A stretch of 64,000 bases of DNA, from the NCBI GenBank assembly GCA_026387665.1, contig JAPLLG010000013.1, forward strand, positions 372,001 through 436,000, in the 5' to 3' direction. A program made the position numbers and the translations under genes. Positions 1-64,000 of the stretch are shown in pieces. Numbering within the stretch: the stretch's first letter is position 1; every line of letters starts with the position of its first letter. A model generated the notes under the pieces. It did not search any database. It saw only the letters and a program-made list of their open reading frames with translations, and was not told the DNA's origin. This DNA is from Nitrospirota bacterium. GTDB taxonomy: Bacteria > Nitrospirota > Nitrospiria > Nitrospirales > Nitrospiraceae.

Positions 1-1
1 G

Positions 2-217
2 GCCTTCAGACGAATTCAGGATTATCGCCGGGCCGTGGGGAAGCAAGTGAGCGTGAAGCTCCGGCAGCCGATTGACGGGCAGTGGCGTGTGGTCGGGCTG
101 TTGACGGAAGTGAATGAGCAGGGAGTGACGGTCGTGGTGAGCGATCCGCGCCCTGAGCGGACGGTTATCCTGGGGTTCGACTCGATCGCTGAAGCGCGTC
201 GCGTCGTCACGTTTTAG
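2..217 (+). CDS. rimP: Ribosome maturation factor RimP, C-terminal end (partial)
   Basis: The frame is open from the window edge to a TAG stop and reads as the end of RimP, which assists 30S subunit assembly. The stretch around residues 5-15 of the fragment (RRAVGKQVSVKL) matches the family pattern just before the C-terminal SH3-like barrel, and the rest (PIDGQWRVVGLL onward) is the barrel. The gene starts outside the window; the GTG at 35 is internal. rimP directly upstream of nusA and infB is the common bacterial order. A 7-bp hairpin (239-245 with 250-256) lies in the 83-bp gap before nusA. Confidence 0.85.
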   Translation, partial: AFRRIQDYRRAVGKQVSVKLRQPIDGQWRVVGLLTEVNEQGVTVVVSDPRPERTVILGFDSIAEARRVVTF

Positions 218-300
218 GCCGTACCGAAGTCGATCACCGCGGTAGCAGCCTACCGCCGCATTGGAGGGTGGCTGCAGGGGCAGTCGCCGGAGAGTGAACT

Positions 301-1464
301 ATGAATCGTGAATTAATTTCCGTCATCGACGAACTTGGCCGGTCAAAGGGCATCGAGAAAAGCCGCGTGATCGGCGCGATCGAAGCCGCCCTTCTCATGG
401 CTGCCAAGAAGCGTTTCGGGCAGGCTGAGAATATTCAGGTCGAGATTGACTCCAAGACCGGTGAGATTTCTGTCGTCTCGAAGAAGACCATCGTCGATAC
501 GGTCACTAATCCCAAAACCGAGGTGTCCCTTCAGGAAGCGCGCCAGTTCGACAGCGAGGCGGAGGTCGGGGATGAAATCGGGTCGCTGATCGAGATGAAC
601 GACTTGGGTCGGATTGCCGCCCAAACTGCCAAGCAGGTGATTTTCCAGAAGGTCCGTGAGGCCGAGTGGGAAGCGGTTCAAAAAGAATATTCGACGAGGC
701 AGGGCGATCTGGTCAACGGCATCATTCTCGGAATGGAGCGCCGGAACTACCTGGTGGATCTGGGTAAGACTGAGGCGGTCCTGCCGGTTCAGGAGCAGAT
801 CCCGCGGGAAACCTATCGTCGCGGCGACCGGGTCAAGGCCATGCTCCTGGAAGTACGCCGGACCCCGAAGGATGTGCAGGTTATTTTGACGCGGAGCCAT
901 CCGCAATTTGTCGCGAAGCTGTTTGAGCTGGAAGTGCCGGAAGTGCTCGAAAAGATCGTCGAGATCAAGTCCATTGTGCGGGAGCCTGGCGATCGGACGA
1001 AGATTGCCGTGACGTCGCGCGAGAAAGCGGTCGATCCGGTCGGGGCCTGCGTGGGAATCAAGGGGTCACGGGTTCAGGCGGTCGTTCGTGAGCTGCGCGG
1101 AGAGAAAATCGACATCATTACCTGGACCTCCGACCCGCGCGTCTTCATCGCGGAAGCTTTGAACCCTGCGAGTATTGAGAAGGTCGGCGTCGATGAAGAG
1201 AAGAAATCGGCGTTGGTCGTGGTGGCGGATTCCCAGCTGTCGCTCGCGATCGGGAAGAACGGCCAGAACGTGCGGTTGGCAGCCCGTCTGACCGGTTGGA
1301 AGATCGACATCATCAGCGCGACGGAATACGAAAAAGAAAAAGCCGAGCGGGATAAAGATATCAAGGCGGCGTTTGCAGAGGAAGCCGAGGCGCTGCACCA
1401 GCAACAAGAAGCCCGGGAACAGGAATTACAGGCCCGGGCAGAGTCGGAGTCGGATGCCGGGTAA
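301..1464 (+). CDS. nusA: Transcription termination/antitermination factor NusA
   Basis: NusA binds RNA polymerase and nascent RNA and controls pausing, termination and antitermination. The 387-residue protein has the N-terminal polymerase-binding domain (about 1-130), an S1 domain beginning near residue 134 ([10 protein letters not shown]) and two KH domains ([10 protein letters not shown] near 245; [13 protein letters not shown] near 316). After about residue 341 there is only a charged Lys/Glu tail, so the acidic repeats that extend the 495-residue E. coli protein are absent, as in many bacteria. ATG start 83 bp after rimP; infB follows after 23 bp, so these are co-transcribed. Confidence 0.96.
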
Positions 1465-1487
1465 AGAAGAACAGGTGTCAAATCCTC

Positions 1488-3998
1488 ATGCGCGTTTACG
1501 AATTGGCTAAGCAGCTCGGGATGGAAAATCGCGAACTCATTCCGGAATTGAAGCGGATGGGTGTCGCCGTCACATCGCACAGCAGTGCGTTGGATGACGA
1601 CGTGGTGCAAAAGGCGCTGGCGAAGCTCAGCTCGAAAGCGAAGGCTCCCGCGAAAGCGACGGGTAAGGCCACGGCGGGAGGCAAGGCTGGGGCGACCCAT
1701 GCCGCTCCGGTGGTTGAGGATGCCAAGGCCGATAAGCGCCGCATTCTGATCAAGCGCAAGCGTGACGATGAGGCTCCAGCCGAAGAGCCTGCATCCCTGC
1801 CCGCAGCGGAAACGGCCGAGACGAGTGGAGCGGTTGTCGATGCCCTTCACGTCAGCCCGCCTTCCGCGCATCCGGAAGTTGAGGCCCAGCGCGCGCCGCA
1901 TCCTGAACTGACGGTTATGTCGGAGCCGGTGCCTTTCGTCGGGACTGCGACCGTTCCGCCCCCACTGACTGCCGCCAAGCCCGCCATCGCGCCCAGCATC
2001 GATCTGACCGCCGGAAAAAAGAAAGCGCTCTCCCTTGAAGAGATTCAAGCCGAGGGTTTGAAGGAGAAGGCGAAGAAGGCTCGCAAGCCAGGCCGTACGC
2101 GGGAAGAGGAAGAGCTTCGTCTTCGCGAGGATGCCGCTCGCTGGCAGGACCTTCGCGCGATTCCATTACAGCAACGACGTGACGATCGCAGCAAGCACGT
2201 GCATCACGCCATGCCAGGGGAAGTCACGAAGCCGCGCCGGAAGGGCTTCAAGTTTGCACCCGGCATGACGGTGAAGGAGTTTGCCGAGCTGATCGGCCAA
2301 CGTCCGGCCGACATTATGCGCAAGTTGATGGATATGGGCCAGATGCTCACGTTCAATCAGACGATGAATGTGGACGCGGCCGTGATGATTGCAGAAGAGA
2401 ACGGGATCAAGCTCGATCTCTCGACGGAGAAGGTCGGGGAAGAGTTGTTGGAGTCCGTCGTGCAGACGGAGGAAGATGCCCAGCTTGAGTCGCGGCCGCC
2501 GGTCGTGACGATCATGGGCCACGTCGACCACGGCAAGACCTCGCTGCTCGATGCCATCAGGCAAACGAAGGTGGCGGAAGGCGAGGCCGGCGGAATTACG
2601 CAGCATATCGGCGCGTACACGGTGACGGTCCGCGGAAAGCAGGTCACGTTCCTGGACACGCCGGGTCACGAAGCCTTTACCGCCATGCGCGGTCGCGGCG
2701 CCAAGATTACCGATATCGTCATCCTGGTCGTGGCAGCGGACGATGGCGTGATGCCGCAAACGATTGAGGCGATCAATCATGCCAAGGCCGCATCCGTTCC
2801 GATTATTGTGGCCATCAATAAGATCGATAAGCCCGGCGCGAACGTCGATCGTGTCAAGAACGCCCTGTCCGAACATGGACTCATTTCCGAGTCCTGGGGC
2901 GGCGACACGATCATGGTTGAAGTGTCGGCCAAGGAAAAGACCGGCCTGGATACGTTGCTGGAAATGATTCTTTTGCAGTCCGAAGTGTTGGAACTCAAGG
3001 CGGACCCGCACCGGATGGCCAAGGGCGTTGTGGTGGAAGCCAAGCTGGAGCGAGGCCGTGGTCCGGTAGCGACGGTGCTGGTTCAGAGCGGGACCTTGCG
3101 CGTCGGCGATGTGTTCGTCGTTGGAGTATTTAGCGGGAAAGTGCGCGCGCTCATTACGCATACGGGAGCCAAGGTGATGGCGGCTGGTCCTTCCATCCCC
3201 GTCGAAGTGGCCGGGCTTCCCGGTGTGCCTTCTGCGGGCGATGTCTTCCAAGTTGTGAAGGATGAGCGGGTTGCGCGAGAGATCGCGGAAGATCGCGCCC
3301 ATAAACAGCGAACGACTGATTTGTCCGGGTCGGCGAAAGTCACCCTCGACGATTTGTTTGCCAAGATCAAAGAAGGCTCCGTGAAGGAGCTGGCATTGGT
3401 GATCAAGTCCGACGTTCAGGGGTCGGCTGAAGCCTTGACCGCCAGCGTCGAAAAGCTGGCGACCCCCGCAGTCAAGCTGCGCGTCATTCACAGCGGTGTG
3501 GGCGGGATCACGGAATCCGACGTGTTGCTGGCTTCCGCGTCGAACGCCATCGTGATCGGGTTCAATGTCAGGCCGGAGCCGAAGGCGTCCGCCCTGGCCG
3601 AACAGCAAGGCGTCGACATCCGCCAGTACACCATTATTTACGACGCGATGACCGAGATTAAGGCCGCGATGGAAGGGCTGCTTGAGCCGACGCTCAAGGA
3701 GCGGATTCTGGGACGGGCCGAGGTGCGGCAGGTCTTCACGGTGTCCAAGGCCGGCGTCATTGCCGGAGCCTATGTGGTGGACGGCACGATCAGCCGCGCG
3801 GCGGTCGGGGTCCGGGTGCTTCGCGACAATGTGGTGGTCTACGAAGGCAAGCTCGGGTCGTTGCGCCGCTTCAAGGACGATGTCCGCGAAGTGCAGCAGG
3901 GCTACGAATGCGGAATCAGCGTCGAGAATTTCAACGATATCAAGACCGGGGACATCATCGAAGCTTACGCGGTCGATAAGATCGCCGCAAAGCTGTAA
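1488..3998 (+). CDS. infB: Translation initiation factor IF-2
   Basis: IF-2 is the GTPase that brings initiator tRNA to the 30S subunit. The 836-residue protein has the small N-terminal IF2_N module ([16 protein letters not shown]), a long Ala/Lys/Pro/Glu-rich linker (about 50-240), a second IF2_N-like segment ([15 protein letters not shown]) and the G domain with G1 GHVDHGKTS near 344, G3 DTPGHEAF near 391 and G4 NKID near 444. Two beta-barrel domains around the IF-2 domain 3 complete the C-terminus. Length is typical. The open frames on the opposite strand here, up to 480 codons, are shadows. Confidence 0.97.
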
Positions 3999-4020
3999 GG
4001 CGTGAGTCTGCCCTGTGGGT

Positions 4021-4302
4021 ATGATCGTCGGGCTCTGTACGGTCGAATTGTTCTTTCCAGAAAGTCAGTCGCTGAAGGACAAGCGGCAGGTGCTGTTGAG
4101 TTTGAAAGATCGCTTGCGGGAGAAGTTCAACCTGTCCGTTGCCGAGGTGGATGGGCAGGACCTGTGGCAGAAGGCTGTGTTAGGGCTGGCCTGCGTGGCC
4201 AACGACGGCCGATACGTCAACCAGGTTTGTGATCAGGCGCTGAATCTGATTCGGAGCGTCCCGACGGTGAAAATCGTCCAGTCGAGAGTGGAACTGTTGT
4301 GA
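4021..4302 (+). CDS. YlxP/DUF503 family protein
   Basis: A 93-residue protein of the DUF503 (YlxP) family, recognisable from the opening MIVGLCTVELFFPES, the SLKDKRQVLLSLKDRL helix and the VAEVDGQDLWQKAVLG core. The family almost always lies between infB and rbfA, as here, and is presumed to be linked to ribosome assembly, but its biochemical role is not established. A GTG two codons upstream (4015) is an alternative start. The stop overlaps the GTG start of rbfA (GTGA), indicating translational coupling. Confidence 0.88.
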   Translation: MIVGLCTVELFFPESQSLKDKRQVLLSLKDRLREKFNLSVAEVDGQDLWQKAVLGLACVANDGRYVNQVCDQALNLIRSVPTVKIVQSRVELL

Positions 4303-4724
4303 CGGCGGCATGCCCGGTGGAGTGCACGGTGGCCAAGACGGGATATAATCGGGCCGATCGTGTCGCGGATCAAGTTCGCATGGAAGTGGCCGACATCCTC
4401 ATGCGGAAGATCAAGGATCCGCGCGTGCAGGCTGTGACCGTGACCGACGTCACGTTGACCAGCGATCTGCGGATCGCCCGCGTGTATGTGACGACCATGG
4501 GCACGAAAGAGGAAGAGAAGCAGGTCCTCGTCGGGCTGGAGCAGGCCAGCGGGTTTATTCGCGGCGAGCTCGGTCGGCGGCTTTCGCTCCGGTATCTTCC
4601 GGAAATCGTGTTTGCAATGGATGTCAGCGGGCCAAGGGGCGATCGCGTGTTGAAACTGTTGGACGAACTCCACGTGAATACGGAGGCCGAGGGCGGCTCG
4701 TCCGACGAGCAGCCGAGTTCGTAG
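4299..4724 (+). CDS. rbfA: 30S ribosome-binding factor RbfA
   Basis: RbfA is a small KH-like protein needed for 16S rRNA maturation and cold adaptation. Family signatures are RVADQVRMEVADILMRKIKDPRV and the later DLRIARVYV strand, with FIRGELGRRLSLRYLPEI in the second half. The 141-residue form from GTG 4299 carries a short non-conserved leader; the GTG at 4329 (VAKTGYNRADR) is also possible. The gene sits in the standard infB-ylxP-rbfA-truB order. Confidence 0.94.
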   Translation: MTAACPVECTVAKTGYNRADRVADQVRMEVADILMRKIKDPRVQAVTVTDVTLTSDLRIARVYVTTMGTKEEEKQVLVGLEQASGFIRGELGRRLSLRYLPEIVFAMDVSGPRGDRVLKLLDELHVNTEAEGGSSDEQPSS

Positions 4725-4734
4725 CGTCGGGGAC

Positions 4735-5688
4735 GTGATGATGGATCTCGCACAGAGCTGCGCCGTTGCCGATGGCGTGCTGATCATCAAGAAGGAAGCG
4801 GGCTGGACCTCCCACGATGTCGTGGCAAAGGTGCGGCATCTTCTCGGTGGTGTGAAGGTCGGTCATGCCGGGACGCTCGATCCTGCCGCAACGGGCGTGT
4901 TGCCCGTGCTCATCGGCAAGGGAACCCGTATTGCTGAATATCTGGTGGAGTGGGACAAAGAATATCGCGCCGTGCTGCGCCTCGGTGACACCACCGACAC
5001 GCAGGATGCGACGGGAACGGTTCTGGCGAGTCAGGCGACCGATCAGGTGACGGAGGCGGCGATCCATGAGGCGGTCGGCCGGTTCCGTGGGCCGATCGAG
5101 CAAATGCCTCCGATGTATTCCGCGGTGAAAATCGCCGGGGTTCCTCTATACAAGTCCGCTCGCGCGGGCAAAACGATTGCACGGGACGCGCGAACCATCG
5201 TCATCCATACCCTTGAGGTGTTGGCGATCGAGGGGCGGGATGTGACGTTGCGTGTCGTCTGCTCCAAAGGAACCTATATCCGGACGCTCTGTGCGGACAT
5301 CGGCGCCGTGTTAGGTGTCGGCGGCCACATGCTGGCGCTGGAGCGAAGGCGAGTCGGCCCCTTGACGATCGAGCGGGCCCTGACGGTGGATGAGGTGGTC
5401 ACGCGTCATGCCCTCGGCCGGTTGGGAGACGATTTGTTGTCGATGGATCTGGCGTTGAGCCAGTTGCCGGTTGCGGTGGTGGACGAGCAGACCGCCGATC
5501 GCGTCGGGCATGGCGCTCCGGTGCCTCTTGCGAAGATCCTTCGGTGGGAAGGGGCGGCCGCTGGCGAGCGTCGCTCGCACGAGCCGGTCCGTATCCACGA
5601 TAGCGCCGGCCGGTTGGTCGCAATCGGGAAATGTCCGGAAGTTTCGGGAGATGCACTCAAGGTTGAGAAGGTGTTCAGCGATCAATAG
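4735..5688 (+). CDS. truB: tRNA pseudouridine(55) synthase TruB
   Basis: TruB isomerises U55 of the tRNA T-loop to pseudouridine. The family pattern GVLIIKKEAGWTSHDVV leads to the catalytic segment VGHAGTLDPAATGVLPVL, which contains the active-site Asp of the GTLDP motif. The substrate-binding KGTYIRTL motif is present near residue 180. At 317 residues it is a full TruB with a C-terminal PUA-like extension. The start is ambiguous among GTG 4735, ATG 4738 and ATG 4741, all directly after a G-rich stretch. It is co-transcribed with rbfA and probably rpsO. Confidence 0.96.
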   Translation: MMMDLAQSCAVADGVLIIKKEAGWTSHDVVAKVRHLLGGVKVGHAGTLDPAATGVLPVLIGKGTRIAEYLVEWDKEYRAVLRLGDTTDTQDATGTVLASQATDQVTEAAIHEAVGRFRGPIEQMPPMYSAVKIAGVPLYKSARAGKTIARDARTIVIHTLEVLAIEGRDVTLRVVCSKGTYIRTLCADIGAVLGVGGHMLALERRRVGPLTIERALTVDEVVTRHALGRLGDDLLSMDLALSQLPVAVVDEQTADRVGHGAPVPLAKILRWEGAAAGERRSHEPVRIHDSAGRLVAIGKCPEVSGDALKVEKVFSDQ

Positions 5689-5737
5689 TACGATCCTCCG
5701 TTACGGATGAAGGAAAGGAATAGGAAGGAAGGAACCC

Positions 5738-6007
5738 ATGGCATTACTTAAAGAAGCAAAGACCGAGTTGATCAAGCAGTATCGGCAGCATGAGACGGAT
5801 TCCGGTTCTCCGGAAGTCCAGATCGCGGTGCTCACCACCCGGATCACGTATTTGACGGAGCATTTCAAGCTCCACAAGAAAGATCACCATTCGCGACGTG
5901 GCCTCCTGCTTTTGGTCGGCCGCCGTCGTCGTTTGCTCGATTATCTTCGTGGTGTCAGCGATGCCCGGTACCGTGCTGTGATCGAGCGATTGGGCATCAG
6001 AAAGTAG
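5738..6007 (+). CDS. rpsO: 30S ribosomal protein S15
   Basis: An 89-residue S15, the normal length, with the characteristic [20 protein letters not shown] core and the [21 protein letters not shown] rRNA-binding helix. A purine-rich ribosome-binding site (GGAAGGAA) lies just before the ATG. truB-rpsO-pnp is a conserved order. The 208-bp gap to pnp carries two structured segments, which recalls E. coli, where rpsO and pnp are separated by a processing site. Confidence 0.98.
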
Positions 6008-6017
6008 TATCCCGTCT

Positions 6018-6045
6018 CGCTGTCGCGCCAGGGGGCGCCACAGCG
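6018..6045 (+). promoter_or_regulatory. Hairpin downstream of rpsO
   Basis: CGCTGT at 6018-6023 pairs with ACAGCG at 6040-6045, and GCGCC 6025-6029 pairs with GGCGC 6034-6038, giving an 11-bp stem with one internal mismatch. No T-run follows, so it is more likely an mRNA processing or stability element at the end of rpsO than a terminator. Confidence 0.5.
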
Positions 6046-6083
6046 GGCAGTAGTTGTCAGTCGCACAGGTGAACACGGATATA

Positions 6084-6172
6084 GGCTTACGCCAAGTGCA
6101 AAGTTAAAGGTGAAAGGGTGAGTTTTCATTCATTTTTAATTTTACATTTTGAATTTGAACTTGGCGTAAGCC
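6084..6172. repeat. 89-bp palindrome with 7-bp periodic arms between rpsO and pnp
   Basis: GGCTTACGCCAAGT (6084-6097) is the exact reverse complement of ACTTGGCGTAAGCC (6159-6172). The interior is AT-rich and built from 7-bp steps: GTGCAAA and GTTAAAG at 6096-6109 continue for two more units. On the right side units such as CATTTTT and AATTTTA run from 6131 to about 6158. The arms therefore keep imperfect complementarity throughout. It could fold as a long hairpin in the rpsO-pnp transcript, where E. coli carries an RNase III site, or be a small mobile palindromic element. Confidence 0.7.
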
Positions 6173-6215
6173 CATCTCTGTGGGCATCTGTGGGGCCTAA
6201 CCAGAGGAGAGACAG

Positions 6216-8333
6216 ATGGTACACACAGTTGAAATAGAGGTTGCCGGTCGCATCCTGCGACTTGAGACCGGTCGTGTCGCACGACAGGCAGACGGTTCGA
6301 TTTGGGCCACGTACGGCGATACCGTTGTGTTGGCGACAGCCGTTGCCTCACAGGTCGCCAAGCCCGGCATCGACTTCCTGCCCCTCACGGTCGATTATCA
6401 GGAAAAATCCTTCGCAGCAGGAAAGATCCCCGGCGGATATTTCAAGCGGGAAGCGCGCCCCTCTGAAAAGGCCGTGCTGACCAGCCGGCAGATCGATCGG
6501 GGGCTCCGTCCGCTATTCCCTGAAGGCTATTACTTCGAGACCCAAGTCATCGCGTCAGTCCTTTCAGCCGATCAGACCGGCTCGTCCGACATCCTCGCCA
6601 TCATCGCGTCTTCTGCGGCCCTGACCGTTTCGAACATCCCCTTCGATAATCCGATCGCTGGCGTGAGGATTGGTCGGTTGGATGGCAAGTTCGTGGTCAA
6701 TCCAGATCTTGAGACGGTCGCGAAGAGCGAGTTGCACCTCGTCGTGGCGGGAACGGCCGATGCGGTCATGATGGTTGAAGCAGGGGCGAACGAATTGTCC
6801 GAAGCCATCATGCTAGCGGCGATCGAACTCGCCCATGCCGAGATCAAGAAGATTGTGGCCAAGATTCGCGAGCTGCAAGCCCTCGCCGGCAAGCCTAAGC
6901 GGAAGGTGGCGAAGGAGCAGATCGACGAGGCGTTGGCCGCTCAAGTGAAGGCCTTGGTCGCGCAGGGGATCCGCGATGCCATCATGATTCCGAACAAAGC
7001 GGCCCGGCAGGAGAAGTTGGACGAGGTCAAGGGCAACGCCGTTCAGAAACTGAAGAATGCGGAAGATCCCAATCGGGAACGGCATGTCAAGCTGGTGTTC
7101 CATGAACTGGAATATACGGAAGTCCGGAACATGATCCTGGAGAAGGGTTCGCGAGCGGATGGACGGGGCCCGGCTGATATTCGCCAGATCACCTGCGAAG
7201 TCAGCGCGTTGCCGCGGACGCATGGCTCTGCGATCTTCACCAGAGGCGAGACTCAGAGTTTGGCCGTGGTCACATTGGGAACTGCGGACGACGAGCAGCG
7301 GATCGATGCGTTGGAAGGGGAGTACATGAGGACGTTCATGCTCCATTACAACTTCCCGCCGTTCAGCGTCGGCGAGGCGCGGCCGCTTCGCTCACCGGGA
7401 CGCCGGGAAGTGGGCCATGGAGCCTTGGCGGAACGGGCATTGGCCCCGGTGATTCCGAGCAAGGAAGCCTTCCCCTATACGCTTCGCATCGTGTCCGACA
7501 TTCTCGAATCCAACGGGTCCTCGTCGATGGCGACCGTCTGTGGCGGGAGTCTCGCGTTGATGGATGCCGGCGTGCCGGTCAGCAAAGCCGTGGCCGGGAT
7601 CGCGATGGGATTGATCAAGGAAGGCGACCGGGTCATGATCCTCTCCGATATTCTCGGACTGGAAGACCACCTGGGCGACATGGACTTCAAGGTCTGCGGC
7701 ACCAGGCAGGGCGTGACAGCCTTGCAGATGGATATCAAAATCGGCGGCATTACGTCGGCCTTGATGCAGAAGGCTTTGGAACAGGCGAGGGCCGGTCGTT
7801 TGCATATTCTGGGTTGTATGGAGAAAGCGCTTCAAGCGCCGAGGACGACTCTATCGGCCTATGCGCCACGGATTTTCACGATGAAGGTGAAGCAGGACAA
7901 GATCCGCGAGATCATCGGGCCGGGCGGCAAAACGATTCGCGGCATCATTGCCGATTGCGGAGTCAAAATTAACGTCGATGACAGCGGCACCGTGACGATC
8001 GCGTCGGTCGACGGCGCTTCGGCCGAAAAGGCCAAGGGCATGATCAACCGGATTACCGAAGAAGTCGAGATCGGGAAGATCTACATGGGCACGGTCCGGA
8101 AGATCATGGACTTCGGCGCCTTTGTCGAGGTCCTTCCCGGGACCGACGGATTAGTGCATATCTCGCAGCTGGCGCATCATCGGGTCCAAGCGGTATCCGA
8201 CGAGGTGAAGGAAGGGGATCAAATCCTGGTGAAGGTCATGGAAGTGGACCGTCAAGGGAAGATCCGCCTCAGCCGCAAGGAAGCCATGCCGGCTCCGGCC
8301 GAGGGCGCAACCTCTGGTCCGTCTGCCGGGTAA
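6216..8333 (+). CDS. pnp: Polyribonucleotide nucleotidyltransferase (PNPase)
   Basis: PNPase degrades RNA 3' to 5' by phosphorolysis and is a degradosome component in many bacteria. The 705-residue length is typical. Visible are the first RNase PH domain ([20 protein letters not shown]), the alpha-helical linker, the second RNase PH domain ([30 protein letters not shown]), a KH domain ([15 protein letters not shown] near 562) and a C-terminal S1 domain ([15 protein letters not shown] near 622). The ATG is set by an AGAGGAGAG ribosome-binding site 8 bp upstream. The palindromic leader may take part in autoregulation; this is inference. Confidence 0.98.
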
Positions 8334-8338
8334 CCGTC

Positions 8339-9592
8339 TTGTATCGCAAGCTCGTCCTGGACAACGGGGTGCGGGTCGTCACTGAACGGATGCCGACATT
8401 GAAGTCGGTCACCGTCGGTGTATGGGTCAACACCGGGTCGCGGGACGAGCAGCCTTCCCAAGCAGGCTATTCCCACTTTATCGAGCACATGCTCTTTAAG
8501 GGAACGCGCACACGTTCCTCCGCCGAGATCTCGCGTGAAATCGACGCGCTCGGCGGAGAGATGAATGCCTTCACGTCGCGGGAGACGACGACCTATTACG
8601 TGAAGGTGCTGGACCAGCAACTGCACCGTGCGCTCGAACTCCTCTCCGATCTGTTCCACCATTCCCGTTTCGCCCCCAAAGATATCGAAAAAGAAAAGCA
8701 GGTCGTTCTGGAAGAGATCCGCATGGTCCAGGACGATCCCGAAGATCTCGTGCAAGAGCTCCATATGGGCCAAGTGCTGGGGCGTCATCCGCTCGGCCGG
8801 TCGATTCTCGGTCGCGAGAAGACGATCCGGGGGCTGCGCCGCCAGGATCTGCTGGACTATCGAGAGACTTACTACGAGCCAGGCCAGACCGTGCTGTCGA
8901 TTGCCGGAAACTTTAAGCAGACCGAGCTGGATGGCATGGTCGCGAAGTATTTCGGCAAGGGCCGAGCCGCAAAGGCAATCCACGCCAATGGCCGTCGTCC
9001 TCCTGAAGTGCATGGCGGTGTCGTGCTGAAGAAGAAGAAGTTGGAGCAGGTTCATCTCTGCCTCGGGCTCAAGGGCGTGCCGGCCGGACATAAGGATCGG
9101 TATGCCCTCTACGCGCTCAACAGCGTGCTGGGCGGCAGTGTGAGTTCGCGATTATTCCAGGAAGTCCGAGAAAAGCGGGGACTCGTCTATTCGATCTATT
9201 CCTATCTGGCCGGCTATTCGGACGGCGGCATGATCACCGTCTATGCGGCGACCAGACCCAAAGAGGTAGATCGTGTGGTGGATCTCGTCTGCCGTGAAAT
9301 TAGACGGATCGGGAGCAAGGGCATCGGCGGAAAAGAACTTGAGCAGGCGAAGACTCAGATGAAGGGGAGCCTGATGTTGAGTTTGGAGAGTTCGCATAGC
9401 CGCATGAGCAAATTAGCGAAGGACGAACTCATCTATGGGAAGCATACATCGCTGGACGACATGCTGGCCCATATCGATCGCGTGAGCGAAGAGCAGATGT
9501 TCAATGTCGGTCGTCAATTTTTCAAACTGGACTCGCTCGCAATCACCGGATTAGGGCCTCTCGCGCCCCGCACACTTCAGTCCTACAGATGA
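8339..9592 (+). CDS. M16 family zinc metallopeptidase (processing-peptidase-like)
   Basis: A 417-residue single-unit M16 (insulinase/MPP-type) peptidase. The inverted zinc motif HFIEH spans residues 46-50 (H46, E49, H50), and the downstream Glu ligand lies in the conserved EKEKQVVLEEIRMVQDDP segment. The C-terminal half has the usual M16 fold, including LNSVLGGSVSSRLFQEVREKRGLVYSIYSY. It starts at TTG 8339, five bases after pnp, and the pairing pnp-M16 is common in bacteria. There is no signal peptide, so it is probably cytoplasmic. The substrate is unknown. Confidence 0.93.
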   Translation: MYRKLVLDNGVRVVTERMPTLKSVTVGVWVNTGSRDEQPSQAGYSHFIEHMLFKGTRTRSSAEISREIDALGGEMNAFTSRETTTYYVKVLDQQLHRALELLSDLFHHSRFAPKDIEKEKQVVLEEIRMVQDDPEDLVQELHMGQVLGRHPLGRSILGREKTIRGLRRQDLLDYRETYYEPGQTVLSIAGNFKQTELDGMVAKYFGKGRAAKAIHANGRRPPEVHGGVVLKKKKLEQVHLCLGLKGVPAGHKDRYALYALNSVLGGSVSSRLFQEVREKRGLVYSIYSYLAGYSDGGMITVYAATRPKEVDRVVDLVCREIRRIGSKGIGGKELEQAKTQMKGSLMLSLESSHSRMSKLAKDELIYGKHTSLDDMLAHIDRVSEEQMFNVGRQFFKLDSLAITGLGPLAPRTLQSYR

Positions 9593-9922
9593 GAATTTTC
9601 TAATAGACGAGTGTGCGGCGCTGAAAATTACGGAAAAGTTAGAGCCGTATAATAATCACAACTAATTGATTCGAAAATGAATTAAGCTAAAAATTCAAAG
9701 TTATCAACAGGGAAAACATTTCCTTGACAGGTTTTCGTGATTTCAGTACCATGACCGAGCTTTTTGACAACGATTCTCAGTCGAGAGATTCAACGAGATA
9801 GCAGAGCCCATTACTCGTGGTTGATTAAAGAATCTCTGAAATAGTTTTTACGGTGTCATCGTTCTTAACTAGTGTTCATCGGTTATTGTGGTTGTTACTT
9901 TTTATGTAAGGAGGGACTAGGT
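9593..9922 (+). other. 330-bp AT-rich intergenic leader
   Basis: This gap is clearly richer in A+T than its surroundings. It holds a promoter-like pair (9724-9752) and, downstream, an 8-bp inverted repeat AGAGATTC/GAATCTCT (9784-9791 and 9830-9837) that would form part of a roughly 165-nt untranslated leader for the exported-protein pair. No open frame with coding character was seen. Confidence 0.6.
9724..9752 (+). promoter_or_regulatory. Candidate sigma-70 promoter for the exported-protein pair
   Basis: A consensus -35 TTGACA (9724-9729) is followed after 17 bp by TACCAT (9747-9752), four of six matches to the -10 consensus. A second TTGACA at 9764-9769 lacks a good -10 box. The expected start near 9759 would give a long leader. 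Confidence 0.5.
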
Positions 9923-10429
9923 ATGAAAAGGGTCGCAGTTTTAGCCTCCGTGGCCATGTTGTCCGTGTTCGGTATGTTGACGGCGGAATTTGCCGTGGCG
10001 GCCGATGCGCCTGGGGCAGGTCCGGTTGACAACATCGTCGGCGGCAAGCCGATGAAGGGTGAAGTCACCAAGACCCTCAAGGGTCGCGTTTGGTCGCAGT
10101 GGGCCGACAATCCAGATGGCGAGTTGCTGTTCGGAATTCAATATTGGAACACCGGCGAGCCGGCCTCAGGCACCCCGAACGGCCGTTCGTCTTCCGATCT
10201 CGATGTGAAGCCGCCGGACCCATTGTTCAGCTGCTGCGGCTGGGGCTTTGTGGGCGGGACCGATAAGAACAACCCCTATTCCGGTTGGTACCATGCTGCC
10301 ACGACCGTTCGCCTGGCAGTGAAGGACAAAGCGTTGATGGACCAGATCATCAAGGCCTCCCAGGAGCTCGTGGCCATGGAAGTGAGCCTGGACGGTCGGA
10401 CGATCACCGGGTTTAAGGTTATTAAGTAA
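9923..10429 (+). CDS. Exported protein of unknown function (pair member 1)
   Basis: No family was recognised. The 168-residue product begins with a clear Sec signal peptide (MKRVAVLASVAMLSVFGML, likely cleaved after AVAA near residue 27). The mature protein has a KTLKGRVWSQW strand, an aromatic/Gly-rich centre with adjacent cysteines (SCCGWGFVGG) and a C-terminal LDGRTITGFKVIK, suggesting a small beta-rich domain. ATG 9923 is chosen over upstream GTG 9872 because AAGGAGG lies just before it. It is 51 bp ahead of the next exported gene; both have strong ribosome-binding sites, which suggests good expression. Confidence 0.8.
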   Translation: MKRVAVLASVAMLSVFGMLTAEFAVAADAPGAGPVDNIVGGKPMKGEVTKTLKGRVWSQWADNPDGELLFGIQYWNTGEPASGTPNGRSSSDLDVKPPDPLFSCCGWGFVGGTDKNNPYSGWYHAATTVRLAVKDKALMDQIIKASQELVAMEVSLDGRTITGFKVIK

Positions 10430-10480
10430 TCGACCTCGACCAGCTTTAATTCTTTTACGTTCAGCAAGGAGGACGCGATT

Positions 10481-11152
10481 ATGAAGTTTCATGGGAAAGG
10501 TTGGGCCGTGGTGGCCGCTGTCGCGCTGGGGGTTTCCATTGCCTCCACCGCGTTGGCTATCGAGTCATTTCAGGAGCGTTTCGAGTGGGGAGATTTGAGC
10601 AAGCCCACGACCCTGCAGGGTCGCGTGATTGTGCTCGATCACTACGATGAAGCGGTCTGGATCAACGTGTCTGTCTTCGGTGGAGCCGCTGAGAGCGGTT
10701 TCTTCTGGCAGAAGATTCACCCGGGCAAGACCTTGAAGTTCTACGCGGACAGAGGCGCTTGGGATGATCTAAAGAAAATGGGCCGTCCCCATGCAGGACC
10801 GGCTGCCGCGAAGGAAGTGCCGCCCTCCAGCACGACCGATCTGATCGAGTTTACCGTGACGGAGCCGGAGCAGAATCACCGGGTCATCTCCTCGGTTAAG
10901 AAGCTTCCGGAAGTGGCCGGCTCCATGGGGAAGCCGCTCAGTATCTCCGGTTTGCGTTTGAAGGAATGTGCGGGAAAGAGCGAAGTTGAAGCAGGTTGCG
11001 CAGCAGCGAAGCAACAGCTCAACACTTCGCCGAAGTCTCCTGATGGAGCCCTTATCCCGATGCAGTATGATGTGTTGATCCCTGGTGGTCAGCCCGTTGC
11101 AGGGCTCATCCCCTGGACCGCGAAGTACAACTTGGGCACTGCTGCTCATTGA
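10481..11152 (+). CDS. Exported protein of unknown function (pair member 2)
   Basis: No family was recognised. The 223-residue product has an N-terminal signal peptide (MKFHGKGWAVVAAVALGVS, cleavage probably after ALA near 28). The mature part opens with FEWGDLSKPTTLQGRVIVLD, is rich in aromatic and charged residues, and has one Cys pair (ECAGKSEVEAGC). A ribosome-binding site AAGGAGG precedes the ATG. Member 1 also contains a 'LKGRV' strand, so the two may be distant relatives or partners. A terminator follows, making a likely two-gene transcript. Confidence 0.8.
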   Translation: MKFHGKGWAVVAAVALGVSIASTALAIESFQERFEWGDLSKPTTLQGRVIVLDHYDEAVWINVSVFGGAAESGFFWQKIHPGKTLKFYADRGAWDDLKKMGRPHAGPAAAKEVPPSSTTDLIEFTVTEPEQNHRVISSVKKLPEVAGSMGKPLSISGLRLKECAGKSEVEAGCAAAKQQLNTSPKSPDGALIPMQYDVLIPGGQPVAGLIPWTAKYNLGTAAH

Positions 11153-11173
11153 ACTGAGTCGGTCTCTCTGTGT

Positions 11174-11207
11174 AAAGGCGGCATCTCCGAAAGGGGATGC
11201 CGCCTTT
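11174..11207. terminator. Bidirectional terminator between exported pair and mutS
   Basis: AAAGGCGGCATCTCC (11174-11188) pairs with GGGGATGCCGCCTTT (11193-11207), a 15-bp stem with one G-T wobble and a 4-base loop. A T-rich stretch follows on the plus strand. It lies 2 bp from the mutS stop on the minus strand and can serve both convergent genes. Confidence 0.85.
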
Positions 11208-11208
11208 C

Positions 11209-13864
<2,656 letters not shown>

Positions 13865-13872
<8 letters not shown>

Positions 13873-14209
13873 CGTGGCGGTCTCGATGGGGCTCGTCGGT
13901 GACGGTATGGGAAATCCGGCCTGTGACCTTTTCAAGTGAGTGGCGCAATCGCTCCAAGTCCACTTCGGCATCCTGCAGGGCTTTGGTCTTTCGGCGGAGT
14001 TCGATCCGGCCCCGCACCCAGGGGGGGAATAGCAGAATGCCTGAGACCAGCAGTCCCACGGCAAATCCTGCCAGGATGGGCTTATAGATTGGCGTCGAGG
14101 ATTCGAGCAGACCGAAGAAGTAGCGGAGCGTGACTTCCTGTTCCTGGTTTTGAAGAAAGAATGCCAGAGAGAGGAGCAGCAGGACTCCGACTAAAATCAA
14201 TCGAATCAT
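13865..14209 (-). CDS. LapA-like small membrane protein
   Basis: A 114-residue protein with two membrane segments (IRLILVGVLLLLSLAFFL and PILAGFAVGLLVSGILLF) and a charged coiled-coil C-terminus, the layout of LapA/YciS (DUF1049) proteins. In E. coli LapA works with LapB in controlling lipopolysaccharide synthesis; whether that holds here is unknown. ATG 14209 overlaps the tsaE stop (ATGA), and the 3' end overlaps mutS by 8 bp, so it is embedded in a coupled operon. Confidence 0.75.
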
Positions 14210-14808
14210 GACTTCGTTGTCCCCTTCTTGTTCGAAACTCGGTTCGGCGCCGTTCGATGGGCTTGGCGCGTGAGTGCGAGGACTTTGCCGGACGCCGGCC
14301 CCGTCGCCCTTAATTGAATCGTCCGGCTCTGCTCGGCCCGATGGCTCAGGGTAATTTCGATCCGGTCCTGCGGCAACAGGGCCAGGCCCTTGTCGGCCCA
14401 TTCGATAGCCGTGACCGTCTGGCCAGAGAAATACTCGATTACGCCGGTCGATTCAAGCTCGCGGAGTGAGGTGATGCGATACCAATCCATGTGGGCCAGA
14501 GGTAGGCGTCCCTGGTATTCATGAATGACGACGAAGGTCGGACTGGTCACGGCTTCAGGCGCTGCGCCCAGCCCCTGCGCGATGCCGCGCACGAGCGCGG
14601 TCTTGCCGGCGCCGAGCGGCCCGTAGAGCGCGATCGTTTCTCCTCCGCGTAGCGTCCGGCCGAGCGCTTGGCCTAACCGGTCGGTCTGTTGGCTCGATGA
14701 AGACAGGAGTTTCCACGGCAGGATCGCTGCGGCGCTGCGCCTGGCAACAGGCGGTTGTGCCTTGGCTGGCTTCGTGCCGTTAGGTTGTGGCGATTTGTTG
14801 GAGCGCAT
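14206..14808 (-). CDS. tsaE: tRNA threonylcarbamoyladenosine biosynthesis ATPase TsaE
   Basis: TsaE is the P-loop ATPase of the complex that makes t6A37 on ANN-decoding tRNAs. Walker A is GPLGAGKT at 63-70; SPTFVVIHEYQG and the HMDWYRI segment are also family signatures. At 200 residues it is longer than the usual 140-160 because of a basic N-terminal tail (about 35 residues) and a Lys/Arg-rich C-terminal tail. It overlaps the upstream nnr gene by 29 bp and the downstream lapA-like gene by 4 bp. Confidence 0.93.
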   Translation of the reverse strand: MRSNKSPQPNGTKPAKAQPPVARRSAAAILPWKLLSSSSQQTDRLGQALGRTLRGGETIALYGPLGAGKTALVRGIAQGLGAAPEAVTSPTFVVIHEYQGRLPLAHMDWYRITSLRELESTGVIEYFSGQTVTAIEWADKGLALLPQDRIEITLSHRAEQSRTIQLRATGPASGKVLALTRQAHRTAPNRVSNKKGTTKS

Positions 14809-16333
14809 AAGGAATCTGAGCGATTAGGTCGCTGGCGATCATTCCGGCCTGTCCGAGCTGCCGGGCTGCCAAGTCGCCGGCTAATCCGTGAAGATAGGTT
14901 GCGGCGCAAACAGCCTCCCATGACGGGACCCCTTGCGCCAGTAGGCCGACGATCATGCCGGTTAAGACATCGCCGGTTCCAGCCGTGGCCATGCCGGGAT
15001 TCCCGGTCGGGCAGATGGCGACCAGTCCGTCGGGGCGGGCGATGACGGTGCGTGCGCCTTTTAGGACAACGAACACGCCTCGTTCTCTGGCAAACCGTCT
15101 GGCCGTGCCGATGCGGTCTGCGTTGATGCTCTGCGCTGTGGCATCGACTTCCAGCCGGGCCATCTCACCGGGATGAGGGGTCAGGATGGGTGGAGTGGGA
15201 CATTCGGTCAGCAGCGAGGCTCGTCCTGCTAAGGCATTGAGCGCATCGGCATCGAGGACGGAGGGCCGATCCAGGTGCTTCATGAGCGCCTGCACCAGTT
15301 CGACGGTTTCGTGATGGGTCGAGAGGCCTGGGCCGATGGCAATGGCCGTGCGAGCCTGGACAAAGGCGAGGATGCGATCGAGTCCCGAGCGGGCCAAGGT
15401 TCGCGCCTTGGTTTCCGGGAACGGCATCGTCATCGCTTCCAGTAGTTTGGACTCCAGCACATCGTTGACGCTGCTGGGGGTGGCCACGGTGACGAGGCCG
15501 GCTCCGATCCGCAGCGCAGCCTGAGCCGCTAACGCTGCTGCGCCGGTTTTCCCCACGGACCCGGCAATAATCCCCGCATGGCCGAACGTGCCTTTATGGG
15601 AGGAGGGCCGCCGTTCCGGCAGCATGTTGACGATGTCATCGCTGGTCAGGAGCCGCGTTCTGCTTTCGAGCTTGTCCACATAGGCCGGGGGAATGCCGAT
15701 ATCGACGATGCGGATGATTCCTGCCTGGTCGATTCCTGCTCCGACGTAGAGGCCGAGTTTCGGGAGGCCGAGCGTGACGGTGAGCGAGGCGCGGACCGCT
15801 TGCCCTAGAATGGCGCCTGTATCAGCATGAATGCCGGATGGCAGATCGACTGCGATGACCGGCTTTCCTGCACCATTGATGAGTTCGATGGCCTCGCGAT
15901 AGGTTCCGGTGACTTCAGCGGATAAGCCTGTGCCCAGGAGGGCATCGACGAGGATATCACTGGAGGCGAGCAGGGGACGAACCTGCTCGGCAGGCCGGAA
16001 TCGAAGGATCTTGGCACTCCCTGCGACCTTTGCGAACCGACGATACATGGCTGCGGCATCACGGCTCAGATCGGCAACCGGCGTCAGGAGTAGCACTTGG
16101 ACCTTGGCTCGTTGGCGGTGCAGCAGGCGGGCCACCACCAATCCATCTCCTCCGTTGTTCCCTTTTCCGCAGAGGATGGTTACGGTCTTGCCGCGCATTG
16201 GTCCGTATTGTTCTTCCAGTTGCCTGACGATTCCCTCGCCAGCCCGCTCCATCAAGGTGGCGCTAGGGATCTTCGCCTCAGTGATCGTGCGGCGATCGAG
16301 CAGCTGCATCTCGGCTCCGGTCACGATGTTCAT
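14780..16333 (-). CDS. nnr: Bifunctional NAD(P)H-hydrate epimerase / ADP-dependent dehydratase
   Basis: Repairs NADHX and NADPHX, the hydrated forms of nicotinamide cofactors. The N-terminal epimerase (YjeF_N, about 1-220) has the CGKGNNGGDGLVVARLL motif near 55-71. The C-terminal ribokinase-like dehydratase (about 230-517) has the GTGDVLTGM motif near 452 that binds the nucleotide, plus the HPGEMARL segment. The 517-residue length is normal for the fused enzyme. The start ATG 16333 is supported by the family opening (MNIVTGAEMQLLDRRTI). It lies between pdxJ and tsaE. Confidence 0.95.
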   Translation of the reverse strand: MNIVTGAEMQLLDRRTITEAKIPSATLMERAGEGIVRQLEEQYGPMRGKTVTILCGKGNNGGDGLVVARLLHRQRAKVQVLLLTPVADLSRDAAAMYRRFAKVAGSAKILRFRPAEQVRPLLASSDILVDALLGTGLSAEVTGTYREAIELINGAGKPVIAVDLPSGIHADTGAILGQAVRASLTVTLGLPKLGLYVGAGIDQAGIIRIVDIGIPPAYVDKLESRTRLLTSDDIVNMLPERRPSSHKGTFGHAGIIAGSVGKTGAAALAAQAALRIGAGLVTVATPSSVNDVLESKLLEAMTMPFPETKARTLARSGLDRILAFVQARTAIAIGPGLSTHHETVELVQALMKHLDRPSVLDADALNALAGRASLLTECPTPPILTPHPGEMARLEVDATAQSINADRIGTARRFARERGVFVVLKGARTVIARPDGLVAICPTGNPGMATAGTGDVLTGMIVGLLAQGVPSWEAVCAATYLHGLAGDLAARQLGQAGMIASDLIAQIPYALQQIATT

Positions 16334-16448
16334 CGATGGCCTTGTAGTATATGGGATCGGTCCCCCATGAAGAATCTGGTGAGTGGGGGAAGGAAGAAAA
16401 TCTGTGGCCTAGGTCGCAATGTCATGGCAAGGGGGAGTCACGTTGTCC

Positions 16449-17174
16449 TTAGAGGAGACGGTTACCTAGCAACGCTTTCATTTCCCTGACAGCTTGGTCG
16501 AGGCCCACCAGGACTGCTCGGGCAATGATGCTGTGGCCGATGTTGTATTCGACGATTTCAGGAATGTTCAGCAACCGTGCGATGTTGCGATAGTCCAATC
16601 CATGTCCGGCGTTGACGCCCATGCCCAGCTTGTATGAGAGCTTGGCGGCCTGCGTAATGGCTTCGACTTCCGCATCGGCTTCTTTCGAGCGTTTGGCATT
16701 TGCATAGCGGCCCGTATGGAGTTCGACGAAATCGGCGGACACTCTGTGTGCCGCTTTGACCTGCGCCAAATCCGGTTCGATGAAGAGACTGACGGGAATG
16801 CCGCCATCGTGGAGCATGGCCACGATCTGCTGGATACGGTCTCTGTGGCCTGCCACGTCCAAACCGCCTTCAGTCGTGAGTTCCTGACGATGTTCCGGGA
16901 CAAGGGTGACCATGTCCGGTTTGATGGTCAGGGCAATTTTGGCCATGGTCTCATCGGCGGCCATCTCCAGATCGAGTTTGGTGCGGATGAGTTCCCGTAA
17001 GAGGCGGAGATCGCGGTCTTGAATGTGCCGGCGATCTTCCCTGAGGTGGACGACAATGCCGTCGGCGCCGGCCAGTTCCACCAGTACGGAGGCAGTCAGA
17101 GGGTCCGGGTCGGTTCCACCGCGGGCTTGCCGCAACGTGGCCACATGGTCGATATTCACCCCAAGTCGTGGCAC
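16449..17174 (-). CDS. pdxJ: Pyridoxine 5'-phosphate synthase
   Basis: PdxJ condenses 1-deoxyxylulose 5-phosphate with 3-amino-2-oxopropyl phosphate in the DXP-dependent vitamin B6 pathway. The protein opens with the hallmark [17 protein letters not shown], followed by [46 protein letters not shown] and [14 protein letters not shown] complete the active site. The open frame extends 55 codons further upstream, but GTG 17174 has a GGAGG site 4 bp before it and gives the normal 241 residues. It is the first gene of the pdxJ-nnr-tsaE-lapA-mutS run. Confidence 0.95.
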
Positions 17175-17242
17175 GGATCCTCCGTTCTGGCTATGTGAAG
17201 CAAGGAGAAGCTGAGTTGCGTGATGAGTCGAAAGGCGTTTTA

Positions 17243-17272
17243 ATTGTAACAGAAATTGGCCGGGATGGGCAA
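17243..17272 (-). promoter_or_regulatory. Candidate promoter for the pdxJ-mutS operon
   Basis: Reading on the minus strand, TTGCCC (17272-17267) is followed after 18 bp by TACAAT (17248-17243), five of six matches to the -10 box. The 281-bp region 17175-17455 is the divergent control region for pdxJ and the aminotransferase; no other strong element was seen in it. Confidence 0.4.
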
Positions 17273-17455
17273 GGACTGGGAGGGGGCGGCGCTGGCTGGC
17301 TGGCTCAGTCTCTCTGGAGGGCTGAATGTCGAACCCCACAGAATCACGGGATAATTTGACTCGACGAGCTCCACGCCATTAGAATAGGCCCCCTGATAGG
17401 GAGGCGGGTGGTTTCTCCACGCCTCCTACGCAGGGGAACTGTCGACAGGGGATAC

Positions 17456-18652
17456 ATGGGATTAGGCGACGGATTTTATCGCATCAAACGGCTACCACCT
17501 TATGTCTTTGCCCAGGTGCAGAGTCTCAAGCTTGAGGCTCGCCAACAGGGTGAAGACATTATCGATTTCGGAATGGGCAATCCTGACCAGCCGACGCCGA
17601 GCCATATCGTCGAGAAGATGATCGAGGCGGCGCGGAAGGGAAAAAATCATCGCTACTCGGCCTCGCGCGGCATTACCAAGCTGCGGCATGCGATCGCCGG
17701 CTGGTATAAACGAAATTACGACGTCGATCTGGATCCTGAGACCGAGACGATCGTCACAATCGGCTCCAAGGAAGGGTTGGCGCATCTGGCCTTGGCCTTG
17801 ATTGGCCCAGGCGACGTCGTCTTGACGCCGACGCCGACCTATCCCATCCATATGTACAGTTTTATTATTGCGGGAGGCGAAGTTCGCGGAATCGAGTTGC
17901 GCCCGGACAGCGACTTCTTCGAAGAGCTACAGAAGGTCTATCGCCAGACTTTCCCACGACCGAAGATCTTGGTGATCAATTTTCCGCACAATCCCACCAC
18001 CGCCGTGGTGGACCTCGAATTTTTCAAGAAGATCGTTGCCTTTGCCAAAGAGCACAACGTGATCGTCATTCACGACCTGGCCTATGCGGACTTGGTGTTC
18101 GATGGCTACAAGGCGCCGAGCTTCTTGCAGGCTCCCGGCGCCAAGGATGTTGGCGTGGAGTTCTATACGCTGTCCAAGGCCTACAATATGCCGGGCTGGC
18201 GCGTGGGCTTCTGTTGCGGCAATCGCGAAGTTGTCGGCGCCTTGGCCAAGATCAAGAGTTATCTCGACTACGGAATTTTTCAGCCCTTGCAGATCGCGAG
18301 TGTCATTGCCCTCAATGGGCCGCAAGAATGCGTCAAGGAGACAGTGCTGCGTTATCAGAAGCGGCGCGACGTGTTGGTGGGCGGTCTGAATCGTATCGGG
18401 TGGCAGGTGACGAAGCCTGTGGCGACCATGTTCGTCTGGGCCAGGATTCCCTTGCCCTACCGGTCGATGGGCTCGTTGGAGTTTTCCAAGCTCCTGCTCC
18501 GCGAGGCCAAAGTCGCTGTGTCTCCCGGGATCGGATTCGGTGAAGGCGGGGACGAGTATGTGCGGTTCGGCCTGGTTGAAAACGAACATCGCACGAGGCA
18601 AGCCGTACGCGGCATTCGCAAGGCCCTGAAGCTGGAGGGGTCTGAAGAATGA
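17456..18652 (+). CDS. alaC: AlaC-type PLP aminotransferase (probable glutamate-pyruvate transaminase)
   Basis: A class I aminotransferase, 398 residues, very like the AlaC group: [47 protein letters not shown]. The PLP-binding lysine is K241 in [16 protein letters not shown]. AlaC transfers the amino group from glutamate to pyruvate. ATG 17456 follows an AGGGG site; the frame opens at GTG 17408. Its stop overlaps the start of hom by 4 bp, so it is coupled to the aspartate-family operon and could serve alanine or another amino acid there. Substrate cannot be fixed from sequence alone. Confidence 0.88.
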
Positions 18653-19962
18653 TCTCGCGCGTGGGCGTCGGCATCATCGGGCTCGGCACGGTCGGAACGG
18701 GGGTCGCGAAGATTCTCTTGGAGAATGCGGCCGTGATCAGCCGCCGTGTCGGTGTGCCGATCGAGATCGTCCGAATTGCGGACCTGGATGTGACGAAGGA
18801 TCGGGGTCTGGCCTTGCCGCCCGGTGTCCTCACGACCGATGCGAAGCAGATTCTCAACGATCCGTCGATCGACATCGTGGTCGAGTTGGTCGGGGGCTGC
18901 GATTTCGCCAAACGCATCATTCTGGAAGCCATTGCGGCAGGCAAACAGGTCGTCACCGCGAATAAGGCCCTGCTCGCATTACATGGAGAAGAAATCTTTG
19001 CCGCGGCCTCCCGCAAGGGCGTCGACATCGGTTTCGAAGCGAGCGTGGGAGGAGGAATTCCCGTCATCCAGGCGCTGCGGGAAGGACTGGCGGCCAACAC
19101 CATCCAATCCATTTACGGGATCATCAACGGGACGGCCAATTACATCCTCTCGCGCATGACCAGTGAAGGCCAGAGTTTTGACTCGGTGCTCGGCGACGCG
19201 AAGCAGGCAGGGTATGCCGAAGCGGACCCGACCTTCGATGTGGCCGGGATCGATTCGGCGCACAAACTGGCGATCCTGGTGGCGCTGGCCTATGGCACGC
19301 CGGTCAATTTTAAAGAGGTGTATACCGAGGGGATCACCCACATTACGCCGCTCGATATCGCCTATGCCAAAGAGTTCGGCTGTACGATCAAGCTGCTGGG
19401 CATTGCCAAGCTGGTGGGCAACGAAGTCGAAGCCCGCGTGCATCCCACGATGCTGCCGGCCTCGTCTCCGCTCGCTCAGGTCGAAGGGGTCTACAACGCA
19501 ATTCAATTTGTCGGCGATGCCGTGGGCGATGTGGTGCTCTATGGCAGGGGCGCCGGGTCCATGCCGACCGGCAGCGCGGTGGTCAGCGACCTCATTGCCA
19601 TTTCGCGCAATCTGCTGAAGGGCGCGGTGGGGCGAGTGCCGCCCGCTTCGTTCCAGCAGGATCAGCGTCGTCCGCTTCGTATGAGGCCGATGGAAGAGAT
19701 CAGCTCGCTCTATTACCTGCGCTTCATGGTGTTAGACCGCCCCGGTGTTTTGTCGCAGATCGCAGGGGAGCTGGGCCGGTGCGGCATCAGTATTTCGTCC
19801 GTCCTCCAACAGGGGCGACGTGACGGGCAGACGGTGCCGGTCGTGATCAAGACCCATACGGCCATGGAGCGCGATGTCCAGGCGGCATTGCGCGCGATCA
19901 ACCAGATGGCCTTTATTTCCGAGCCGACGACGCTGATTCGCGTCGAGGGCAAGGACGAGTGA
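18649..19962 (+). CDS. hom: Homoserine dehydrogenase
   Basis: Reduces aspartate semialdehyde to homoserine. The 437-residue protein has the N-terminal NAD(P)-binding [14 protein letters not shown], the catalytic domain ([45 protein letters not shown]) and a C-terminal ACT domain (about 358-437, [19 protein letters not shown]). The ACT domain is where threonine feedback usually acts. ATGA overlap with the aminotransferase gene and a 4-bp gap to thrC mark one operon. Confidence 0.97.
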
Positions 19963-19966
19963 TGTC

Positions 19967-21025
19967 ATGATTCGTTGGCGTGGCCTGATCGAAGAATATC
20001 GCAAGTTTCTCCCTGTGACCGACCGTACCCCCGTGGTGACGTTGGGGGAAGGCAATACGCCGCTCATCAGGGCGACGAGGCTGGCTCAGCAGATCGCGCC
20101 GGGCATCGATCTCTATCTCAAAATCGAAGGCGCGAATCCCACGGGATCGTTCAAGGACCGTGGCATGACGATGGCGATCTCGAAGGCTGTCGAGGCCGGC
20201 GCCAAAGCGGTCATCTGCGCGTCCACGGGGAATACCTCTGCCTCTGCCGCAGCCTATGGGGCGCGGGCCGGGCTGGCGGTCTATGTGTTGATCCCTGCCG
20301 GGAAAATTGCAATGGGCAAACTGTCCCAGGCCATGATGCACCAGGCCACGGTCATTCAGATCGAAGGCAACTTCGATCAGGCCCTGACCATCGTGAAGGA
20401 ATTGTCGGTGAGCCATCACATCGAGCTGGTCAACTCACTGAATCCCTATCGGATCGAGGGACAGAAGACCGCCGCGATGGAAGTCTGTGATCAGCTCGGC
20501 GATGCGCCGACCATCCATGTCCTGCCGGTCGGGAATGCCGGCAACATTACGGCCTATTGGAAGGGCTATCAGGAATATCGTGCGGCCAATCAATCCACGA
20601 AACTCCCGCGCATGATCGGGTTTCAGGCCTCCGGCGCGGCGCCGATCGTGCTGGGCCACATCGTGGAGAATCCGCAGACCGTGGCCACGGCGATTAGGAT
20701 CGGCAATCCGGCCAGTTGGCAAGCCGCGTTGAATGTCGTGAAGGAATCATCCGGGGCGATCGATTCGGTCACAGATGAGGAAATTTTGCAGGCCTATCGG
20801 ATGGTGGCGGCGACGGAAGGCGTTTTCTGCGAACCAGCCTCCGCTGCATCGGTGGCCGGCGTGATGAAGTTGAGCAAGCAGGGCGGGCTTCGCGAAGGCG
20901 AGACGGTGGTCTGTACCTTGACAGGCCATGGGTTGAAAGATGCCGATACGGCGATTAGTGTATCGGCTCAACCGAAAACCGTTAGAGCGACGCGGGAGGA
21001 TGTCGCTCGTCTTTTAAGGGTGTAG
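19967..21025 (+). CDS. thrC: Threonine synthase
   Basis: Converts O-phosphohomoserine to threonine with PLP. The 352-residue protein is the short bacterial type. The PLP lysine is K63 in [14 protein letters not shown], the phosphate-binding loop [17 protein letters not shown] follows, and [20 protein letters not shown] is conserved. Its substrate must be made by a homoserine-phosphorylating enzyme, for which two candidates exist in this window (21048-22286 and 62588-63205). Confidence 0.97.
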
Positions 21026-21047
21026 ATACAATGAGCGCAGGGCTTCG

Positions 21048-22286
21048 ATGAAATATGTGATTCTCCATGCCGACGGGATGGCAGACCTTCCCCGGCAGGA
21101 ATTGGGCGGACAGACTCCTCTTCAGGCGGCCTCGACTCCTCATCTCGATCGTCTCGCGAAAGAGGGAGAGCTGGGACTCTTGGCTGCGGCGCCCGAGGGC
21201 GTGCGGCGGGGGAGCGGGTTGATGGGGACGGCCCTCCTCGGATACGACCCGAAGAAACAATATCAGGGTCCCGGTCCATTCGAAGCAGCTAGCCTGGGCG
21301 TCGCCGTCGGCGAGCATGACGTGGTCTATCGTTGCACGATGGTTACGTTGCGGGCAGACGCGACCGCGGGCAAAGGTGGATTGGATGAGATTAAGAAGCT
21401 GGGGCCGCATGTGGTCATGGACGATGCGACGGCTGGCCTGATTTCGACGGAAGAGGCTCGTGAATTGATCGAGGCGATCAATGAACAGCTCGGGTCGGAG
21501 ATGATTCAGTTCTATCCAGGCTTAGGTCACCGCCATCTCATGGTGTGGGTCAACGGGAAGTCGCGCGCGGTCTGTCAGGATCCGCAGTCGCTGGTCGGTC
21601 GGCCGATCGCCGAGGCCTTGCCGACGGGCGAGGGGGCGGACCATTTGTGGAAGCTCATGGACGCGTCATTTCAGATCTTGCGCGATCATCCCCTTAATGA
21701 GGAGCGCAGTAAGGCGGGGCAGAAGCCGGCCAATGGTCTCTGGCTCTGGGGCCAGGGCCGGGCCGTGTTCTGGCCCAGCCTGGCGGAGCGTTTTAAGATG
21801 ACCGGTACGGTGGTGTCGCAGAGCGATGTCCATCGGGGGCTCGGCATGATGGCAGGGCTCGAAGCGGTGGATGGTGCGAGGTTGGCCGGCGGGGATCTGC
21901 GCACCCAAGCGGCGGTGGCGCTGGAGGACCTCAAGAAAAAAGATTTTGCCTATGTGCATGTGGAGTTGCCGGACGAGGTTGCCTATGGATCGGACGTCGC
22001 GGCCAAGGTGAAGGCGATTGAAGCGGTCGATCGCGAACTGGTCGGGCCGTTGCTTGAAGGGCTGGCCAAATCCGGTCCCTACCGCCTTGCGGCTTTCTGT
22101 GATGCGGGCAACGTGCATCAGGGTCAGGCGGCGGAGGGGCCGGGCTTCTTCGCCTATCGTGACAGTGCCGTCGATCCCTCAGCCGGAAGCGGACGAAAAT
22201 TCACCGAAGCCGATGCCCAGGCGTCGACTGTGCCTCCGCGTGATGCGACGAAGTTCGTCGTGCGATTGTTCGCAAAAGGATCCTGA
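21048..22286 (+). CDS. Archaeal-type phosphoglycerate-mutase-like protein in threonine operon (proposed homoserine kinase family), metal site degenerate
   Basis: A 412-residue member of the alkaline-phosphatase-superfamily aPGM group. Members found in threonine operons without thrB have been proposed as homoserine kinases. Recognisable parts are [51 protein letters not shown] and [10 protein letters not shown]. By eye, key metal ligands are altered. The usual DEAGH motif reads DEVAY (309-313), DHPTP reads DAGNV (352-356), the RTH histidine position is Ala near 362, and the GSD motif is GSG (55-57). Aspartates D9, D309 and D352 and S56 remain. Function is therefore uncertain: kinase, regulator or inactive homologue. 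Confidence 0.75.
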
Positions 22287-22291
22287 CGGTC

Positions 22292-23533
22292 GTGGCGCTG
22301 ATTGTTCAGAAATACGGGGGGACATCCGTCGGCACGATCGAGCGGATCCGTTGCGTGGCCGAACGAGTCGAGAAGGCTCACAAGGAGGGTCATCGGGTCG
22401 TCGTTGTTCTGTCTGCGATGAGCGGCGAAACGGATCGGTTGCTCAAGCTGGCCCACGAGGTGACATCGCTGCCGGACGATCGCGAGCTGGACATGCTCCT
22501 GTCGACGGGAGAGCGGGTGACCATTGCCTTGCTGGCGATGGCCTTGCGGGCCCGCGGGCTCGATGCCAAATCGTTCACGGGCCGTCAAGTTGGGATCATG
22601 ACCGACAGCGCCCATACGAAAGCGCGGATTACCAAGGTGGCGGCTGAGCGCATCCGTGAAGCCCTGTCCAAAGGGGTGATCCCGGTGGTGGCCGGGTTTC
22701 AAGGGATCAACGAACAGTCGGATGTCACGACGCTGGGGCGCGGAGGCTCCGATCTGACGGCGGTGGCGCTGGCGGCGGCCTTGAAGGCCGATCGCTGCAT
22801 CATCTTTACCGACGTCGATGGGGTCTATACCTCAGACCCGAACATTGTGCCGGCGGCGCGCCGCATCGACAAGATTTCCTATGAGGAAATGCTGGAGATG
22901 GCCAGTCTGGGCGCCAAAGTGCTGCAGAGCCGCTCGGTTGAATTTGCGGCGAAGTTCAATGTGCCGGTGGAGGTGAACTCCAGTTTCAAAGAAGGAAAGG
23001 GGACGCTCGTGACGCGTGAAGATGAGGATATGGAGGCGGTCGCGGTGTCGGGAGTCACCGGGGATCGGAATCAGGCCAAAATCACGATCGTGGGCGTGCC
23101 GGACAAGCCGGGCATTGCATCGAAAATTTTCGGGCCGGTGGCCAAAGCCAATATCAATGTTGATATGATCATTCAGAATATGAGCCAGTCCGGCCTGACG
23201 GATATGTCCTTTACGATTCCACGGGTGGACATCTCGAAGGCCATGCCGATCATCCAGGATGTGGCGAAGGGGATCGAGGCGAAATCGGTGGCCGTGACCG
23301 AGGCGATCGCTAAGGTCTCGTTGGTCGGCGTCGGGATGCGTTCCCATTCTGGGGTTGCGGCCAAAATGTTCGAGGTTCTGGCGCGGGAAGGCGTAAACAT
23401 CCTCATGATCAGCACGTCGGAGATCAAGATCTCCTGCGTCATCGATGAAAAGTATGTGGAGCTCGCGATGCGTTCGCTCCATACCGCGTTCGGACTGGAT
23501 CAAGCGCCGGCCGGGAGCCGACCAGCAAAGTAA
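22292..23533 (+). CDS. lysC: Aspartate kinase
   Basis: First enzyme of the aspartate family pathway, phosphorylating aspartate. The 413-residue protein starts at GTG 22292 with [13 protein letters not shown], the conserved kinase opening, and has [18 protein letters not shown] and [12 protein letters not shown] in the catalytic domain. Two C-terminal ACT domains (about 265-340 and 345-405; [13 protein letters not shown] and [19 protein letters not shown]) suggest feedback control by lysine and/or threonine. It lies 5 bp behind the aPGM-like gene. Confidence 0.97.
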
Positions 23534-23588
23534 CGACTATTGACGATGTGAGTTTCGGCAACATTGTCTACTCACGGTAGAGTTTTCT

Positions 23589-25238
23589 ATGGCTCGAAAA
23601 ACACCTCAATCAGGATCTTCGAAAGGCAAGCAGGCCACGGCGTCAGCGCCTGGCACGACTGCTCCTGCCGTGAAGCCGGCATTGGAAATCTACGACACGA
23701 CGCTGCGCGATGGTGCCCAGGCCGAGGACGTCAGTTTCTCGGTGGAAGACAAGGTGCGGGTTGCGCAACAGCTAGACGGGCTGGGCGTGCAGTTCATCGA
23801 GGGCGGGTGGCCCGGCGCAAATCCCAAAGATATCGAGTTCTTCCGGATGATCAAGACGGTCCCGTTGCAGACGGCGACGGTCGTGGCCTTCGGCTCGACG
23901 AGAAAAGCCAGCAACGCGGTACAGAACGATCAGAATATTAAATCGCTGCTGGATGCCGAGACCTCAGTGATCACGCTCTTCGGGAAGAGCTGGTCGCTGC
24001 ACGTCACTGACGCGCTCAATATTTCTCTCGCGAAGAATCTCGAACTCATCAGCGATTCTGTGGCCCATCTCCGCTCGAAGGGCCGGAGACTGTTCTACGA
24101 TGCGGAACATTTTTTCGACGGCTATAAGACGAATCCGGACTATGCGCTGGAAACCATTCGCCAGGCGGTGGCAGCCGGCGCCGAACGGGTAATTCTTTGC
24201 GACACCAATGGCGGGACGATGCCGTGGGAAATCAAAGAGATTTGCGAGGTCGTACGGCGTGAATGCGCGGTGCCCCTGGGGATTCATGCCCACAACGATT
24301 GTGAAATGGCCGTCGCGAACTCGTTGATGGCGATCGAAACCGGCATCCTGCAAGTACAGGGGACGATCAACGGGATCGGCGAGCGGTGCGGCAACGCCAA
24401 TCTCTGTTCCATCATTCCCAATCTTGAACTGAAGATGAAACGTCCGGTGCTGGGAGATCGCTTGAGCCATCTCAAGCGGGTGTCCGGATTCGTGACCGAA
24501 ATCGCGAACCTCATGCCCAACACGCATCAGCCCTACGTGGGAGATTCGGCCTTCGCCCATAAGGGCGGGGTCCATATCCATGCGGTGCTGAAGAACCCCG
24601 CGACCTATGAACATGTGATTCCGTCGTTAGTCGGGAACCGCCAGCGGATGTTACTCTCGGATGCGGCAGGCCGGAGCGGGTTGATGGAAAAGGTCGAGGC
24701 TTACGGGATCAAATTAGACAAGGATCACGCCAAGTTACAAGAGTTGATCGATGTACTGAAGGAGCGTGAAAGCCAGGGCTACCAATTTGAGGCGGCGGAA
24801 GGCTCCTTCGAGTTGCTCATGCGGAAAGCCATGGGGACCCATAAGCCTTCCTTTCAACTTCTGGGGTTCCGGGTGATCGTCGAGAAAAAACAGGACCAGG
24901 GCGCCATGTTGTCGGAGGCCACGGTCATGGTGAAGGTCGGTGATGTGGTGGAGCATGCGGCAGCGGCAGGAGCTGGCCCGGTCAATGCGCTCGACCATGC
25001 CTTGCGGAAAGCCCTGGAAAAGTTCTATCCCCAGCTCAAAGAAGTCAAACTGCTCGATTATAAAGTGCGGGTCTTGTCGGCCGATCGCGGAACTGAATCG
25101 AAGGTTCGGGTCTTGATTGAATCGGGCGATCACAAGGATAAATGGGGCACCGTCGGCGTCTCCGAGAACATCATGGAGGCGAGCTGGCAAGCGCTGGCAG
25201 ACAGCATCGAGTACAAATTGCTCGCCAAAGACCACTGA
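23589..25238 (+). CDS. cimA: (R)-citramalate synthase
   Basis: Condenses pyruvate and acetyl-CoA to citramalate, the threonine-independent entry to isoleucine. After a non-conserved Ser/Ala/Lys-rich N-terminus (about 30 residues) the HMGL-like barrel begins with LEIYDTTLRDGAQAEDVSFSVEDK. It continues through FIEGGWPGANPKD, LCDTNGGTMPWEI and GIHAHNDCEMAVANS. The C-terminal LeuA-type regulatory domain starts near residue 420. The 549-residue length and the DTTLRDGAQ-GGWPG pattern fit the CimA/TIGR00977 type rather than isopropylmalate synthase. It lies 55 bp after lysC. Confidence 0.93.
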   Translation: MARKTPQSGSSKGKQATASAPGTTAPAVKPALEIYDTTLRDGAQAEDVSFSVEDKVRVAQQLDGLGVQFIEGGWPGANPKDIEFFRMIKTVPLQTATVVAFGSTRKASNAVQNDQNIKSLLDAETSVITLFGKSWSLHVTDALNISLAKNLELISDSVAHLRSKGRRLFYDAEHFFDGYKTNPDYALETIRQAVAAGAERVILCDTNGGTMPWEIKEICEVVRRECAVPLGIHAHNDCEMAVANSLMAIETGILQVQGTINGIGERCGNANLCSIIPNLELKMKRPVLGDRLSHLKRVSGFVTEIANLMPNTHQPYVGDSAFAHKGGVHIHAVLKNPATYEHVIPSLVGNRQRMLLSDAAGRSGLMEKVEAYGIKLDKDHAKLQELIDVLKERESQGYQFEAAEGSFELLMRKAMGTHKPSFQLLGFRVIVEKKQDQGAMLSEATVMVKVGDVVEHAAAAGAGPVNALDHALRKALEKFYPQLKEVKLLDYKVRVLSADRGTESKVRVLIESGDHKDKWGTVGVSENIMEASWQALADSIEYKLLAKDH

Positions 25239-25265
25239 GCGTGAGCGAATCTTGCATATTTGCCC

Positions 25266-25294
25266 TTGACAGTCCCTCTAACCTCACGTAACTT
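25266..25294 (+). promoter_or_regulatory. Candidate promoter for ihfA
   Basis: Consensus TTGACA at 25266-25271, a 17-bp spacer and TAACTT at 25289-25294 (weak -10). It sits 28 bp after cimA and about 80 bp before the ihfA start. Confidence 0.4.
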
Positions 25295-25373
25295 ATGGCG
25301 AAACTGCCCATTGGGCGAGTCGGCTTGAGAGACGACCGTTCGAAAGGTTTGCAGCGGCATCGGAGGGGGAAGC

Positions 25374-25649
25374 ATGAGGAAGGCGGATATCGCGAACGAA
25401 ATCTACAAGCAGGTTGGTATTTCGAAGAACGAAGCCGCAGATATCGTCGAACTTGTGCTGAACATGCTGAAAGAAGTGCTGCATAAGGGCGAGTCGGTCA
25501 AGATTGCCGGATTTGGAAATTTTGTGGTGCGGAGTAAAGGGGCACGGAAGGGCCGGAATCCCAGGACTGGCGAAGAAATCGGGATCACGCCCCGTCGAGT
25601 CGTGACCTTTCGCCCCAGTCAAGTATTTAAAAAATACGTCAATTCATAA
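25374..25649 (+). CDS. ihfA: Integration host factor alpha / HU-family DNA-bending protein
   Basis: A 91-residue HU/IHF-family protein with KADIANEIYKQVGISKNEAADIVEL, the GFGNFVVRSKGARKGRNPRTGEE core and the flexible DNA-binding arm (61-69). ITPRRVVTFRPSQVFKKYVN matches IHF-alpha more than HU. It bends DNA and is needed by sigma-54 promoters in many bacteria, which matters for the candidate sigma-54 site upstream of pilin module 2. A GGAGGGG ribosome-binding site precedes the ATG. A MerR-type gene follows after 42 bp, a common pairing. Confidence 0.92.
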   Translation: MRKADIANEIYKQVGISKNEAADIVELVLNMLKEVLHKGESVKIAGFGNFVVRSKGARKGRNPRTGEEIGITPRRVVTFRPSQVFKKYVNS

Positions 25650-25691
25650 GACGTTCACTCACCTTAACTCATCCCACCACGAGGACCGGTC

Positions 25692-26036
25692 ATGGGGAAC
25701 GAGCCCAGGCTGGGCAGCAAGGTTTTTTATAAGATCGGCGAAGTCAGCCAGATCGCCAAGTTGCCAGCCTATGTGCTGCGATTCTGGGAATCGGAATTCC
25801 CGTTTCTCAAGCCCAAGAAAAGTCGTGGGAATCAGCGGCTCTATGTCAGGCGTGAAATCGAAACGGTGTTGGAAATCAAACGGATGCTGTACGAAGAGGG
25901 CCATACCCTCGCAGGCGTCAAGCGTTATTGGGCCAGGCGAGGTCGGGTAGCAAGTCAACGGATCCGCCCCAAAGAACTGGCGCAGAAACTGCGGGGGAAT
26001 CTCCAGGCGATTCTCAAAATCCTGGAATCGTATTAA
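25692..26036 (+). CDS. MerR-family helix-turn-helix regulator
   Basis: A 114-residue protein with an N-terminal winged HTH of MerR type (about 12-80). The signature is FYKIGEVSQIAKLPAYVLRFWESEF, then KKSRGNQRLYVRREIETVLEIKRMLYEEGHTLAGVKR. The C-terminus is a short basic helix with no cysteine-based metal site, so this is not a metal-sensing MerR. The same small protein is found next to ihfA in many Nitrospirota and Deltaproteobacteria; its target is unknown. Confidence 0.87.
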   Translation: MGNEPRLGSKVFYKIGEVSQIAKLPAYVLRFWESEFPFLKPKKSRGNQRLYVRREIETVLEIKRMLYEEGHTLAGVKRYWARRGRVASQRIRPKELAQKLRGNLQAILKILESY

Positions 26037-26134
26037 GCCCCACGACGGTCCTGATTCGTTGTCCCCTGGCCGGTTGCATTCTGGGCGCCTCCAGAGAGAC
26101 AATGCAGGAGACGGTGAAATTGAATAGAGCGTGT

Positions 26135-26211
26135 CGGGGCGTGGCGCAGCCCGGTAGCGTACTCGCTTGGGGTGCGAGTGGTCGGCCGTTCAAATCGGCT
26201 CGCCCCGACCA
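26135..26211 (+). tRNA. tRNA-Pro (anticodon GGG)
   Basis: A 77-nt cloverleaf. Acceptor stem CGGGGCG (26135-26141) pairs perfectly with CGCCCCG (26201-26207); the anticodon stem CTCGC/GCGAG encloses the loop TTGGGGT with anticodon GGG; the T-arm has GTTCAAATC; the 3' CCA is encoded (26209-26211). The flanks lack an integrase or duplicated att-like sequence. Confidence 0.95.
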
Positions 26212-26219
26212 AAATAAAG

Positions 26220-26278
26220 AGTGCTGAGGACTGAGACGAACAGGATAGCCGCGGACTCGGTTCCCAGCACTCAGCACT
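26220..26278. repeat. Inverted 7-bp repeats after tRNA-Pro
   Basis: AGTGCTGAG (26220-26228) is the reverse complement of CTCAGCACT (26270-26278). Each side consists of 7-bp steps: TGCTGAG then GACTGAG on the left (26222-26235), CAGCACT twice on the right (26265-26278). This matches the 7-bp-periodic arrays elsewhere in the window. Confidence 0.65.
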
Positions 26279-26285
26279 GAAACAG

Positions 26286-26310
26286 AGAGCTGCCGCCGGC
26301 AGCTCTTTTT
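26286..26310 (+). terminator. Terminator between tRNA-Pro and surE
   Basis: AGAGCTGCC (26286-26294) and GGCAGCTCT (26298-26306) form a perfect 9-bp stem with a 3-base loop, followed by a T-run to 26310. It ends only 15 bp before the surE start codon. Confidence 0.85.
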
Positions 26311-26325
26311 GTTTCTGAAAGACCG

Positions 26326-27114
26326 ATGCGAATTTTAGTGACCAACGATGACGGGGTTCTTTCGCCAGGTTTGACGGCGCTGGCCAAGGCCTTAGCCAAA
26401 GTCGGCGAGGTCTGGGTCGTGGCGCCGGATCGTGAGCGGACCGCCGCGGCCCATGCGGTGACGCTCCATAAACCGCTGCGCGTGCAGGAGTTGGGGAAGC
26501 GGATCTATGCCGTCAGCGGCACGCCGGTCGATTGTGTGAATTTGGCCGTGCTGAAGCTTCTCCCTGCACCGCCCGATCTCCTTGTGTCCGGTATCAACAA
26601 AGGCGTGAACCTTGGCGACGACGTCTTATATTCCGGCACTGTGTCGGCCGCGATGGAAGGGACGATCCTCGGTATTCCCTCCATGGCTGTCTCGCAGGAG
26701 GGGCAGGAGCGGTTTCATTTCACTGCGGGAGCTCGCTATGCCGTTCGCATCGCTCGATTGATTCTCAAAGATGGTTTGCCGGACGAAACATTGGTCAATT
26801 TGAATATTCCTGATCGGCCCTTCTCGGCCATTACGGGCGTGCGCGTGACCTGTCTCAGCCGCAGGCGGTTCGATAATCCGATTATCGAGAAGGTCGATCC
26901 ACGAGGCAGGACCTACTATTGGATTGCCGGAACCAGAGTGTCCTGGAGCCGGAGCAAGGATGCGGACCACGAGGCGTTGGAGCAGGGGGCCGTCTCGCTT
27001 ACGCCTGTGCATCTCGATACGACGAACCACCGGGCGTTGGAGCGATTCCGTAAATGGGAAATGGGGCGCCGTCCTGCTGCGGCGCCGAAGCCAAAAGGTA
27101 AGAAGAGGAGCTAG
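26326..27114 (+). CDS. surE: 5'-nucleotidase SurE
   Basis: SurE is a metal-dependent nucleoside monophosphatase linked to stationary-phase survival. The N-terminus MRILVTNDDG carries the metal-binding N7, D8, D9; VVAPDRERTAAAHAVTL, SGTPVDCVNLAV and SGINKGVNLGDDVLYSGTVSAA are family motifs. The 262-residue length is typical, with a Lys/Arg-rich tail. There is little room for a promoter between the preceding terminator and this start. It is followed 5 bp later by a dedA gene. Confidence 0.96.
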   Translation: MRILVTNDDGVLSPGLTALAKALAKVGEVWVVAPDRERTAAAHAVTLHKPLRVQELGKRIYAVSGTPVDCVNLAVLKLLPAPPDLLVSGINKGVNLGDDVLYSGTVSAAMEGTILGIPSMAVSQEGQERFHFTAGARYAVRIARLILKDGLPDETLVNLNIPDRPFSAITGVRVTCLSRRRFDNPIIEKVDPRGRTYYWIAGTRVSWSRSKDADHEALEQGAVSLTPVHLDTTNHRALERFRKWEMGRRPAAAPKPKGKKRS

Positions 27115-27119
27115 GGTCT

Positions 27120-27758
27120 GTGGGGAATCTGATCGAAGCGATCATTACGGAACTGAGCCGGTTTATCGTGTCGATGATTTCGACGTTCGGCTACACCGGC
27201 ATTTTCGTGACCATGGCCATTGAAAGCGCCTGCATTCCCTTGCCTAGCGAGATCATCATGCCCTTCGCCGGCTATCTCGTATCATCGGGCCAGTTCACGA
27301 TGCTGGGCGTGACCTTGGCCGGCGCAATTGGAAACGTCGCTGGTTCGATTGTGGCCTATTATGCCGGTGTCTGGGGTGGTCGGCCTTTCGTCGAGCGATA
27401 CGGTCCCTACATGCTGGTGTCGCGAACGGATATCGCGACGGCGGATCGCTGGTTTGCCAAGTATGGAGAGGCGGCGGTATTTTTCGGCCGAATGCTTCCT
27501 GTTGTCCGGACCTTCATTTCGTTGCCGGCGGGCATTGCCGGCATGAATATCTATCGGTTCATCCTCTTCACCTTCCTCGGCGCTTTGCCCTGGTGTTATC
27601 TCCTGGCCTATATCGGCGTGAAAATGGGAGAAGAGTGGGAGCACCTGCGCGACTATTTCCATCAGTTCGACGTCGTGATCGGCTTGAGCTTGGCGCTTGG
27701 CTTGGGCTATTTTCTCTGGTCCCATTGGCCGAAGCGCCGCGTGAATCCGGAGCTGTAA
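27120..27758 (+). CDS. DedA family inner-membrane protein
   Basis: A 212-residue membrane protein of the DedA/SNARE-associated family, whose members act in membrane homeostasis and, in some cases, undecaprenyl-phosphate recycling. Signatures are TMAIESACIPLPSEIIMPFAG with the conserved E and PLPSE, and FFGRMLPVVRTFISLPAGIAGM with the essential arginines. Five or so hydrophobic segments are visible. It starts at GTG 27120 and sits between surE and cysS on one transcript. Confidence 0.93.
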   Translation: MGNLIEAIITELSRFIVSMISTFGYTGIFVTMAIESACIPLPSEIIMPFAGYLVSSGQFTMLGVTLAGAIGNVAGSIVAYYAGVWGGRPFVERYGPYMLVSRTDIATADRWFAKYGEAAVFFGRMLPVVRTFISLPAGIAGMNIYRFILFTFLGALPWCYLLAYIGVKMGEEWEHLRDYFHQFDVVIGLSLALGLGYFLWSHWPKRRVNPEL

Positions 27759-27764
27759 CCGCCC

Positions 27765-29216
27765 ATGCTCTCGCTCTACAACACGCTGACCGGAAAAAAA
27801 GAGCCGTTCCACTCGCTCCAGCCGAAGCACGTCAAGATGTATGTCTGCGGCGTGACCGTCTACGACTATTGCCATATCGGCCATGCGCGGAGCGCGCTCG
27901 TGTTCGATATGATCCGGCGGTATCTCGAGTTCAGCGGTTACCAGGTCGAATTCGTCAAGAACTTCACCGACGTGGATGACAAGATCATCAAGCGGGCGAA
28001 TGAACGGGGCGTCTCCTGCGACAAGATCACGGCAGAGTTCATCGAAGCCTATTATCAGGACATGGGAAAGCTCGGGGTTCGGCGAGCGACGAATGAGCCG
28101 AAAGCCACCGAACATATGGCCGAGATCATTCAGCTGGTCGATACGCTGATTCAGAAGGGTCTGGCCTATCCAGTAGCAGGCGATGTCTATTTCCAAGTCG
28201 AGAAGTATCGGGACTATGGGCGCCTTTCGAAGCGTAAGCTTGAAGATTTGCAGGCCGGCGCACGAGTGGATGTGGATGAGCGGAAGCGTCATCCGATGGA
28301 CTTCGCGTTGTGGAAAGGCAGCAAGCCGGGCGAGCCGTCATGGGAGAGTCCCTGGGGGCCAGGGCGTCCCGGTTGGCATATCGAATGTTCCGCTATGGCG
28401 ATGCGGCATCTGGGTGAGACCTTCGACATTCACGGCGGGGGGATGGATCTCATTTTTCCCCATCACGAGAATGAAATCGCCCAGTCCTGTGGCGCGACCG
28501 GGAAAGAATTTGCGCGCTACTGGATCCACAACGGGTTCGTGCAGATCAATCAGGAGAAGATGTCCAAGTCTCTGGGGAATTTCTTCACGATCCGTGAGAT
28601 TTTTGAAAAGTCTGAGTGGCCGGAAGATATTACCGGAGAGATGTTGCGGTATTTTCTACTTGCGACCCAATATCGAGGCCCGCTCGATTTTTCCGATCAC
28701 GCGATCAAGGAAGCCAAGCAGGCCTTGGACGGATTCTACGATCTCTTTCAGCGCCTGCACGAGGCGGGAGGTCGCGCCACGGGCGAGCCGGAGCTGGTTC
28801 CTGCGATCGATCGGGCGCAGGAGGCCTTTCGGCAGGCGATGGACGACGATTTCAATACGCCAATGGCGATGGCGTCGCTCCAGAAGCTCCGCAGCGACGT
28901 AAATAAATTTCTGGAGCAGGGCCTTTCGGCCGAGGGGCGGAGGTTGGCCGATGCGGCTTTCCGATCGTTGGGAGCTGTGCTCGGCCTGTTTCAATTGGAG
29001 GCATGGCAGTTTAAACTTACAGCAGGTGCTCCATCAGAGAGGGAGGGTTCGCAGACCGTTCTGGCGGACCATGAGATAGAAAGTAAGTTGGTTGAACGCA
29101 ATGAAGCCAGGAAACAGAAAGATTTCAAGAAGGCCGACGAGATTCGTCAGTTCCTCGCCTCCCGCGGTATCGTCATCGAAGATAAGCCCGACGGCACCAG
29201 TCGCTGGAAGCGATAG
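27765..29216 (+). CDS. cysS: Cysteinyl-tRNA synthetase
   Basis: Charges tRNA-Cys. A class I synthetase of 483 residues with C28 of the zinc site in VCGVTVYDYCHIGHARS, the HIGH motif at 37-40 and KMSKS at 265-269. Zinc-site downstream residues lie in WHIECSAMAMRHLG and HHENEIAQS. The C-terminal DALR-like helix bundle and conserved RKQKDFKKADEIRQFLASRGI end the protein. Its last 125 bp overlap the open frame of the downstream rlmB. Confidence 0.97.
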   Translation: MLSLYNTLTGKKEPFHSLQPKHVKMYVCGVTVYDYCHIGHARSALVFDMIRRYLEFSGYQVEFVKNFTDVDDKIIKRANERGVSCDKITAEFIEAYYQDMGKLGVRRATNEPKATEHMAEIIQLVDTLIQKGLAYPVAGDVYFQVEKYRDYGRLSKRKLEDLQAGARVDVDERKRHPMDFALWKGSKPGEPSWESPWGPGRPGWHIECSAMAMRHLGETFDIHGGGMDLIFPHHENEIAQSCGATGKEFARYWIHNGFVQINQEKMSKSLGNFFTIREIFEKSEWPEDITGEMLRYFLLATQYRGPLDFSDHAIKEAKQALDGFYDLFQRLHEAGGRATGEPELVPAIDRAQEAFRQAMDDDFNTPMAMASLQKLRSDVNKFLEQGLSAEGRRLADAAFRSLGAVLGLFQLEAWQFKLTAGAPSEREGSQTVLADHEIESKLVERNEARKQKDFKKADEIRQFLASRGIVIEDKPDGTSRWKR

Positions 29217-29982
29217 TCCTCCGGATCTGATCTACGGGCTGCATGCGGTGCGCGAGGCCTTGCGTGCCGGCACGCGTCCGTTGCAGCGGCTGATTTTGAT
29301 GCGAACCGATCGGCAATTTGCCGATCTCGTGCAGCTGGCGAAGGTCAAGCGAGTCCCCGTTCATATCGAACCCCCTCCGGCTTTTGCGCGATTGGTGCCG
29401 ACCGGGAATCATCAAGGCGTCATCGCGTATATCGCGGCCAAATCATTCAGCACGACGGAAGCGATTCTCGGCCGGGCAAAGACGCGAGGCGAGAAGCCTT
29501 TCCTGGTGCTTCTCGACGGGGTCGAAGATCCTCATAATTTAGGCGCGGTCTTGCGGACAGCTGAAGCGGCCGGTGTTCATGGGGTCTTTATTCCGGAACG
29601 TCGCGCCGTCGGTCTGACGCCGGTGGTGGCGAAGGTCTCAGCCGGGGCGATCGATCACATTCCCGTCGGCTGCGTGGCCAATCTGATTCGTTTGATTCAG
29701 GATCTGAAAGAGGAAGGCCTCTGGGTTTATGGCGTCGATCCGCAGGCGGAGAAACTCCACACCGACATCGACATGACCGGGCCGATTGCGCTGGTGTTGG
29801 GAGGAGAGGGAGAAGGGATTCGTCCCGGTGTGCTGGGGGCCTGTGACGACCGGATCAGAATTCCGATGCTGGGGAAGGTGCAGTCGCTCAATGTCTCGGC
29901 TGCCGCAGCCGTCACCCTGTTCGAAGCGGTCCGCCAGCGCCGCAGAAACGCGGCGCCAGCGGTGAAGCCTACCGAATCTTGA
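29092..29982 (+). CDS. rlmB: 23S rRNA (guanosine-2'-O)-methyltransferase, RlmB/TrmH family
   Basis: SPOUT-fold RNA 2'-O-methyltransferase. Homology begins at DLIYGLHAVREALRAG (near residue 46), with the substrate-binding L30e-like N-domain, then the knot motifs LLDGVEDPHNLGAVLRTAEAAGVHGVF, ALVLGGEGEGIRPGV and IPMLGKVQSLNVSAAAAV. The only ATG starts in frame (29092 and 29101) lie inside cysS. The first 45 residues are a basic Ser/Pro-rich tail encoded on top of the conserved CysS C-terminus; a non-standard start near 29220 is the alternative. The 3' end overlaps the convergent LuxR-type gene by 14 bp. Confidence 0.9.
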   Translation: MNAMKPGNRKISRRPTRFVSSSPPAVSSSKISPTAPVAGSDSPPDLIYGLHAVREALRAGTRPLQRLILMRTDRQFADLVQLAKVKRVPVHIEPPPAFARLVPTGNHQGVIAYIAAKSFSTTEAILGRAKTRGEKPFLVLLDGVEDPHNLGAVLRTAEAAGVHGVFIPERRAVGLTPVVAKVSAGAIDHIPVGCVANLIRLIQDLKEEGLWVYGVDPQAEKLHTDIDMTGPIALVLGGEGEGIRPGVLGACDDRIRIPMLGKVQSLNVSAAAAVTLFEAVRQRRRNAAPAVKPTES

Positions 29983-30271
29983 TCGTTCCGTCCTGGATCG
30001 CCGTCTTCAGCAGCTGAGCGGTATTCGACACCCGCATCTTTTTCATCATGTTGGCCCGATGTGCTTCGACGGTCTTGACGCTGATCTTGAGCCGCTGCCC
30101 GACTTCCTTATTCTTAAACCCGGCCCAGATCAGTTCAAGGATCTCCTGCTCCCGGCTCGTCAGCGACTCGGGCCGCTTTTTGCGGGGTGGCGGGGCGACA
30201 TTGGTCCAGGAAGGGCTGGCTTTCGTCTTTGCTTTCGTCTTTGCTTTTGTCGTCGGTGCGGTCCGTGCCAT
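29969..30271 (-). CDS. Stand-alone LuxR/GerE-type DNA-binding protein
   Basis: A 100-residue protein consisting of a Lys/Ala/Thr-rich N-terminal tail (a KTKA unit repeated three times, residues 7-20) and one LuxR-type HTH (about 37-95). Its core is LTSREQEILELIWAGFKNKEVGQRL, continuing SVKTVEAHRANMMKKM. It lacks a receiver or ligand-binding domain, so it is not an ordinary response regulator. ATG 30271 follows AAGGAG. The gene is divergent from pilD, 219 bp away, so it is a candidate regulator of the pilus region (inference). The upstream in-frame extension is not used. Confidence 0.85.
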   Translation of the reverse strand: MARTAPTTKAKTKAKTKASPSWTNVAPPPRKKRPESLTSREQEILELIWAGFKNKEVGQRLKISVKTVEAHRANMMKKMRVSNTAQLLKTAIQDGTIKIR

Positions 30272-30307
30272 TATCGTATTCTCCTTTGACGCGCGAAATG
30301 TTGCCGT

Positions 30308-30335
30308 ATAATAAACGTGCCGGAATAACTCGCAA
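30308..30335 (-). promoter_or_regulatory. Candidate promoter for the LuxR-type gene
   Basis: On the minus strand TTGCGA (30335-30330), 16-bp spacer, TATTAT (30313-30308), five of six matches at the -10 box. The transcript would start about 30 nt before the ATG and include the AAGGAG site. Confidence 0.45.
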
Positions 30336-30414
30336 GGACAAACCCTTGCTGAACACATAAAGATTATAAGGGACGTTTGCGCTGGAAGTAAATCGCAGGA
30401 TATTGGCCCTAGTG

Positions 30415-30428
30415 CTACTACCTAGTAG
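30415..30428. promoter_or_regulatory. 14-bp palindrome upstream of pilD
   Basis: CTACTA, CC, TAGTAG: a perfect 6-bp dyad with a 2-bp centre, 62 bp before the pilD start and on the pilD side of the divergent region. Size and symmetry fit a dimeric regulator site such as that of a LuxR-type HTH; no direct evidence. Confidence 0.35.
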
Positions 30429-30490
30429 TGTTTGTCCGTGATGCGAAGCAAACTGGTCATTTGAAGTTGCTGCTGGTAGTCGAGCCGATT

Positions 30491-31276
30491 ATGCATGAAT
30501 GGATTCTCTATCTTGTGGTTGGGATCTTGGGTGCGCTAATCGGCAGCTTCTTGAATGTCTGTATCTTCAGGCTGCCGCGAGGCGAATCGATCGCCTGGCC
30601 CGGCTCCCATTGTCCTTCCTGCGCTCATGCCATTGAGTTCTACGATAATATCCCTCTGGTTAGCTACCTGTGGCTTGGGGGCTGCTGTCGATCTTGCCGC
30701 GCGCCAATTTCAGCGCGGTATCCTCTCGTCGAGGCGGCCAATGTGCTGGGCTATCTCACCATCGTCTGGTTCTTCGGCCCCGGCTGGACGGCTGCTTTCT
30801 ATGCTCTGTTGTTTTCATCGCTGGTCGTGGTGACGGGGACCGACCTCTCCCATAAAATTATTCCCAATGTCATTACTGTGCCTGGAATGGTGATCGGACT
30901 TCTTGGGGCAGCCACGGTTTTGCCGGTGGGTTTGATCAATGGGGTGCTGGGCCTGGCGATCGGAGGCGGGATCCTCTGGCTCCTGGCCTGGGTGAGCCCC
31001 TATTTCTTCGGTAAGGAGGGAATGGGAGGTGGCGACATTAAGCTCCTGGCTATGATCGGTGCGTTTCTCGGCTGGAAGCCCGCCTTGCTGACGATCATGA
31101 TCGGTTCGTTCGTCGGATCCGTTATCGGTATCAGTTTGATAGCGCTACGCATCATGAAGCGTGACGACTATATCCCCTTCGGCCCATTTCTCGTATTGGG
31201 GGCCCTCCTCTCCATGTTTTTTGCCCAGCCGCTCTTCGATTGGTATCAACTCCTCCTCGGTCCGGTTATTAACTAA
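30491..31276 (+). CDS. pilD: Type IV prepilin peptidase / N-methyltransferase PilD
   Basis: Inner-membrane aspartyl protease that removes the leader of prepilins and methylates the new N-terminus. The 261-residue protein has the cytoplasmic zinc loop with CPSC (41-44) and CRSC (66-69), needed for the methylase half, and the two catalytic aspartates D118 (GTDLSHKIIPN) and D182 (GGGDIKLL). About eight hydrophobic segments are visible. ATG 30491 gives the normal N-terminus; a GTG at 30428 is unlikely. It precedes pilin module 1 and probably serves all prepilins here. Confidence 0.96.
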   Translation: MHEWILYLVVGILGALIGSFLNVCIFRLPRGESIAWPGSHCPSCAHAIEFYDNIPLVSYLWLGGCCRSCRAPISARYPLVEAANVLGYLTIVWFFGPGWTAAFYALLFSSLVVVTGTDLSHKIIPNVITVPGMVIGLLGAATVLPVGLINGVLGLAIGGGILWLLAWVSPYFFGKEGMGGGDIKLLAMIGAFLGWKPALLTIMIGSFVGSVIGISLIALRIMKRDDYIPFGPFLVLGALLSMFFAQPLFDWYQLLLGPVIN

Positions 31277-31358
31277 TACTGCTCCCCGTATCCCTTCAGG
31301 GGAATCCCTGTATCTAAACAGCAGAGTCCTTTTTCATGGGTCCGCTGTCCCATTTCCG

Positions 31359-31388
31359 CACGATTTTTCGCGACTGCGAGAAATCGTG
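31359..31388 (+). promoter_or_regulatory. Strong hairpin between pilD and pilin module 1
   Basis: CACGATTTTTCGC (31359-31371) pairs with GCGAGAAATCGTG (31376-31388): 13 bp with one wobble and a GACT loop. No T-run follows. It lies 125 bp before the first minor pilin start in a 237-bp gap that otherwise shows nothing clear. Confidence 0.55.
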
Positions 31389-31513
31389 TGGACTTGCGGC
31401 ACGTTCCGCGTTCATTCCGGACGAGCAGTAGCGCGTTTGGATGTCGGTCGGCGTGGCATGGGTTTTGGAGTCCTGGCCATTCTCTTGAGTGGAATTTTTC
31501 TGTGCGAGGGACC

Positions 31514-31963
31514 ATGCCGAGGGAATTACAGATCGGGGCGCAGGGTTGGAGTTTGACGGAGCTCCTCATCGTACTGGCGATCACGGGCATGATGGCTGCC
31601 CTGGCTGGGCCGAGTTATCGGGCCATGACGGCAAGGGTTCAGGCGCGGAATGTCACAGTCGAAATTGCTTCGGAGCTCAGGCTGGCCAGACAACTGGCGA
31701 TAGCCAGGAGAGAACGTATGCGGGTCGTGTTCGATTGTGAGAGCCGCACCATTACGCTTCGACGTGCGGACACCGATGGCTTCCTGCATCTCTATCAGTA
31801 TGGCAACAAGGGAGTTGCCGTGGAGGAGCCGACCGCCGGGCCTGAGCTCTTGTTTCATCCCAGCGGTCGGGCTGCGACCCCCACCACCATTCGCGTGCGA
31901 GACAGTCAGGGGCGTGAAACGATATTCACTGTCAGCATCACAGGAAGAGTGTCTGTCTCATGA
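31514..31963 (+). CDS. FimT/GspH-type minor pseudopilin (module 1)
   Basis: A 149-residue type IV pilin-like protein. The leader ends at Gly-10 (QIGAQG) and the mature N-terminus is WSLTELLIVLAITGMMAALAGP, with the conserved Glu at position +5. The +1 residue is Trp rather than the usual Phe. The C-terminal domain has the GspH-like pattern (ELRLARQLAIARRERMRVVF; FHPSGRAATPTTIRV). ATG 31514 follows a GAGGG site. It is coupled by ATGA overlap to the next gene. Confidence 0.88.
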   Translation: MPRELQIGAQGWSLTELLIVLAITGMMAALAGPSYRAMTARVQARNVTVEIASELRLARQLAIARRERMRVVFDCESRTITLRRADTDGFLHLYQYGNKGVAVEEPTAGPELLFHPSGRAATPTTIRVRDSQGRETIFTVSITGRVSVS

Positions 31964-32451
31964 CGAGGGGTTGGTGTATTCAGGCAGAGGGCGGGGCCAG
32001 TTTTGCCGAAGTGCTTGTGGCCATGACGCTGACGTTGATCGGGTTGGTCGGGGCGATGGGATCGTTCCAGGCAGCAGAACGGAGCCTTCGAAACGGGACA
32101 TGGGCGACACGGGCCCTGGCAATGGCGGAAGCACGGATCGAGGCCAAGCGATCGGTGCGATGGGATCGCCTCTTGCTGGACGATTTGAATCACGATGGCG
32201 TTACGGATCTTGTCATGCGTGACGATGGGGCAGAGGGTGATGTGCTGGCTGGTGATGGAGTGTATTCCGGTAGTTGGGACCAGGATAGTATCCATCTGGT
32301 CTGGACCGTAACGCCGAGCCGTTCCGGTTCGTTGTTGGATTCAGGCCATGTTTTTCTTGAAGCTCGCGCGGTTTATCCAGAGGGTGTAGGTCAGCGTGAA
32401 GTGCGTATCGGCACTCTGCGGGCCAATCCGTCGTTCGTCGGACGTCAATAA
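31960..32451 (+). CDS. PilV-like minor pilin (module 1)
   Basis: A 163-residue prepilin with leader ending in EGG and mature start ASFAEVLVAMTLTLIGLVGAMG, keeping Glu at +5. The region after the helix is short and includes a DDLNHDGVTDL segment resembling a calcium-binding loop. By position (after FimT-like, before PilW-like) it is the PilV slot. Minor pilins of this type prime pilus assembly. Confidence 0.8.
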   Translation: MTRGWCIQAEGGASFAEVLVAMTLTLIGLVGAMGSFQAAERSLRNGTWATRALAMAEARIEAKRSVRWDRLLLDDLNHDGVTDLVMRDDGAEGDVLAGDGVYSGSWDQDSIHLVWTVTPSRSGSLLDSGHVFLEARAVYPEGVGQREVRIGTLRANPSFVGRQ

Positions 32452-32476
32452 TAGGTTGTCACTCGGAGCAGATAGG

Positions 32477-33214
32477 ATGTGGCCAGGACGGCAGGTAAGA
32501 GGTTGGTATCGAGTGGGGCCAGAAGCAGGGGCGAGCCTGAACGAATTGATGTTTGCCATGGCGGCAGGGCTGGTCATCCTCGGCGTCACGCTTCAAAGTT
32601 TGTCCTATTTCCAGCAACAGTTTGTGATGCAACAGCGTGGGGTTGCACAGCAGCAAGATCTTCGCCTCGGGCTGGAAGTGCTTGAGCAGGAATTGAGGCT
32701 TGCAGGCCCCAGTTCTGTTATCACGACGGCTCCGGACTCAGTAGAGTTTTTTGCGAACCTGCAAGGTCTCTCGACGACGGTCACAGCAGCGGTCGGGATT
32801 GGCCAAACAGTGTTGCCGGTCGAAGATGGGCGAGGGTGGGATAACAGGAAAACTGTGGCTGTCTGCTGGATGGACCGTTGTGAGAGGCTCACCCTGGCTC
32901 GCGATGGTCAACGGCGCTTGCTCACGGTGACGCAGCCCCTGGCCCTGGCGATTCCATCCGGTGCCTTTGTCTCCCTTCAGAATCGTATCCGCTATTACAG
33001 CCGCCGCGACGACCACGGTATTCTGAGGCTGATGCGGCAGCTGGATGGTGGCGCGAGCGTGCTGGTGGGAGATATCACGGAGGCGCGGTTCTCCTATTGG
33101 GATGAGCAGGGGCAAGCTGCAACGGAGCCAGCGCTCGTCAAGCTGGTCGTCGTCGAAGTGAGTCTGTCCGGGCAAGGGCCTCGTGCGATTCGAGCCATGA
33201 GCCTCCGGACGTAA
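32477..33214 (+). CDS. PilW-like minor pilin (module 1)
   Basis: A 245-residue prepilin. PEAG precedes the mature N-terminus ASLNELMFAMAAGLVILGVTL with Glu at +5. A coiled segment (QQQFVMQQRGVAQQQDLRLGLEVLEQELRLAG) follows, matching the PilW pattern, then a beta-rich C-terminus with RIRYYSRRDDHGILRLMRQ. ATG 32477 is chosen because it gives a normal leader; the frame opens at 32396 inside the previous gene. The next gene starts 17 bp downstream. Confidence 0.82.
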   Translation: MWPGRQVRGWYRVGPEAGASLNELMFAMAAGLVILGVTLQSLSYFQQQFVMQQRGVAQQQDLRLGLEVLEQELRLAGPSSVITTAPDSVEFFANLQGLSTTVTAAVGIGQTVLPVEDGRGWDNRKTVAVCWMDRCERLTLARDGQRRLLTVTQPLALAIPSGAFVSLQNRIRYYSRRDDHGILRLMRQLDGGASVLVGDITEARFSYWDEQGQAATEPALVKLVVVEVSLSGQGPRAIRAMSLRT

Positions 33215-33231
33215 CGGAGGCATTTCCATCA

Positions 33232-34710
33232 ATGGGGTGGCTGTGGGGTGGGGGAGCATGTATGAGCCGGTGTGAGAAAGGTCACGTGCTTCTCGCATCA
33301 CTCATGTTGATCGTCTTGCTGGGTATCGCGGGCATGACGGCTTTGTATTTGGCGAGTCAGGATGGGGCTGGCGTCAGCGCCATGAAAGAAGACAAGGTCG
33401 CGCAGCAGATGGCCGATGCGGGAGCGGATTTTGTGATGAGCTGGTTCCACGATCCGGTTGCCGCGCCGGCATCGGTTGCCGGATTGCTTGTGAAGCGCCA
33501 GGGAGACCTCGCTAGCGGGCCGTCGTTCTTCGATGGAGCCGGGCGCTCTCAGTTTGCCGGGACGATTGACCGCCCCGATATCCTCTTCGATGCGGTGAAT
33601 CAAGCGGACAATCAGGCGCTCAACGATTCACCCGGCGGCTTCTCCCATGCCATGAGAGGACTCGGCCGTATTCTGAAGATGAAAATGTATGGTCCTTTGC
33701 AGCCTGGCCTGTTGAGTACGGTCGAGGTGACGGCTACGACGGCTGATCGTAGACCGGTTGCGCGAACGGTCCAGCTTCAGTTCGGGGCTGTGACGATTTC
33801 CGCAGTTCGTGCGGCGCTGCAGGTTGGACGGGCCCTTGGAGCCATGCAGGCCGGTGCTGAATCTCCGGTCCTGCTGCATTGGGGAGACCTGAGAGTCATG
33901 GGGGATCTTTCGGTGAAGCGAGTTGAGGACCTGGTGGTGAAGAGCAGTGCGGCTCCGGTCACTGGCCAATCCTATGGCGAGATGCGGTCTGTGCAGGATC
34001 GATGGAGCGACTATTGGATCGGCGGTACGGTCTTCGTCACATCTCCACCGCCCGGTCAGGAAGTGAGCGCTCCTCTCCCGTCGAATGTTCATACGCATCA
34101 AGACCCAACGCCCGGTGTCCGGCTCGATCAATGGGACTATGAGCCACTGAAGAAGCTTGCGCGTCAGATCGGCCGCTACTATCGACTCGACTATTTCGGG
34201 CGACTCCATCCGCTCGGGGCGCTGGAGTCGGATCAAGGAATGGCCTCGGCGGAGGTACTCGAGTCTCTATCGGTCGGCAGCCATCAGGGGCTGGTGTTCA
34301 TCGATACCCTCGACGGGGAAGCGCCACGCCCAGATAATCTGGGTACGCTGGTGTTGGATACGGACTATTTCGAAGGGCTTCTCGTCGTGCAGGGTCATGT
34401 GGTGCTCAGACCCCGCGGGACGGGGAAATCTGTCCCGGCTTTGAGTCCAGCACCGGAAGGGACGAACTCGCTGGGCGCGCGAGTGCCGGTGCAACTGTCA
34501 GGCATTCACGTGAACGGAGTGCTCTGTGCCGCCGGCACTATCATGCTCGAACGGTCCACCCGCCTGTATGGCGCACTGATCGCAGGAGAGACGGTGACGG
34601 CAGCTGGAGCGGTGGCGGAGGTCTGGTACAACGCCGATCTTGCGCAGGGGCTTTTCAAAGGACTTCCGGTCGTGTACCGAGCGCCGGGAACTTGGCTGGC
34701 AAAATACTAG
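33232..34710 (+). CDS. Large PilX-like protein (module 1)
   Basis: A 492-residue protein with the PilX-type N-terminus (GHVLLASLMLIVLLGIAGM), which lacks the Glu+5 helix of normal pilins. PilX proteins are usually about 150-200 residues, so this is over twice the size. The extra C-terminal part is Gly/Val-rich and probably beta-structured (LVLDTDYFEGLLVVQGHVV, GIHVNGVLCAAGTIML, YGALIAGETVTAAGAVAEVWY), resembling repeating beta-helix turns. ATG 33232 has a GGAGG site 10 bp before it; ATG 33262 is also possible. A palindromic repeat begins at the base after its stop. Confidence 0.78.
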   Translation: MGWLWGGGACMSRCEKGHVLLASLMLIVLLGIAGMTALYLASQDGAGVSAMKEDKVAQQMADAGADFVMSWFHDPVAAPASVAGLLVKRQGDLASGPSFFDGAGRSQFAGTIDRPDILFDAVNQADNQALNDSPGGFSHAMRGLGRILKMKMYGPLQPGLLSTVEVTATTADRRPVARTVQLQFGAVTISAVRAALQVGRALGAMQAGAESPVLLHWGDLRVMGDLSVKRVEDLVVKSSAAPVTGQSYGEMRSVQDRWSDYWIGGTVFVTSPPPGQEVSAPLPSNVHTHQDPTPGVRLDQWDYEPLKKLARQIGRYYRLDYFGRLHPLGALESDQGMASAEVLESLSVGSHQGLVFIDTLDGEAPRPDNLGTLVLDTDYFEGLLVVQGHVVLRPRGTGKSVPALSPAPEGTNSLGARVPVQLSGIHVNGVLCAAGTIMLERSTRLYGALIAGETVTAAGAVAEVWYNADLAQGLFKGLPVVYRAPGTWLAKY

Positions 34711-34833
34711 CAGGATGCTGAAAAAGCCCGCCAGCTTCGTTCTCACATCGTTCAGGTCCTCAACGTGCCTAAAGGGCACGTTGAGGTCCTTCACTCGCTG
34801 TGGCCTTGCTGGACGGACTTTTTGAGCATCCTG
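34711..34833. repeat. Stop-codon-abutting palindromic element, copy 1
   Basis: 123 bp. Outer arms CAGGATGCT (34711-34719) and AGCATCCTG (34825-34833) are exact complements, followed inward by AAAAAG and CTTTTT. An inner hairpin pairs CCTCAACGTGCC (34758-34769) with GGCACGTTGAGG (34775-34786). Copies at 47825 and 51380 share the ends and the middle but differ in stem bases in a compensatory way. The A-run/T-run arms would act as a terminator in either direction. Confidence 0.88.
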
Positions 34834-34904
34834 CGGGACCACTCTTCGGGTGGCTAGTGGTTCAACATAGTTGCCCCATAGCCTGCTACATGCTGGGAGG
34901 GAGT

Positions 34905-34922
34905 ATGAGGGATTGGACATGA
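34905..34922 (+). other. Possible five-codon leader peptide before pilB
   Basis: A strong GGGAGGGAG site precedes ATG 34905, which encodes only MRDWT and stops at TGA 34920-34922, overlapping the pilB ATG (34919) as ATGA. This would couple pilB translation to the short frame. The alternative is that the site simply serves pilB at long spacing. Confidence 0.3.
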
Positions 34923-36727
34923 TCGGCGAAACCGATATTCTGAGCGGCAGAAGGGGTAGCAAGGCGGAGGGGAGCCGCGGGATAAAACCCTCTCGCACGA
35001 TCGAGCAGAATGTCCTGGACTCGCTGGTCTATCGCGGGATCATCAGCCAAGACGATGTGCTGGCGGCGCTCGATGATGCGAAAGACGGCAGTCTCGATCT
35101 CGAAACGCTGCTGCTCGACCGATATCGCGTGCCGAAGGAGGCATTGGGCGCGGCGCTGAGTGATTTCTACCAATGTCCCTATTTGCCCTATGACGAACGA
35201 ACGGTCATCGATGCCGACCTGCTGAAAACACTCAACCTCGACTATCTCAAAAATAATCTCTGGCTGCCGATTGCGCGCCGAGGCTCGCTCATTGATGTGC
35301 TGACCAGCGATCCGCACGATCTCGACAAGGGCTGGGATGTGCGGCGTACCTTTCCCGGCATGACCATTCGTTATGTTGTGGGGTTGCGCCGGGACATCGA
35401 ACAGTTTCTTCTGCTGGCGACAGGGCAGGGGATGAGTGGGTCCATCGGCGCCATCCTCGGTGAGTTGACCCATGAGATCCCTCATGAGTCCGCCGTCGAG
35501 CCCCTCTCTGGCGGGATCGACGAGAACGACTCAGCCATTGTGAGGTTGACGAATCAAGTGATCGTCGAAGCTGACCGTCTCGGCGCATCGGACATTCACA
35601 TCGAACCCTACGCGGATCGGAAAGACGTGGCGGTGCGTTTGCGCGTCGATGGCACCTGCTTCACCTATATGAGGATTCCCGCAGCCTACCGGAGGGCGGT
35701 TGTGTCGCGCATCAAGGTCATGGCCCATCTCGACATTGCGGAGCGGCGCAAACCCCAAGACGGCAAGATCCGGTATCGGCTGCCGAAGGATCGAGAGATT
35801 GAGCTCCGCGTCGCCACCCTGCCTACGTCTGGACAAGACGAAGATGTCGTGTTGCGCCTCCTCACAGCCAGGCAGCCGATGTCGCTTGAGATGATGGAGT
35901 TCGCTCCAGCCGCCATGCAGGCCCTTCGAACCTTAGCGGAGAAGCCGCACGGGATCATCCTCTGCGTCGGGCCGACCGGATCCGGCAAGACGACGACCCT
36001 GCATGCCATCCTCAAACATATCAATACCGACGAACGGAAAATTTGGACGGCTGAAGATCCCATCGAGATCACCCAGGACGGGCTTCGCCAGGTTCAGGTC
36101 CACCCGAAGATCGATCTGACGTTCGCGACCGCGATGCGCGCGTTTCTGCGCGCTGATCCCGACGTCATCATGATCGGCGAGATGCGTGATAAAGAAACGG
36201 CTGATATCGCCATCGAGGCTTCCCTCACGGGCCACTTGGTGCTGAGCACGCTCCATACGAACAGCGCCGTTGAGACGGTGATCCGGTTGCTGGATCTCGG
36301 CTGCGACCCGTTCAACTTTGCCGACGTGATGTTGGGAGTGCTCGCCCAGCGCCTCTGCAAAAGGATTTGCAGCCAGTGCAAGGAGGCCTATCATCCGAGT
36401 CGGCAGGAGTATGACGATCTGGCGCAGGGGTATGGAGCGTCGGCCTGGCCCATGCTCGACATCGAGTATCGATCTGACTGGAGTCTGTACCGTGGCCGAG
36501 GTTGCGAATCCTGCAACCGAACCGGTTTCAAGGGCCGTGTGCCGATCCACGAACTCTTGATCGGCTCGGACGAGATGAGGAGCCGTATTCAGTCCAAGGC
36601 CCGTTCCGCCGAAATACTGAGCCTGGCGATGCAGGAAGGCATGACCACTTTGGTTCAGGATGGTATTCGGAAGGCGCTCCAGGGCCTGACGACCTATCGG
36701 CAGGTCCGTGCTACCGCTATGAAATAA
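34919..36727 (+). CDS. pilB: Type IV pilus assembly ATPase PilB/GspE
   Basis: Cytoplasmic hexameric ATPase that drives pilus extension. The 602-residue protein has an MshEN-type N-terminal domain (about 25-165), then the secretion ATPase with Walker A GPTGSGKT near 351, the Asp box, Walker B FLRADPDVIMIGEMRD and the His box SLTGHLVLSTLHTN. A zinc-finger tetracysteine (CSQC near 485, CESC near 529) is typical of PilB/GspE rather than PilT. ATG 34919 is used; a TTG at 34871 is the upstream limit. No pilC, pilT or pilMNOPQ is in the window. Confidence 0.94.
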   Translation: MIGETDILSGRRGSKAEGSRGIKPSRTIEQNVLDSLVYRGIISQDDVLAALDDAKDGSLDLETLLLDRYRVPKEALGAALSDFYQCPYLPYDERTVIDADLLKTLNLDYLKNNLWLPIARRGSLIDVLTSDPHDLDKGWDVRRTFPGMTIRYVVGLRRDIEQFLLLATGQGMSGSIGAILGELTHEIPHESAVEPLSGGIDENDSAIVRLTNQVIVEADRLGASDIHIEPYADRKDVAVRLRVDGTCFTYMRIPAAYRRAVVSRIKVMAHLDIAERRKPQDGKIRYRLPKDREIELRVATLPTSGQDEDVVLRLLTARQPMSLEMMEFAPAAMQALRTLAEKPHGIILCVGPTGSGKTTTLHAILKHINTDERKIWTAEDPIEITQDGLRQVQVHPKIDLTFATAMRAFLRADPDVIMIGEMRDKETADIAIEASLTGHLVLSTLHTNSAVETVIRLLDLGCDPFNFADVMLGVLAQRLCKRICSQCKEAYHPSRQEYDDLAQGYGASAWPMLDIEYRSDWSLYRGRGCESCNRTGFKGRVPIHELLIGSDEMRSRIQSKARSAEILSLAMQEGMTTLVQDGIRKALQGLTTYRQVRATAMK

Positions 36728-36910
36728 GCAGTCCCACTTACGCGTCATTCCAGCTCAACTCATTCCAGATCGCCAGCCTATCAGCTGTCTCTCTCCACCG
36801 TTCGCAGGCGGGCGCACGAACGGCCTGTGTCGAGCGCCACTACTCAATAACCATGCGGATCACGCTAGAACCGCGAGCAACCGCCCATCCCGTTGGACGG
36901 CGATCGTTCG

Positions 36911-36944
36911 CGGTGGACAGAAACCGTCCGGCGGTGGACAGAAA
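36911..36944 (+). promoter_or_regulatory. 21-bp-spaced direct repeat, possible activator sites
   Basis: CGGTGGACAGAAA occurs at 36911-36923 and again at 36932-36944, exactly 21 bp (two helical turns) apart, with a GTCC/GGAC dyad between. The repeats lie about 80-115 bp upstream of the sigma-54 match, the usual distance for enhancer-binding activators such as PilR. Confidence 0.45.
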
Positions 36945-37024
36945 AATGGCCGAATCTCTTTCCGCCCATCGATAGAGCGGCCTGCTAAATCAAACGGTTA
37001 GGGCGAGGGATGCTGTGTTTTAGA

Positions 37025-37040
37025 CGGCATGCCCCTTGCT
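37025..37040 (+). promoter_or_regulatory. Candidate sigma-54 promoter for pilin module 2
   Basis: CGGCAT, GCCCC, TTGCT matches the TGGCAC-N5-TTGCA/T consensus at all but two positions. The essential GG (37026-37027) and GC (37038-37039) are exactly 10 bp apart. The predicted start near 37051 lies just before ATG 37059. sigma-54 control of pilin genes is well known in other bacteria; rpoN is not in the window. Confidence 0.45.
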
Positions 37041-37058
37041 CACCATTACAGACTCGCC

Positions 37059-37562
37059 ATGTGTAATTTTTCAATTTCAGAGACGATCGCGCGATCCAAA
37101 GCAAGCCCCGAGGCAGGCTTTACGCTTATCGAAATGATGATCGTGAGCGCGATCATCGGCATTAGTTCGGCGCTAGCGGTGACGAACTTTTCAGTCTGGC
37201 ACGCGCAGTATCAATTGAAGCAGGCGGTAACGGAAATTCAAAGTCAGTTGAACATGTCTCGCATCGCTGCGATGAATCGAAATGCCGTGGTCAATGTGAA
37301 TCTGACGTTGAGCGGCGGGCTCGTCGAACTTTCAGCAAGCGATGGCTCGGGCTCGGTCATTGGTTCGACCAAAATGATGGGGAGCGTGACGGGGCTGAAT
37401 CCCGCCCCGGCGGCCGTGGCGTTTTCTCCGCTTGGAATCAGATCGGGAGGCGGAGTTGGCAATCAGCAGATTGTCCTCTCGAATAACCGCGGGCTCTCCT
37501 ATGCGGTTCGGATCACTCCGCGAGGGAAAGTCACCTGGTGCCCCGATTCAACTTGTCCATAA
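37059..37562 (+). CDS. FimT/GspH-type pilin (module 2)
   Basis: A 167-residue prepilin with leader ending PEAG and mature N-terminus FTLIEMMIVSAIIGISSALAV, Phe at +1 and Glu at +5, a textbook type IV pilin start. It continues with the ELQ-like helix (QLKQAVTEIQSQLNMSRIAAMNRNA) and a GspH/FimT beta domain with two C-terminal cysteines (WCPDSTCP). ATG 37059 gives a 20-residue leader and is compatible with the sigma-54 match; ATG 37029 would lie inside that match. First gene of an operon-like series. Confidence 0.9.
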   Translation: MCNFSISETIARSKASPEAGFTLIEMMIVSAIIGISSALAVTNFSVWHAQYQLKQAVTEIQSQLNMSRIAAMNRNAVVNVNLTLSGGLVELSASDGSGSVIGSTKMMGSVTGLNPAPAAVAFSPLGIRSGGGVGNQQIVLSNNRGLSYAVRITPRGKVTWCPDSTCP

Positions 37563-37581
37563 ATTTTACGATTGAGGCTGT

Positions 37582-38088
37582 ATGGTTCAGGACGCACAGA
37601 CAACGAGGGAACAGAACGAGGGCGGGTTTTCCCTGATCGAGGGCATGGTGGCAAGCGTGATTCTGGCCATCGGCGTGCTGGCTTTATCGACTATGCAGAT
37701 GTTCTCGCTGGGTCGTAACGTTGATGCGAATGAAATGACACGCGTGACGAATTTCGCCGCCGACATGATGGAGCGGATCCAATCCAATCGGCGCAATGTT
37801 ACAGCCTATAACGGGATTGATACGTCCGTGGCCTGTGCGATCGATTCTGTGGCGCAGCCGACGGCGCGGGGAGATTGTGATCAATGGAGCGCTCTGCTCA
37901 CCGGGAGCTTTGCCTCAGGGGTGGGAGGGCTCCGCGGCCAGGTTGCGGTGACGCCGACAGGGCCGACGAATCCTTCATTGAATATGAGTAGCGTCATCGT
38001 GACCGTGACATGGAGCGGAGCTGCCGGGGTCGGCAAGATCGCCCGGCAACGGCAGGTCGTGACCACGACCGTAGTCGCTCCTGAATGA
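37582..38088 (+). CDS. pilV: Type IV pilus modification protein PilV (module 2)
   Basis: A 168-residue minor pilin. Leader ends EGG; mature start FSLIEGMVASVILAIGVLALS with Glu at +5. QMFSLGRNVDANEMTRVTNFAADMMERIQSN is the PilV pattern, and two cysteines (VACAIDS, GDCDQW) probably form a disulfide. It begins 19 bp after the FimT-type gene and is followed by pilW, the usual fimT-pilV-pilW-pilX-pilY1 order. Confidence 0.9.
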   Translation: MVQDAQTTREQNEGGFSLIEGMVASVILAIGVLALSTMQMFSLGRNVDANEMTRVTNFAADMMERIQSNRRNVTAYNGIDTSVACAIDSVAQPTARGDCDQWSALLTGSFASGVGGLRGQVAVTPTGPTNPSLNMSSVIVTVTWSGAAGVGKIARQRQVVTTTVVAPE

Positions 38089-38104
38089 CTCTGAATGTAG
38101 GGAT

Positions 38105-39202
38105 ATGATGAATGTGATGATGGAAAGCAAAAACGGACGGGCTGCGGACTCACCCCTGGCGCTGGAACAGGGGATGACGCTGATCGAATTGATGGTAGGG
38201 CTGGTGGTGGCCATGGTGGTGACCGCCGCGGCCTTCACAATGCTGATTACGACTCAAAAGGCCACGAAAGCCAACGATCAAGTGGTTGAGACGCAGCAAA
38301 ATGTGCGCATTGCGATGGACCTGCTGTCCCGCGATATCAAACTGGCAGGATTCGGCATGACGGGGCCGGTCGGAGCTTGTGCGACGGCCATCGTTCCGAT
38401 GGACCAGACGCCTGCTGGCGTTGATCGGGGGCCCGACTCTATTCGTCTGTTAGTGCCGATCGGAAAGTCGAGTACTCCCGCCTGGAGCCTTATGAGCGGG
38501 ATCGGGGGCACAGCCAGCTTCAACCAGGTTACGCTTCCGACCGGCGCCGTGGCAGATATGGCGACGGAGGCAGGCGGAAGTTTGACCGGCGCGGTTGTGA
38601 CGATCGGAGGCGTCGCTACGGTTTCCGTCACCTCCGTTACCGGCAACAGCCTGAACTTTGCGTCGATCCCTGCGCCGACAGCCTTTCCTGCCGGCATGCC
38701 GGTGTATCTGCTGCAATGCGTGACCTACTCGATCGGGACCACGGTCGCAATCTGCAGCGGGGATGCGCCCTGCCTGCTTAGAAATGGCGTGTCCGTCGCC
38801 GACGGAGTCGAGGACATTCAATTCGCCTATGCCTGCGACGGGTGTAATAACGCGGTCAACGGGGGGGCTGCTGACCGAATCATCGACAACCAAGGGGGCG
38901 CCGCCGGTTTCGATCAGGCGGACTTCATCACCGATAATACGTGGAACGTTGCGCCCATGACACCGGACAAGATCCGCTTGGTGCAGGTGAGTATCGTCGC
39001 GCGGCAAACGGACTCAGACCAAGGATTGGGCGAAGGACGAGGCGCCGCCTCCCTTTCGCCGACCGGCTTGCAGGTGAGCGACCATAACCATGCGCAGGGC
39101 CTCTTTGCTGCGGGCGATTTCGCCGGGCTGAATCCTCCCTATTCGGACTATCGTCGGCGCGTGCTGACCCGAACGGTTGAAACGCGCAATCAGCGGATGT
39201 GA
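38105..39202 (+). CDS. pilW: PilW family minor pilin (module 2)
   Basis: A 365-residue PilW. The leader ends EQG and the mature N-terminus is MTLIELMVGLVVAMVVTAAAF with Glu at +5; +1 is Met, an allowed variant. TQQNVRIAMDLLSRDIKLAGFGM is the family hallmark. Cysteines in CVTYSIG and YACDGCNNAV suggest disulfides in the exported beta domain, and the C-terminal VSIVARQTDSDQG with YRRRVLTRTVETRN is typical. Confidence 0.9.
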   Translation: MMNVMMESKNGRAADSPLALEQGMTLIELMVGLVVAMVVTAAAFTMLITTQKATKANDQVVETQQNVRIAMDLLSRDIKLAGFGMTGPVGACATAIVPMDQTPAGVDRGPDSIRLLVPIGKSSTPAWSLMSGIGGTASFNQVTLPTGAVADMATEAGGSLTGAVVTIGGVATVSVTSVTGNSLNFASIPAPTAFPAGMPVYLLQCVTYSIGTTVAICSGDAPCLLRNGVSVADGVEDIQFAYACDGCNNAVNGGAADRIIDNQGGAAGFDQADFITDNTWNVAPMTPDKIRLVQVSIVARQTDSDQGLGEGRGAASLSPTGLQVSDHNHAQGLFAAGDFAGLNPPYSDYRRRVLTRTVETRNQRM

Positions 39203-39214
39203 AGGAGTCACGAC

Positions 39215-39853
39215 ATGAGGGGCAGGAGTTTGTTGTGTAATAGCGGAAACCGGGCGGTGAATGAGCAAGGCGTTGCCATGCTGACCGTTCTGCTCATCAT
39301 GCTGATGATGACGGTGCTGGGTGTCGCCGCTCTCACGGTGACCGGATTCGAAAGCCGGATGGCCGGCTTCGTGACCTCGACGGAATCCGCCACGACTGCG
39401 GCAGAGGCCTGTACCGGGACTGCCGTCAATGTGCTCCAGCAGACGATTGATCCCTATGTGGGTGGCGGGACCGTGCCGGCAGCTTTTTTGAGCAATGCCA
39501 CTCCTGCCGGGCCTGTCCCCCAAGCGAATGCAACGGTGTTGGGTCAGGAAATCATGGGCCAGCTCGACAACAACCTCGATGTACCGGTCGGTACAGGCGC
39601 AGCACCCAATTTAGATCAGACGGTCGGGGCCTATCGGGTGAGAGGCGACATCGATCGGCTCTATCTGAAAGGCAAGGCAGGGTCCGGCATGCAGCAGTTC
39701 GCAGGCTATGAGGGCACGGGAAACTCCGCCGTCGGGTCATCCGATGTGTATTACCGGGTCGATTGTATTGCGGAGAATACGGCGACGGGAACCTCCGCGC
39801 GAGTCACAGCGGTCTATGCCTGTACGCTTACCGGAGAGACCTGTCAGAAATGA
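39215..39853 (+). CDS. pilX: PilX family protein (module 2)
   Basis: A 212-residue PilX with the N-terminal EQGVAMLTVLLIMLMMTVLGVAAL membrane helix followed by ESRMAGFVTSTESATTAAEAC, which matches the family QNE/A-rich segment. PilX minor pilins cooperate with PilY1. GAAGGAG precedes the ATG. Its TGA stop overlaps the ATG of the next gene. Confidence 0.88.
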   Translation: MRGRSLLCNSGNRAVNEQGVAMLTVLLIMLMMTVLGVAALTVTGFESRMAGFVTSTESATTAAEACTGTAVNVLQQTIDPYVGGGTVPAAFLSNATPAGPVPQANATVLGQEIMGQLDNNLDVPVGTGAAPNLDQTVGAYRVRGDIDRLYLKGKAGSGMQQFAGYEGTGNSAVGSSDVYYRVDCIAENTATGTSARVTAVYACTLTGETCQK

Positions 39854-40233
39854 GGCAAGACATGGAAGGTCATGACACGATGGATTCAACTGAAATTGAG
39901 CCATCCGCGGTCCGGCTGAGGAGCGCAATCTGTGCGCTCGCCATCATGCTGGCTCTGCAGGAAGGAGCGGCGCCGAAACTTTTCGCGCCGATTGCTTGGG
40001 CTGAATCGTCGAATGCCGAGTCCCGTGGTTCTTTAGAGGAAGGTGAAATCACAGGAGTCGGTCAGGCCACTCTCGATGTGCAGGGCACGACCTATCGTCT
40101 GCACCAGAAAATGACCCTTTTGGATGATGAAGGTAAGCCGATGGAATGGAGCCAGCTCAGGCCGGGGCTGATTGTTCAGTACCAGCTCAAAGAAGGGGCC
40201 CTTTATAAGATCATCGTGATCATACCGAGGTAA
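39850..40233 (+). CDS. PilY2-like exported protein
   Basis: A 127-residue product starting by ATGA overlap with pilX (ATG 39862 with a GAGG site is an alternative). A hydrophobic segment (RSAICALAIMLALQEGAA) precedes a small beta domain: EITGVGQATLDVQGTTYRLHQKMTLLD, then SQLRPGLIVQY. This resembles PilY2, a small accessory protein next to PilY1 in Pseudomonas. Here it lies upstream of pilY1. Similarity is by pattern only. Confidence 0.65.
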   Translation: MRQDMEGHDTMDSTEIEPSAVRLRSAICALAIMLALQEGAAPKLFAPIAWAESSNAESRGSLEEGEITGVGQATLDVQGTTYRLHQKMTLLDDEGKPMEWSQLRPGLIVQYQLKEGALYKIIVIIPR

Positions 40234-40319
40234 GAAAGCTACGTGAGCCGTGCCTGTCAGCCTCAACTAGGTGGAAGAGCCGGTTGGGTGCATGACCGAT
40301 AGGAGGTGAAAGTACAATT

Positions 40320-43300
40320 ATGAAAACACGATACACCAATTTTGGTGCGACAATTATTTGGCCAGGACTCTGTGTGCTGGGGATGATGCCGCTTTGTTTC
40401 CCATTGGAAGTCAAGGCGCAGGCGATGGCGGATTACACGTCCACTCCACCGTTCATCGCCGACGCGGTGCCTCCGAACGTTTTATTACTGATGGACAACT
40501 CCGGCAGTATGGACAGCTCAGCCTATCATGACAACGCCGAAGCGTACAATTCGAGCAAAGACTACAACGGTTATTTCGCACCCACGAAGTGCTACAGCTA
40601 CGGATCCAATAAATTCACTCCTGGAGCCGATAAGGCTGCAAGTGGAGACCCTTGCAGCGCCGGGGCTCCCTGGCTGGGTAGTTTCTTGAACTATCTGACG
40701 ATGACCAGGATCGAGATCACGAAGTGGGTCATGATGGGTGGCAAATGCGCACCTCGAGCGGTGAACGGTACCTGTTATCCGGGGGGGACGTTGGTTCTCG
40801 AGTCAAGCCCGTCAAATTCCATCGACACTGTTTCCTCGACTGGCGTCAGTCCCTATACGGGGAACAAGTGTTACAGCCGGTCTGGCAGTAACCTGCTTGT
40901 GCGAGCTTCCGGTTGCGGGGGCTCGTCTACCTCTTACACACTCAAGGCTGAGATTGCGGCGGAGCCTGATGGGATCATTCAGGCGGTGGGAAGTAAGGCC
41001 CGGTTTGGCCTGATGGAGTTCAAGGGCGCCGGTGACGGTGGAAAGGTTTTAGCGGATATCGGCGGCAATATTACTTCCCTGGTCAATGCCATCGAATCTA
41101 CCACTGCTTCAACCTACACGCCCCTGGCTGAATCACTCTATGAGGCTACGCGTTATTTCGCGCAGCTTGCTCCGGCCTATACCAACTCGGACTATTCCTA
41201 CAATGTCACCAGCCGCGATCCCTATTATTTCAAGTCTCCCGATTGGAGCTCTACTCCGCCAGGCAACTATGTGACTTGCTGTAAAAGCTTCGTCATGATC
41301 TTTACCGATGGTGAGCCGACGCAGGACACGAACGTTCCTGCGAGCTTGCAGGACTATGCCCATTCCTATCACGCCGCGCACTGTACCAGCACGACGACGA
41401 CCACCTGCGCTGGGCATAAGACCGATTATGCCTCCAGCGGCAAACATTATCTGGATGACGTGGCCTATTACGCCCATACGACGGATCTTCGCCAGACGAC
41501 TTTGCCGGTGCTCAATGAGGCAGGAAAGGATTTGGCCGGGTTCCAGAATGTGACGGTCTATACGTTTTATGCGTTCGGTGAGGCGATCGGGCGGGAGATC
41601 TTACAAACAACGGCCAAGACCGGGGGATTTGAAGACCGAAACGGGAACAATCAGCCGGACTTAGTCGAAGAATATGACAAGGTGAACAATTATACCGGCG
41701 CGCAGGGCGCAGACGGCCTTCCTGACACTTATTTCGAATCGGCCGATGCCGACGACCTCCGGGACAAACTCCTTTCCGCCATCACCAGCATTCTCCAGCG
41801 CAGCGCCTCCGGAACAGCCGTCTCGGTGCTCGCGACTTCATCGACCGGCGACGGGTCGCTGTACCAATCGTTTTTCTATCCCCTCACCTACGAAGGGATC
41901 AGGGATGTTAAATGGACTGGCTATACCCAGGGCCTCTTCCTGGACACCTACGGGAATCTTCGTGAGGACACCAACGCCGACGGGCGGCTGGTCTACACCG
42001 ACGATAAGATCGTGCGGACCAGATTCGACGTGGCGACCAATACCGTGTTCGTCGATCGCTATCACGACAACAACGGCGACGGGAAGGCCGACAGCGCAAC
42101 CGCTTATGAATCGATCGGGTTGCGCGATATGAAGCCGGTCTGGGAGGCAGGCAAACGTCTGGCCTTGACCGATCCGGCGAATCGAACGGTACTCACCTGG
42201 GTGGATCTCAATAATAACGGCTTGGTCGATGCGGGGGAGCAGCTCCCGTTCACCACAGCTAATTCCGCCACCTTGAGTCCTTACCTCAGGGCCGGCGCAG
42301 CTCCCTATACGGCCGACAATATCATCAACTTCATTCGCGGCACCCAGGTCAGCGGTCTGCGCGACCGGCAATTGACTGTGGGAGCCACGCTTGCCGTGTG
42401 GAAATACGGAGATCCGATCCATTCCACGCCGACGGTGATCGGGCCGCCGAAAGAACGGTTTGACTTATTGTACGGCGATTCCACCTACACGGCGTTCTTT
42501 CAACAGTACAAGAACCGCCGCCTGGTGGCCTACCTGGGTTCGAACGACGGGATGATGCATGCCTTCAACGGCGGGTTCTATCATCGAGGGGACGACCCCT
42601 CCACTGGCTCAGCCGTCGAGCATGGCTGGTTCACCAAAAACCCGACGGACAATACAAGCGGCCAAACATTGGGTGACGAGCTCTGGGGTTTCATTCCCTA
42701 TCAGTTGCTTCCCCAGCTGAAGTGGCTGACTCAGGCCGACTATACCCATGTCTATTACGTCGACCTCAAGCCGAAGGTGACCGACGTGAAGATCTTCTGC
42801 GACTCCACGACCGGGGTTACGACAGGCTGTATCAACGGGCAGTCGTCGTCCCATCCCAATGGCTGGGGCACGATCCTGATCGGTGGATTTCGCATGGGCG
42901 GAAGTTGCGGAGCCTGCGCGGCCTCGACCGGCGCACCGACGATGACCGTGAACATCAGCGGGACGAATCGTAACTTCTATACGGCCTATTTCGTGCTGGA
43001 CATCACAGACCCGGAAGTTGCGCCAAAACTGCTGTGGTCCTTCAGTTCATCAGCCCTCGGGCTCTCTACCAGTTATCCTTCGATTGTGCGGACCAGTCCC
43101 GCCGCCGATACGAAGACGGACAATACCAACGCCAAATGGTCTGTCGTGTTCGGCTCCGGCGCCACAGGCTACGGAGGAGAGGCCGGGCAAGGCGCCAAGC
43201 TCTACTCGGTCGATCTTGTGGCAGGGCCGGGGGCTGGCAACAGTCTGGTGACGACGATGGCGGCCGGCACATGGAATTCGTTTATGGCGGATCTCATTAC

Positions 43301-44300
43301 CGTGGATAAGAATTTAGACTATCGATCCGATACGGTCTATGTGGGGCGCACGATCGATCCGACCGACAGCGGTCGTGGATCCTGGTCGGGCAAGATGTAC
43401 CGGCTGACGATGGGGGCCTGTGCTGCGGCGCCTTGTTCGACTGCCACATGGGGAATTGCGTCTGGCGCCAACCGCGTCCCGACGGAAGTGCTCGATACCT
43501 TCCCGCCCAGCGGCACGATCCGCAATATGGGTCCGATCGTGTCCTCGCCGACGTCGACGCTCGATGATACAGGGAAGGTCTGGGTCTTCTTCGGCACGGG
43601 CCGCTACTACAGTACAGTCGACAAGACCAACTCAGACACCCAGTCCTTTTTCGGAGTGAAGGACTCTGTGGCCGGTGCAACCTGCACCCAGAGTACCACC
43701 ACGAATTGTCTCGACAATGATCTGGTGAACGTCTCAAGCGCGCAGGTCTGCGTCCTGAGCGTCGGAACGTGTGGCGGGGCAACCAGCCAGGTGACTGGTG
43801 TGACCGGTGTGACCACTTTTACCGGCACGGGGACCACCTCGTTGATCGGGTTAGTGCAGAGTAAGGACGGGTGGTATACCATGCTCCCTGCGGCCCGTGA
43901 GCGTGTTTTGGTGAATCCTACGCTCGTGGGAGGAATCGTCTTCTTCCCCACGTTTATTCCGAACGACGATATCTGTAGCTCTTCGGGGACGAGTAATCTG
44001 TACGCGCTGTTCTATTTGACGGGGAGCGCCTATACGGAGTCGATTATCGGCACGACGGCATCTGGCAGTAACCAGACCGTCAATCGATCCATGAGTCTCG
44101 GCAGTGGATTGGCCGCCCAGATGGCCATCCAGCTTGGCGGCCAGGGCAGCGGCAGCGGCGGTAGCGGCAACGGCAGCGGCTGCCAAGGCGGGGCGATGGG
44201 CTTTATTAATACGAGTTCCAGCACGATCGTCCAGCCCTGCACAAACTTGGCGAACTCAGTGCGCAGCCGCTATATCGCCTGGATTAACCAGCGAGAATAA
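40320..44300 (+). CDS. pilY1: Type IV pilus tip adhesin/assembly protein PilY1
   Basis: A 1326-residue exported protein. The signal peptide (about 1-35) is followed by a von Willebrand A domain with an intact MIDAS: DNSGS at 59-63, the Thr in YTPLAESLYEA and the Asp in MIFTDGEPT. The C-terminal half is the PilY1 beta-propeller (STPTVIGPPK, LVAYLGSNDGMMHAFNGG, LWGFIPYQLLPQL). Several calcium-loop-like segments are visible, including DNNGDGKAD near 583, EDRNGNNQPD and DLNNNGLVD. The C-terminus carries a Gly/Ser-rich stretch. PilY1 controls pilus extension, adhesion and surface sensing. Confidence 0.95.
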   Translation: MKTRYTNFGATIIWPGLCVLGMMPLCFPLEVKAQAMADYTSTPPFIADAVPPNVLLLMDNSGSMDSSAYHDNAEAYNSSKDYNGYFAPTKCYSYGSNKFTPGADKAASGDPCSAGAPWLGSFLNYLTMTRIEITKWVMMGGKCAPRAVNGTCYPGGTLVLESSPSNSIDTVSSTGVSPYTGNKCYSRSGSNLLVRASGCGGSSTSYTLKAEIAAEPDGIIQAVGSKARFGLMEFKGAGDGGKVLADIGGNITSLVNAIESTTASTYTPLAESLYEATRYFAQLAPAYTNSDYSYNVTSRDPYYFKSPDWSSTPPGNYVTCCKSFVMIFTDGEPTQDTNVPASLQDYAHSYHAAHCTSTTTTTCAGHKTDYASSGKHYLDDVAYYAHTTDLRQTTLPVLNEAGKDLAGFQNVTVYTFYAFGEAIGREILQTTAKTGGFEDRNGNNQPDLVEEYDKVNNYTGAQGADGLPDTYFESADADDLRDKLLSAITSILQRSASGTAVSVLATSSTGDGSLYQSFFYPLTYEGIRDVKWTGYTQGLFLDTYGNLREDTNADGRLVYTDDKIVRTRFDVATNTVFVDRYHDNNGDGKADSATAYESIGLRDMKPVWEAGKRLALTDPANRTVLTWVDLNNNGLVDAGEQLPFTTANSATLSPYLRAGAAPYTADNIINFIRGTQVSGLRDRQLTVGATLAVWKYGDPIHSTPTVIGPPKERFDLLYGDSTYTAFFQQYKNRRLVAYLGSNDGMMHAFNGGFYHRGDDPSTGSAVEHGWFTKNPTDNTSGQTLGDELWGFIPYQLLPQLKWLTQADYTHVYYVDLKPKVTDVKIFCDSTTGVTTGCINGQSSSHPNGWGTILIGGFRMGGSCGACAASTGAPTMTVNISGTNRNFYTAYFVLDITDPEVAPKLLWSFSSSALGLSTSYPSIVRTSPAADTKTDNTNAKWSVVFGSGATGYGGEAGQGAKLYSVDLVAGPGAGNSLVTTMAAGTWNSFMADLITVDKNLDYRSDTVYVGRTIDPTDSGRGSWSGKMYRLTMGACAAAPCSTATWGIASGANRVPTEVLDTFPPSGTIRNMGPIVSSPTSTLDDTGKVWVFFGTGRYYSTVDKTNSDTQSFFGVKDSVAGATCTQSTTTNCLDNDLVNVSSAQVCVLSVGTCGGATSQVTGVTGVTTFTGTGTTSLIGLVQSKDGWYTMLPAARERVLVNPTLVGGIVFFPTFIPNDDICSSSGTSNLYALFYLTGSAYTESIIGTTASGSNQTVNRSMSLGSGLAAQMAIQLGGQGSGSGGSGNGSGCQGGAMGFINTSSSTIVQPCTNLANSVRSRYIAWINQRE

Positions 44301-44301
44301 T

Positions 44302-45234
44302 GTGAAGAGGCGTCAATCTGCATATCTGTTCCTTTTTGCCCTGGGCGTGATAACCGCCGCCTGCACCGCTGAATCATCCTCCGAGGGAGGCAGCGGTTCA
44401 GGCCTGTCAGGGAATCACCTTCCGGTGATTCATGAGGCCACCGTTGCTCCGTCCCCCCTCGTGCTGGCTGCGCCGATTTTCGTACAGATCCATGCTGAGG
44501 ATCAGGACCGTGATGCATTGACCTTTCACCATCAGTGGGTGGTGAATGGCAATCCTTTGCAAGGGCAGACTGATTCGACCCTGCCGCCCGATCTTCTCAA
44601 AAAAGGAGACCGGGTCAGTGTGGAGCTTGTTCCAGATGATGGTAAGGAGCGCGGCGCGATCTATCGCACCGCCGAGGTCGCGGTCATCAACACCCCTCCG
44701 ATCATCTCATCTCTCTCAGTGCGGCCTCAGCCGGCTAAGCCAGGGGACAGGCTCGAAGCGTTCGTAGAGGTAGCGGATCCGGACCGCGATAACATTGAAC
44801 TGTCCTTTCGTTGGTGGCGCAACGCCACGGTTGCCCAGGAGGGGGAAGGAGCCGTTCTCGATACCACGGGTTTCGCTCGAATGGATATTGTGACGGTTGA
44901 GGTGACGCCGCGAGACCGGGCGGCCGTTGGGAAACCGATAAAATCGAAACCGCTCGTGCTGGGCAACAGTCCCCCGGCGATCCTGTCGACTCCTTCCGCT
45001 CCGGTCGGCAGGGAGCGTTATGAGTATGCCGTCAAAGCCATCGATCCGGAAGGGGACCGTATTCGCTATCGGCTTGAGACGGCTCCTCCCGGGATGACGA
45101 TCGAGGCGGATACGGGCCGTATTGTGTGGCTCGTCGCGCCAGAACTCACCGGCACCTACAAAGTTCGGGTGGTGGCCGAAGATAGTCAGGGAGGGACGGC
45201 CTTCCAAGAGTTTGACGTGACGCTTGCGAGATAG
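44302..45234 (+). CDS. Putative lipoprotein with tandem Ig-like domains
   Basis: A 310-residue protein starting at GTG 44302, one base after the pilY1 stop. The N-terminus (VKRRQSAYLFLFALGVITAAC) looks like a lipoprotein signal, though the lipobox TAAC has Thr at -3 instead of Leu. Two PKD/Ig-like repeats (about 45-135 and 135-235; QIHAEDQDRDALTFHHQW and EVADPDRDNIELSFRWW) and a third cadherin/He_PIG-like domain (VKAIDPEGDRIRYRLETAPPGM) follow. Position suggests a surface partner of PilY1. The frame upstream of 44302 overlaps pilY1 and is not coding. Confidence 0.8.
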   Translation: MKRRQSAYLFLFALGVITAACTAESSSEGGSGSGLSGNHLPVIHEATVAPSPLVLAAPIFVQIHAEDQDRDALTFHHQWVVNGNPLQGQTDSTLPPDLLKKGDRVSVELVPDDGKERGAIYRTAEVAVINTPPIISSLSVRPQPAKPGDRLEAFVEVADPDRDNIELSFRWWRNATVAQEGEGAVLDTTGFARMDIVTVEVTPRDRAAVGKPIKSKPLVLGNSPPAILSTPSAPVGRERYEYAVKAIDPEGDRIRYRLETAPPGMTIEADTGRIVWLVAPELTGTYKVRVVAEDSQGGTAFQEFDVTLAR

Positions 45235-45292
45235 ATTTCGTCGAAATCAGGGGGGCTAAGATTCCCTTGCTTGCCTGCCTTATTCCTTTCCC

Positions 45293-45322
45293 TTGTCACG
45301 GCTTTTCCCGGTTTGTTAGAAT
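45293..45322 (+). promoter_or_regulatory. Candidate promoter for phoH-ybeY-ftsY
   Basis: TTGTCA (45293-45298), 18-bp spacer, TAGAAT (45317-45322): five of six matches at each box. An AAGGAGAGG stretch follows at about 45338, 15 bp before the GTG start of phoH. Confidence 0.6.
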
Positions 45323-45361
45323 GGGCACATTCTTATTAAGGAGAGGCCCCGCTCATTACGC

Positions 45362-46414
45362 GTGCGCAAACTTAAACTACGAGAAGGCACCAACACCGCC
45401 GTCCTTTTCGGTCACCACGACCGGCACCTCAAGCTGATCGAGGATGACCTTGGCGTGCGCCTCTCGGCGCGCGGCGAAGAACTCACCCTCGACGGTACGC
45501 CAGACGCGACCCGCCATGCCGAACGTATCCTCACAGAATTGGCCTCTCTGGCCAACGAGGGCATGGTGCTTCAGCCTGAGGACATTACCCACGCCTTGAG
45601 CGCGCTCCGGCATAGTCCCGAGACCCCGATCAAAGAACTCCTGTCCAGTTCCGCCGCGATTGTCACCAAGAAACGATTCGTCGCGCCGAAAACGCCGACG
45701 CAAAAAGCCTATATTGAAGCGATCGAGACGCACGACATCGTGATCGGCATCGGTCCGGCCGGCACAGGCAAGACCTATCTGGCGATGGCGATGGCGGTGA
45801 GCGCCTTGATGAAGAAAGAAGTGAGTCGCATTATTCTGGCGCGACCGGCGGTTGAAGCGGGCGAGAAGCTCGGATTTTTGCCTGGAGATATGTATGCCAA
45901 GGTGAATCCCTATCTCCGCCCTCTGTACGACGCGCTGTTCGATATGATGGACATGGAGCGGGCGACGCGCGCAATCGAGCGGGGCGACATCGAGATTGCG
46001 CCGCTCGGGTTTATGCGAGGCCGTACGTTGAACGATTCGTTCGTTATCCTCGACGAAGCGCAAAATGCGACCGCAGAACAAATGAAGATGTTCCTCACGA
46101 GGCTCGGGTTCCATTCCAAGGTTGTCGTTACCGGCGATATCACTCAGGTGGATCTGCCGCCCGAGCGGGTTTCCGGCCTGATCGAGGTGCGGGAGATTTT
46201 GCGCGACGTCGAGGGGATCGAATTCGTCTATTTCGACGAGCGCGACGTCGTCCGCCATAAATTGGTACAGGACATCATCAAGGCCTACGATCAGCATCAG
46301 GGTTCCGCTCAGTCTTCCAACGCGTCGGGACGGCGTATGTCGTCTCACGGCAAACCGCCGAAGCCTGCCACTCCTTCTTCACCGCTCACGGACTCCTGGG
46401 GCCAGTCTCATTAA
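45362..46414 (+). CDS. ybeZ: PhoH-like ATPase
   Basis: A 350-residue PhoH-family protein that works with the RNase YbeY in rRNA maturation in other bacteria. There is an N-terminal KH-like part (about 1-80). The ATPase has Walker A GPAGTGKT at 131-138, the RPAVEAGEKLGFLPGD motif, Walker B SFVILDEAQNAT and GDITQVDLP. Start is GTG 45362; the shine-like sequence lies rather far upstream. The stop TAA shares its last base with the ybeY ATG. Confidence 0.94.
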   Translation: MRKLKLREGTNTAVLFGHHDRHLKLIEDDLGVRLSARGEELTLDGTPDATRHAERILTELASLANEGMVLQPEDITHALSALRHSPETPIKELLSSSAAIVTKKRFVAPKTPTQKAYIEAIETHDIVIGIGPAGTGKTYLAMAMAVSALMKKEVSRIILARPAVEAGEKLGFLPGDMYAKVNPYLRPLYDALFDMMDMERATRAIERGDIEIAPLGFMRGRTLNDSFVILDEAQNATAEQMKMFLTRLGFHSKVVVTGDITQVDLPPERVSGLIEVREILRDVEGIEFVYFDERDVVRHKLVQDIIKAYDQHQGSAQSSNASGRRMSSHGKPPKPATPSSPLTDSWGQSH

Positions 46415-46878
46415 TGCCAGTCCATATGCAGATTCAGATTCGACGTGTGACGTTCGACCAGGCTCGCCTGGATCGACAGGCGCGGGCGATTCTTTCATCT
46501 GTCGGGGAGTCGTCGGCTGAATTGGGCATCCTGTTCGTGGGCGATCGGCGGATGAAGAGCCTCAATCATCGGTATCGGGGGAAAGCTCGCACGACCGACG
46601 TGCTGGCCTTTGCGATGAGGGAGGCGCCCCATGCTTCAGCCGGACTGCTGGGCGACGTGGTGATTGCCGTGCCGACGGCAGTTCGCCAAGCAAAAGAGGG
46701 AGGGCGATCGCTGGATGAAGAACTCACCGTGTTATTGGTCCATGGCATTCTGCATCTCTGTGGTTACGACCATGAGCGGAGCGAGCAGGAAGCGCGCCGG
46801 ATGCAGCGTCGTGAACGGATGGTTCTCCGGTCGATCGGGTCGATGCCGAAACGAGTAAATCGAAAGCAGCACGAGTAG
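46414..46878 (+). CDS. ybeY: Endoribonuclease YbeY
   Basis: Single-strand-specific metallo-endoRNase involved in 16S rRNA 3' maturation and ribosome quality control. The zinc motif HGILHLCGYDH begins at H110 (ligands H110, H114, H120). LNHRYRGKARTTDVLAFAM is the other family hallmark. Length (154) is normal; the C-terminal tail is basic. Translation is coupled with the PhoH-like gene (TAATG). Confidence 0.96.
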   Translation: MPVHMQIQIRRVTFDQARLDRQARAILSSVGESSAELGILFVGDRRMKSLNHRYRGKARTTDVLAFAMREAPHASAGLLGDVVIAVPTAVRQAKEGGRSLDEELTVLLVHGILHLCGYDHERSEQEARRMQRRERMVLRSIGSMPKRVNRKQHE

Positions 46879-46882
46879 ATCT

Positions 46883-47824
46883 ATGGGATGGCTGCAGCGA
46901 TTGAGCGAGGGACTGACCAAAACGCGCGATGTCGTGCGCGGGTCCTTGGATCGTCTGCTGGGCCGTGCGGCAGATCCTGCCCTCCTGGAAGAGTTCGAAG
47001 AAGCCCTCATCGCCTCCGATCTCGGCGCCCGCGTTGTGGAGCGCGTGATGGAGCGTCTTAAGAAACAGTTGCAAGGGACCGATGCCTCGCAAACAGGCCT
47101 GGTCCAGCACACGTTGCGCGACACGTTGCTGGATGTGCTGACGCCGGTGCAGGGCTTGTCGTTGGAGGCTCTGCTCGCGAAGGGGCCCAAACCCTTCGTC
47201 ATCCTGGCTGTGGGGGTGAACGGGGTGGGCAAGACCACGACGATTGCCAAGATTGCGCAACGGCTCGTGCAGGCAGGGAAGGTGCCCTTGCTGGTGGCAG
47301 CTGATACCTTTCGCGCGGCTGCTATTGATCAACTGCAAGTCTGGGCCGACCGGGTCGGCGTCGACGTGATTCGCCACCGCCATGGCTCTGACCCAGCTGC
47401 GGTTGCGTTCGACGGAATCGCTGCCGCAAAGGCCAGGCAGGTGGACGTGGTCCTCATCGATACGGCTGGCCGGCTCCATACGAAATCGAACCTCATGGAA
47501 GAACTCCGCAAGATCACGCGCGTCATCGCGCAGGAATGTCCCGGCGCGCCGCACGAAGTGCTCCTCGTGTTGGACGCAACAGTCGGGCAGAACGCGTTGG
47601 CGCAAGCCCGTCAATTCCATCAGACGGTCGGCGTCACCGGCTTAGTCCTGACGAAGCTCGACGGCACCGCTCGCGGAGGGATTGTCGTCGCGATCGCCGA
47701 GGAGCTCAAGTTGCCGGTGCGGCTGATCGGAGTCGGGGAGTCCGTCGAGGATCTTCAGGATTTCCAGAGCGAAACTTTTGTGGATGCGCTGATCGGAACC
47801 TCGGCGGTCTCTTCCTCCGTCTAG
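46883..47824 (+). CDS. ftsY: Signal recognition particle receptor FtsY
   Basis: SRP-receptor GTPase for co-translational membrane targeting. The 313-residue protein has the N-domain four-helix bundle (about 1-90) and the G domain. GVNGVGKTTTIAKIA starts near 110, and the rest includes AADTFRAAAIDQL, DTAGRLHTKSNLMEEL, TKLDGTARGG and the GVGE closing loop. It lacks the long acidic A domain of E. coli FtsY, as many bacteria do. The palindromic repeat begins at the base after its TAG stop. Confidence 0.97.
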   Translation: MGWLQRLSEGLTKTRDVVRGSLDRLLGRAADPALLEEFEEALIASDLGARVVERVMERLKKQLQGTDASQTGLVQHTLRDTLLDVLTPVQGLSLEALLAKGPKPFVILAVGVNGVGKTTTIAKIAQRLVQAGKVPLLVAADTFRAAAIDQLQVWADRVGVDVIRHRHGSDPAAVAFDGIAAAKARQVDVVLIDTAGRLHTKSNLMEELRKITRVIAQECPGAPHEVLLVLDATVGQNALAQARQFHQTVGVTGLVLTKLDGTARGGIVVAIAEELKLPVRLIGVGESVEDLQDFQSETFVDALIGTSAVSSSV

Positions 47825-47947
47825 CGGGATGCTCAAAAAGTCCGCCAGCATCGTTCTCGCATCGTTCAGACCCTCAACGTACCTTCCAGGTACGCCTCAG
47901 GCCTTCACTCGCTGCGGCCTTGCTGGACGGCCTTTTTGAGCATCCCG
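47825..47947. repeat. Stop-codon-abutting palindromic element, copy 2
   Basis: 123 bp. CGGGATGCTCAAAAAG (47825-47840) is the exact complement of CTTTTTGAGCATCCCG (47932-47947). The inner hairpin is CGTACCT/AGGTACG. Relative to copy 1 an A-T pair in the outer arm has become G-C on both sides. It starts right after the ftsY stop codon. Confidence 0.88.
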
Positions 47948-48021
47948 CGGGAGTCTCCTGTTTTTACTCCAGATATCCATCCAGCTTGTGCTCGTCTGCC
48001 GCGAATGCTAAAACCCTTTCA

Positions 48022-50280
48022 ATGCCAACTAGAAGTAGGTCTATCTCTTTTTCCTGCTTTTTTCTTCTCGTACTCTTCAGTCACAGTGCTCTCGGTCTAG
48101 CCAGCGCTGCAGCTCAGGTCACCCCGCACGTTGTGATCAAACATCATGATCTGTTCGTCCAGATCGTCCCTGAGCAACATCTGCTCATTGCCAAGGACCG
48201 CTTGACCCTTGAGGTGCCATCGCCGCAGTTTCCGATTCGTTTCTCTCTCGCCTCTACGCTTCAGATCGACCACATGACACTCGTGGAGGAATCGGTCGTG
48301 ACGGAAGCTCCACTATACGATCTGCCGTTTGAACTCGAGCATGGTTCCACGTCTGAGTCGGCGCAGCAGATCGCCATTCCCGCTGGGGTCCTGCCTGCCG
48401 GACTGGTGACGCTGGAGGTGCAGTACCATGGCCTCATCAACGATCCACCGCGCGATCCACGCCATCTGCGCTTTGTGACGCCCAGCGAGACGGCCGGACA
48501 TATCGGGCCGGAAGGCGTCTATGTGAGCAGCGAGAGCCGTTGGTATCCGGATGTCCCGGAATCGCTCAGCACCTACACCCTGTTGGTGGCCGTGCCATCC
48601 GGCTGGACCGTTGTGACGCAGGGGAAGGCCGGCGAGTCGCGCGCCTGCCCCAGCGGACTCTGTCTCAACGATCAGATGGTGCTGACGGAATGGACCGTGG
48701 CACAGCCGAGCGAGGCAGTCACGCTGGTCGCGAATAGATTTGTCGCCACGGTTCGAGACTGGACAGCCCTGACCGGTCAGAAGGTTCAGCTTGTGACCTA
48801 TCTCTTTCCCGACGATGCGGATCTGGCAGAGGAATATCTCGATGCGACCGCTCGCTATCTGGAGGCCTACATTCCGCTATTGGGTCCCTATCCCTTCGAG
48901 AAGTTCGCCGTGGTGGAGAATTTTTTTGCGAGCGGACTCGGCATGCCGTCGTTCACCCTGCTGGGGAGCGGCGTCATCAAGCGCCATTATGTGCAGCCCT
49001 ATGCACTCGGCCACGAGATCGTGCATTCCTGGATCGGCAACGGCGTGTTTAATCGCATCGATCGCGGGAATTGGGTGGAGGGCCTGACGACCTACCTGGC
49101 CAATTATTACTGGCACGAACTGACGGGAGATCGGGCGCAGGCGCGGGAGCAACGCCGGCTCATGGTGCAGGGCTACAATCTCCATGTGCCGCCTGAGCGG
49201 GACTATCCGGTCGGGCAGTTTATGCAGAAACAGGATGAGCAGGACAATGCCATCGGCTATCAAAAATCTGCCATGCTGTTTCATGCGCTGCGTCAGGAGG
49301 TGGGAGAAGAGCCATTCTGGCGGGCCCTGAAGACTCTGGTGGCGCAGTATCGCGGCATCCATGCGGAGTGGCGCGATCTCGAACGGGTCTTTGCAGAAGA
49401 GAGCCGTCAGGATCTCCGGTGGTTTTTCACGCAATGGGTGGAGCAGGCAGGGGCGCCGGCATTATCGTTGTCGGAGGCCGTCGCCCGTCCTGTGGCTGGG
49501 GCACCAGGCCAGATCTTTCAGCTTGAGGTCACGATTGTTCAATCGGGCAAGCCCTTTCGCCTTTCCCTTCCGTTGTTGATTCGCTTGGAGGGAGACCGGG
49601 AGCAGGTCATGATTGTGCCGCTCCGTGAGCTGAGCGAGAGGATTTCCCTGACCGTGCCAGCGCGACCGGTCTCGCTGGAGCTCGATCCTGACTTCATGGC
49701 CTTCAGACGGATTGCTCGGCAATCGTTGCCGCCGGTGCTCAATCACTATGTCACAGACCGGCGGCGATCGGTGTTGATGGCCTTCATGGATGAGCCGGGC
49801 CATCCCTCGCCGCTAGGAGACCTAGTCTTGCGCATCGAGGCTCAGGAAGAGCAGAAACCGCTCGGTGAGAGAACCACGATTGCTTCGCTGGCTCACGATG
49901 GGCTGTTGCCTCTGGAAGGTTCGGTGTTAGTATTGGGCGGCCCCGAGTTCCGTTCGAAGATTCAACCGATCCTGGTCAAACATTGCGGCGCGCGCGTGAC
50001 CCTGGATGAGAAGGGCGTGACCGTGATGGGCGCGGCGCACGAAGGGCCCGGGCTGGCCCTGCTGGTCAGTTGCCATCGGGTCGACCGTCCCGGCAGCGTC
50101 GTGACGGTGTTGTATGGCGCCACGCCACAGGCCGTGACGAAAGTGGCGCGGATGCTCTTTTTTTACGGATGGAATAGTGTTCTTGTGTTTCACGATGGAG
50201 CGGCCGCGACTCGTGGAGAGTGGCCGCTCGCAAGCGATCGTACGGAGGTGCGTCTCGATGTCAGTAATCCCATTCGGTAA
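48022..50280 (+). CDS. Exported M1-family (gluzincin) aminopeptidase-like protein
   Basis: A 752-residue protein with a signal peptide (SISFSCFFLLVLFSHSALGLASAAA). The N-terminal beta domain resembles M1 peptidases; the catalytic centre is HEIVH at 331-335 with the third ligand Glu at 353 in NWVEGLTTYLANYYW. The spacing between HExxH and Glu is 17 residues rather than the usual 18. NFFASGLGMPSFTLLG replaces the GAMEN exopeptidase motif, so aminopeptidase activity is uncertain. The frame is open back to 47536, but upstream codons overlap ftsY and the repeat; ATG 48022 lacks a clear ribosome-binding site. Confidence 0.85.
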   Translation: MPTRSRSISFSCFFLLVLFSHSALGLASAAAQVTPHVVIKHHDLFVQIVPEQHLLIAKDRLTLEVPSPQFPIRFSLASTLQIDHMTLVEESVVTEAPLYDLPFELEHGSTSESAQQIAIPAGVLPAGLVTLEVQYHGLINDPPRDPRHLRFVTPSETAGHIGPEGVYVSSESRWYPDVPESLSTYTLLVAVPSGWTVVTQGKAGESRACPSGLCLNDQMVLTEWTVAQPSEAVTLVANRFVATVRDWTALTGQKVQLVTYLFPDDADLAEEYLDATARYLEAYIPLLGPYPFEKFAVVENFFASGLGMPSFTLLGSGVIKRHYVQPYALGHEIVHSWIGNGVFNRIDRGNWVEGLTTYLANYYWHELTGDRAQAREQRRLMVQGYNLHVPPERDYPVGQFMQKQDEQDNAIGYQKSAMLFHALRQEVGEEPFWRALKTLVAQYRGIHAEWRDLERVFAEESRQDLRWFFTQWVEQAGAPALSLSEAVARPVAGAPGQIFQLEVTIVQSGKPFRLSLPLLIRLEGDREQVMIVPLRELSERISLTVPARPVSLELDPDFMAFRRIARQSLPPVLNHYVTDRRRSVLMAFMDEPGHPSPLGDLVLRIEAQEEQKPLGERTTIASLAHDGLLPLEGSVLVLGGPEFRSKIQPILVKHCGARVTLDEKGVTVMGAAHEGPGLALLVSCHRVDRPGSVVTVLYGATPQAVTKVARMLFFYGWNSVLVFHDGAAATRGEWPLASDRTEVRLDVSNPIR

Positions 50281-51379
50281 GTGGTGCATGATCGGACTGA
50301 TCGGTCTGCTGCTCTGTGAGCAGCAGGGGCAAGCGGAGGGCCTTGCGCAAAAGGCGCGGCCGGTTCCTGCTCACCAGGCCGAGCGACATCTGAAGAACGT
50401 TCGCCAGTTGACGGTGGGCCGGCAGAATGCCGAAGCCTACTTTTCTTTCAGCGGGAACAAATTGATTTTTCAATCCACGAACAATTGGATGAAAGATACC
50501 TATGCGGCCATGCTCAAGCCGGCCGATGCCGGGCTGAGTTGTTATCAAATGTATGTGATGGACCTGGAAAGCGACACCGTGCGCTTGGTGAGCACCGGCA
50601 CGGGCGCCACGACCGACGGATTCTTCTTCCCTGGCGATCGCCGCGTGCTCTATTCGTCGACCTATGCCACCGGGCCGAACTGTCCGCTGAAGCCGAAGGG
50701 GGCCTACCGCTGGGCCCTGGACGACTATGATCTCTATGCCGTGCGCCTCGACGGCCAGGAGATGCAGCGGCTGACCTCTTCGTCAGGCTACGATGCGGAA
50801 GCAACGGTCTCGCCGGACGGCAAGACGATCGTCTGGACCTCCGTCAAGGACGGGGATCTGGATATCTATGCCATGAATCTCGACGGGTCGAGGGCTCGGA
50901 GGCTGACGAACGAGGTCGGCTACGACGGCGGCGCCTTTTTTTCGCCGGACAGTAAACGCATCGTCTACCGGGCGTCGCATCCGACCGAGCAGGCGGAGAT
51001 TGAGATGTACCAGGCTCTGCTTAAGCAAAATATGGTGGAGCCTCTGCAGCTAGAGCTTTTCGTGATGAATGCGGATGGAAGCGGGAAAAGGCAGGTCACG
51101 AAGAACGGGGCTTCGAACTTCTCGCCCTCCTATTTCCACGATGGCAAGAGGATCATCTTCTCCTCGAATATTGAAACGAAAGCCGAAGGAAGCAAGGCAA
51201 GTGTGCATCTCTACGCGATCGGTGAGGACGGCCAGACTCTTGAGCGACTCACGTTCGACGGACAGTTCAACAGTTTCCCCATGTTCTCGCCGAATGGCGC
51301 CAGCCTGGTTTGGGTGTCGGATCGCGGGGCCAAGACGCCTGGTGAGTTCAATGTTTTCCTCGCCGACTGGGTGCCGTAA
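50258..51379 (+). CDS. Exported TolB-like beta-propeller protein
   Basis: A 373-residue protein with a signal peptide (about 1-26, IPFGKWCMIGLIGLLLC) and WD40-like PD40 repeats: LYAVRLDGQEMQRLTSSSGYDAEATVSPDG, IYAMNLDGSRARRLTNEVGYDGGAFFSPDS, LFVMNADGSGKRQVT. It resembles the TolB propeller but lacks the TolB N-terminal domain, so it is not the Tol-Pal TolB. ATG 50258 has GGAGGTG upstream and overlaps the preceding peptidase by 23 bp, so both are translated from one mRNA and may act together in the periplasm. Confidence 0.85.
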   Translation: MSVIPFGKWCMIGLIGLLLCEQQGQAEGLAQKARPVPAHQAERHLKNVRQLTVGRQNAEAYFSFSGNKLIFQSTNNWMKDTYAAMLKPADAGLSCYQMYVMDLESDTVRLVSTGTGATTDGFFFPGDRRVLYSSTYATGPNCPLKPKGAYRWALDDYDLYAVRLDGQEMQRLTSSSGYDAEATVSPDGKTIVWTSVKDGDLDIYAMNLDGSRARRLTNEVGYDGGAFFSPDSKRIVYRASHPTEQAEIEMYQALLKQNMVEPLQLELFVMNADGSGKRQVTKNGASNFSPSYFHDGKRIIFSSNIETKAEGSKASVHLYAIGEDGQTLERLTFDGQFNSFPMFSPNGASLVWVSDRGAKTPGEFNVFLADWVP

Positions 51380-51505
51380 CAGGATGCTGAAAAAGTCCGC
51401 CAGCATCGTTCTCGCCTCGAAAGCATCCTCAACGTAGCCCAGAGACTACGCCTCCGGTGCTTTCGTCGGCTGCGGCCTTGCTGGACGGCCTTTTTGATCA
51501 TCCTG
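51380..51505. repeat. Stop-codon-abutting palindromic element, copy 3
   Basis: 126 bp beginning directly after a TAA stop. Outer arms CAGGATGCTGAAAAAG and CTTTTTGATCATCCTG are nearly complementary; a middle stem CGAAAGCA/TGCTTTCG and an inner CGTAG/CTACG stem replace the different but equally paired bases of copies 1 and 2. Confidence 0.86.
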
Positions 51506-51543
51506 TTGACGCCGATTATCGTTCAACGTGCAGACCAATTCTT

Positions 51544-52632
51544 ATGGATCTCCCGCGATTGACGACTCACGACTCACGATTTACGTCTGCTGCAGCCGTG
51601 TTTCTCTCCGTCTGTTCACTCTTCCTCGTGTTTGTGGGGCTGTTTGAGAGGGATGTGCCTCTCGCCCGGTTCGTCCACTCGTTCTATCCACCAGTCGTTT
51701 CTGTTCCTAACCCCTGGCTGGTTCTGTTCAGCGATCTCGGCGACCGCCTCGGCAAAGGGGAGTCGCTGGTGCTCCTGAGTCTTGTGTTGTTGGCGGTCGG
51801 GTACGGATTCAAACACCAGCAGTGGAAAGACGCGGGCAGGCAGAGTCTCATCGCGCATGGTTTCGTGGCGGTGGTTGCTACGATGTTAAAACATACCATT
51901 GGCCGACCCAGGCCCAAGTTCATCGATACAGGCCACTTTGAGTTTTCTCCCGCTGGCGGGAGCGGGTGGGACTCGTTTCCGTCAGGCCATGCGTCGGCAG
52001 CATTCGCGGTCGCGACCGTGCTCGCCGCAAAGTTTCCGCGGGTGAGATGGCCCCTGTTCGCTGTGGCAGTGGCTATTGCCGCGAGCCGGGTCGTCCGCGG
52101 GTCTCACTATCCGACCGATGTGGCAGGAGGGGCAGCTCTCGGTTGTGTGATGGGGATGATCGCCGTGCATCCCTGGCGTGAATGGCGAACAGCGGTCAGA
52201 ACCGCTGTGTGTCGGATCGCGCCATTTTTCGTGGTGACGTTCGCGTTCGTCTGGACGGTCACGCAGCTTCCGTCGAAGGGCTGGATCACGCAATCGCTTG
52301 TGTGCGGTGGCGGGGTGCTTACCCTGGCGGGACTCGCAGGCCATGTTGCGTGGAGGGTGCGATCGTCATGGCGTCCAGCTTGGCTGTCCGGGTCTCTGGC
52401 CCGCGCGCTTGTGGGCTTGGGATTAGGGATGACGACCGGTTCTCTGTTTGTTGCAACCGTGGCGCTGTTTGTCTGTGCTGCCCATTGGTTGGAGGGGCTC
52501 CATGTTCAGGCCGAGCCTATGGAGGATAGTCCAGTGGGGTTGCGGGCTGCCATGGGGGAGAGTCTGTTCGTCGCGGCGGTGCTGCTAGTGTTGGTGGCGA
52601 GCTATCTTTTGAAGGGTCTCGTGACGGTCTAG
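51544..52632 (+). CDS. PAP2-family phosphatase, membrane
   Basis: A 362-residue membrane protein with the three phosphatidic-acid-phosphatase motifs. These are KHTIGRPRP at 116-124, FPSGHASA around 145-152 with the catalytic His in PSGH, and SRVVRGSHYPTDVAGG at 181-196. Such enzymes dephosphorylate lipid or undecaprenyl diphosphates at the membrane. At least four further hydrophobic segments follow the catalytic domain (GGGVLTLAGLAGHVAW; LGLGMTTGSLFVATVALFV). The first residues from ATG 51544 are encoded by a 7-bp repeat array, so a later start (GTG near 51598) is possible. Confidence 0.88.
   Translation: MDLPRLTTHDSRFTSAAAVFLSVCSLFLVFVGLFERDVPLARFVHSFYPPVVSVPNPWLVLFSDLGDRLGKGESLVLLSLVLLAVGYGFKHQQWKDAGRQSLIAHGFVAVVATMLKHTIGRPRPKFIDTGHFEFSPAGGSGWDSFPSGHASAAFAVATVLAAKFPRVRWPLFAVAVAIAASRVVRGSHYPTDVAGGAALGCVMGMIAVHPWREWRTAVRTAVCRIAPFFVVTFAFVWTVTQLPSKGWITQSLVCGGGVLTLAGLAGHVAWRVRSSWRPAWLSGSLARALVGLGLGMTTGSLFVATVALFVCAAHWLEGLHVQAEPMEDSPVGLRAAMGESLFVAAVLLVLVASYLLKGLVTV
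51562..51589 (+). repeat. 7-bp array at the PAP2 gene start
   Basis: ACGACTC occurs twice in tandem (51562-51575), then ACGATTT and a diverged ACGTCTG, giving four units in exact 7-bp register. It lies 57 bp beyond palindromic copy 3. Confidence 0.65.
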
Positions 52633-52640
52633 CAGGCCGC

Positions 52641-54371
52641 TCAATGGCCGAAAATGGTTGGCGGCTGCGGGGCATTTTCAGGAATCGTCACCATCGGTTG
52701 GTTGGCCAGCAATACATAGCCGTAGCGTTTGAGCAGAGGAACCAGTCCGGTTGCTTCTTCCGGCAACTTCGCCTGTGCGCTTTCCGGTAGTAGGATCATC
52801 ACTCGCCTCGGCTCCTTCAGCGCCGCCCTGATCTTGTCCTCTTCCCCGAATGGCACGAAGAGCGTCTTGCGCTTCGCGTAAAAGACGGACGAGGGTCTTG
52901 TCACTCCATAGGCGATGAATTGATCCTGGGGTTCCAGGTTCAGTCCTGCTGCGTAGGCGAGTTCTTGTGGGGGCGCGATCACAAAGCGGTTGATGTGAGG
53001 CGTTGTAATTACGATGACGATCAGGACCAGTCCGGCCAAGGTCGCCCCCGCGGCCCAGAACGTTCCTCCGCGCCTCTCCTCGTTCAATCCAAGATAGCCC
53101 ACTAACGTGATTCCGAGTAACAGAATGGCTGTCGCCAGATAGGGACCACTGCCGAGCCCCACCTGTCCTGCCAAGGGAAATTCACGCACCATTTTGGTGG
53201 CGTAGTTGGCGTAAAGCGTGGGGAGGCAGGCAAAGCCGATGGCCAGGAGATAACCCAGTCCCATCATAAGGTGAATGGAACCGCGAATCCCTTTCGTGGT
53301 CGGATCTTGCAGGCAGCGCGACCAGTAGGAGGCGGTCAAGAGAGCCGCGGCAGGAAACAAGGGCCCGATATAGTGGGGCAGGCGGGTCGAAGAGGCGGTG
53401 AAAAAGACAAAGACGCCTACGACCCAGAGGGCTGCAAAGAGTTCAAGCTCTGACGCTCTCGTGGAGTCTGACTGCGTGCCGGCGCGACGGAGCTGATACC
53501 AGTCTTTGAGCGTGCGATAGAGCGGGACGGGAAGGAGCGCGCTCCAGGGGAAGAAGCCGATGAGCAGGACCGGGAGATAGAAGAAGACAGTCCCGTGGTG
53601 CCCTTCCATCGGGCTGAGGAATCGCCCGATCGTATTGGCCTTGGCGCCAGAGGCATAGGCGTCGCCATGGATGTAAAACATGGCGGCATACCAGGGCGCG
53701 GCTAGCAGGATGAACAGCGCTATGCCGGCCAGGGGAATGCCCTGTTGCCAATAGTCTCGCCACCGGCGCGTCCAGGTCAGGTAGAGCGCCGCCACGATGA
53801 GGGGCACGGCGAACCCGACCGGTCCCTTCGTCAGGGTGGCGAGGGCCATGCCGACATAGAAGGCCCAGATCCATCGGCGGACGGCTCCTTCACCATGCAG
53901 GCCGAGCCAGAATCCATACAGAGCGGCTGTGATGAAAAAAATCAGGACACTGTCGGTCAGCGCCATGCGCCCGAGTCCGAGGATTTCCAGGTTGAGCAAG
54001 AGCATCAGGGCGCCGAAGAGCGCGACGGTTCGATCGCGCTGGTGCGCAAGAAACAGGTAGTGGAGGAGGATCAAGCCGACACCGAAGAGGGCGGAGGGGA
54101 ATCGTGCAGCGAACTCGTTGACGCCGAACAGGTGATAGGACCGATCCATTAACCAATAGAGAAAGACCGGTTTCGCCACGCGCAGATCGCCGTTGAAGGT
54201 CGGTGTCAGGCGATCCCCCGACTCGAACATTTCCCGTCCTGCCTCAGCGTTCCGGCCTTCGTCACGGTCGGTCAAGCCCATGGCGCCGAGTCCCAGGAAG
54301 AACAGCAGCCCCGACAGGGCCAGGAGTGCGAGGAGCAGCAGGGCATGGTGAGAGCGGCTGGTCGTGGTCAT
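52641..54371 (-). CDS. ArnT/PMT-like membrane glycosyltransferase (GT83)
   Basis: A 576-residue polytopic membrane protein. The N-terminal GLGAMGLTDRDEGRNAEAGREMF carries the acidic motif of the ArnT/PMT superfamily, and AKPVFLYWLMDRSYHLFGVNEFAARFPSALFGV is typical of PMT_2. About 11-12 hydrophobic segments are followed by a soluble C-terminal domain. These enzymes transfer a sugar from an undecaprenyl-phosphate carrier to lipid A or another surface acceptor. It is the last gene of a three-gene minus-strand set with a GT2 and an LAB_N protein, which would supply the carrier-linked sugar. Confidence 0.87.
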   Translation of the reverse strand: MTTTSRSHHALLLLALLALSGLLFFLGLGAMGLTDRDEGRNAEAGREMFESGDRLTPTFNGDLRVAKPVFLYWLMDRSYHLFGVNEFAARFPSALFGVGLILLHYLFLAHQRDRTVALFGALMLLLNLEILGLGRMALTDSVLIFFITAALYGFWLGLHGEGAVRRWIWAFYVGMALATLTKGPVGFAVPLIVAALYLTWTRRWRDYWQQGIPLAGIALFILLAAPWYAAMFYIHGDAYASGAKANTIGRFLSPMEGHHGTVFFYLPVLLIGFFPWSALLPVPLYRTLKDWYQLRRAGTQSDSTRASELELFAALWVVGVFVFFTASSTRLPHYIGPLFPAAALLTASYWSRCLQDPTTKGIRGSIHLMMGLGYLLAIGFACLPTLYANYATKMVREFPLAGQVGLGSGPYLATAILLLGITLVGYLGLNEERRGGTFWAAGATLAGLVLIVIVITTPHINRFVIAPPQELAYAAGLNLEPQDQFIAYGVTRPSSVFYAKRKTLFVPFGEEDKIRAALKEPRRVMILLPESAQAKLPEEATGLVPLLKRYGYVLLANQPMVTIPENAPQPPTIFGH

Positions 54372-54392
54372 AGGGTCGTTAGTCTCGGGCGG

Positions 54393-54692
54393 TCATGATT
54401 GTGGAGAGGACTGGCCTGCGGGAGGTTTCGCCTGGCTGGCACGAGCGATGAGAACCAGGTTGCGAATATAGACCACGGCTCCGACGCTCTGGCCTGCAAT
54501 GAAGACCGGATCTTTTCGATAGATCGCATAGGCCAGGGTGATGAGTCCTCCGATCAAGCTCATATACCAAAAGGCGATCGGGACCTGGCTCTCCGCTTTT
54601 CGTTCGGAGGCAATCCATTGGATGACCCAGCGGCCGAAGAAGAGCCCTTGTCCGAGGAACCCGATGGCGAGCCAGATATGTTCGATGCTCAT
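54393..54692 (-). CDS. Lipid-A-disaccharide-synthase N-terminal-domain (LAB_N) protein
   Basis: A 99-residue membrane protein with three hydrophobic segments and the LAB_N pattern: HIWLAIGFLGQGLFFGRWVIQWIASE, then QVPIAFWYMSLIGGLITLAYAIYRKDPVFIAGQSVG. LAB_N units occur as small stand-alone proteins beside glycosyltransferases; a role in carrier-lipid sugar handling or flipping is suggested by context only. Its start overlaps the GT2 stop by 4 bp, and the GT83 gene follows after 21 bp. Confidence 0.85.
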   Translation of the reverse strand: MSIEHIWLAIGFLGQGLFFGRWVIQWIASERKAESQVPIAFWYMSLIGGLITLAYAIYRKDPVFIAGQSVGAVVYIRNLVLIARASQAKPPAGQSSPQS

Positions 54693-55441
54693 GGGCGATC
54701 AGATCCCTTGCCTGTTGCGATGCGGTACTTCAGGACCCGTCCCTGCATCCAGCGCACGGCGATGAGGTCGTAGAGGCTTTTGAAGAGGCGGTTGCCGAGA
54801 CCGTATTTCGACTGGCCGTGCTTGCGAGCGTAATGGCGCACCGGCACTTCGGTGACCGTAAACCCATGCATCAGCGCCAGGGCCGGGAAAAAGCGATGCA
54901 TGCCGTTGAAGAGCTGGAGCCTGTCCACGACGGCACGGCGGAAGATCTTCAGCGAGCAGCCGGTGTCGTGAACCTGGTCGCCCGTGACCGCGCTACGCAC
55001 CGCGTTGGCAATTTTCGACGACAGAGTTCTGACGAGGCTGTCATGCCGGTTGGTTCGCCACCCGCACACGAGGTCGAAGGTCTTTGTGTAGGGCAGCAAG
55101 GTGCCGATGTCGGCCGGGTCGTTCTGGAGGTCGCCGTCGATCGTGATAACCAGATCGCCGGTCGAGCGTTTGAATCCCGCGTCGAAGGCCGACGATTGTC
55201 CATAATTGCGATCGAAATGAAAGACCCGTACCGATGGATGGTCCGCGGCGAGCCGATCGAGCAGGTCCGAACTGCCGTCTGTGCTGCCGTCGTCGATGAA
55301 AAGGATTTCAAAGGGCGCCGAGCGTGATTCATCGCAGGCCTCCAGGGCCTTGAGCAATTGCTCCGTCAAGGGAGCGAGATTGTCTCGCTCATCCTTGATG
55401 GGGACGATGACGGAAGCCCATGGATGGGATGGCACGGTCAT
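54689..55441 (-). CDS. Family 2 glycosyltransferase (polyprenyl-phosphate sugar synthase-like)
   Basis: A 250-residue GT2 of the DPM1/ArnC type. WASVIVPIKDERDNLAPL opens the fold, ILFIDDGSTDGS has the nucleotide-binding acidic motif, and TIDGDLQNDPADI has the metal-binding DGD. HDTGCSLKIFRR and HRFFPALALMHGF are conserved. It lacks the two C-terminal membrane helices of ArnC, so it may rely on the adjacent LAB_N protein for membrane association. ATG 55441 is used; a GTG at 55477 is possible. Confidence 0.88.
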   Translation of the reverse strand: MTVPSHPWASVIVPIKDERDNLAPLTEQLLKALEACDESRSAPFEILFIDDGSTDGSSDLLDRLAADHPSVRVFHFDRNYGQSSAFDAGFKRSTGDLVITIDGDLQNDPADIGTLLPYTKTFDLVCGWRTNRHDSLVRTLSSKIANAVRSAVTGDQVHDTGCSLKIFRRAVVDRLQLFNGMHRFFPALALMHGFTVTEVPVRHYARKHGQSKYGLGNRLFKSLYDLIAVRWMQGRVLKYRIATGKGSDRP

Positions 55442-55533
55442 GAGGGGTCGATATTCCTGACGCAGAAGGGGAGCCACAGAATCACGCGGGCATTCTACAG
55501 AATGATGGAGGGAGCGTCAAACGCTGTGGCGCC

Positions 55534-56088
55534 CTACGGTTGTTCCGCCAGAATCGTAAACCGCATCGTGCCCATCAAGCTCATCTCGTTGATCTCTTCT
55601 CCCACGTGAATTTCCACTCTGTATCGGCCGGGCTGCCATCTGGTTTGCGGAGGGGAGAGGGTGAGGTAGCCGCTTTCGTCTTCCAGCGCGATGTGCATGG
55701 CATCTTGTCCGATCATCAAGGCCGGGTCGAGGCCTGCCACCGTTTCCGGGAAGAGCCGTCCGAACACCTGGAACCCCTGATAATGCTGGTGGAGGTGAAA
55801 GACGATGAAGATGGTTGGAGTGTCGGGGCGGAACCGGTCAGTCGGTTTGACCGGCACGATTTCGTGCGTACGGCGAAAGCCGAGCTCCTCGTCGAATCCT
55901 TCCGCCATTGTAATGGAGAGGAAGAGACCCTGCGGAGGGGCATCGAAGTCGTAGGGAATGGCGTCTTGGGGGCGGTTCTGGAAATCAGGAATGGGAGGAT
56001 TCTTGGTGATCGGCAGCTCCGCCGCCTGGGCGGCGGTTCCCGCTAGGTTACAGAAGACTATACAGAGCGCGATGAAAAAGACAGGCAT
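55534..56088 (-). CDS. Exported protein of unknown function
   Basis: No family recognised with confidence. The 184-residue product has a signal peptide (PVFFIALCIVFCNLAGTAAQA). The mature part appears to be beta-sandwich: TIFIVFHLHQHYQGFQVFGRLFPETV and TRWQPGRYRVEIHVGEEINEM resemble a small carbohydrate- or protein-binding domain. ATG 56088 is chosen; the upstream start is TTG only. It is 92 bp upstream of the GT2 gene on the same strand and could share its transcript. Confidence 0.7.
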   Translation of the reverse strand: MPVFFIALCIVFCNLAGTAAQAAELPITKNPPIPDFQNRPQDAIPYDFDAPPQGLFLSITMAEGFDEELGFRRTHEIVPVKPTDRFRPDTPTIFIVFHLHQHYQGFQVFGRLFPETVAGLDPALMIGQDAMHIALEDESGYLTLSPPQTRWQPGRYRVEIHVGEEINEMSLMGTMRFTILAEQP

Positions 56089-56234
56089 GGTTGTTTTCGT
56101 ACACCGGTCGATGGGAGCTGTCAAGGAGAAGGGGAGGCCGTTGTGGTCAAGGAGCGCCCGTTGCGGCTGTTTCCCGCCATCTGCTAGAATCCGCGCTTCT
56201 CGCCCAGCTCATGGGCTCCAACCAGGATTCTATT

Positions 56235-57677
56235 ATGTTGCAAGACGCAGACGCCTTACCGCAGCTCATCGGCGACTATAAGCCGGTCGATCAATGGCAA
56301 GTCCATATCAATACGCTCTTCTATCGCTTCCGGGGCGATCAGATCCGTAGTTTCTACCAAACCTTTGCCTCGGCCGACTATCGGCTCGCCCATGCCCTTG
56401 CGGCAGACTACTTCGAAAAAGTTGTGAAGCGCGACAAAGCGTCAAACGTCAAACGTCAAACGTCAGGCGAGGGGAGTTCGCTTCCATCTCTGACGGTTAT
56501 GGAATGGGGCCCCGGCAACGGCAACCTTGCCGCTTGTTTTTTGAGCCATCTGAAAGTTCTCGATACAGACGGAACGATCTATCCCCGCGTCCGCTATGTG
56601 TTGGTCGATTGGGAGCAGTCGGTGCTCGATGCAGCATTGGCCCATCCATTGCTCGCGCCCCACCGGGGCCAGGTCTCGACCCATCGAGGGACCGTGGATC
56701 GGCTCGAAGGTGTGGCGGATGGGAGCGTGGATCGTATCATCTGCAACGAACTGTGGAACGATCTCCCGACGAAGCTCATGTCGCGCCAGGCGAACGAGAT
56801 TGAAGAAGAGTTTCTGCGGCCGAATTTGAGCGAAGCCCTGCACGCGAAAATTTCCGATTGGGCGACCTTTGTTCGCGCGTTCGACTCCATGGATGTAGAG
56901 ACGCTCAAGGGGTTCCCTCCGTTTCTCGACGATTTGGTGTGGGAGCGGGAATATCGGACGGTCGAATGGAAAGAGGTCCCCTACCGGAAGACGATCACGG
57001 AGTTTCTCAAGCGTATCGATGAGCAAGTGGTGGTTCCCGTGAATATGGGGGCCTATGCCACGATCAAGGAAGCCAAGCGCCTGTTGGCGCGTGATGCGAT
57101 CGGCTTCAGCAGTTTCGACGCGGGCACGGCGGACATGGACGTGCTGAACGATCCGGAGAAGCCCTGCTACGGCCAATTCGGCGGCCAGCAGAGTTTCATG
57201 GTCAACTTCGCGTTGGCGGAAGCGGTGGCCAAACAATTGGAAGCAGGCCCGATGACCATCGAAAGCCAGCGGGAGTTCGTGGGGCGCAGTTTAGGGACCA
57301 ATGTCTTGACCCTCATGGATCTCATCGCCACCCATCCCTCCGCCGGCACGAGAATGGCGCCCTGGGAGCAGGACCGTCTGATGCTCAAGACGCTCCGTGC
57401 CTTGACCGAGACCTACAGCAGTCCCTATGCGCGCCGTCTGGATTTTCCGATTCCGCTGGAGATGCCGCCGGAGGAGCGCGACGTGCTTCAGGCGCTCGTG
57501 TCGGCGCTAAAGCCGACCGGTATTCCTGACACCGTCGCCTATCTGACAGAAGAAGAGTTGACGCTGGCCTCGAAGGATCTCGAAGACATCGGCTACGATC
57601 CCCAGTCGTTCATGATTGCCCTCACCGCGCCGCCGAGTCCGGTCGATTACTTTCACGCTTTCGTCAGCCCTCGCTGA
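56235..57677 (+). CDS. SAM-dependent methyltransferase, MidA/COG1565-like
   Basis: A 480-residue protein with a SAM-binding motif MEWGPGNGNLAACFL near 89-103, then VRYVLVDWEQSVLDAAL and RIICNELWNDLPTKLM, the order seen in MidA-type (NDUFAF7-like) methyltransferases. The substrate is unknown. The start is uncertain: ATG 56235 has a weak AGGA site, ATG 56211 is the alternative. Between the N-terminal helical region and the SAM domain the gene contains a 7-bp repeat array (56440-56467) encoding a Ser/Lys-rich loop. No methylation-system partner lies alongside. Confidence 0.72.
   Translation: MLQDADALPQLIGDYKPVDQWQVHINTLFYRFRGDQIRSFYQTFASADYRLAHALAADYFEKVVKRDKASNVKRQTSGEGSSLPSLTVMEWGPGNGNLAACFLSHLKVLDTDGTIYPRVRYVLVDWEQSVLDAALAHPLLAPHRGQVSTHRGTVDRLEGVADGSVDRIICNELWNDLPTKLMSRQANEIEEEFLRPNLSEALHAKISDWATFVRAFDSMDVETLKGFPPFLDDLVWEREYRTVEWKEVPYRKTITEFLKRIDEQVVVPVNMGAYATIKEAKRLLARDAIGFSSFDAGTADMDVLNDPEKPCYGQFGGQQSFMVNFALAEAVAKQLEAGPMTIESQREFVGRSLGTNVLTLMDLIATHPSAGTRMAPWEQDRLMLKTLRALTETYSSPYARRLDFPIPLEMPPEERDVLQALVSALKPTGIPDTVAYLTEEELTLASKDLEDIGYDPQSFMIALTAPPSPVDYFHAFVSPR
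56440..56467 (+). repeat. 7-bp array inside the methyltransferase gene
   Basis: CGTCAAA three times in perfect tandem (56440-56460) followed by CGTCAGG. It is read in frame as part of a short loop of the encoded protein, since three 7-bp units equal seven codons. Confidence 0.75.
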
Positions 57678-57859
57678 TCCTTGTGTGGAAGACTGCGTTC
57701 TCTCTGAGTTTCTACTTGACTAATCATTTGTTCTTCTATAGCCTTCCCCCCGTTCGGGGAGTGGCTCCTCTCTTTGGCCGGAAAAACGAGTGGAAGTAAT
57801 CTCAATGCAGCGAGACGGTCTGGAAGGGCGAGCAGCGAGCGCTGTCCGTCGGTCTCGCG

Positions 57860-57888
57860 CATTACCTAATCACGCAACACGTATTACG
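57860..57888 (+). repeat. 7-bp array upstream of tatA
   Basis: CATTACC, then an 8-bp TAATCACG, CAACACG and TATTACG, with the (C/T)ACG ends falling at 7-bp intervals at 57871, 57878 and 57885. It occupies the last part of the 219-bp gap between the methyltransferase and tatA; the rest of that gap shows a CCCCGTTCGGGG hairpin-like stretch near 57748 and nothing else clear. Confidence 0.5.
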
Positions 57889-57896
57889 AGGCACTG

Positions 57897-58160
57897 ATGT
57901 TTGGATCATTCGGATGGATGGAATTAGTGCTGATTCTGGTCATTGTGTTGATCATTTTTGGCGCCGGCAAGATTCCGCAGTTGGGTGAAGGGCTCGGGAA
58001 GGCGATTAAAGGATTCAAGAAGAGCATCCACGAGGCTGATGCCATCGACGTGACGCCTCCTCCGTCCGATGCGCCGGAGGCGCAGCCGACTCAGATCGCA
58101 CAAGCGGCCCAGCAGACGGCGGCCCCGGTTGAAGCAGCGCAGCAGATCAAGCAGGGCTAG
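57897..58160 (+). CDS. tatA: TatA/E family twin-arginine translocase subunit
   Basis: An 87-residue TatA: short N-terminal membrane helix (WMELVLILVIVLIIFGAGKIPQLGEGLGKAIKGFKKS) with the conserved FG and PxLG hinge and amphipathic helix, then an acidic/Ala-Gln-rich tail. TatA oligomers form the export pore for folded proteins. No tatC is in the window. A second TatA-type gene follows after 90 bp. Confidence 0.95.
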   Translation: MFGSFGWMELVLILVIVLIIFGAGKIPQLGEGLGKAIKGFKKSIHEADAIDVTPPPSDAPEAQPTQIAQAAQQTAAPVEAAQQIKQG

Positions 58161-58172
58161 AGCCGCAGTGAA

Positions 58173-58241
58173 CCGTGATGCGTGTGAGGGTAGAATCTCA
58201 ACAGCGGCCACTGATCACCCCTCACCTCTTACCCATCACGG
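58173..58241. repeat. 7-bp-periodic palindrome between the two tat genes
   Basis: CCGTGATG (58173-58180) is the complement of CATCACGG (58234-58241). The right side is four units in exact register from 58213 to 58240, beginning GATCACC and CCTCACC and ending CATCACG. The left side carries matching units (CGTGATG, then GTGAGGG). This is the clearest example of the 7-bp class arranged as a palindrome. Confidence 0.75.
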
Positions 58242-58250
58242 GATTGCAAC

Positions 58251-58550
58251 ATGTTCGGATTGGGCGCCGGCGAAATTCTCATTATTCTGGTGATTGCATT
58301 CTTGCTGTTCGGCCCCAAGCAGCTGCCTGAAGTCGGTCGCCAGGTCGGGAAAGCGGTGAAGGGCTTCAAGGAAACGGCGGAAGACCTGCGTAAGTCGGTG
58401 GAGCCGGAACTGAACATGATCCAGCAGGAAGTGAAGATGGTCGAGCAGGACTTTCAATCCTCGATTAAAGACGCAGAGGAGCAGATCAATTCTGCCGGAC
58501 AAAAAGCCGAACAGGGCACGGGGCTGACGAACCAGTCGGGCCAATCTTAG
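58251..58550 (+). CDS. Second TatA/TatB-type translocase subunit
   Basis: A 99-residue protein with N-terminal GAGEILIILVIAFLLFGPKQLPEVGRQVGKAVKGFKETAEDL, a Tat membrane helix, GPxxLP hinge and amphipathic helix. A longer coiled acidic tail (VEPELNMIQQEVKMVEQDFQSS) gives it a TatB flavour. It and tatA both have Phe-Gly near the helix end. Together they may supply the TatA- and TatB-like functions, with TatC elsewhere. Confidence 0.9.
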   Translation: MFGLGAGEILIILVIAFLLFGPKQLPEVGRQVGKAVKGFKETAEDLRKSVEPELNMIQQEVKMVEQDFQSSIKDAEEQINSAGQKAEQGTGLTNQSGQS

Positions 58551-58554
58551 AAGA

Positions 58555-58587
58555 AGTGATGAGTGAGAAGTGATCAGTGATGGGTGG
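58555..58587 (+). repeat. 7-bp array after the second tat gene
   Basis: AGTGATG, then three more units of the form AGTGANN in exact 7-bp register (58555-58582) and a partial GGTGG. It starts 5 bp after the stop codon. Confidence 0.75.
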
Positions 58588-58639
58588 ACGGCTAAGAGAC
58601 TGAGTCAAAATTAAAAAAATACTTGTCATAATCATCGGG

Positions 58640-58689
58640 TTAGGGCAGATTAGGCAAAGTTAGAGTAGGTTAATGCAGGTTGAGGAAGG
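58640..58689 (+). repeat. Five-unit 10-bp periodic array upstream of the porin
   Basis: Units begin TTAG, TTAG, TTAG, TTAA and TTGA at 58640, 58650, 58660, 58670 and 58680, exactly 10 bp apart; the first is TTAGGGCAGA. Unit bodies are G/A-rich and differ. It lies downstream of an A-rich stretch and a TTGTCA (58624-58629) with no good -10 box, 153 bp before the porin start. Confidence 0.65.
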
Positions 58690-58842
58690 ATGGGGAGCCG
58701 TGGGCACAACGGTTTTTCAGGCCAGAGCAGTGATGAAAGAGAGTGAGTCAATGACCGTGCAGGCAGTTGGATGTCAAGTCGGCAGCGCAGCGCCGGAACG
58801 TGCACCGGTGGCGGCTGTTATCCAATCAACAGGAGGAACGCT

Positions 58843-60531
58843 ATGAGAAGTATCCAGGGACGGATGGGGTGGGCCGGTATGGCCACCTTCTTCAGTGCGG
58901 CCGTCATGGCCACGGGCATGTCATTCGTGACGGCCCCGGCCCAAGCCGCGTTTGAATTGCCGGAAGGTGAGAAGATCACCAACGTGCCGGCCATTCCTCG
59001 CGCGATCCCGCAGAAGGAAGCCTACGAACTCTACGATCCCAAGATCGGCAAGAATTTCGACCTCAAGAACTTCTGGCTCCGCGCCGATCTGCGCGTGAGG
59101 CCGGAAATGCGGAACAACACCTGCTTCGGCAGCAACATGAGCGGTACAGCCGGTGCCTGTAACGCCAGAAACACGAACACGACTGCGAATGGAACCAAAG
59201 GACAGCAAAACGATCAGTTCACGCAGCAGATGACCCGGTTGGGTATCGGCTACGATGTGTCGCCGGATGTGAACTTCTACATGGAGCTCATCAATTCGTC
59301 CACCTGGGGCACCAACAGTGCTACCGGCAACGGCACCGCTGCCGGAGCAAACGGGGGCGCGGCTGATCCCTCCTTGAACCACGGCACCGTGGGCGTGCGG
59401 GCAGCCTACATGCTGGTCCGCAATTTTGCGGGCGTGCAGGGTTTGAGCGTGAAGGCTGGTCGCCAATACATCGTGTTCGGCAACCACTCCCTGTTTGGCC
59501 ACTTCGATTGGGCCAATACGGGATTCTCCCATGACGGTATCATGTTGAATTACAGCACCAAGTCCTTTGACACCTACCTCGGCTGGTTCCGTACCTCGGA
59601 AGGGGACATGAATCAGGGGGCACCGACTGGTTCGGTCCAGACGAACACGGTTGGCGCCGCCAATGGCGGCGGTTCGAGTGGCGATGCCAATATGTTCATT
59701 TTCTACAATCAGATCAAGTCTGTCCCCGGATTCCTGATCGAGCCCTATTACATTTTGTATGCTAATAGTGCAGTCTTCAACAATAATGCAGGAACCCAGG
59801 TCAATGCTGGGGCGGGCATTGGAACGGCGAAGCATTCCAATCAGATCCGCCATACGGTTGGTAACAGGATCGAAATGCGCAAGGGCAATTTCGATGCGAC
59901 CAACGAATTGGTCTACCAGTTTGGTTCAATGGGTGATCAGATGAATGCAGTTGCCGACCAGAACACCGACGGTAAGCGGAACCTGCATATTAACGCCTGG
60001 GCCACCAGAAACTGGATCGGCTATACCCATTACCAGTCATCCTGGAAGCCACGGTTGGCTTTCAACTTCGACTATGCCTCGGGCGATGGACGTGCGCAGT
60101 GCGGCGCCGGCTTACAAGGGACTTGTAAGAGTGCAAATACGTTTGAGAACTTGTTCCCGACGAACCACATCCACATGGGTTACATGGACGTCCAAGCCTG
60201 GAAGAACATGATGAGCCCTTCGATCAACTTCCAAGCAAGGCCGACCAAGGATGACCATATCGAGATTTGGGCGACCAGCCTGAACCTGGCCAACAAGGAA
60301 GACAACTGGTACCGTGGCAGCCAGGGCGCCTATGTCTATTCGAAGGTGGGGAACACCAAGACGCACATCGGTGACGAATTGGACGTGGCCTACACGCACA
60401 TGTTCATGGATGGCAAGCTGGCCTTCCAGGCTGCCTATGGCCACCTCTTTGCTGGCGGCTATATCGCGGAGAACCTGGGCACGAGCAGAGGCCAGGATTG
60501 GGCCTATGCGCAGCTCTGGGTGAATTTCTAA
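58843..60531 (+). CDS. Outer-membrane porin, probable alginate-export (AlgE-like) family
   Basis: A 562-residue protein with a signal peptide (about 1-35, cleavage after PAQA) and a beta-barrel character. The C-terminus ends in Phe (YAQLWVNF), and there are repeated amphipathic strands with aromatic girdles (GLSVKAGRQYIVFGN, FDTYLGWFRTSEGD, KPRLAFNFDYASGDG, DELDVAYTHMFMDGKLAFQAAYGHLFAGGY). The GRQ...SGD pattern fits the alginate-export domain, which is abundant in Nitrospira. Function is probably passage of small polar compounds. ATG 58843 has a strong AGGAGG site; the frame is open from 58771. Confidence 0.85.
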   Translation: MRSIQGRMGWAGMATFFSAAVMATGMSFVTAPAQAAFELPEGEKITNVPAIPRAIPQKEAYELYDPKIGKNFDLKNFWLRADLRVRPEMRNNTCFGSNMSGTAGACNARNTNTTANGTKGQQNDQFTQQMTRLGIGYDVSPDVNFYMELINSSTWGTNSATGNGTAAGANGGAADPSLNHGTVGVRAAYMLVRNFAGVQGLSVKAGRQYIVFGNHSLFGHFDWANTGFSHDGIMLNYSTKSFDTYLGWFRTSEGDMNQGAPTGSVQTNTVGAANGGGSSGDANMFIFYNQIKSVPGFLIEPYYILYANSAVFNNNAGTQVNAGAGIGTAKHSNQIRHTVGNRIEMRKGNFDATNELVYQFGSMGDQMNAVADQNTDGKRNLHINAWATRNWIGYTHYQSSWKPRLAFNFDYASGDGRAQCGAGLQGTCKSANTFENLFPTNHIHMGYMDVQAWKNMMSPSINFQARPTKDDHIEIWATSLNLANKEDNWYRGSQGAYVYSKVGNTKTHIGDELDVAYTHMFMDGKLAFQAAYGHLFAGGYIAENLGTSRGQDWAYAQLWVNF

Positions 60532-60551
60532 GAAGAACTCGAACAGTATAA

Positions 60552-60580
60552 GCAGGGCCGGGAGGATCTCCCGGCCCTGC
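60552..60580 (+). terminator. Hairpin downstream of porin
   Basis: GCAGGGCCGGGAG (60552-60564) pairs perfectly with CTCCCGGCCCTGC (60568-60580), 13 bp with a 3-base loop. An A-run rather than T-run follows, so it is likely an RNA-stabilising hairpin or a terminator for the opposite direction. Confidence 0.7.
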
Positions 60581-60590
60581 TCAAAAAAGA

Positions 60591-60627
60591 AAGCCCCGCC
60601 GGGAGACCCCCGGCGGGGCTTCTTTTT
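60591..60627 (+). terminator. Main terminator of the porin gene
   Basis: AAGCCCCGCCGGG (60591-60603) pairs with CCCGGCGGGGCTT (60609-60621), followed by CTTTTT to 60627. With the preceding A-run it works in both directions. The two hairpins in series suggest the porin is strongly expressed and well insulated from recQ. Confidence 0.9.
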
Positions 60628-60640
60628 GCCTTGTCGTTGG

Positions 60641-60669
60641 TTGCCGATGCTCCGTTAGTCGTCTATACT
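60641..60669 (+). promoter_or_regulatory. Candidate recQ promoter
   Basis: TTGCCG (60641-60646), 17-bp spacer, TATACT (60664-60669), five of six matches at the -10 box. It lies after the porin terminator. It places the transcript start near 60676, downstream of the TTG at 60631. Confidence 0.55.
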
Positions 60670-60717
60670 CAAACCGGTCCTACGATCCATCACCATCGCT
60701 TTTCCAATCAACTTCCA

Positions 60718-62580
60718 GTGGACGATTTAACTAAACAACTTAGCGAACGGTTCGGCTTTGCGACGTTTCGGCCTGGCCAAGAAGAGGTCATTCGCGCCGT
60801 GCTGGCCGGGCGTGACGCCATGACGGTCATGCCCACAGGACAGGGGAAATCCCTGTGTTATCAGCTGCCTGCGACCATCTTGCCGGGGTTGACCCTGGTG
60901 ATTTCTCCCCTCATTGCCCTGATGCAAGATCAGGTGGCTAGCCTAAAACAGCGAGGGATCAAAGCGGCGGCGTTTCACTCTGGCCTCACAGGCTCTGAGA
61001 AGCACCGGGTAATTCAGGATCTCCATCAGAAGCGGCTTCAGTTGCTCTATCTGGCGCCTGAACGGATGCAGCATGATGAATTTCTCCAGCTCCTGCGCAG
61101 TCTCTGGGTCTCCTTGCTGGTGGTCGATGAAGCCCATTGCATCTCCCAATGGGGGCACGATTTCAGGCCTGATTATCTCAAGATCGGCCGCCTCCGCCAG
61201 GAATTGACCAATCCTCCCTGTCTTGCCCTGACCGCCACTGCCACGACCCGCGTGCAAATCGATCTTTGCAAGCGTCTGTCCCTCCGCGATCCGCTCCGGT
61301 TGGTCACAGGCTTCCGCCGGCCCAATCTTGCCCTGTCCGTCCGTCTCTGTCAGTCCCGCCAGGAGAAGCTGGCGACGTTGGAGCGGTTGGTTCGCGAGAG
61401 GGAGAAGGGCACGATCCTGGTCTATTGCGCCACGCGTCGGGCGACCGAAGAGGTCGCGGATTGGCTGGGACAGTCTCATCAATCGGTCGGCTACTACCAT
61501 GCAGGTCTCTCGGATGAGGAACGGCAGCTCGTGCATCACGACTTCCGCCGTGGGACTGTGAGGATTTTAGCTGCGACCAATGCCTTCGGCATGGGGATCG
61601 ATAAGTCGGATGTCCGGCTGGTCGTCCATTTCGATATTCCTGGAAGTGTGGAGGCCTATTATCAAGAGGTCGGGCGGGCCGGCCGCGATGGACAGCCGGC
61701 GGCCTGCGTCTTGTTGTTCCATGAGCGGGATCTGGCCACGCAGGAATATTTCATTCAACTGGCGGCAAAGGACCCGGAAGGCTCAGACCGAGCAGTGCGG
61801 ATGAGGACGCTACTCCAAGAGATGCTGGGGTATGTGTCCATATCGACCTGCCGGCAACTGGCGATTCTCGATTATTTCAGCGATGAAGCAGAGAAGGCCT
61901 TGGGCCCCTGCGGTCTTTGCGATCGCTGTGTGGCTCCGGTGCAACAGGTGAGGCGGGAGGCTTCCTGCGATGACGCGGCTTCCGCGAAGGCGGTCTTGGC
62001 GACCGTGTCCTGGTGCGGGGGGCGGTTCGGTGTGAGCCGTATCGTCGAGGTTCTCCGGGGCAGCCGCTCGAAAGCGTTGTTGGCCTTTGGCGGGGAAAGC
62101 TGTCCTACGTACGGAATGTGTCGTGCGCTGTCGAAGCCATCCGTGACCAGCCTAGTGAAGGGGCTGATCGAGTCAGGCTATCTTCAGGTCGAAGGGGCGG
62201 AGTATCCCACGATCGATGTGACAAGCAAAGGGCAGGAGGTCTTGCAGGGGGCCGGTGCCGTCACGCTGAACGTTGTGGAGGAGCGCCAGAGAGAGGCGCC
62301 GGTGAAGAAGCTATCCCGCGAGAAGGCTGCGGCCACGGCGGCTCTTCCAGCATCGCCGGTGGACCAACAACTGTTTGACCGGCTCCGGAAACTTCGTACG
62401 GAGCTGGCAGAGGAAGAGGATGTCGCGCCGTTTGTGATTTTTCACGACAAGACCTTGAAGGCCATCGCCAGCCACATGCCTGCGACGCCTGCTGCCCTGT
62501 TGGAAGTTCCAGGGATCGGTGAGCTGAAGGCGGAACGGTATGGCAGGCGGGTGCTGGCAGTGGTGAATGGGGAGAGATAG
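60718..62580 (+). CDS. recQ: ATP-dependent DNA helicase RecQ
   Basis: 3'-5' DNA helicase for recombination and fork repair. FGFATFRPGQEEVIRAVLAGRD is the Q-motif region, MPTGQGKSLCYQLPA the Walker A (near 40-46), VVDEAHCISQWGHDFRPDY the DEAH box (137-140). The C-terminal RecA lobe has ATNAFGMGIDKSDVR and QEVGRAGRDG. The RQC zinc site has CGLCDRC near 398, and a C-terminal HRDC domain (QQLFDRLRKLRTELAEEE to LLEVPGIGELKAERYG) is present. The frame opens at TTG 60631, but the likely promoter lies inside that region, so GTG 60718 is preferred; neither has a clear ribosome-binding site. Confidence 0.94.
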   Translation: MDDLTKQLSERFGFATFRPGQEEVIRAVLAGRDAMTVMPTGQGKSLCYQLPATILPGLTLVISPLIALMQDQVASLKQRGIKAAAFHSGLTGSEKHRVIQDLHQKRLQLLYLAPERMQHDEFLQLLRSLWVSLLVVDEAHCISQWGHDFRPDYLKIGRLRQELTNPPCLALTATATTRVQIDLCKRLSLRDPLRLVTGFRRPNLALSVRLCQSRQEKLATLERLVREREKGTILVYCATRRATEEVADWLGQSHQSVGYYHAGLSDEERQLVHHDFRRGTVRILAATNAFGMGIDKSDVRLVVHFDIPGSVEAYYQEVGRAGRDGQPAACVLLFHERDLATQEYFIQLAAKDPEGSDRAVRMRTLLQEMLGYVSISTCRQLAILDYFSDEAEKALGPCGLCDRCVAPVQQVRREASCDDAASAKAVLATVSWCGGRFGVSRIVEVLRGSRSKALLAFGGESCPTYGMCRALSKPSVTSLVKGLIESGYLQVEGAEYPTIDVTSKGQEVLQGAGAVTLNVVEERQREAPVKKLSREKAAATAALPASPVDQQLFDRLRKLRTELAEEEDVAPFVIFHDKTLKAIASHMPATPAALLEVPGIGELKAERYGRRVLAVVNGER

Positions 62581-62587
62581 CTCTCCG

Positions 62588-63205
62588 TTACGGTAGATTC
62601 CCCGCCTCTGCGAATCGCGCTTGCAGCTCCCCGTACGTCTTTGTCACAGGAAACTGCGGGAACTCCTTGGGCAGGTGATCCGGCGGACAGAAGAAGAACC
62701 CCGCGTGGGCCTCTCCTAACATGGCCGTGTCGTTGTAGGCATCGCCTGCTGCCAGGACGTGAAAGTTGAGAGACTTGAAGGCCGCCACTGAATGTTTCTT
62801 CTGGTTCTGCATCCGCATGTGGAAGTTGACGATGCGGCCTGCTGGATCGATCTCGAGTTGATTGCAGAAGAGCGCCGGGAATCCCAGTTGGCGCATCAAG
62901 GGATAGGCGAACTGATAGAAGGTGTCGGATAGGATGATGACCTGGCAGCGCTCGCGAATCCAGGAGACAAAGTCGATGGCTCCTTCCAGCGGGCCCATTT
63001 TGTCGATGACCTGTTGGATATCGTGAATGGTGAGCTTGTGCTCATCCAGAATAGCCAGGCGCCGTTTCATCAGGGCATTGTAATCCGGCATCTCGCGGGT
63101 GGTGATCTTCAATTCCTCAATGCCGGTCTTGAGCGCGACGTTGATCCAGATCTCCGGCACCAAGACTCCTTCTAAATCTAAACAGACGATGACGGGGCTC
63201 TTCAT
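62588..63205 (-). CDS. thrH: ThrH: phosphoserine phosphatase / homoserine phosphotransferase
   Basis: A 205-residue HAD-family protein closely matching ThrH: CLDLEGVLVPEIWINVALKTGI, PDYNALMKRRLAILDEH, VIILSDTFYQFAYPLMRQLGFP, AFKSLNFHVLAAGDAYNDTAMLGEAHAG, EFPQFPV. Catalytic positions are intact: D10 and E12 (motif I), S93 (motif II), K143 (motif III), D154 and D158 (motif IV). Pseudomonas ThrH hydrolyses phosphoserine and can transfer its phosphate to homoserine, feeding threonine synthase. ATG 63205 has an AAGGAG site 10 bp before it. It follows the cysteine-cluster gene by 45 bp. Confidence 0.93.
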   Translation of the reverse strand: MKSPVIVCLDLEGVLVPEIWINVALKTGIEELKITTREMPDYNALMKRRLAILDEHKLTIHDIQQVIDKMGPLEGAIDFVSWIRERCQVIILSDTFYQFAYPLMRQLGFPALFCNQLEIDPAGRIVNFHMRMQNQKKHSVAAFKSLNFHVLAAGDAYNDTAMLGEAHAGFFFCPPDHLPKEFPQFPVTKTYGELQARFAEAGNLP

Positions 63206-63250
63206 GTCGTCGCTTCTCCTTCTCAAGTAGACAATTAACGAGGGACGAGT

Positions 63251-64000
63251 CTATCGCCCCTTGCTGCTGGTGTTGCGCCTGTTCGTAAACTCCTGGCTGA
63301 GAAACCGCCACATATTGTCGAGGACCTGGTCCAAGAGGGATGAGCCTGGCCAGGTCTGTCTGGATTCCTCTTTATGCCGCTCGGCCCATTCTAAGGCCAT
63401 TGGGAGCGGGATGAGTCGAGGGGGAGAGTTGGCCAAGGTTCCCCAGACCAGTCCCAGGATGGAACCGATTCTCATCGAGACCGGCAGGGGCGTGACCGGA
63501 TTCTGCACCAGATCCTGGCAGAGTTCCGCCGGGGATGTGACGAGGAGCTCACGGCAGGCGGCGGGGCGCGCCTCGTAAATCGAGCACATCTCGTCCTCCA
63601 AATAGGGACAAGGGATTCTCAATGCATAGTACGACCGGTTGATCGGGTCGAGTGCTTCGTCCGGTATCGGATTGGAGGCCTCTGCCACGGCGTTGAGCTG
63701 ATCCCAGAGGCCCGCTTGTGTCAGCCGGTTCTTCGTGTCGCTGAGGCGGTTTAGGAGGAGGCTGCGTCGATCGGTCGGCAACTGCTCCACATACTCACGC
63801 AGCGAGAAGGCTTCCGGGGGAGAGAGGGGAACCAGCATGCGGCAGCAGGCGGCGCAACCCATCCGGCAGGAGATGGTCTGGCCTGCCTCGATGGCCTGAT
63901 GAGCTTCCAGCTGTGCGGCTTCCTCACCCAGGCGGCGAGCGACCGGGACAATTGCCGTGATGGGGATGAGTCCCGTCGGCACATCAATGGCCGTGGTCAG
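63251..64000 (-). CDS. YkgJ-family cysteine-cluster protein (partial at window edge)
   Basis: The frame continues to the window edge (it reads LTTAIDV before the GTG at 63982), so the 5' end is probably outside. A metal-binding cysteine cluster CRMGCAACCRM is followed by CPYLEDEMCSIYEARPAACREL, the pattern of the YkgJ/CxxCxxCC family, thought to bind zinc or an iron-sulfur cluster. The C-terminal half is helical. Function is unknown; it is co-directional with thrH. Confidence 0.85.
   Translation of the reverse strand: MTTAIDVPTGLIPITAIVPVARRLGEEAAQLEAHQAIEAGQTISCRMGCAACCRMLVPLSPPEAFSLREYVEQLPTDRRSLLLNRLSDTKNRLTQAGLWDQLNAVAEASNPIPDEALDPINRSYYALRIPCPYLEDEMCSIYEARPAACRELLVTSPAELCQDLVQNPVTPLPVSMRIGSILGLVWGTLANSPPRLIPLPMALEWAERHKEESRQTWPGSSLLDQVLDNMWRFLSQEFTNRRNTSSKGR

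Follow-up and report, generated by a model that had tools for sequence, protein, structure and literature searches.

The window, here the whole analysed stretch of 64,000 nucleotides, lies in a genome (G000) of 2.64 Mb that is 99.83% complete, and it contains a run of genes in the order aminotransferase, hom, thrC, apgM-like gene, lysC and cimA (Table 1). The apgM-like gene starts 22 nt past thrC, and lysC starts 5 nt past its stop codon. This gene order recurs throughout the phylum Nitrospirota, and the slot between thrC and lysC is the same one that apgM takes in Nitrospirota with TIGR02535 proteins. A preliminary description of this DNA had stated that the threonine-operon position is kept, and the hom-thrC-apgM-lysC context is indeed present.

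Table 1. Genes of the threonine operon and sites of the apgM-like protein, with positions in the window.
Feature	Positions	Strand	Remark
Class I/II aminotransferase	17408..18652	+	first gene of the operon
hom, homoserine dehydrogenase	18649..19962	+	NF004976, 549 bits
thrC, threonine synthase	19967..21025	+	closest solved structure 2zsj; NSLNPYR kept
apgM/ThrB2-like gene, degenerate metal site	21048..22286	+	412 aa ORF
Asp9	21072..21074	+	retained ligand
Cap domain, PF10143 PhosphMutase	21156..21698	+	residues 37-217; better-conserved part
Ser56-Gly57	21213..21218	+	canonical Ser-Asp of GSD (nucleophile)
Residues 138-156	21459..21515	+	leading into family-wide FYPG
DEVAY	21972..21986	+	canonical DEAGH; Asp309 retained, His313 to Tyr
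Asp352-Ala353	22101..22106	+	canonical DH of DHPTP; His353 to Ala
Ala362	22131..22133	+	canonical His of RTHT
lysC, aspartate kinase	22292..23533	+	
cimA, citramalate synthase	23589..25238	+	TIGR00977, 766 bits

In the profile search the window protein passed the cut-off of TIGR00306, apgM (343.9 bits vs 320), and those of PF10143 (154.5 vs 21.5 bits) and PF01676 (55.0 vs 24.3 bits), and it did not reach that of TIGR02535, the proposed homoserine kinase (329.1 vs 446.3 bits). The TIGR02535 cut-off is passed by only 6 of the 149 genomes of the order, all of them in f2 (the family of the window's genus is designated here as f1, and other families of the same order as f2, f3 and f4). The AlphaFold2 model of the window protein has a pLDDT of 90.9, and its predicted fold aligns end to end with archaeal aPGM 2zkt (Z 36.9, 359 residues); across the aPGM structures 2zkt, 3kd8 and 3idd, Z is 31–37 over about 355–360 residues. 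These values point to an intact predicted fold, in line with the earlier statement that the fold motifs are kept. The archaeal aPGMs thus share the fold of the model, but the window protein lacks their metal His and the Asp of GSD, and the genomic setting differs.

TIGR02535/ThrB2 proteins, such as BT2402 of Bacteroides thetaiotaomicron, resemble the window protein in fold, length, operon context and most cap residues. The window protein differs from them in falling below the family cut-off and in having lost the metal and Ser-Asp site, whereas BT2402 keeps its metal site (PMC9765024). ThrB2 was proposed as homoserine kinase from genome context (PMC9026213). BT2402 is required for growth without threonine but gave no rescue of an E. 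coli thrB mutant, and homoserine kinase activity is unproven even for intact TIGR02535 members (PMC7311316). We found no publication on the apgM-like gene in Nitrospira in the open-access literature.

Ligand sites, selection and gene loss in the order

Seven aligned positions (D, S, D, H, D, H, H) were compared, which we take to be the metal and nucleophile ligands from established knowledge of the superfamily. The zinc sites conserved in BT2402 (PMC9765024) are a further basis for this identity. In an alignment with 32 intact Nitrospirota homologues, the canonical D57, H313, H353 and H362, invariant among these homologues, are G, Y, A and A in the window protein, and an alignment to archaeal aPGM 2zkt gives the same site losses. 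Four of the seven ligands are left, namely Asp9, Ser56, Asp309 and Asp352, and all three His are gone; the GSD motif reads GSG and the DHPTP region DAGNV. The preliminary description had listed the changes of H313 to Y and H353 to A, Ala near 362 and GSG with residue numbers that prove right, and its claim that three metal-binding His are lost is borne out by Y313, A353 and A362 facing invariant His in the intact relatives. Its account of the site was incomplete, as the retention of the other four ligands was left out, and it did not see the variation of Ser56 in the genus, the orthologues throughout the order or the lack of thrB in these genomes.

In other classes of the phylum, each of the 35 intact relatives examined has seven of seven ligands. 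Within the order, where an apgM-like relative is present in 127 of the 149 genomes, the ligand sites are eroded in each of the 82 homologues examined from f1 and f3 (30 from the window's genus, 29 from other f1 genera and 23 from f3). The mean number of ligands out of seven is 3.6 in the window's genus, 3.0 in the other f1 genera and 1.35 in f3, with a range of 0–5 across the two families. Members of f2 have 5–6 ligands; D352 is N in 6/6 of them, and 4/6 have G or T in place of Ser56. In the window's genus, Asp9 is found in 27 of 30 members (E in the other 3), Asp309 in 30 and Asp352 in 29, and position 56 is S, N, R or G, differing even between sister species. Ligand loss is therefore order-wide and graded, and no quirk of a single strain. 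Many of the compared genomes are metagenome assemblies; a sequencing error or local pseudogene is ruled out, since dozens of genomes share the state. A second, distant aPGM-like copy with 6/7 ligands, whose Asp9 position is Cys, was seen in G122 (L083, G122:C1:1135500-1144600), where the operon copy of apgM is decayed.

The apgM-like gene is held by purifying selection in the window's genus and is not decayed junk. Its dN/dS there is 0.12, compared with 0.06 for thrC and lysC, and it varies along the protein, with 0.05–0.07 in residues 61–180 and 0.17–0.20 at both ends; for intact apgM members of another genus the value is 0.09, to be read as indicative with 19 usable pairs and synonymous sites near saturation. 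Moreover, the ORFs are intact across dozens of genera. Canonical-invariant positions are retained at about 0.70 in the cap vs 0.55 in the core, and the window protein keeps the cap-side R162, H163, H214 and N217 and the nearby R220. The decayed set has ten invariant positions that vary in the intact set, although the intact set is the more uniform one (65% mean identity, compared with 40% for f1 by f3). Seven of these ten cluster in the cap within a stretch of 40 residues (p about 0.01 by shuffling), and residues 138–156 contain the majority of the new invariant positions there (R138, N145 E146 Q147, S150 E151, Q154). Taken together, the pattern suggests that the function may have shifted to the cap domain.

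On a longer evolutionary scale, however, the gene is dispensable. The genera g24 and g29 and the family f4 have an intact hom-thrC-lysC operon from which the apgM-like gene is cleanly absent, thrC and lysC being some tens of bases up to a few hundred apart; a TIGR02535 search found no copy elsewhere in the apgM-lacking genomes. In G112 the gene is a pseudogene with several stops. These losses and pseudogenisations represent at least four separate events on a ThrC+LysC tree, which has moderate support in places and is built on two genes from one operon, not a species tree. In G123 (L151, 5667-6803), a gene between thrC and lysC, restriction-like of Mrr type by eye, is similar to apgM in size but unrelated in sequence, and an apparent apgM-lysC fusion in L202 is merely a long open frame.

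Search for a homoserine kinase

When bacterial amino-acid biosynthesis was surveyed, the homoserine kinase step came second in frequency among those left unexplained (PMC7311316). Among the 149 genomes of the order, none exceeds the cut-off of thrB (TIGR00191) or of the APH-type thrB_alt (TIGR00938). G051, a member of f1, is just under the TIGR00191 cut-off and has a genuine GHMP ThrB by NF002288 (277 vs 194 bits); this genome carries a second operon, lysC-hom-thrC-thrB, on the same contig as its decayed apgM operon (L108, G051:C1:1340000-1351000). The two weak thrB matches in G000 prove to be IspE and a protein resembling heptose-7-phosphate kinase, and the nine weak GHMP matches that were checked in relatives, a part of all weak matches there, are IspE as well.

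Other kinase families were rejected as candidates. First, the APH-type kinase is AmgK-like and phylum-wide. The sole APH-family protein found in G000 is an AmgK-like N-acetylmuramate/GlcNAc kinase (L208, G000:C8, about 95444), a relative of which is fused to a nucleotidyltransferase-like domain in G161. Second, the PfkB family has no apparent order-specific member. Third, a homoserine kinase of shikimate-kinase type is proven in Desulfovibrio (DvMF_0971; PMC5764234), but this known ThrB replacement has no obvious paralogue in nearly all order members tested: with PF01202, one full-length aroK-like copy was obtained in G000 and most of 51 order members, and G051 and G097 alone had a second such copy.

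At the level of the phylum, thrB is over the cut-off in 23 of 246 genomes (14 of 14 other class members and 9 elsewhere), none of them in the window's order, and the TIGR02535 cut-off is passed in 123 genomes, nearly all outside the window's class. Here thrB and intact TIGR02535 complement each other for the most part in their distribution, and some relatives in the order are without both thrB and the apgM-like gene.

ThrC has an NSLNPYR segment close to that of solved threonine synthases and is thus expected to be of the normal kind that uses phosphohomoserine. That no known kinase was found beside such a ThrC implies either a known kinase that moonlights or a homoserine kinase of a kind not recognised so far. 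This is an argument from absence, made with profiles of known families, and a known type could still be represented by a very divergent member. The missing recognisable homoserine kinase is a more important consequence than the loss of the site alone: with no known kinase found and the active site lost, the route to the threonine precursor is called into question, and it becomes a testable question in Nitrospira and its relatives. The order represents a natural experiment, in which the active site of a proposed enzyme, and in places the whole gene, has been lost and the known substitutes were not found. From it one would predict that these environmentally important nitrifiers, along with their relatives, have an enzyme that is still undiscovered or has gone unrecognised. 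Pairs of intact and decayed members also allow a test of whether the metal site is needed in threonine synthesis.

A second threonine-synthase-like gene of 420 aa was observed in G000 (L153, G000:C2:28000-36000, positions 1272-4415), following cysM-like and MoeB/ThiF-like genes; its place may be in a sulfur amino-acid pathway of the thiocarboxylate type. In other classes, a relative of it is located directly upstream of thrC-apgM.

Interpretation of the decayed protein

Phosphoryl transfer of the alkaline-phosphatase type needs a two-metal site and a Ser nucleophile. Because the metal site is lost, this family chemistry is very unlikely, and the window protein is with high confidence not catalytic by the family's mechanism; there is a small chance of residual activity from the reduced site of three acidic residues in the window's genus. 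It is probably wrong to annotate the Nitrospira gene as either a homoserine kinase or a phosphoglycerate mutase.

We consider it probable that the protein is a pseudoenzyme derived from ThrB2, that another enzyme phosphorylates homoserine, and that the protein has a non-catalytic role in the pathway via its cap. The ancestor would have been the cofactor-independent, phosphoglycerate-mutase-like protein proposed as homoserine kinase (TIGR02535, ThrB2). In Nitrospira and the rest of its order, the two-metal site and the Ser nucleophile have been eroded, with the fold and cap kept and new conserved residues acquired. A different enzyme would make O-phosphohomoserine, which would have freed the old enzyme from catalysis. 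The leftover protein would act without catalysis in the aspartate/threonine pathway, most likely by way of a cap that binds a ligand, or a partner, be it ThrC, LysC, Hom or the missing kinase. For a role as partner or regulator specifically, we regard the chances as evenly balanced. That the order has a fifth, undescribed type of homoserine kinase, with the decayed ThrB2 as a cap-mediated non-catalytic partner or allosteric subunit of the threonine pathway, would be a tentative and rather unlikely extension. The preliminary description had suggested either a non-catalytic regulator of ThrC or hom or a different chemistry. The former, in the broader sense of a non-catalytic pathway protein, is the best supported, given the unconserved nucleophile, the purifying selection and the new conserved residues of the cap, while regulation of ThrC or Hom in particular would be a putative role; the latter, in the sense of a homoserine kinase, is disfavoured by the thrB-less lineages that have the same operon and have lost the gene.

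The protein might instead be a functionless relic on its way out, merely carried along in the operon. The independent losses and pseudogenisations in the order speak for such a state, as do the drift of the catalytic residues and a dN/dS about twice that of the neighbours, and the mild relaxation relative to intact members (0.12 vs 0.09) is also expected from slow loss. We nevertheless hold it unlikely: a dN/dS as low as that of the genus, open frames preserved in so many genera and new invariant cap positions need selection at the protein level.

It is quite improbable, moreover, that Nitrospira still uses the protein as its homoserine kinase, be it with a metal site reduced to Asp9, Asp309 and Asp352 or metal-free through the retained cap residues. 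Such a kinase would account for the failure to find known homoserine kinases in a genome as complete as G000, for the expected operon slot under purifying selection, and for the near invariance in the genus of the three acidic ligands together with the kept cap-side residues. But the relatives with the same operon, no thrB and no apgM-like gene mean that another enzyme does the job at least there, the nucleophile differs between sister species, and f3 is left with so few ligands. A present function as phosphoglycerate mutase of glycolysis, for which the gene's score above the apgM cut-off would speak, can practically be dismissed, as aPGM requires the same metal and Ser-Asp site that is lost here and the gene is locked in the threonine operon across the phylum.

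Against the preferred reading, a pseudoenzyme freed by another kinase, stand three thrB-positive genomes, G209, G149 and G165, which keep all seven ligands, so that gain of a kinase alone does not force decay. A rule that thrB gain always leads to decay of the site is ruled out by the seven of seven ligands at L192, L202 and L204. Two other thrB-positive genomes of the window's class have decayed apgM in the same operon slot, with 0/7 ligands in G216 (L198, 2926-4095) and 4/7 in G253 (L193, 4376-5596). They differ from the window's order in having an ordinary thrB elsewhere in the genome, where order-wide none was found except in G051. The decay of apgM in G216 and in G253 is independent.
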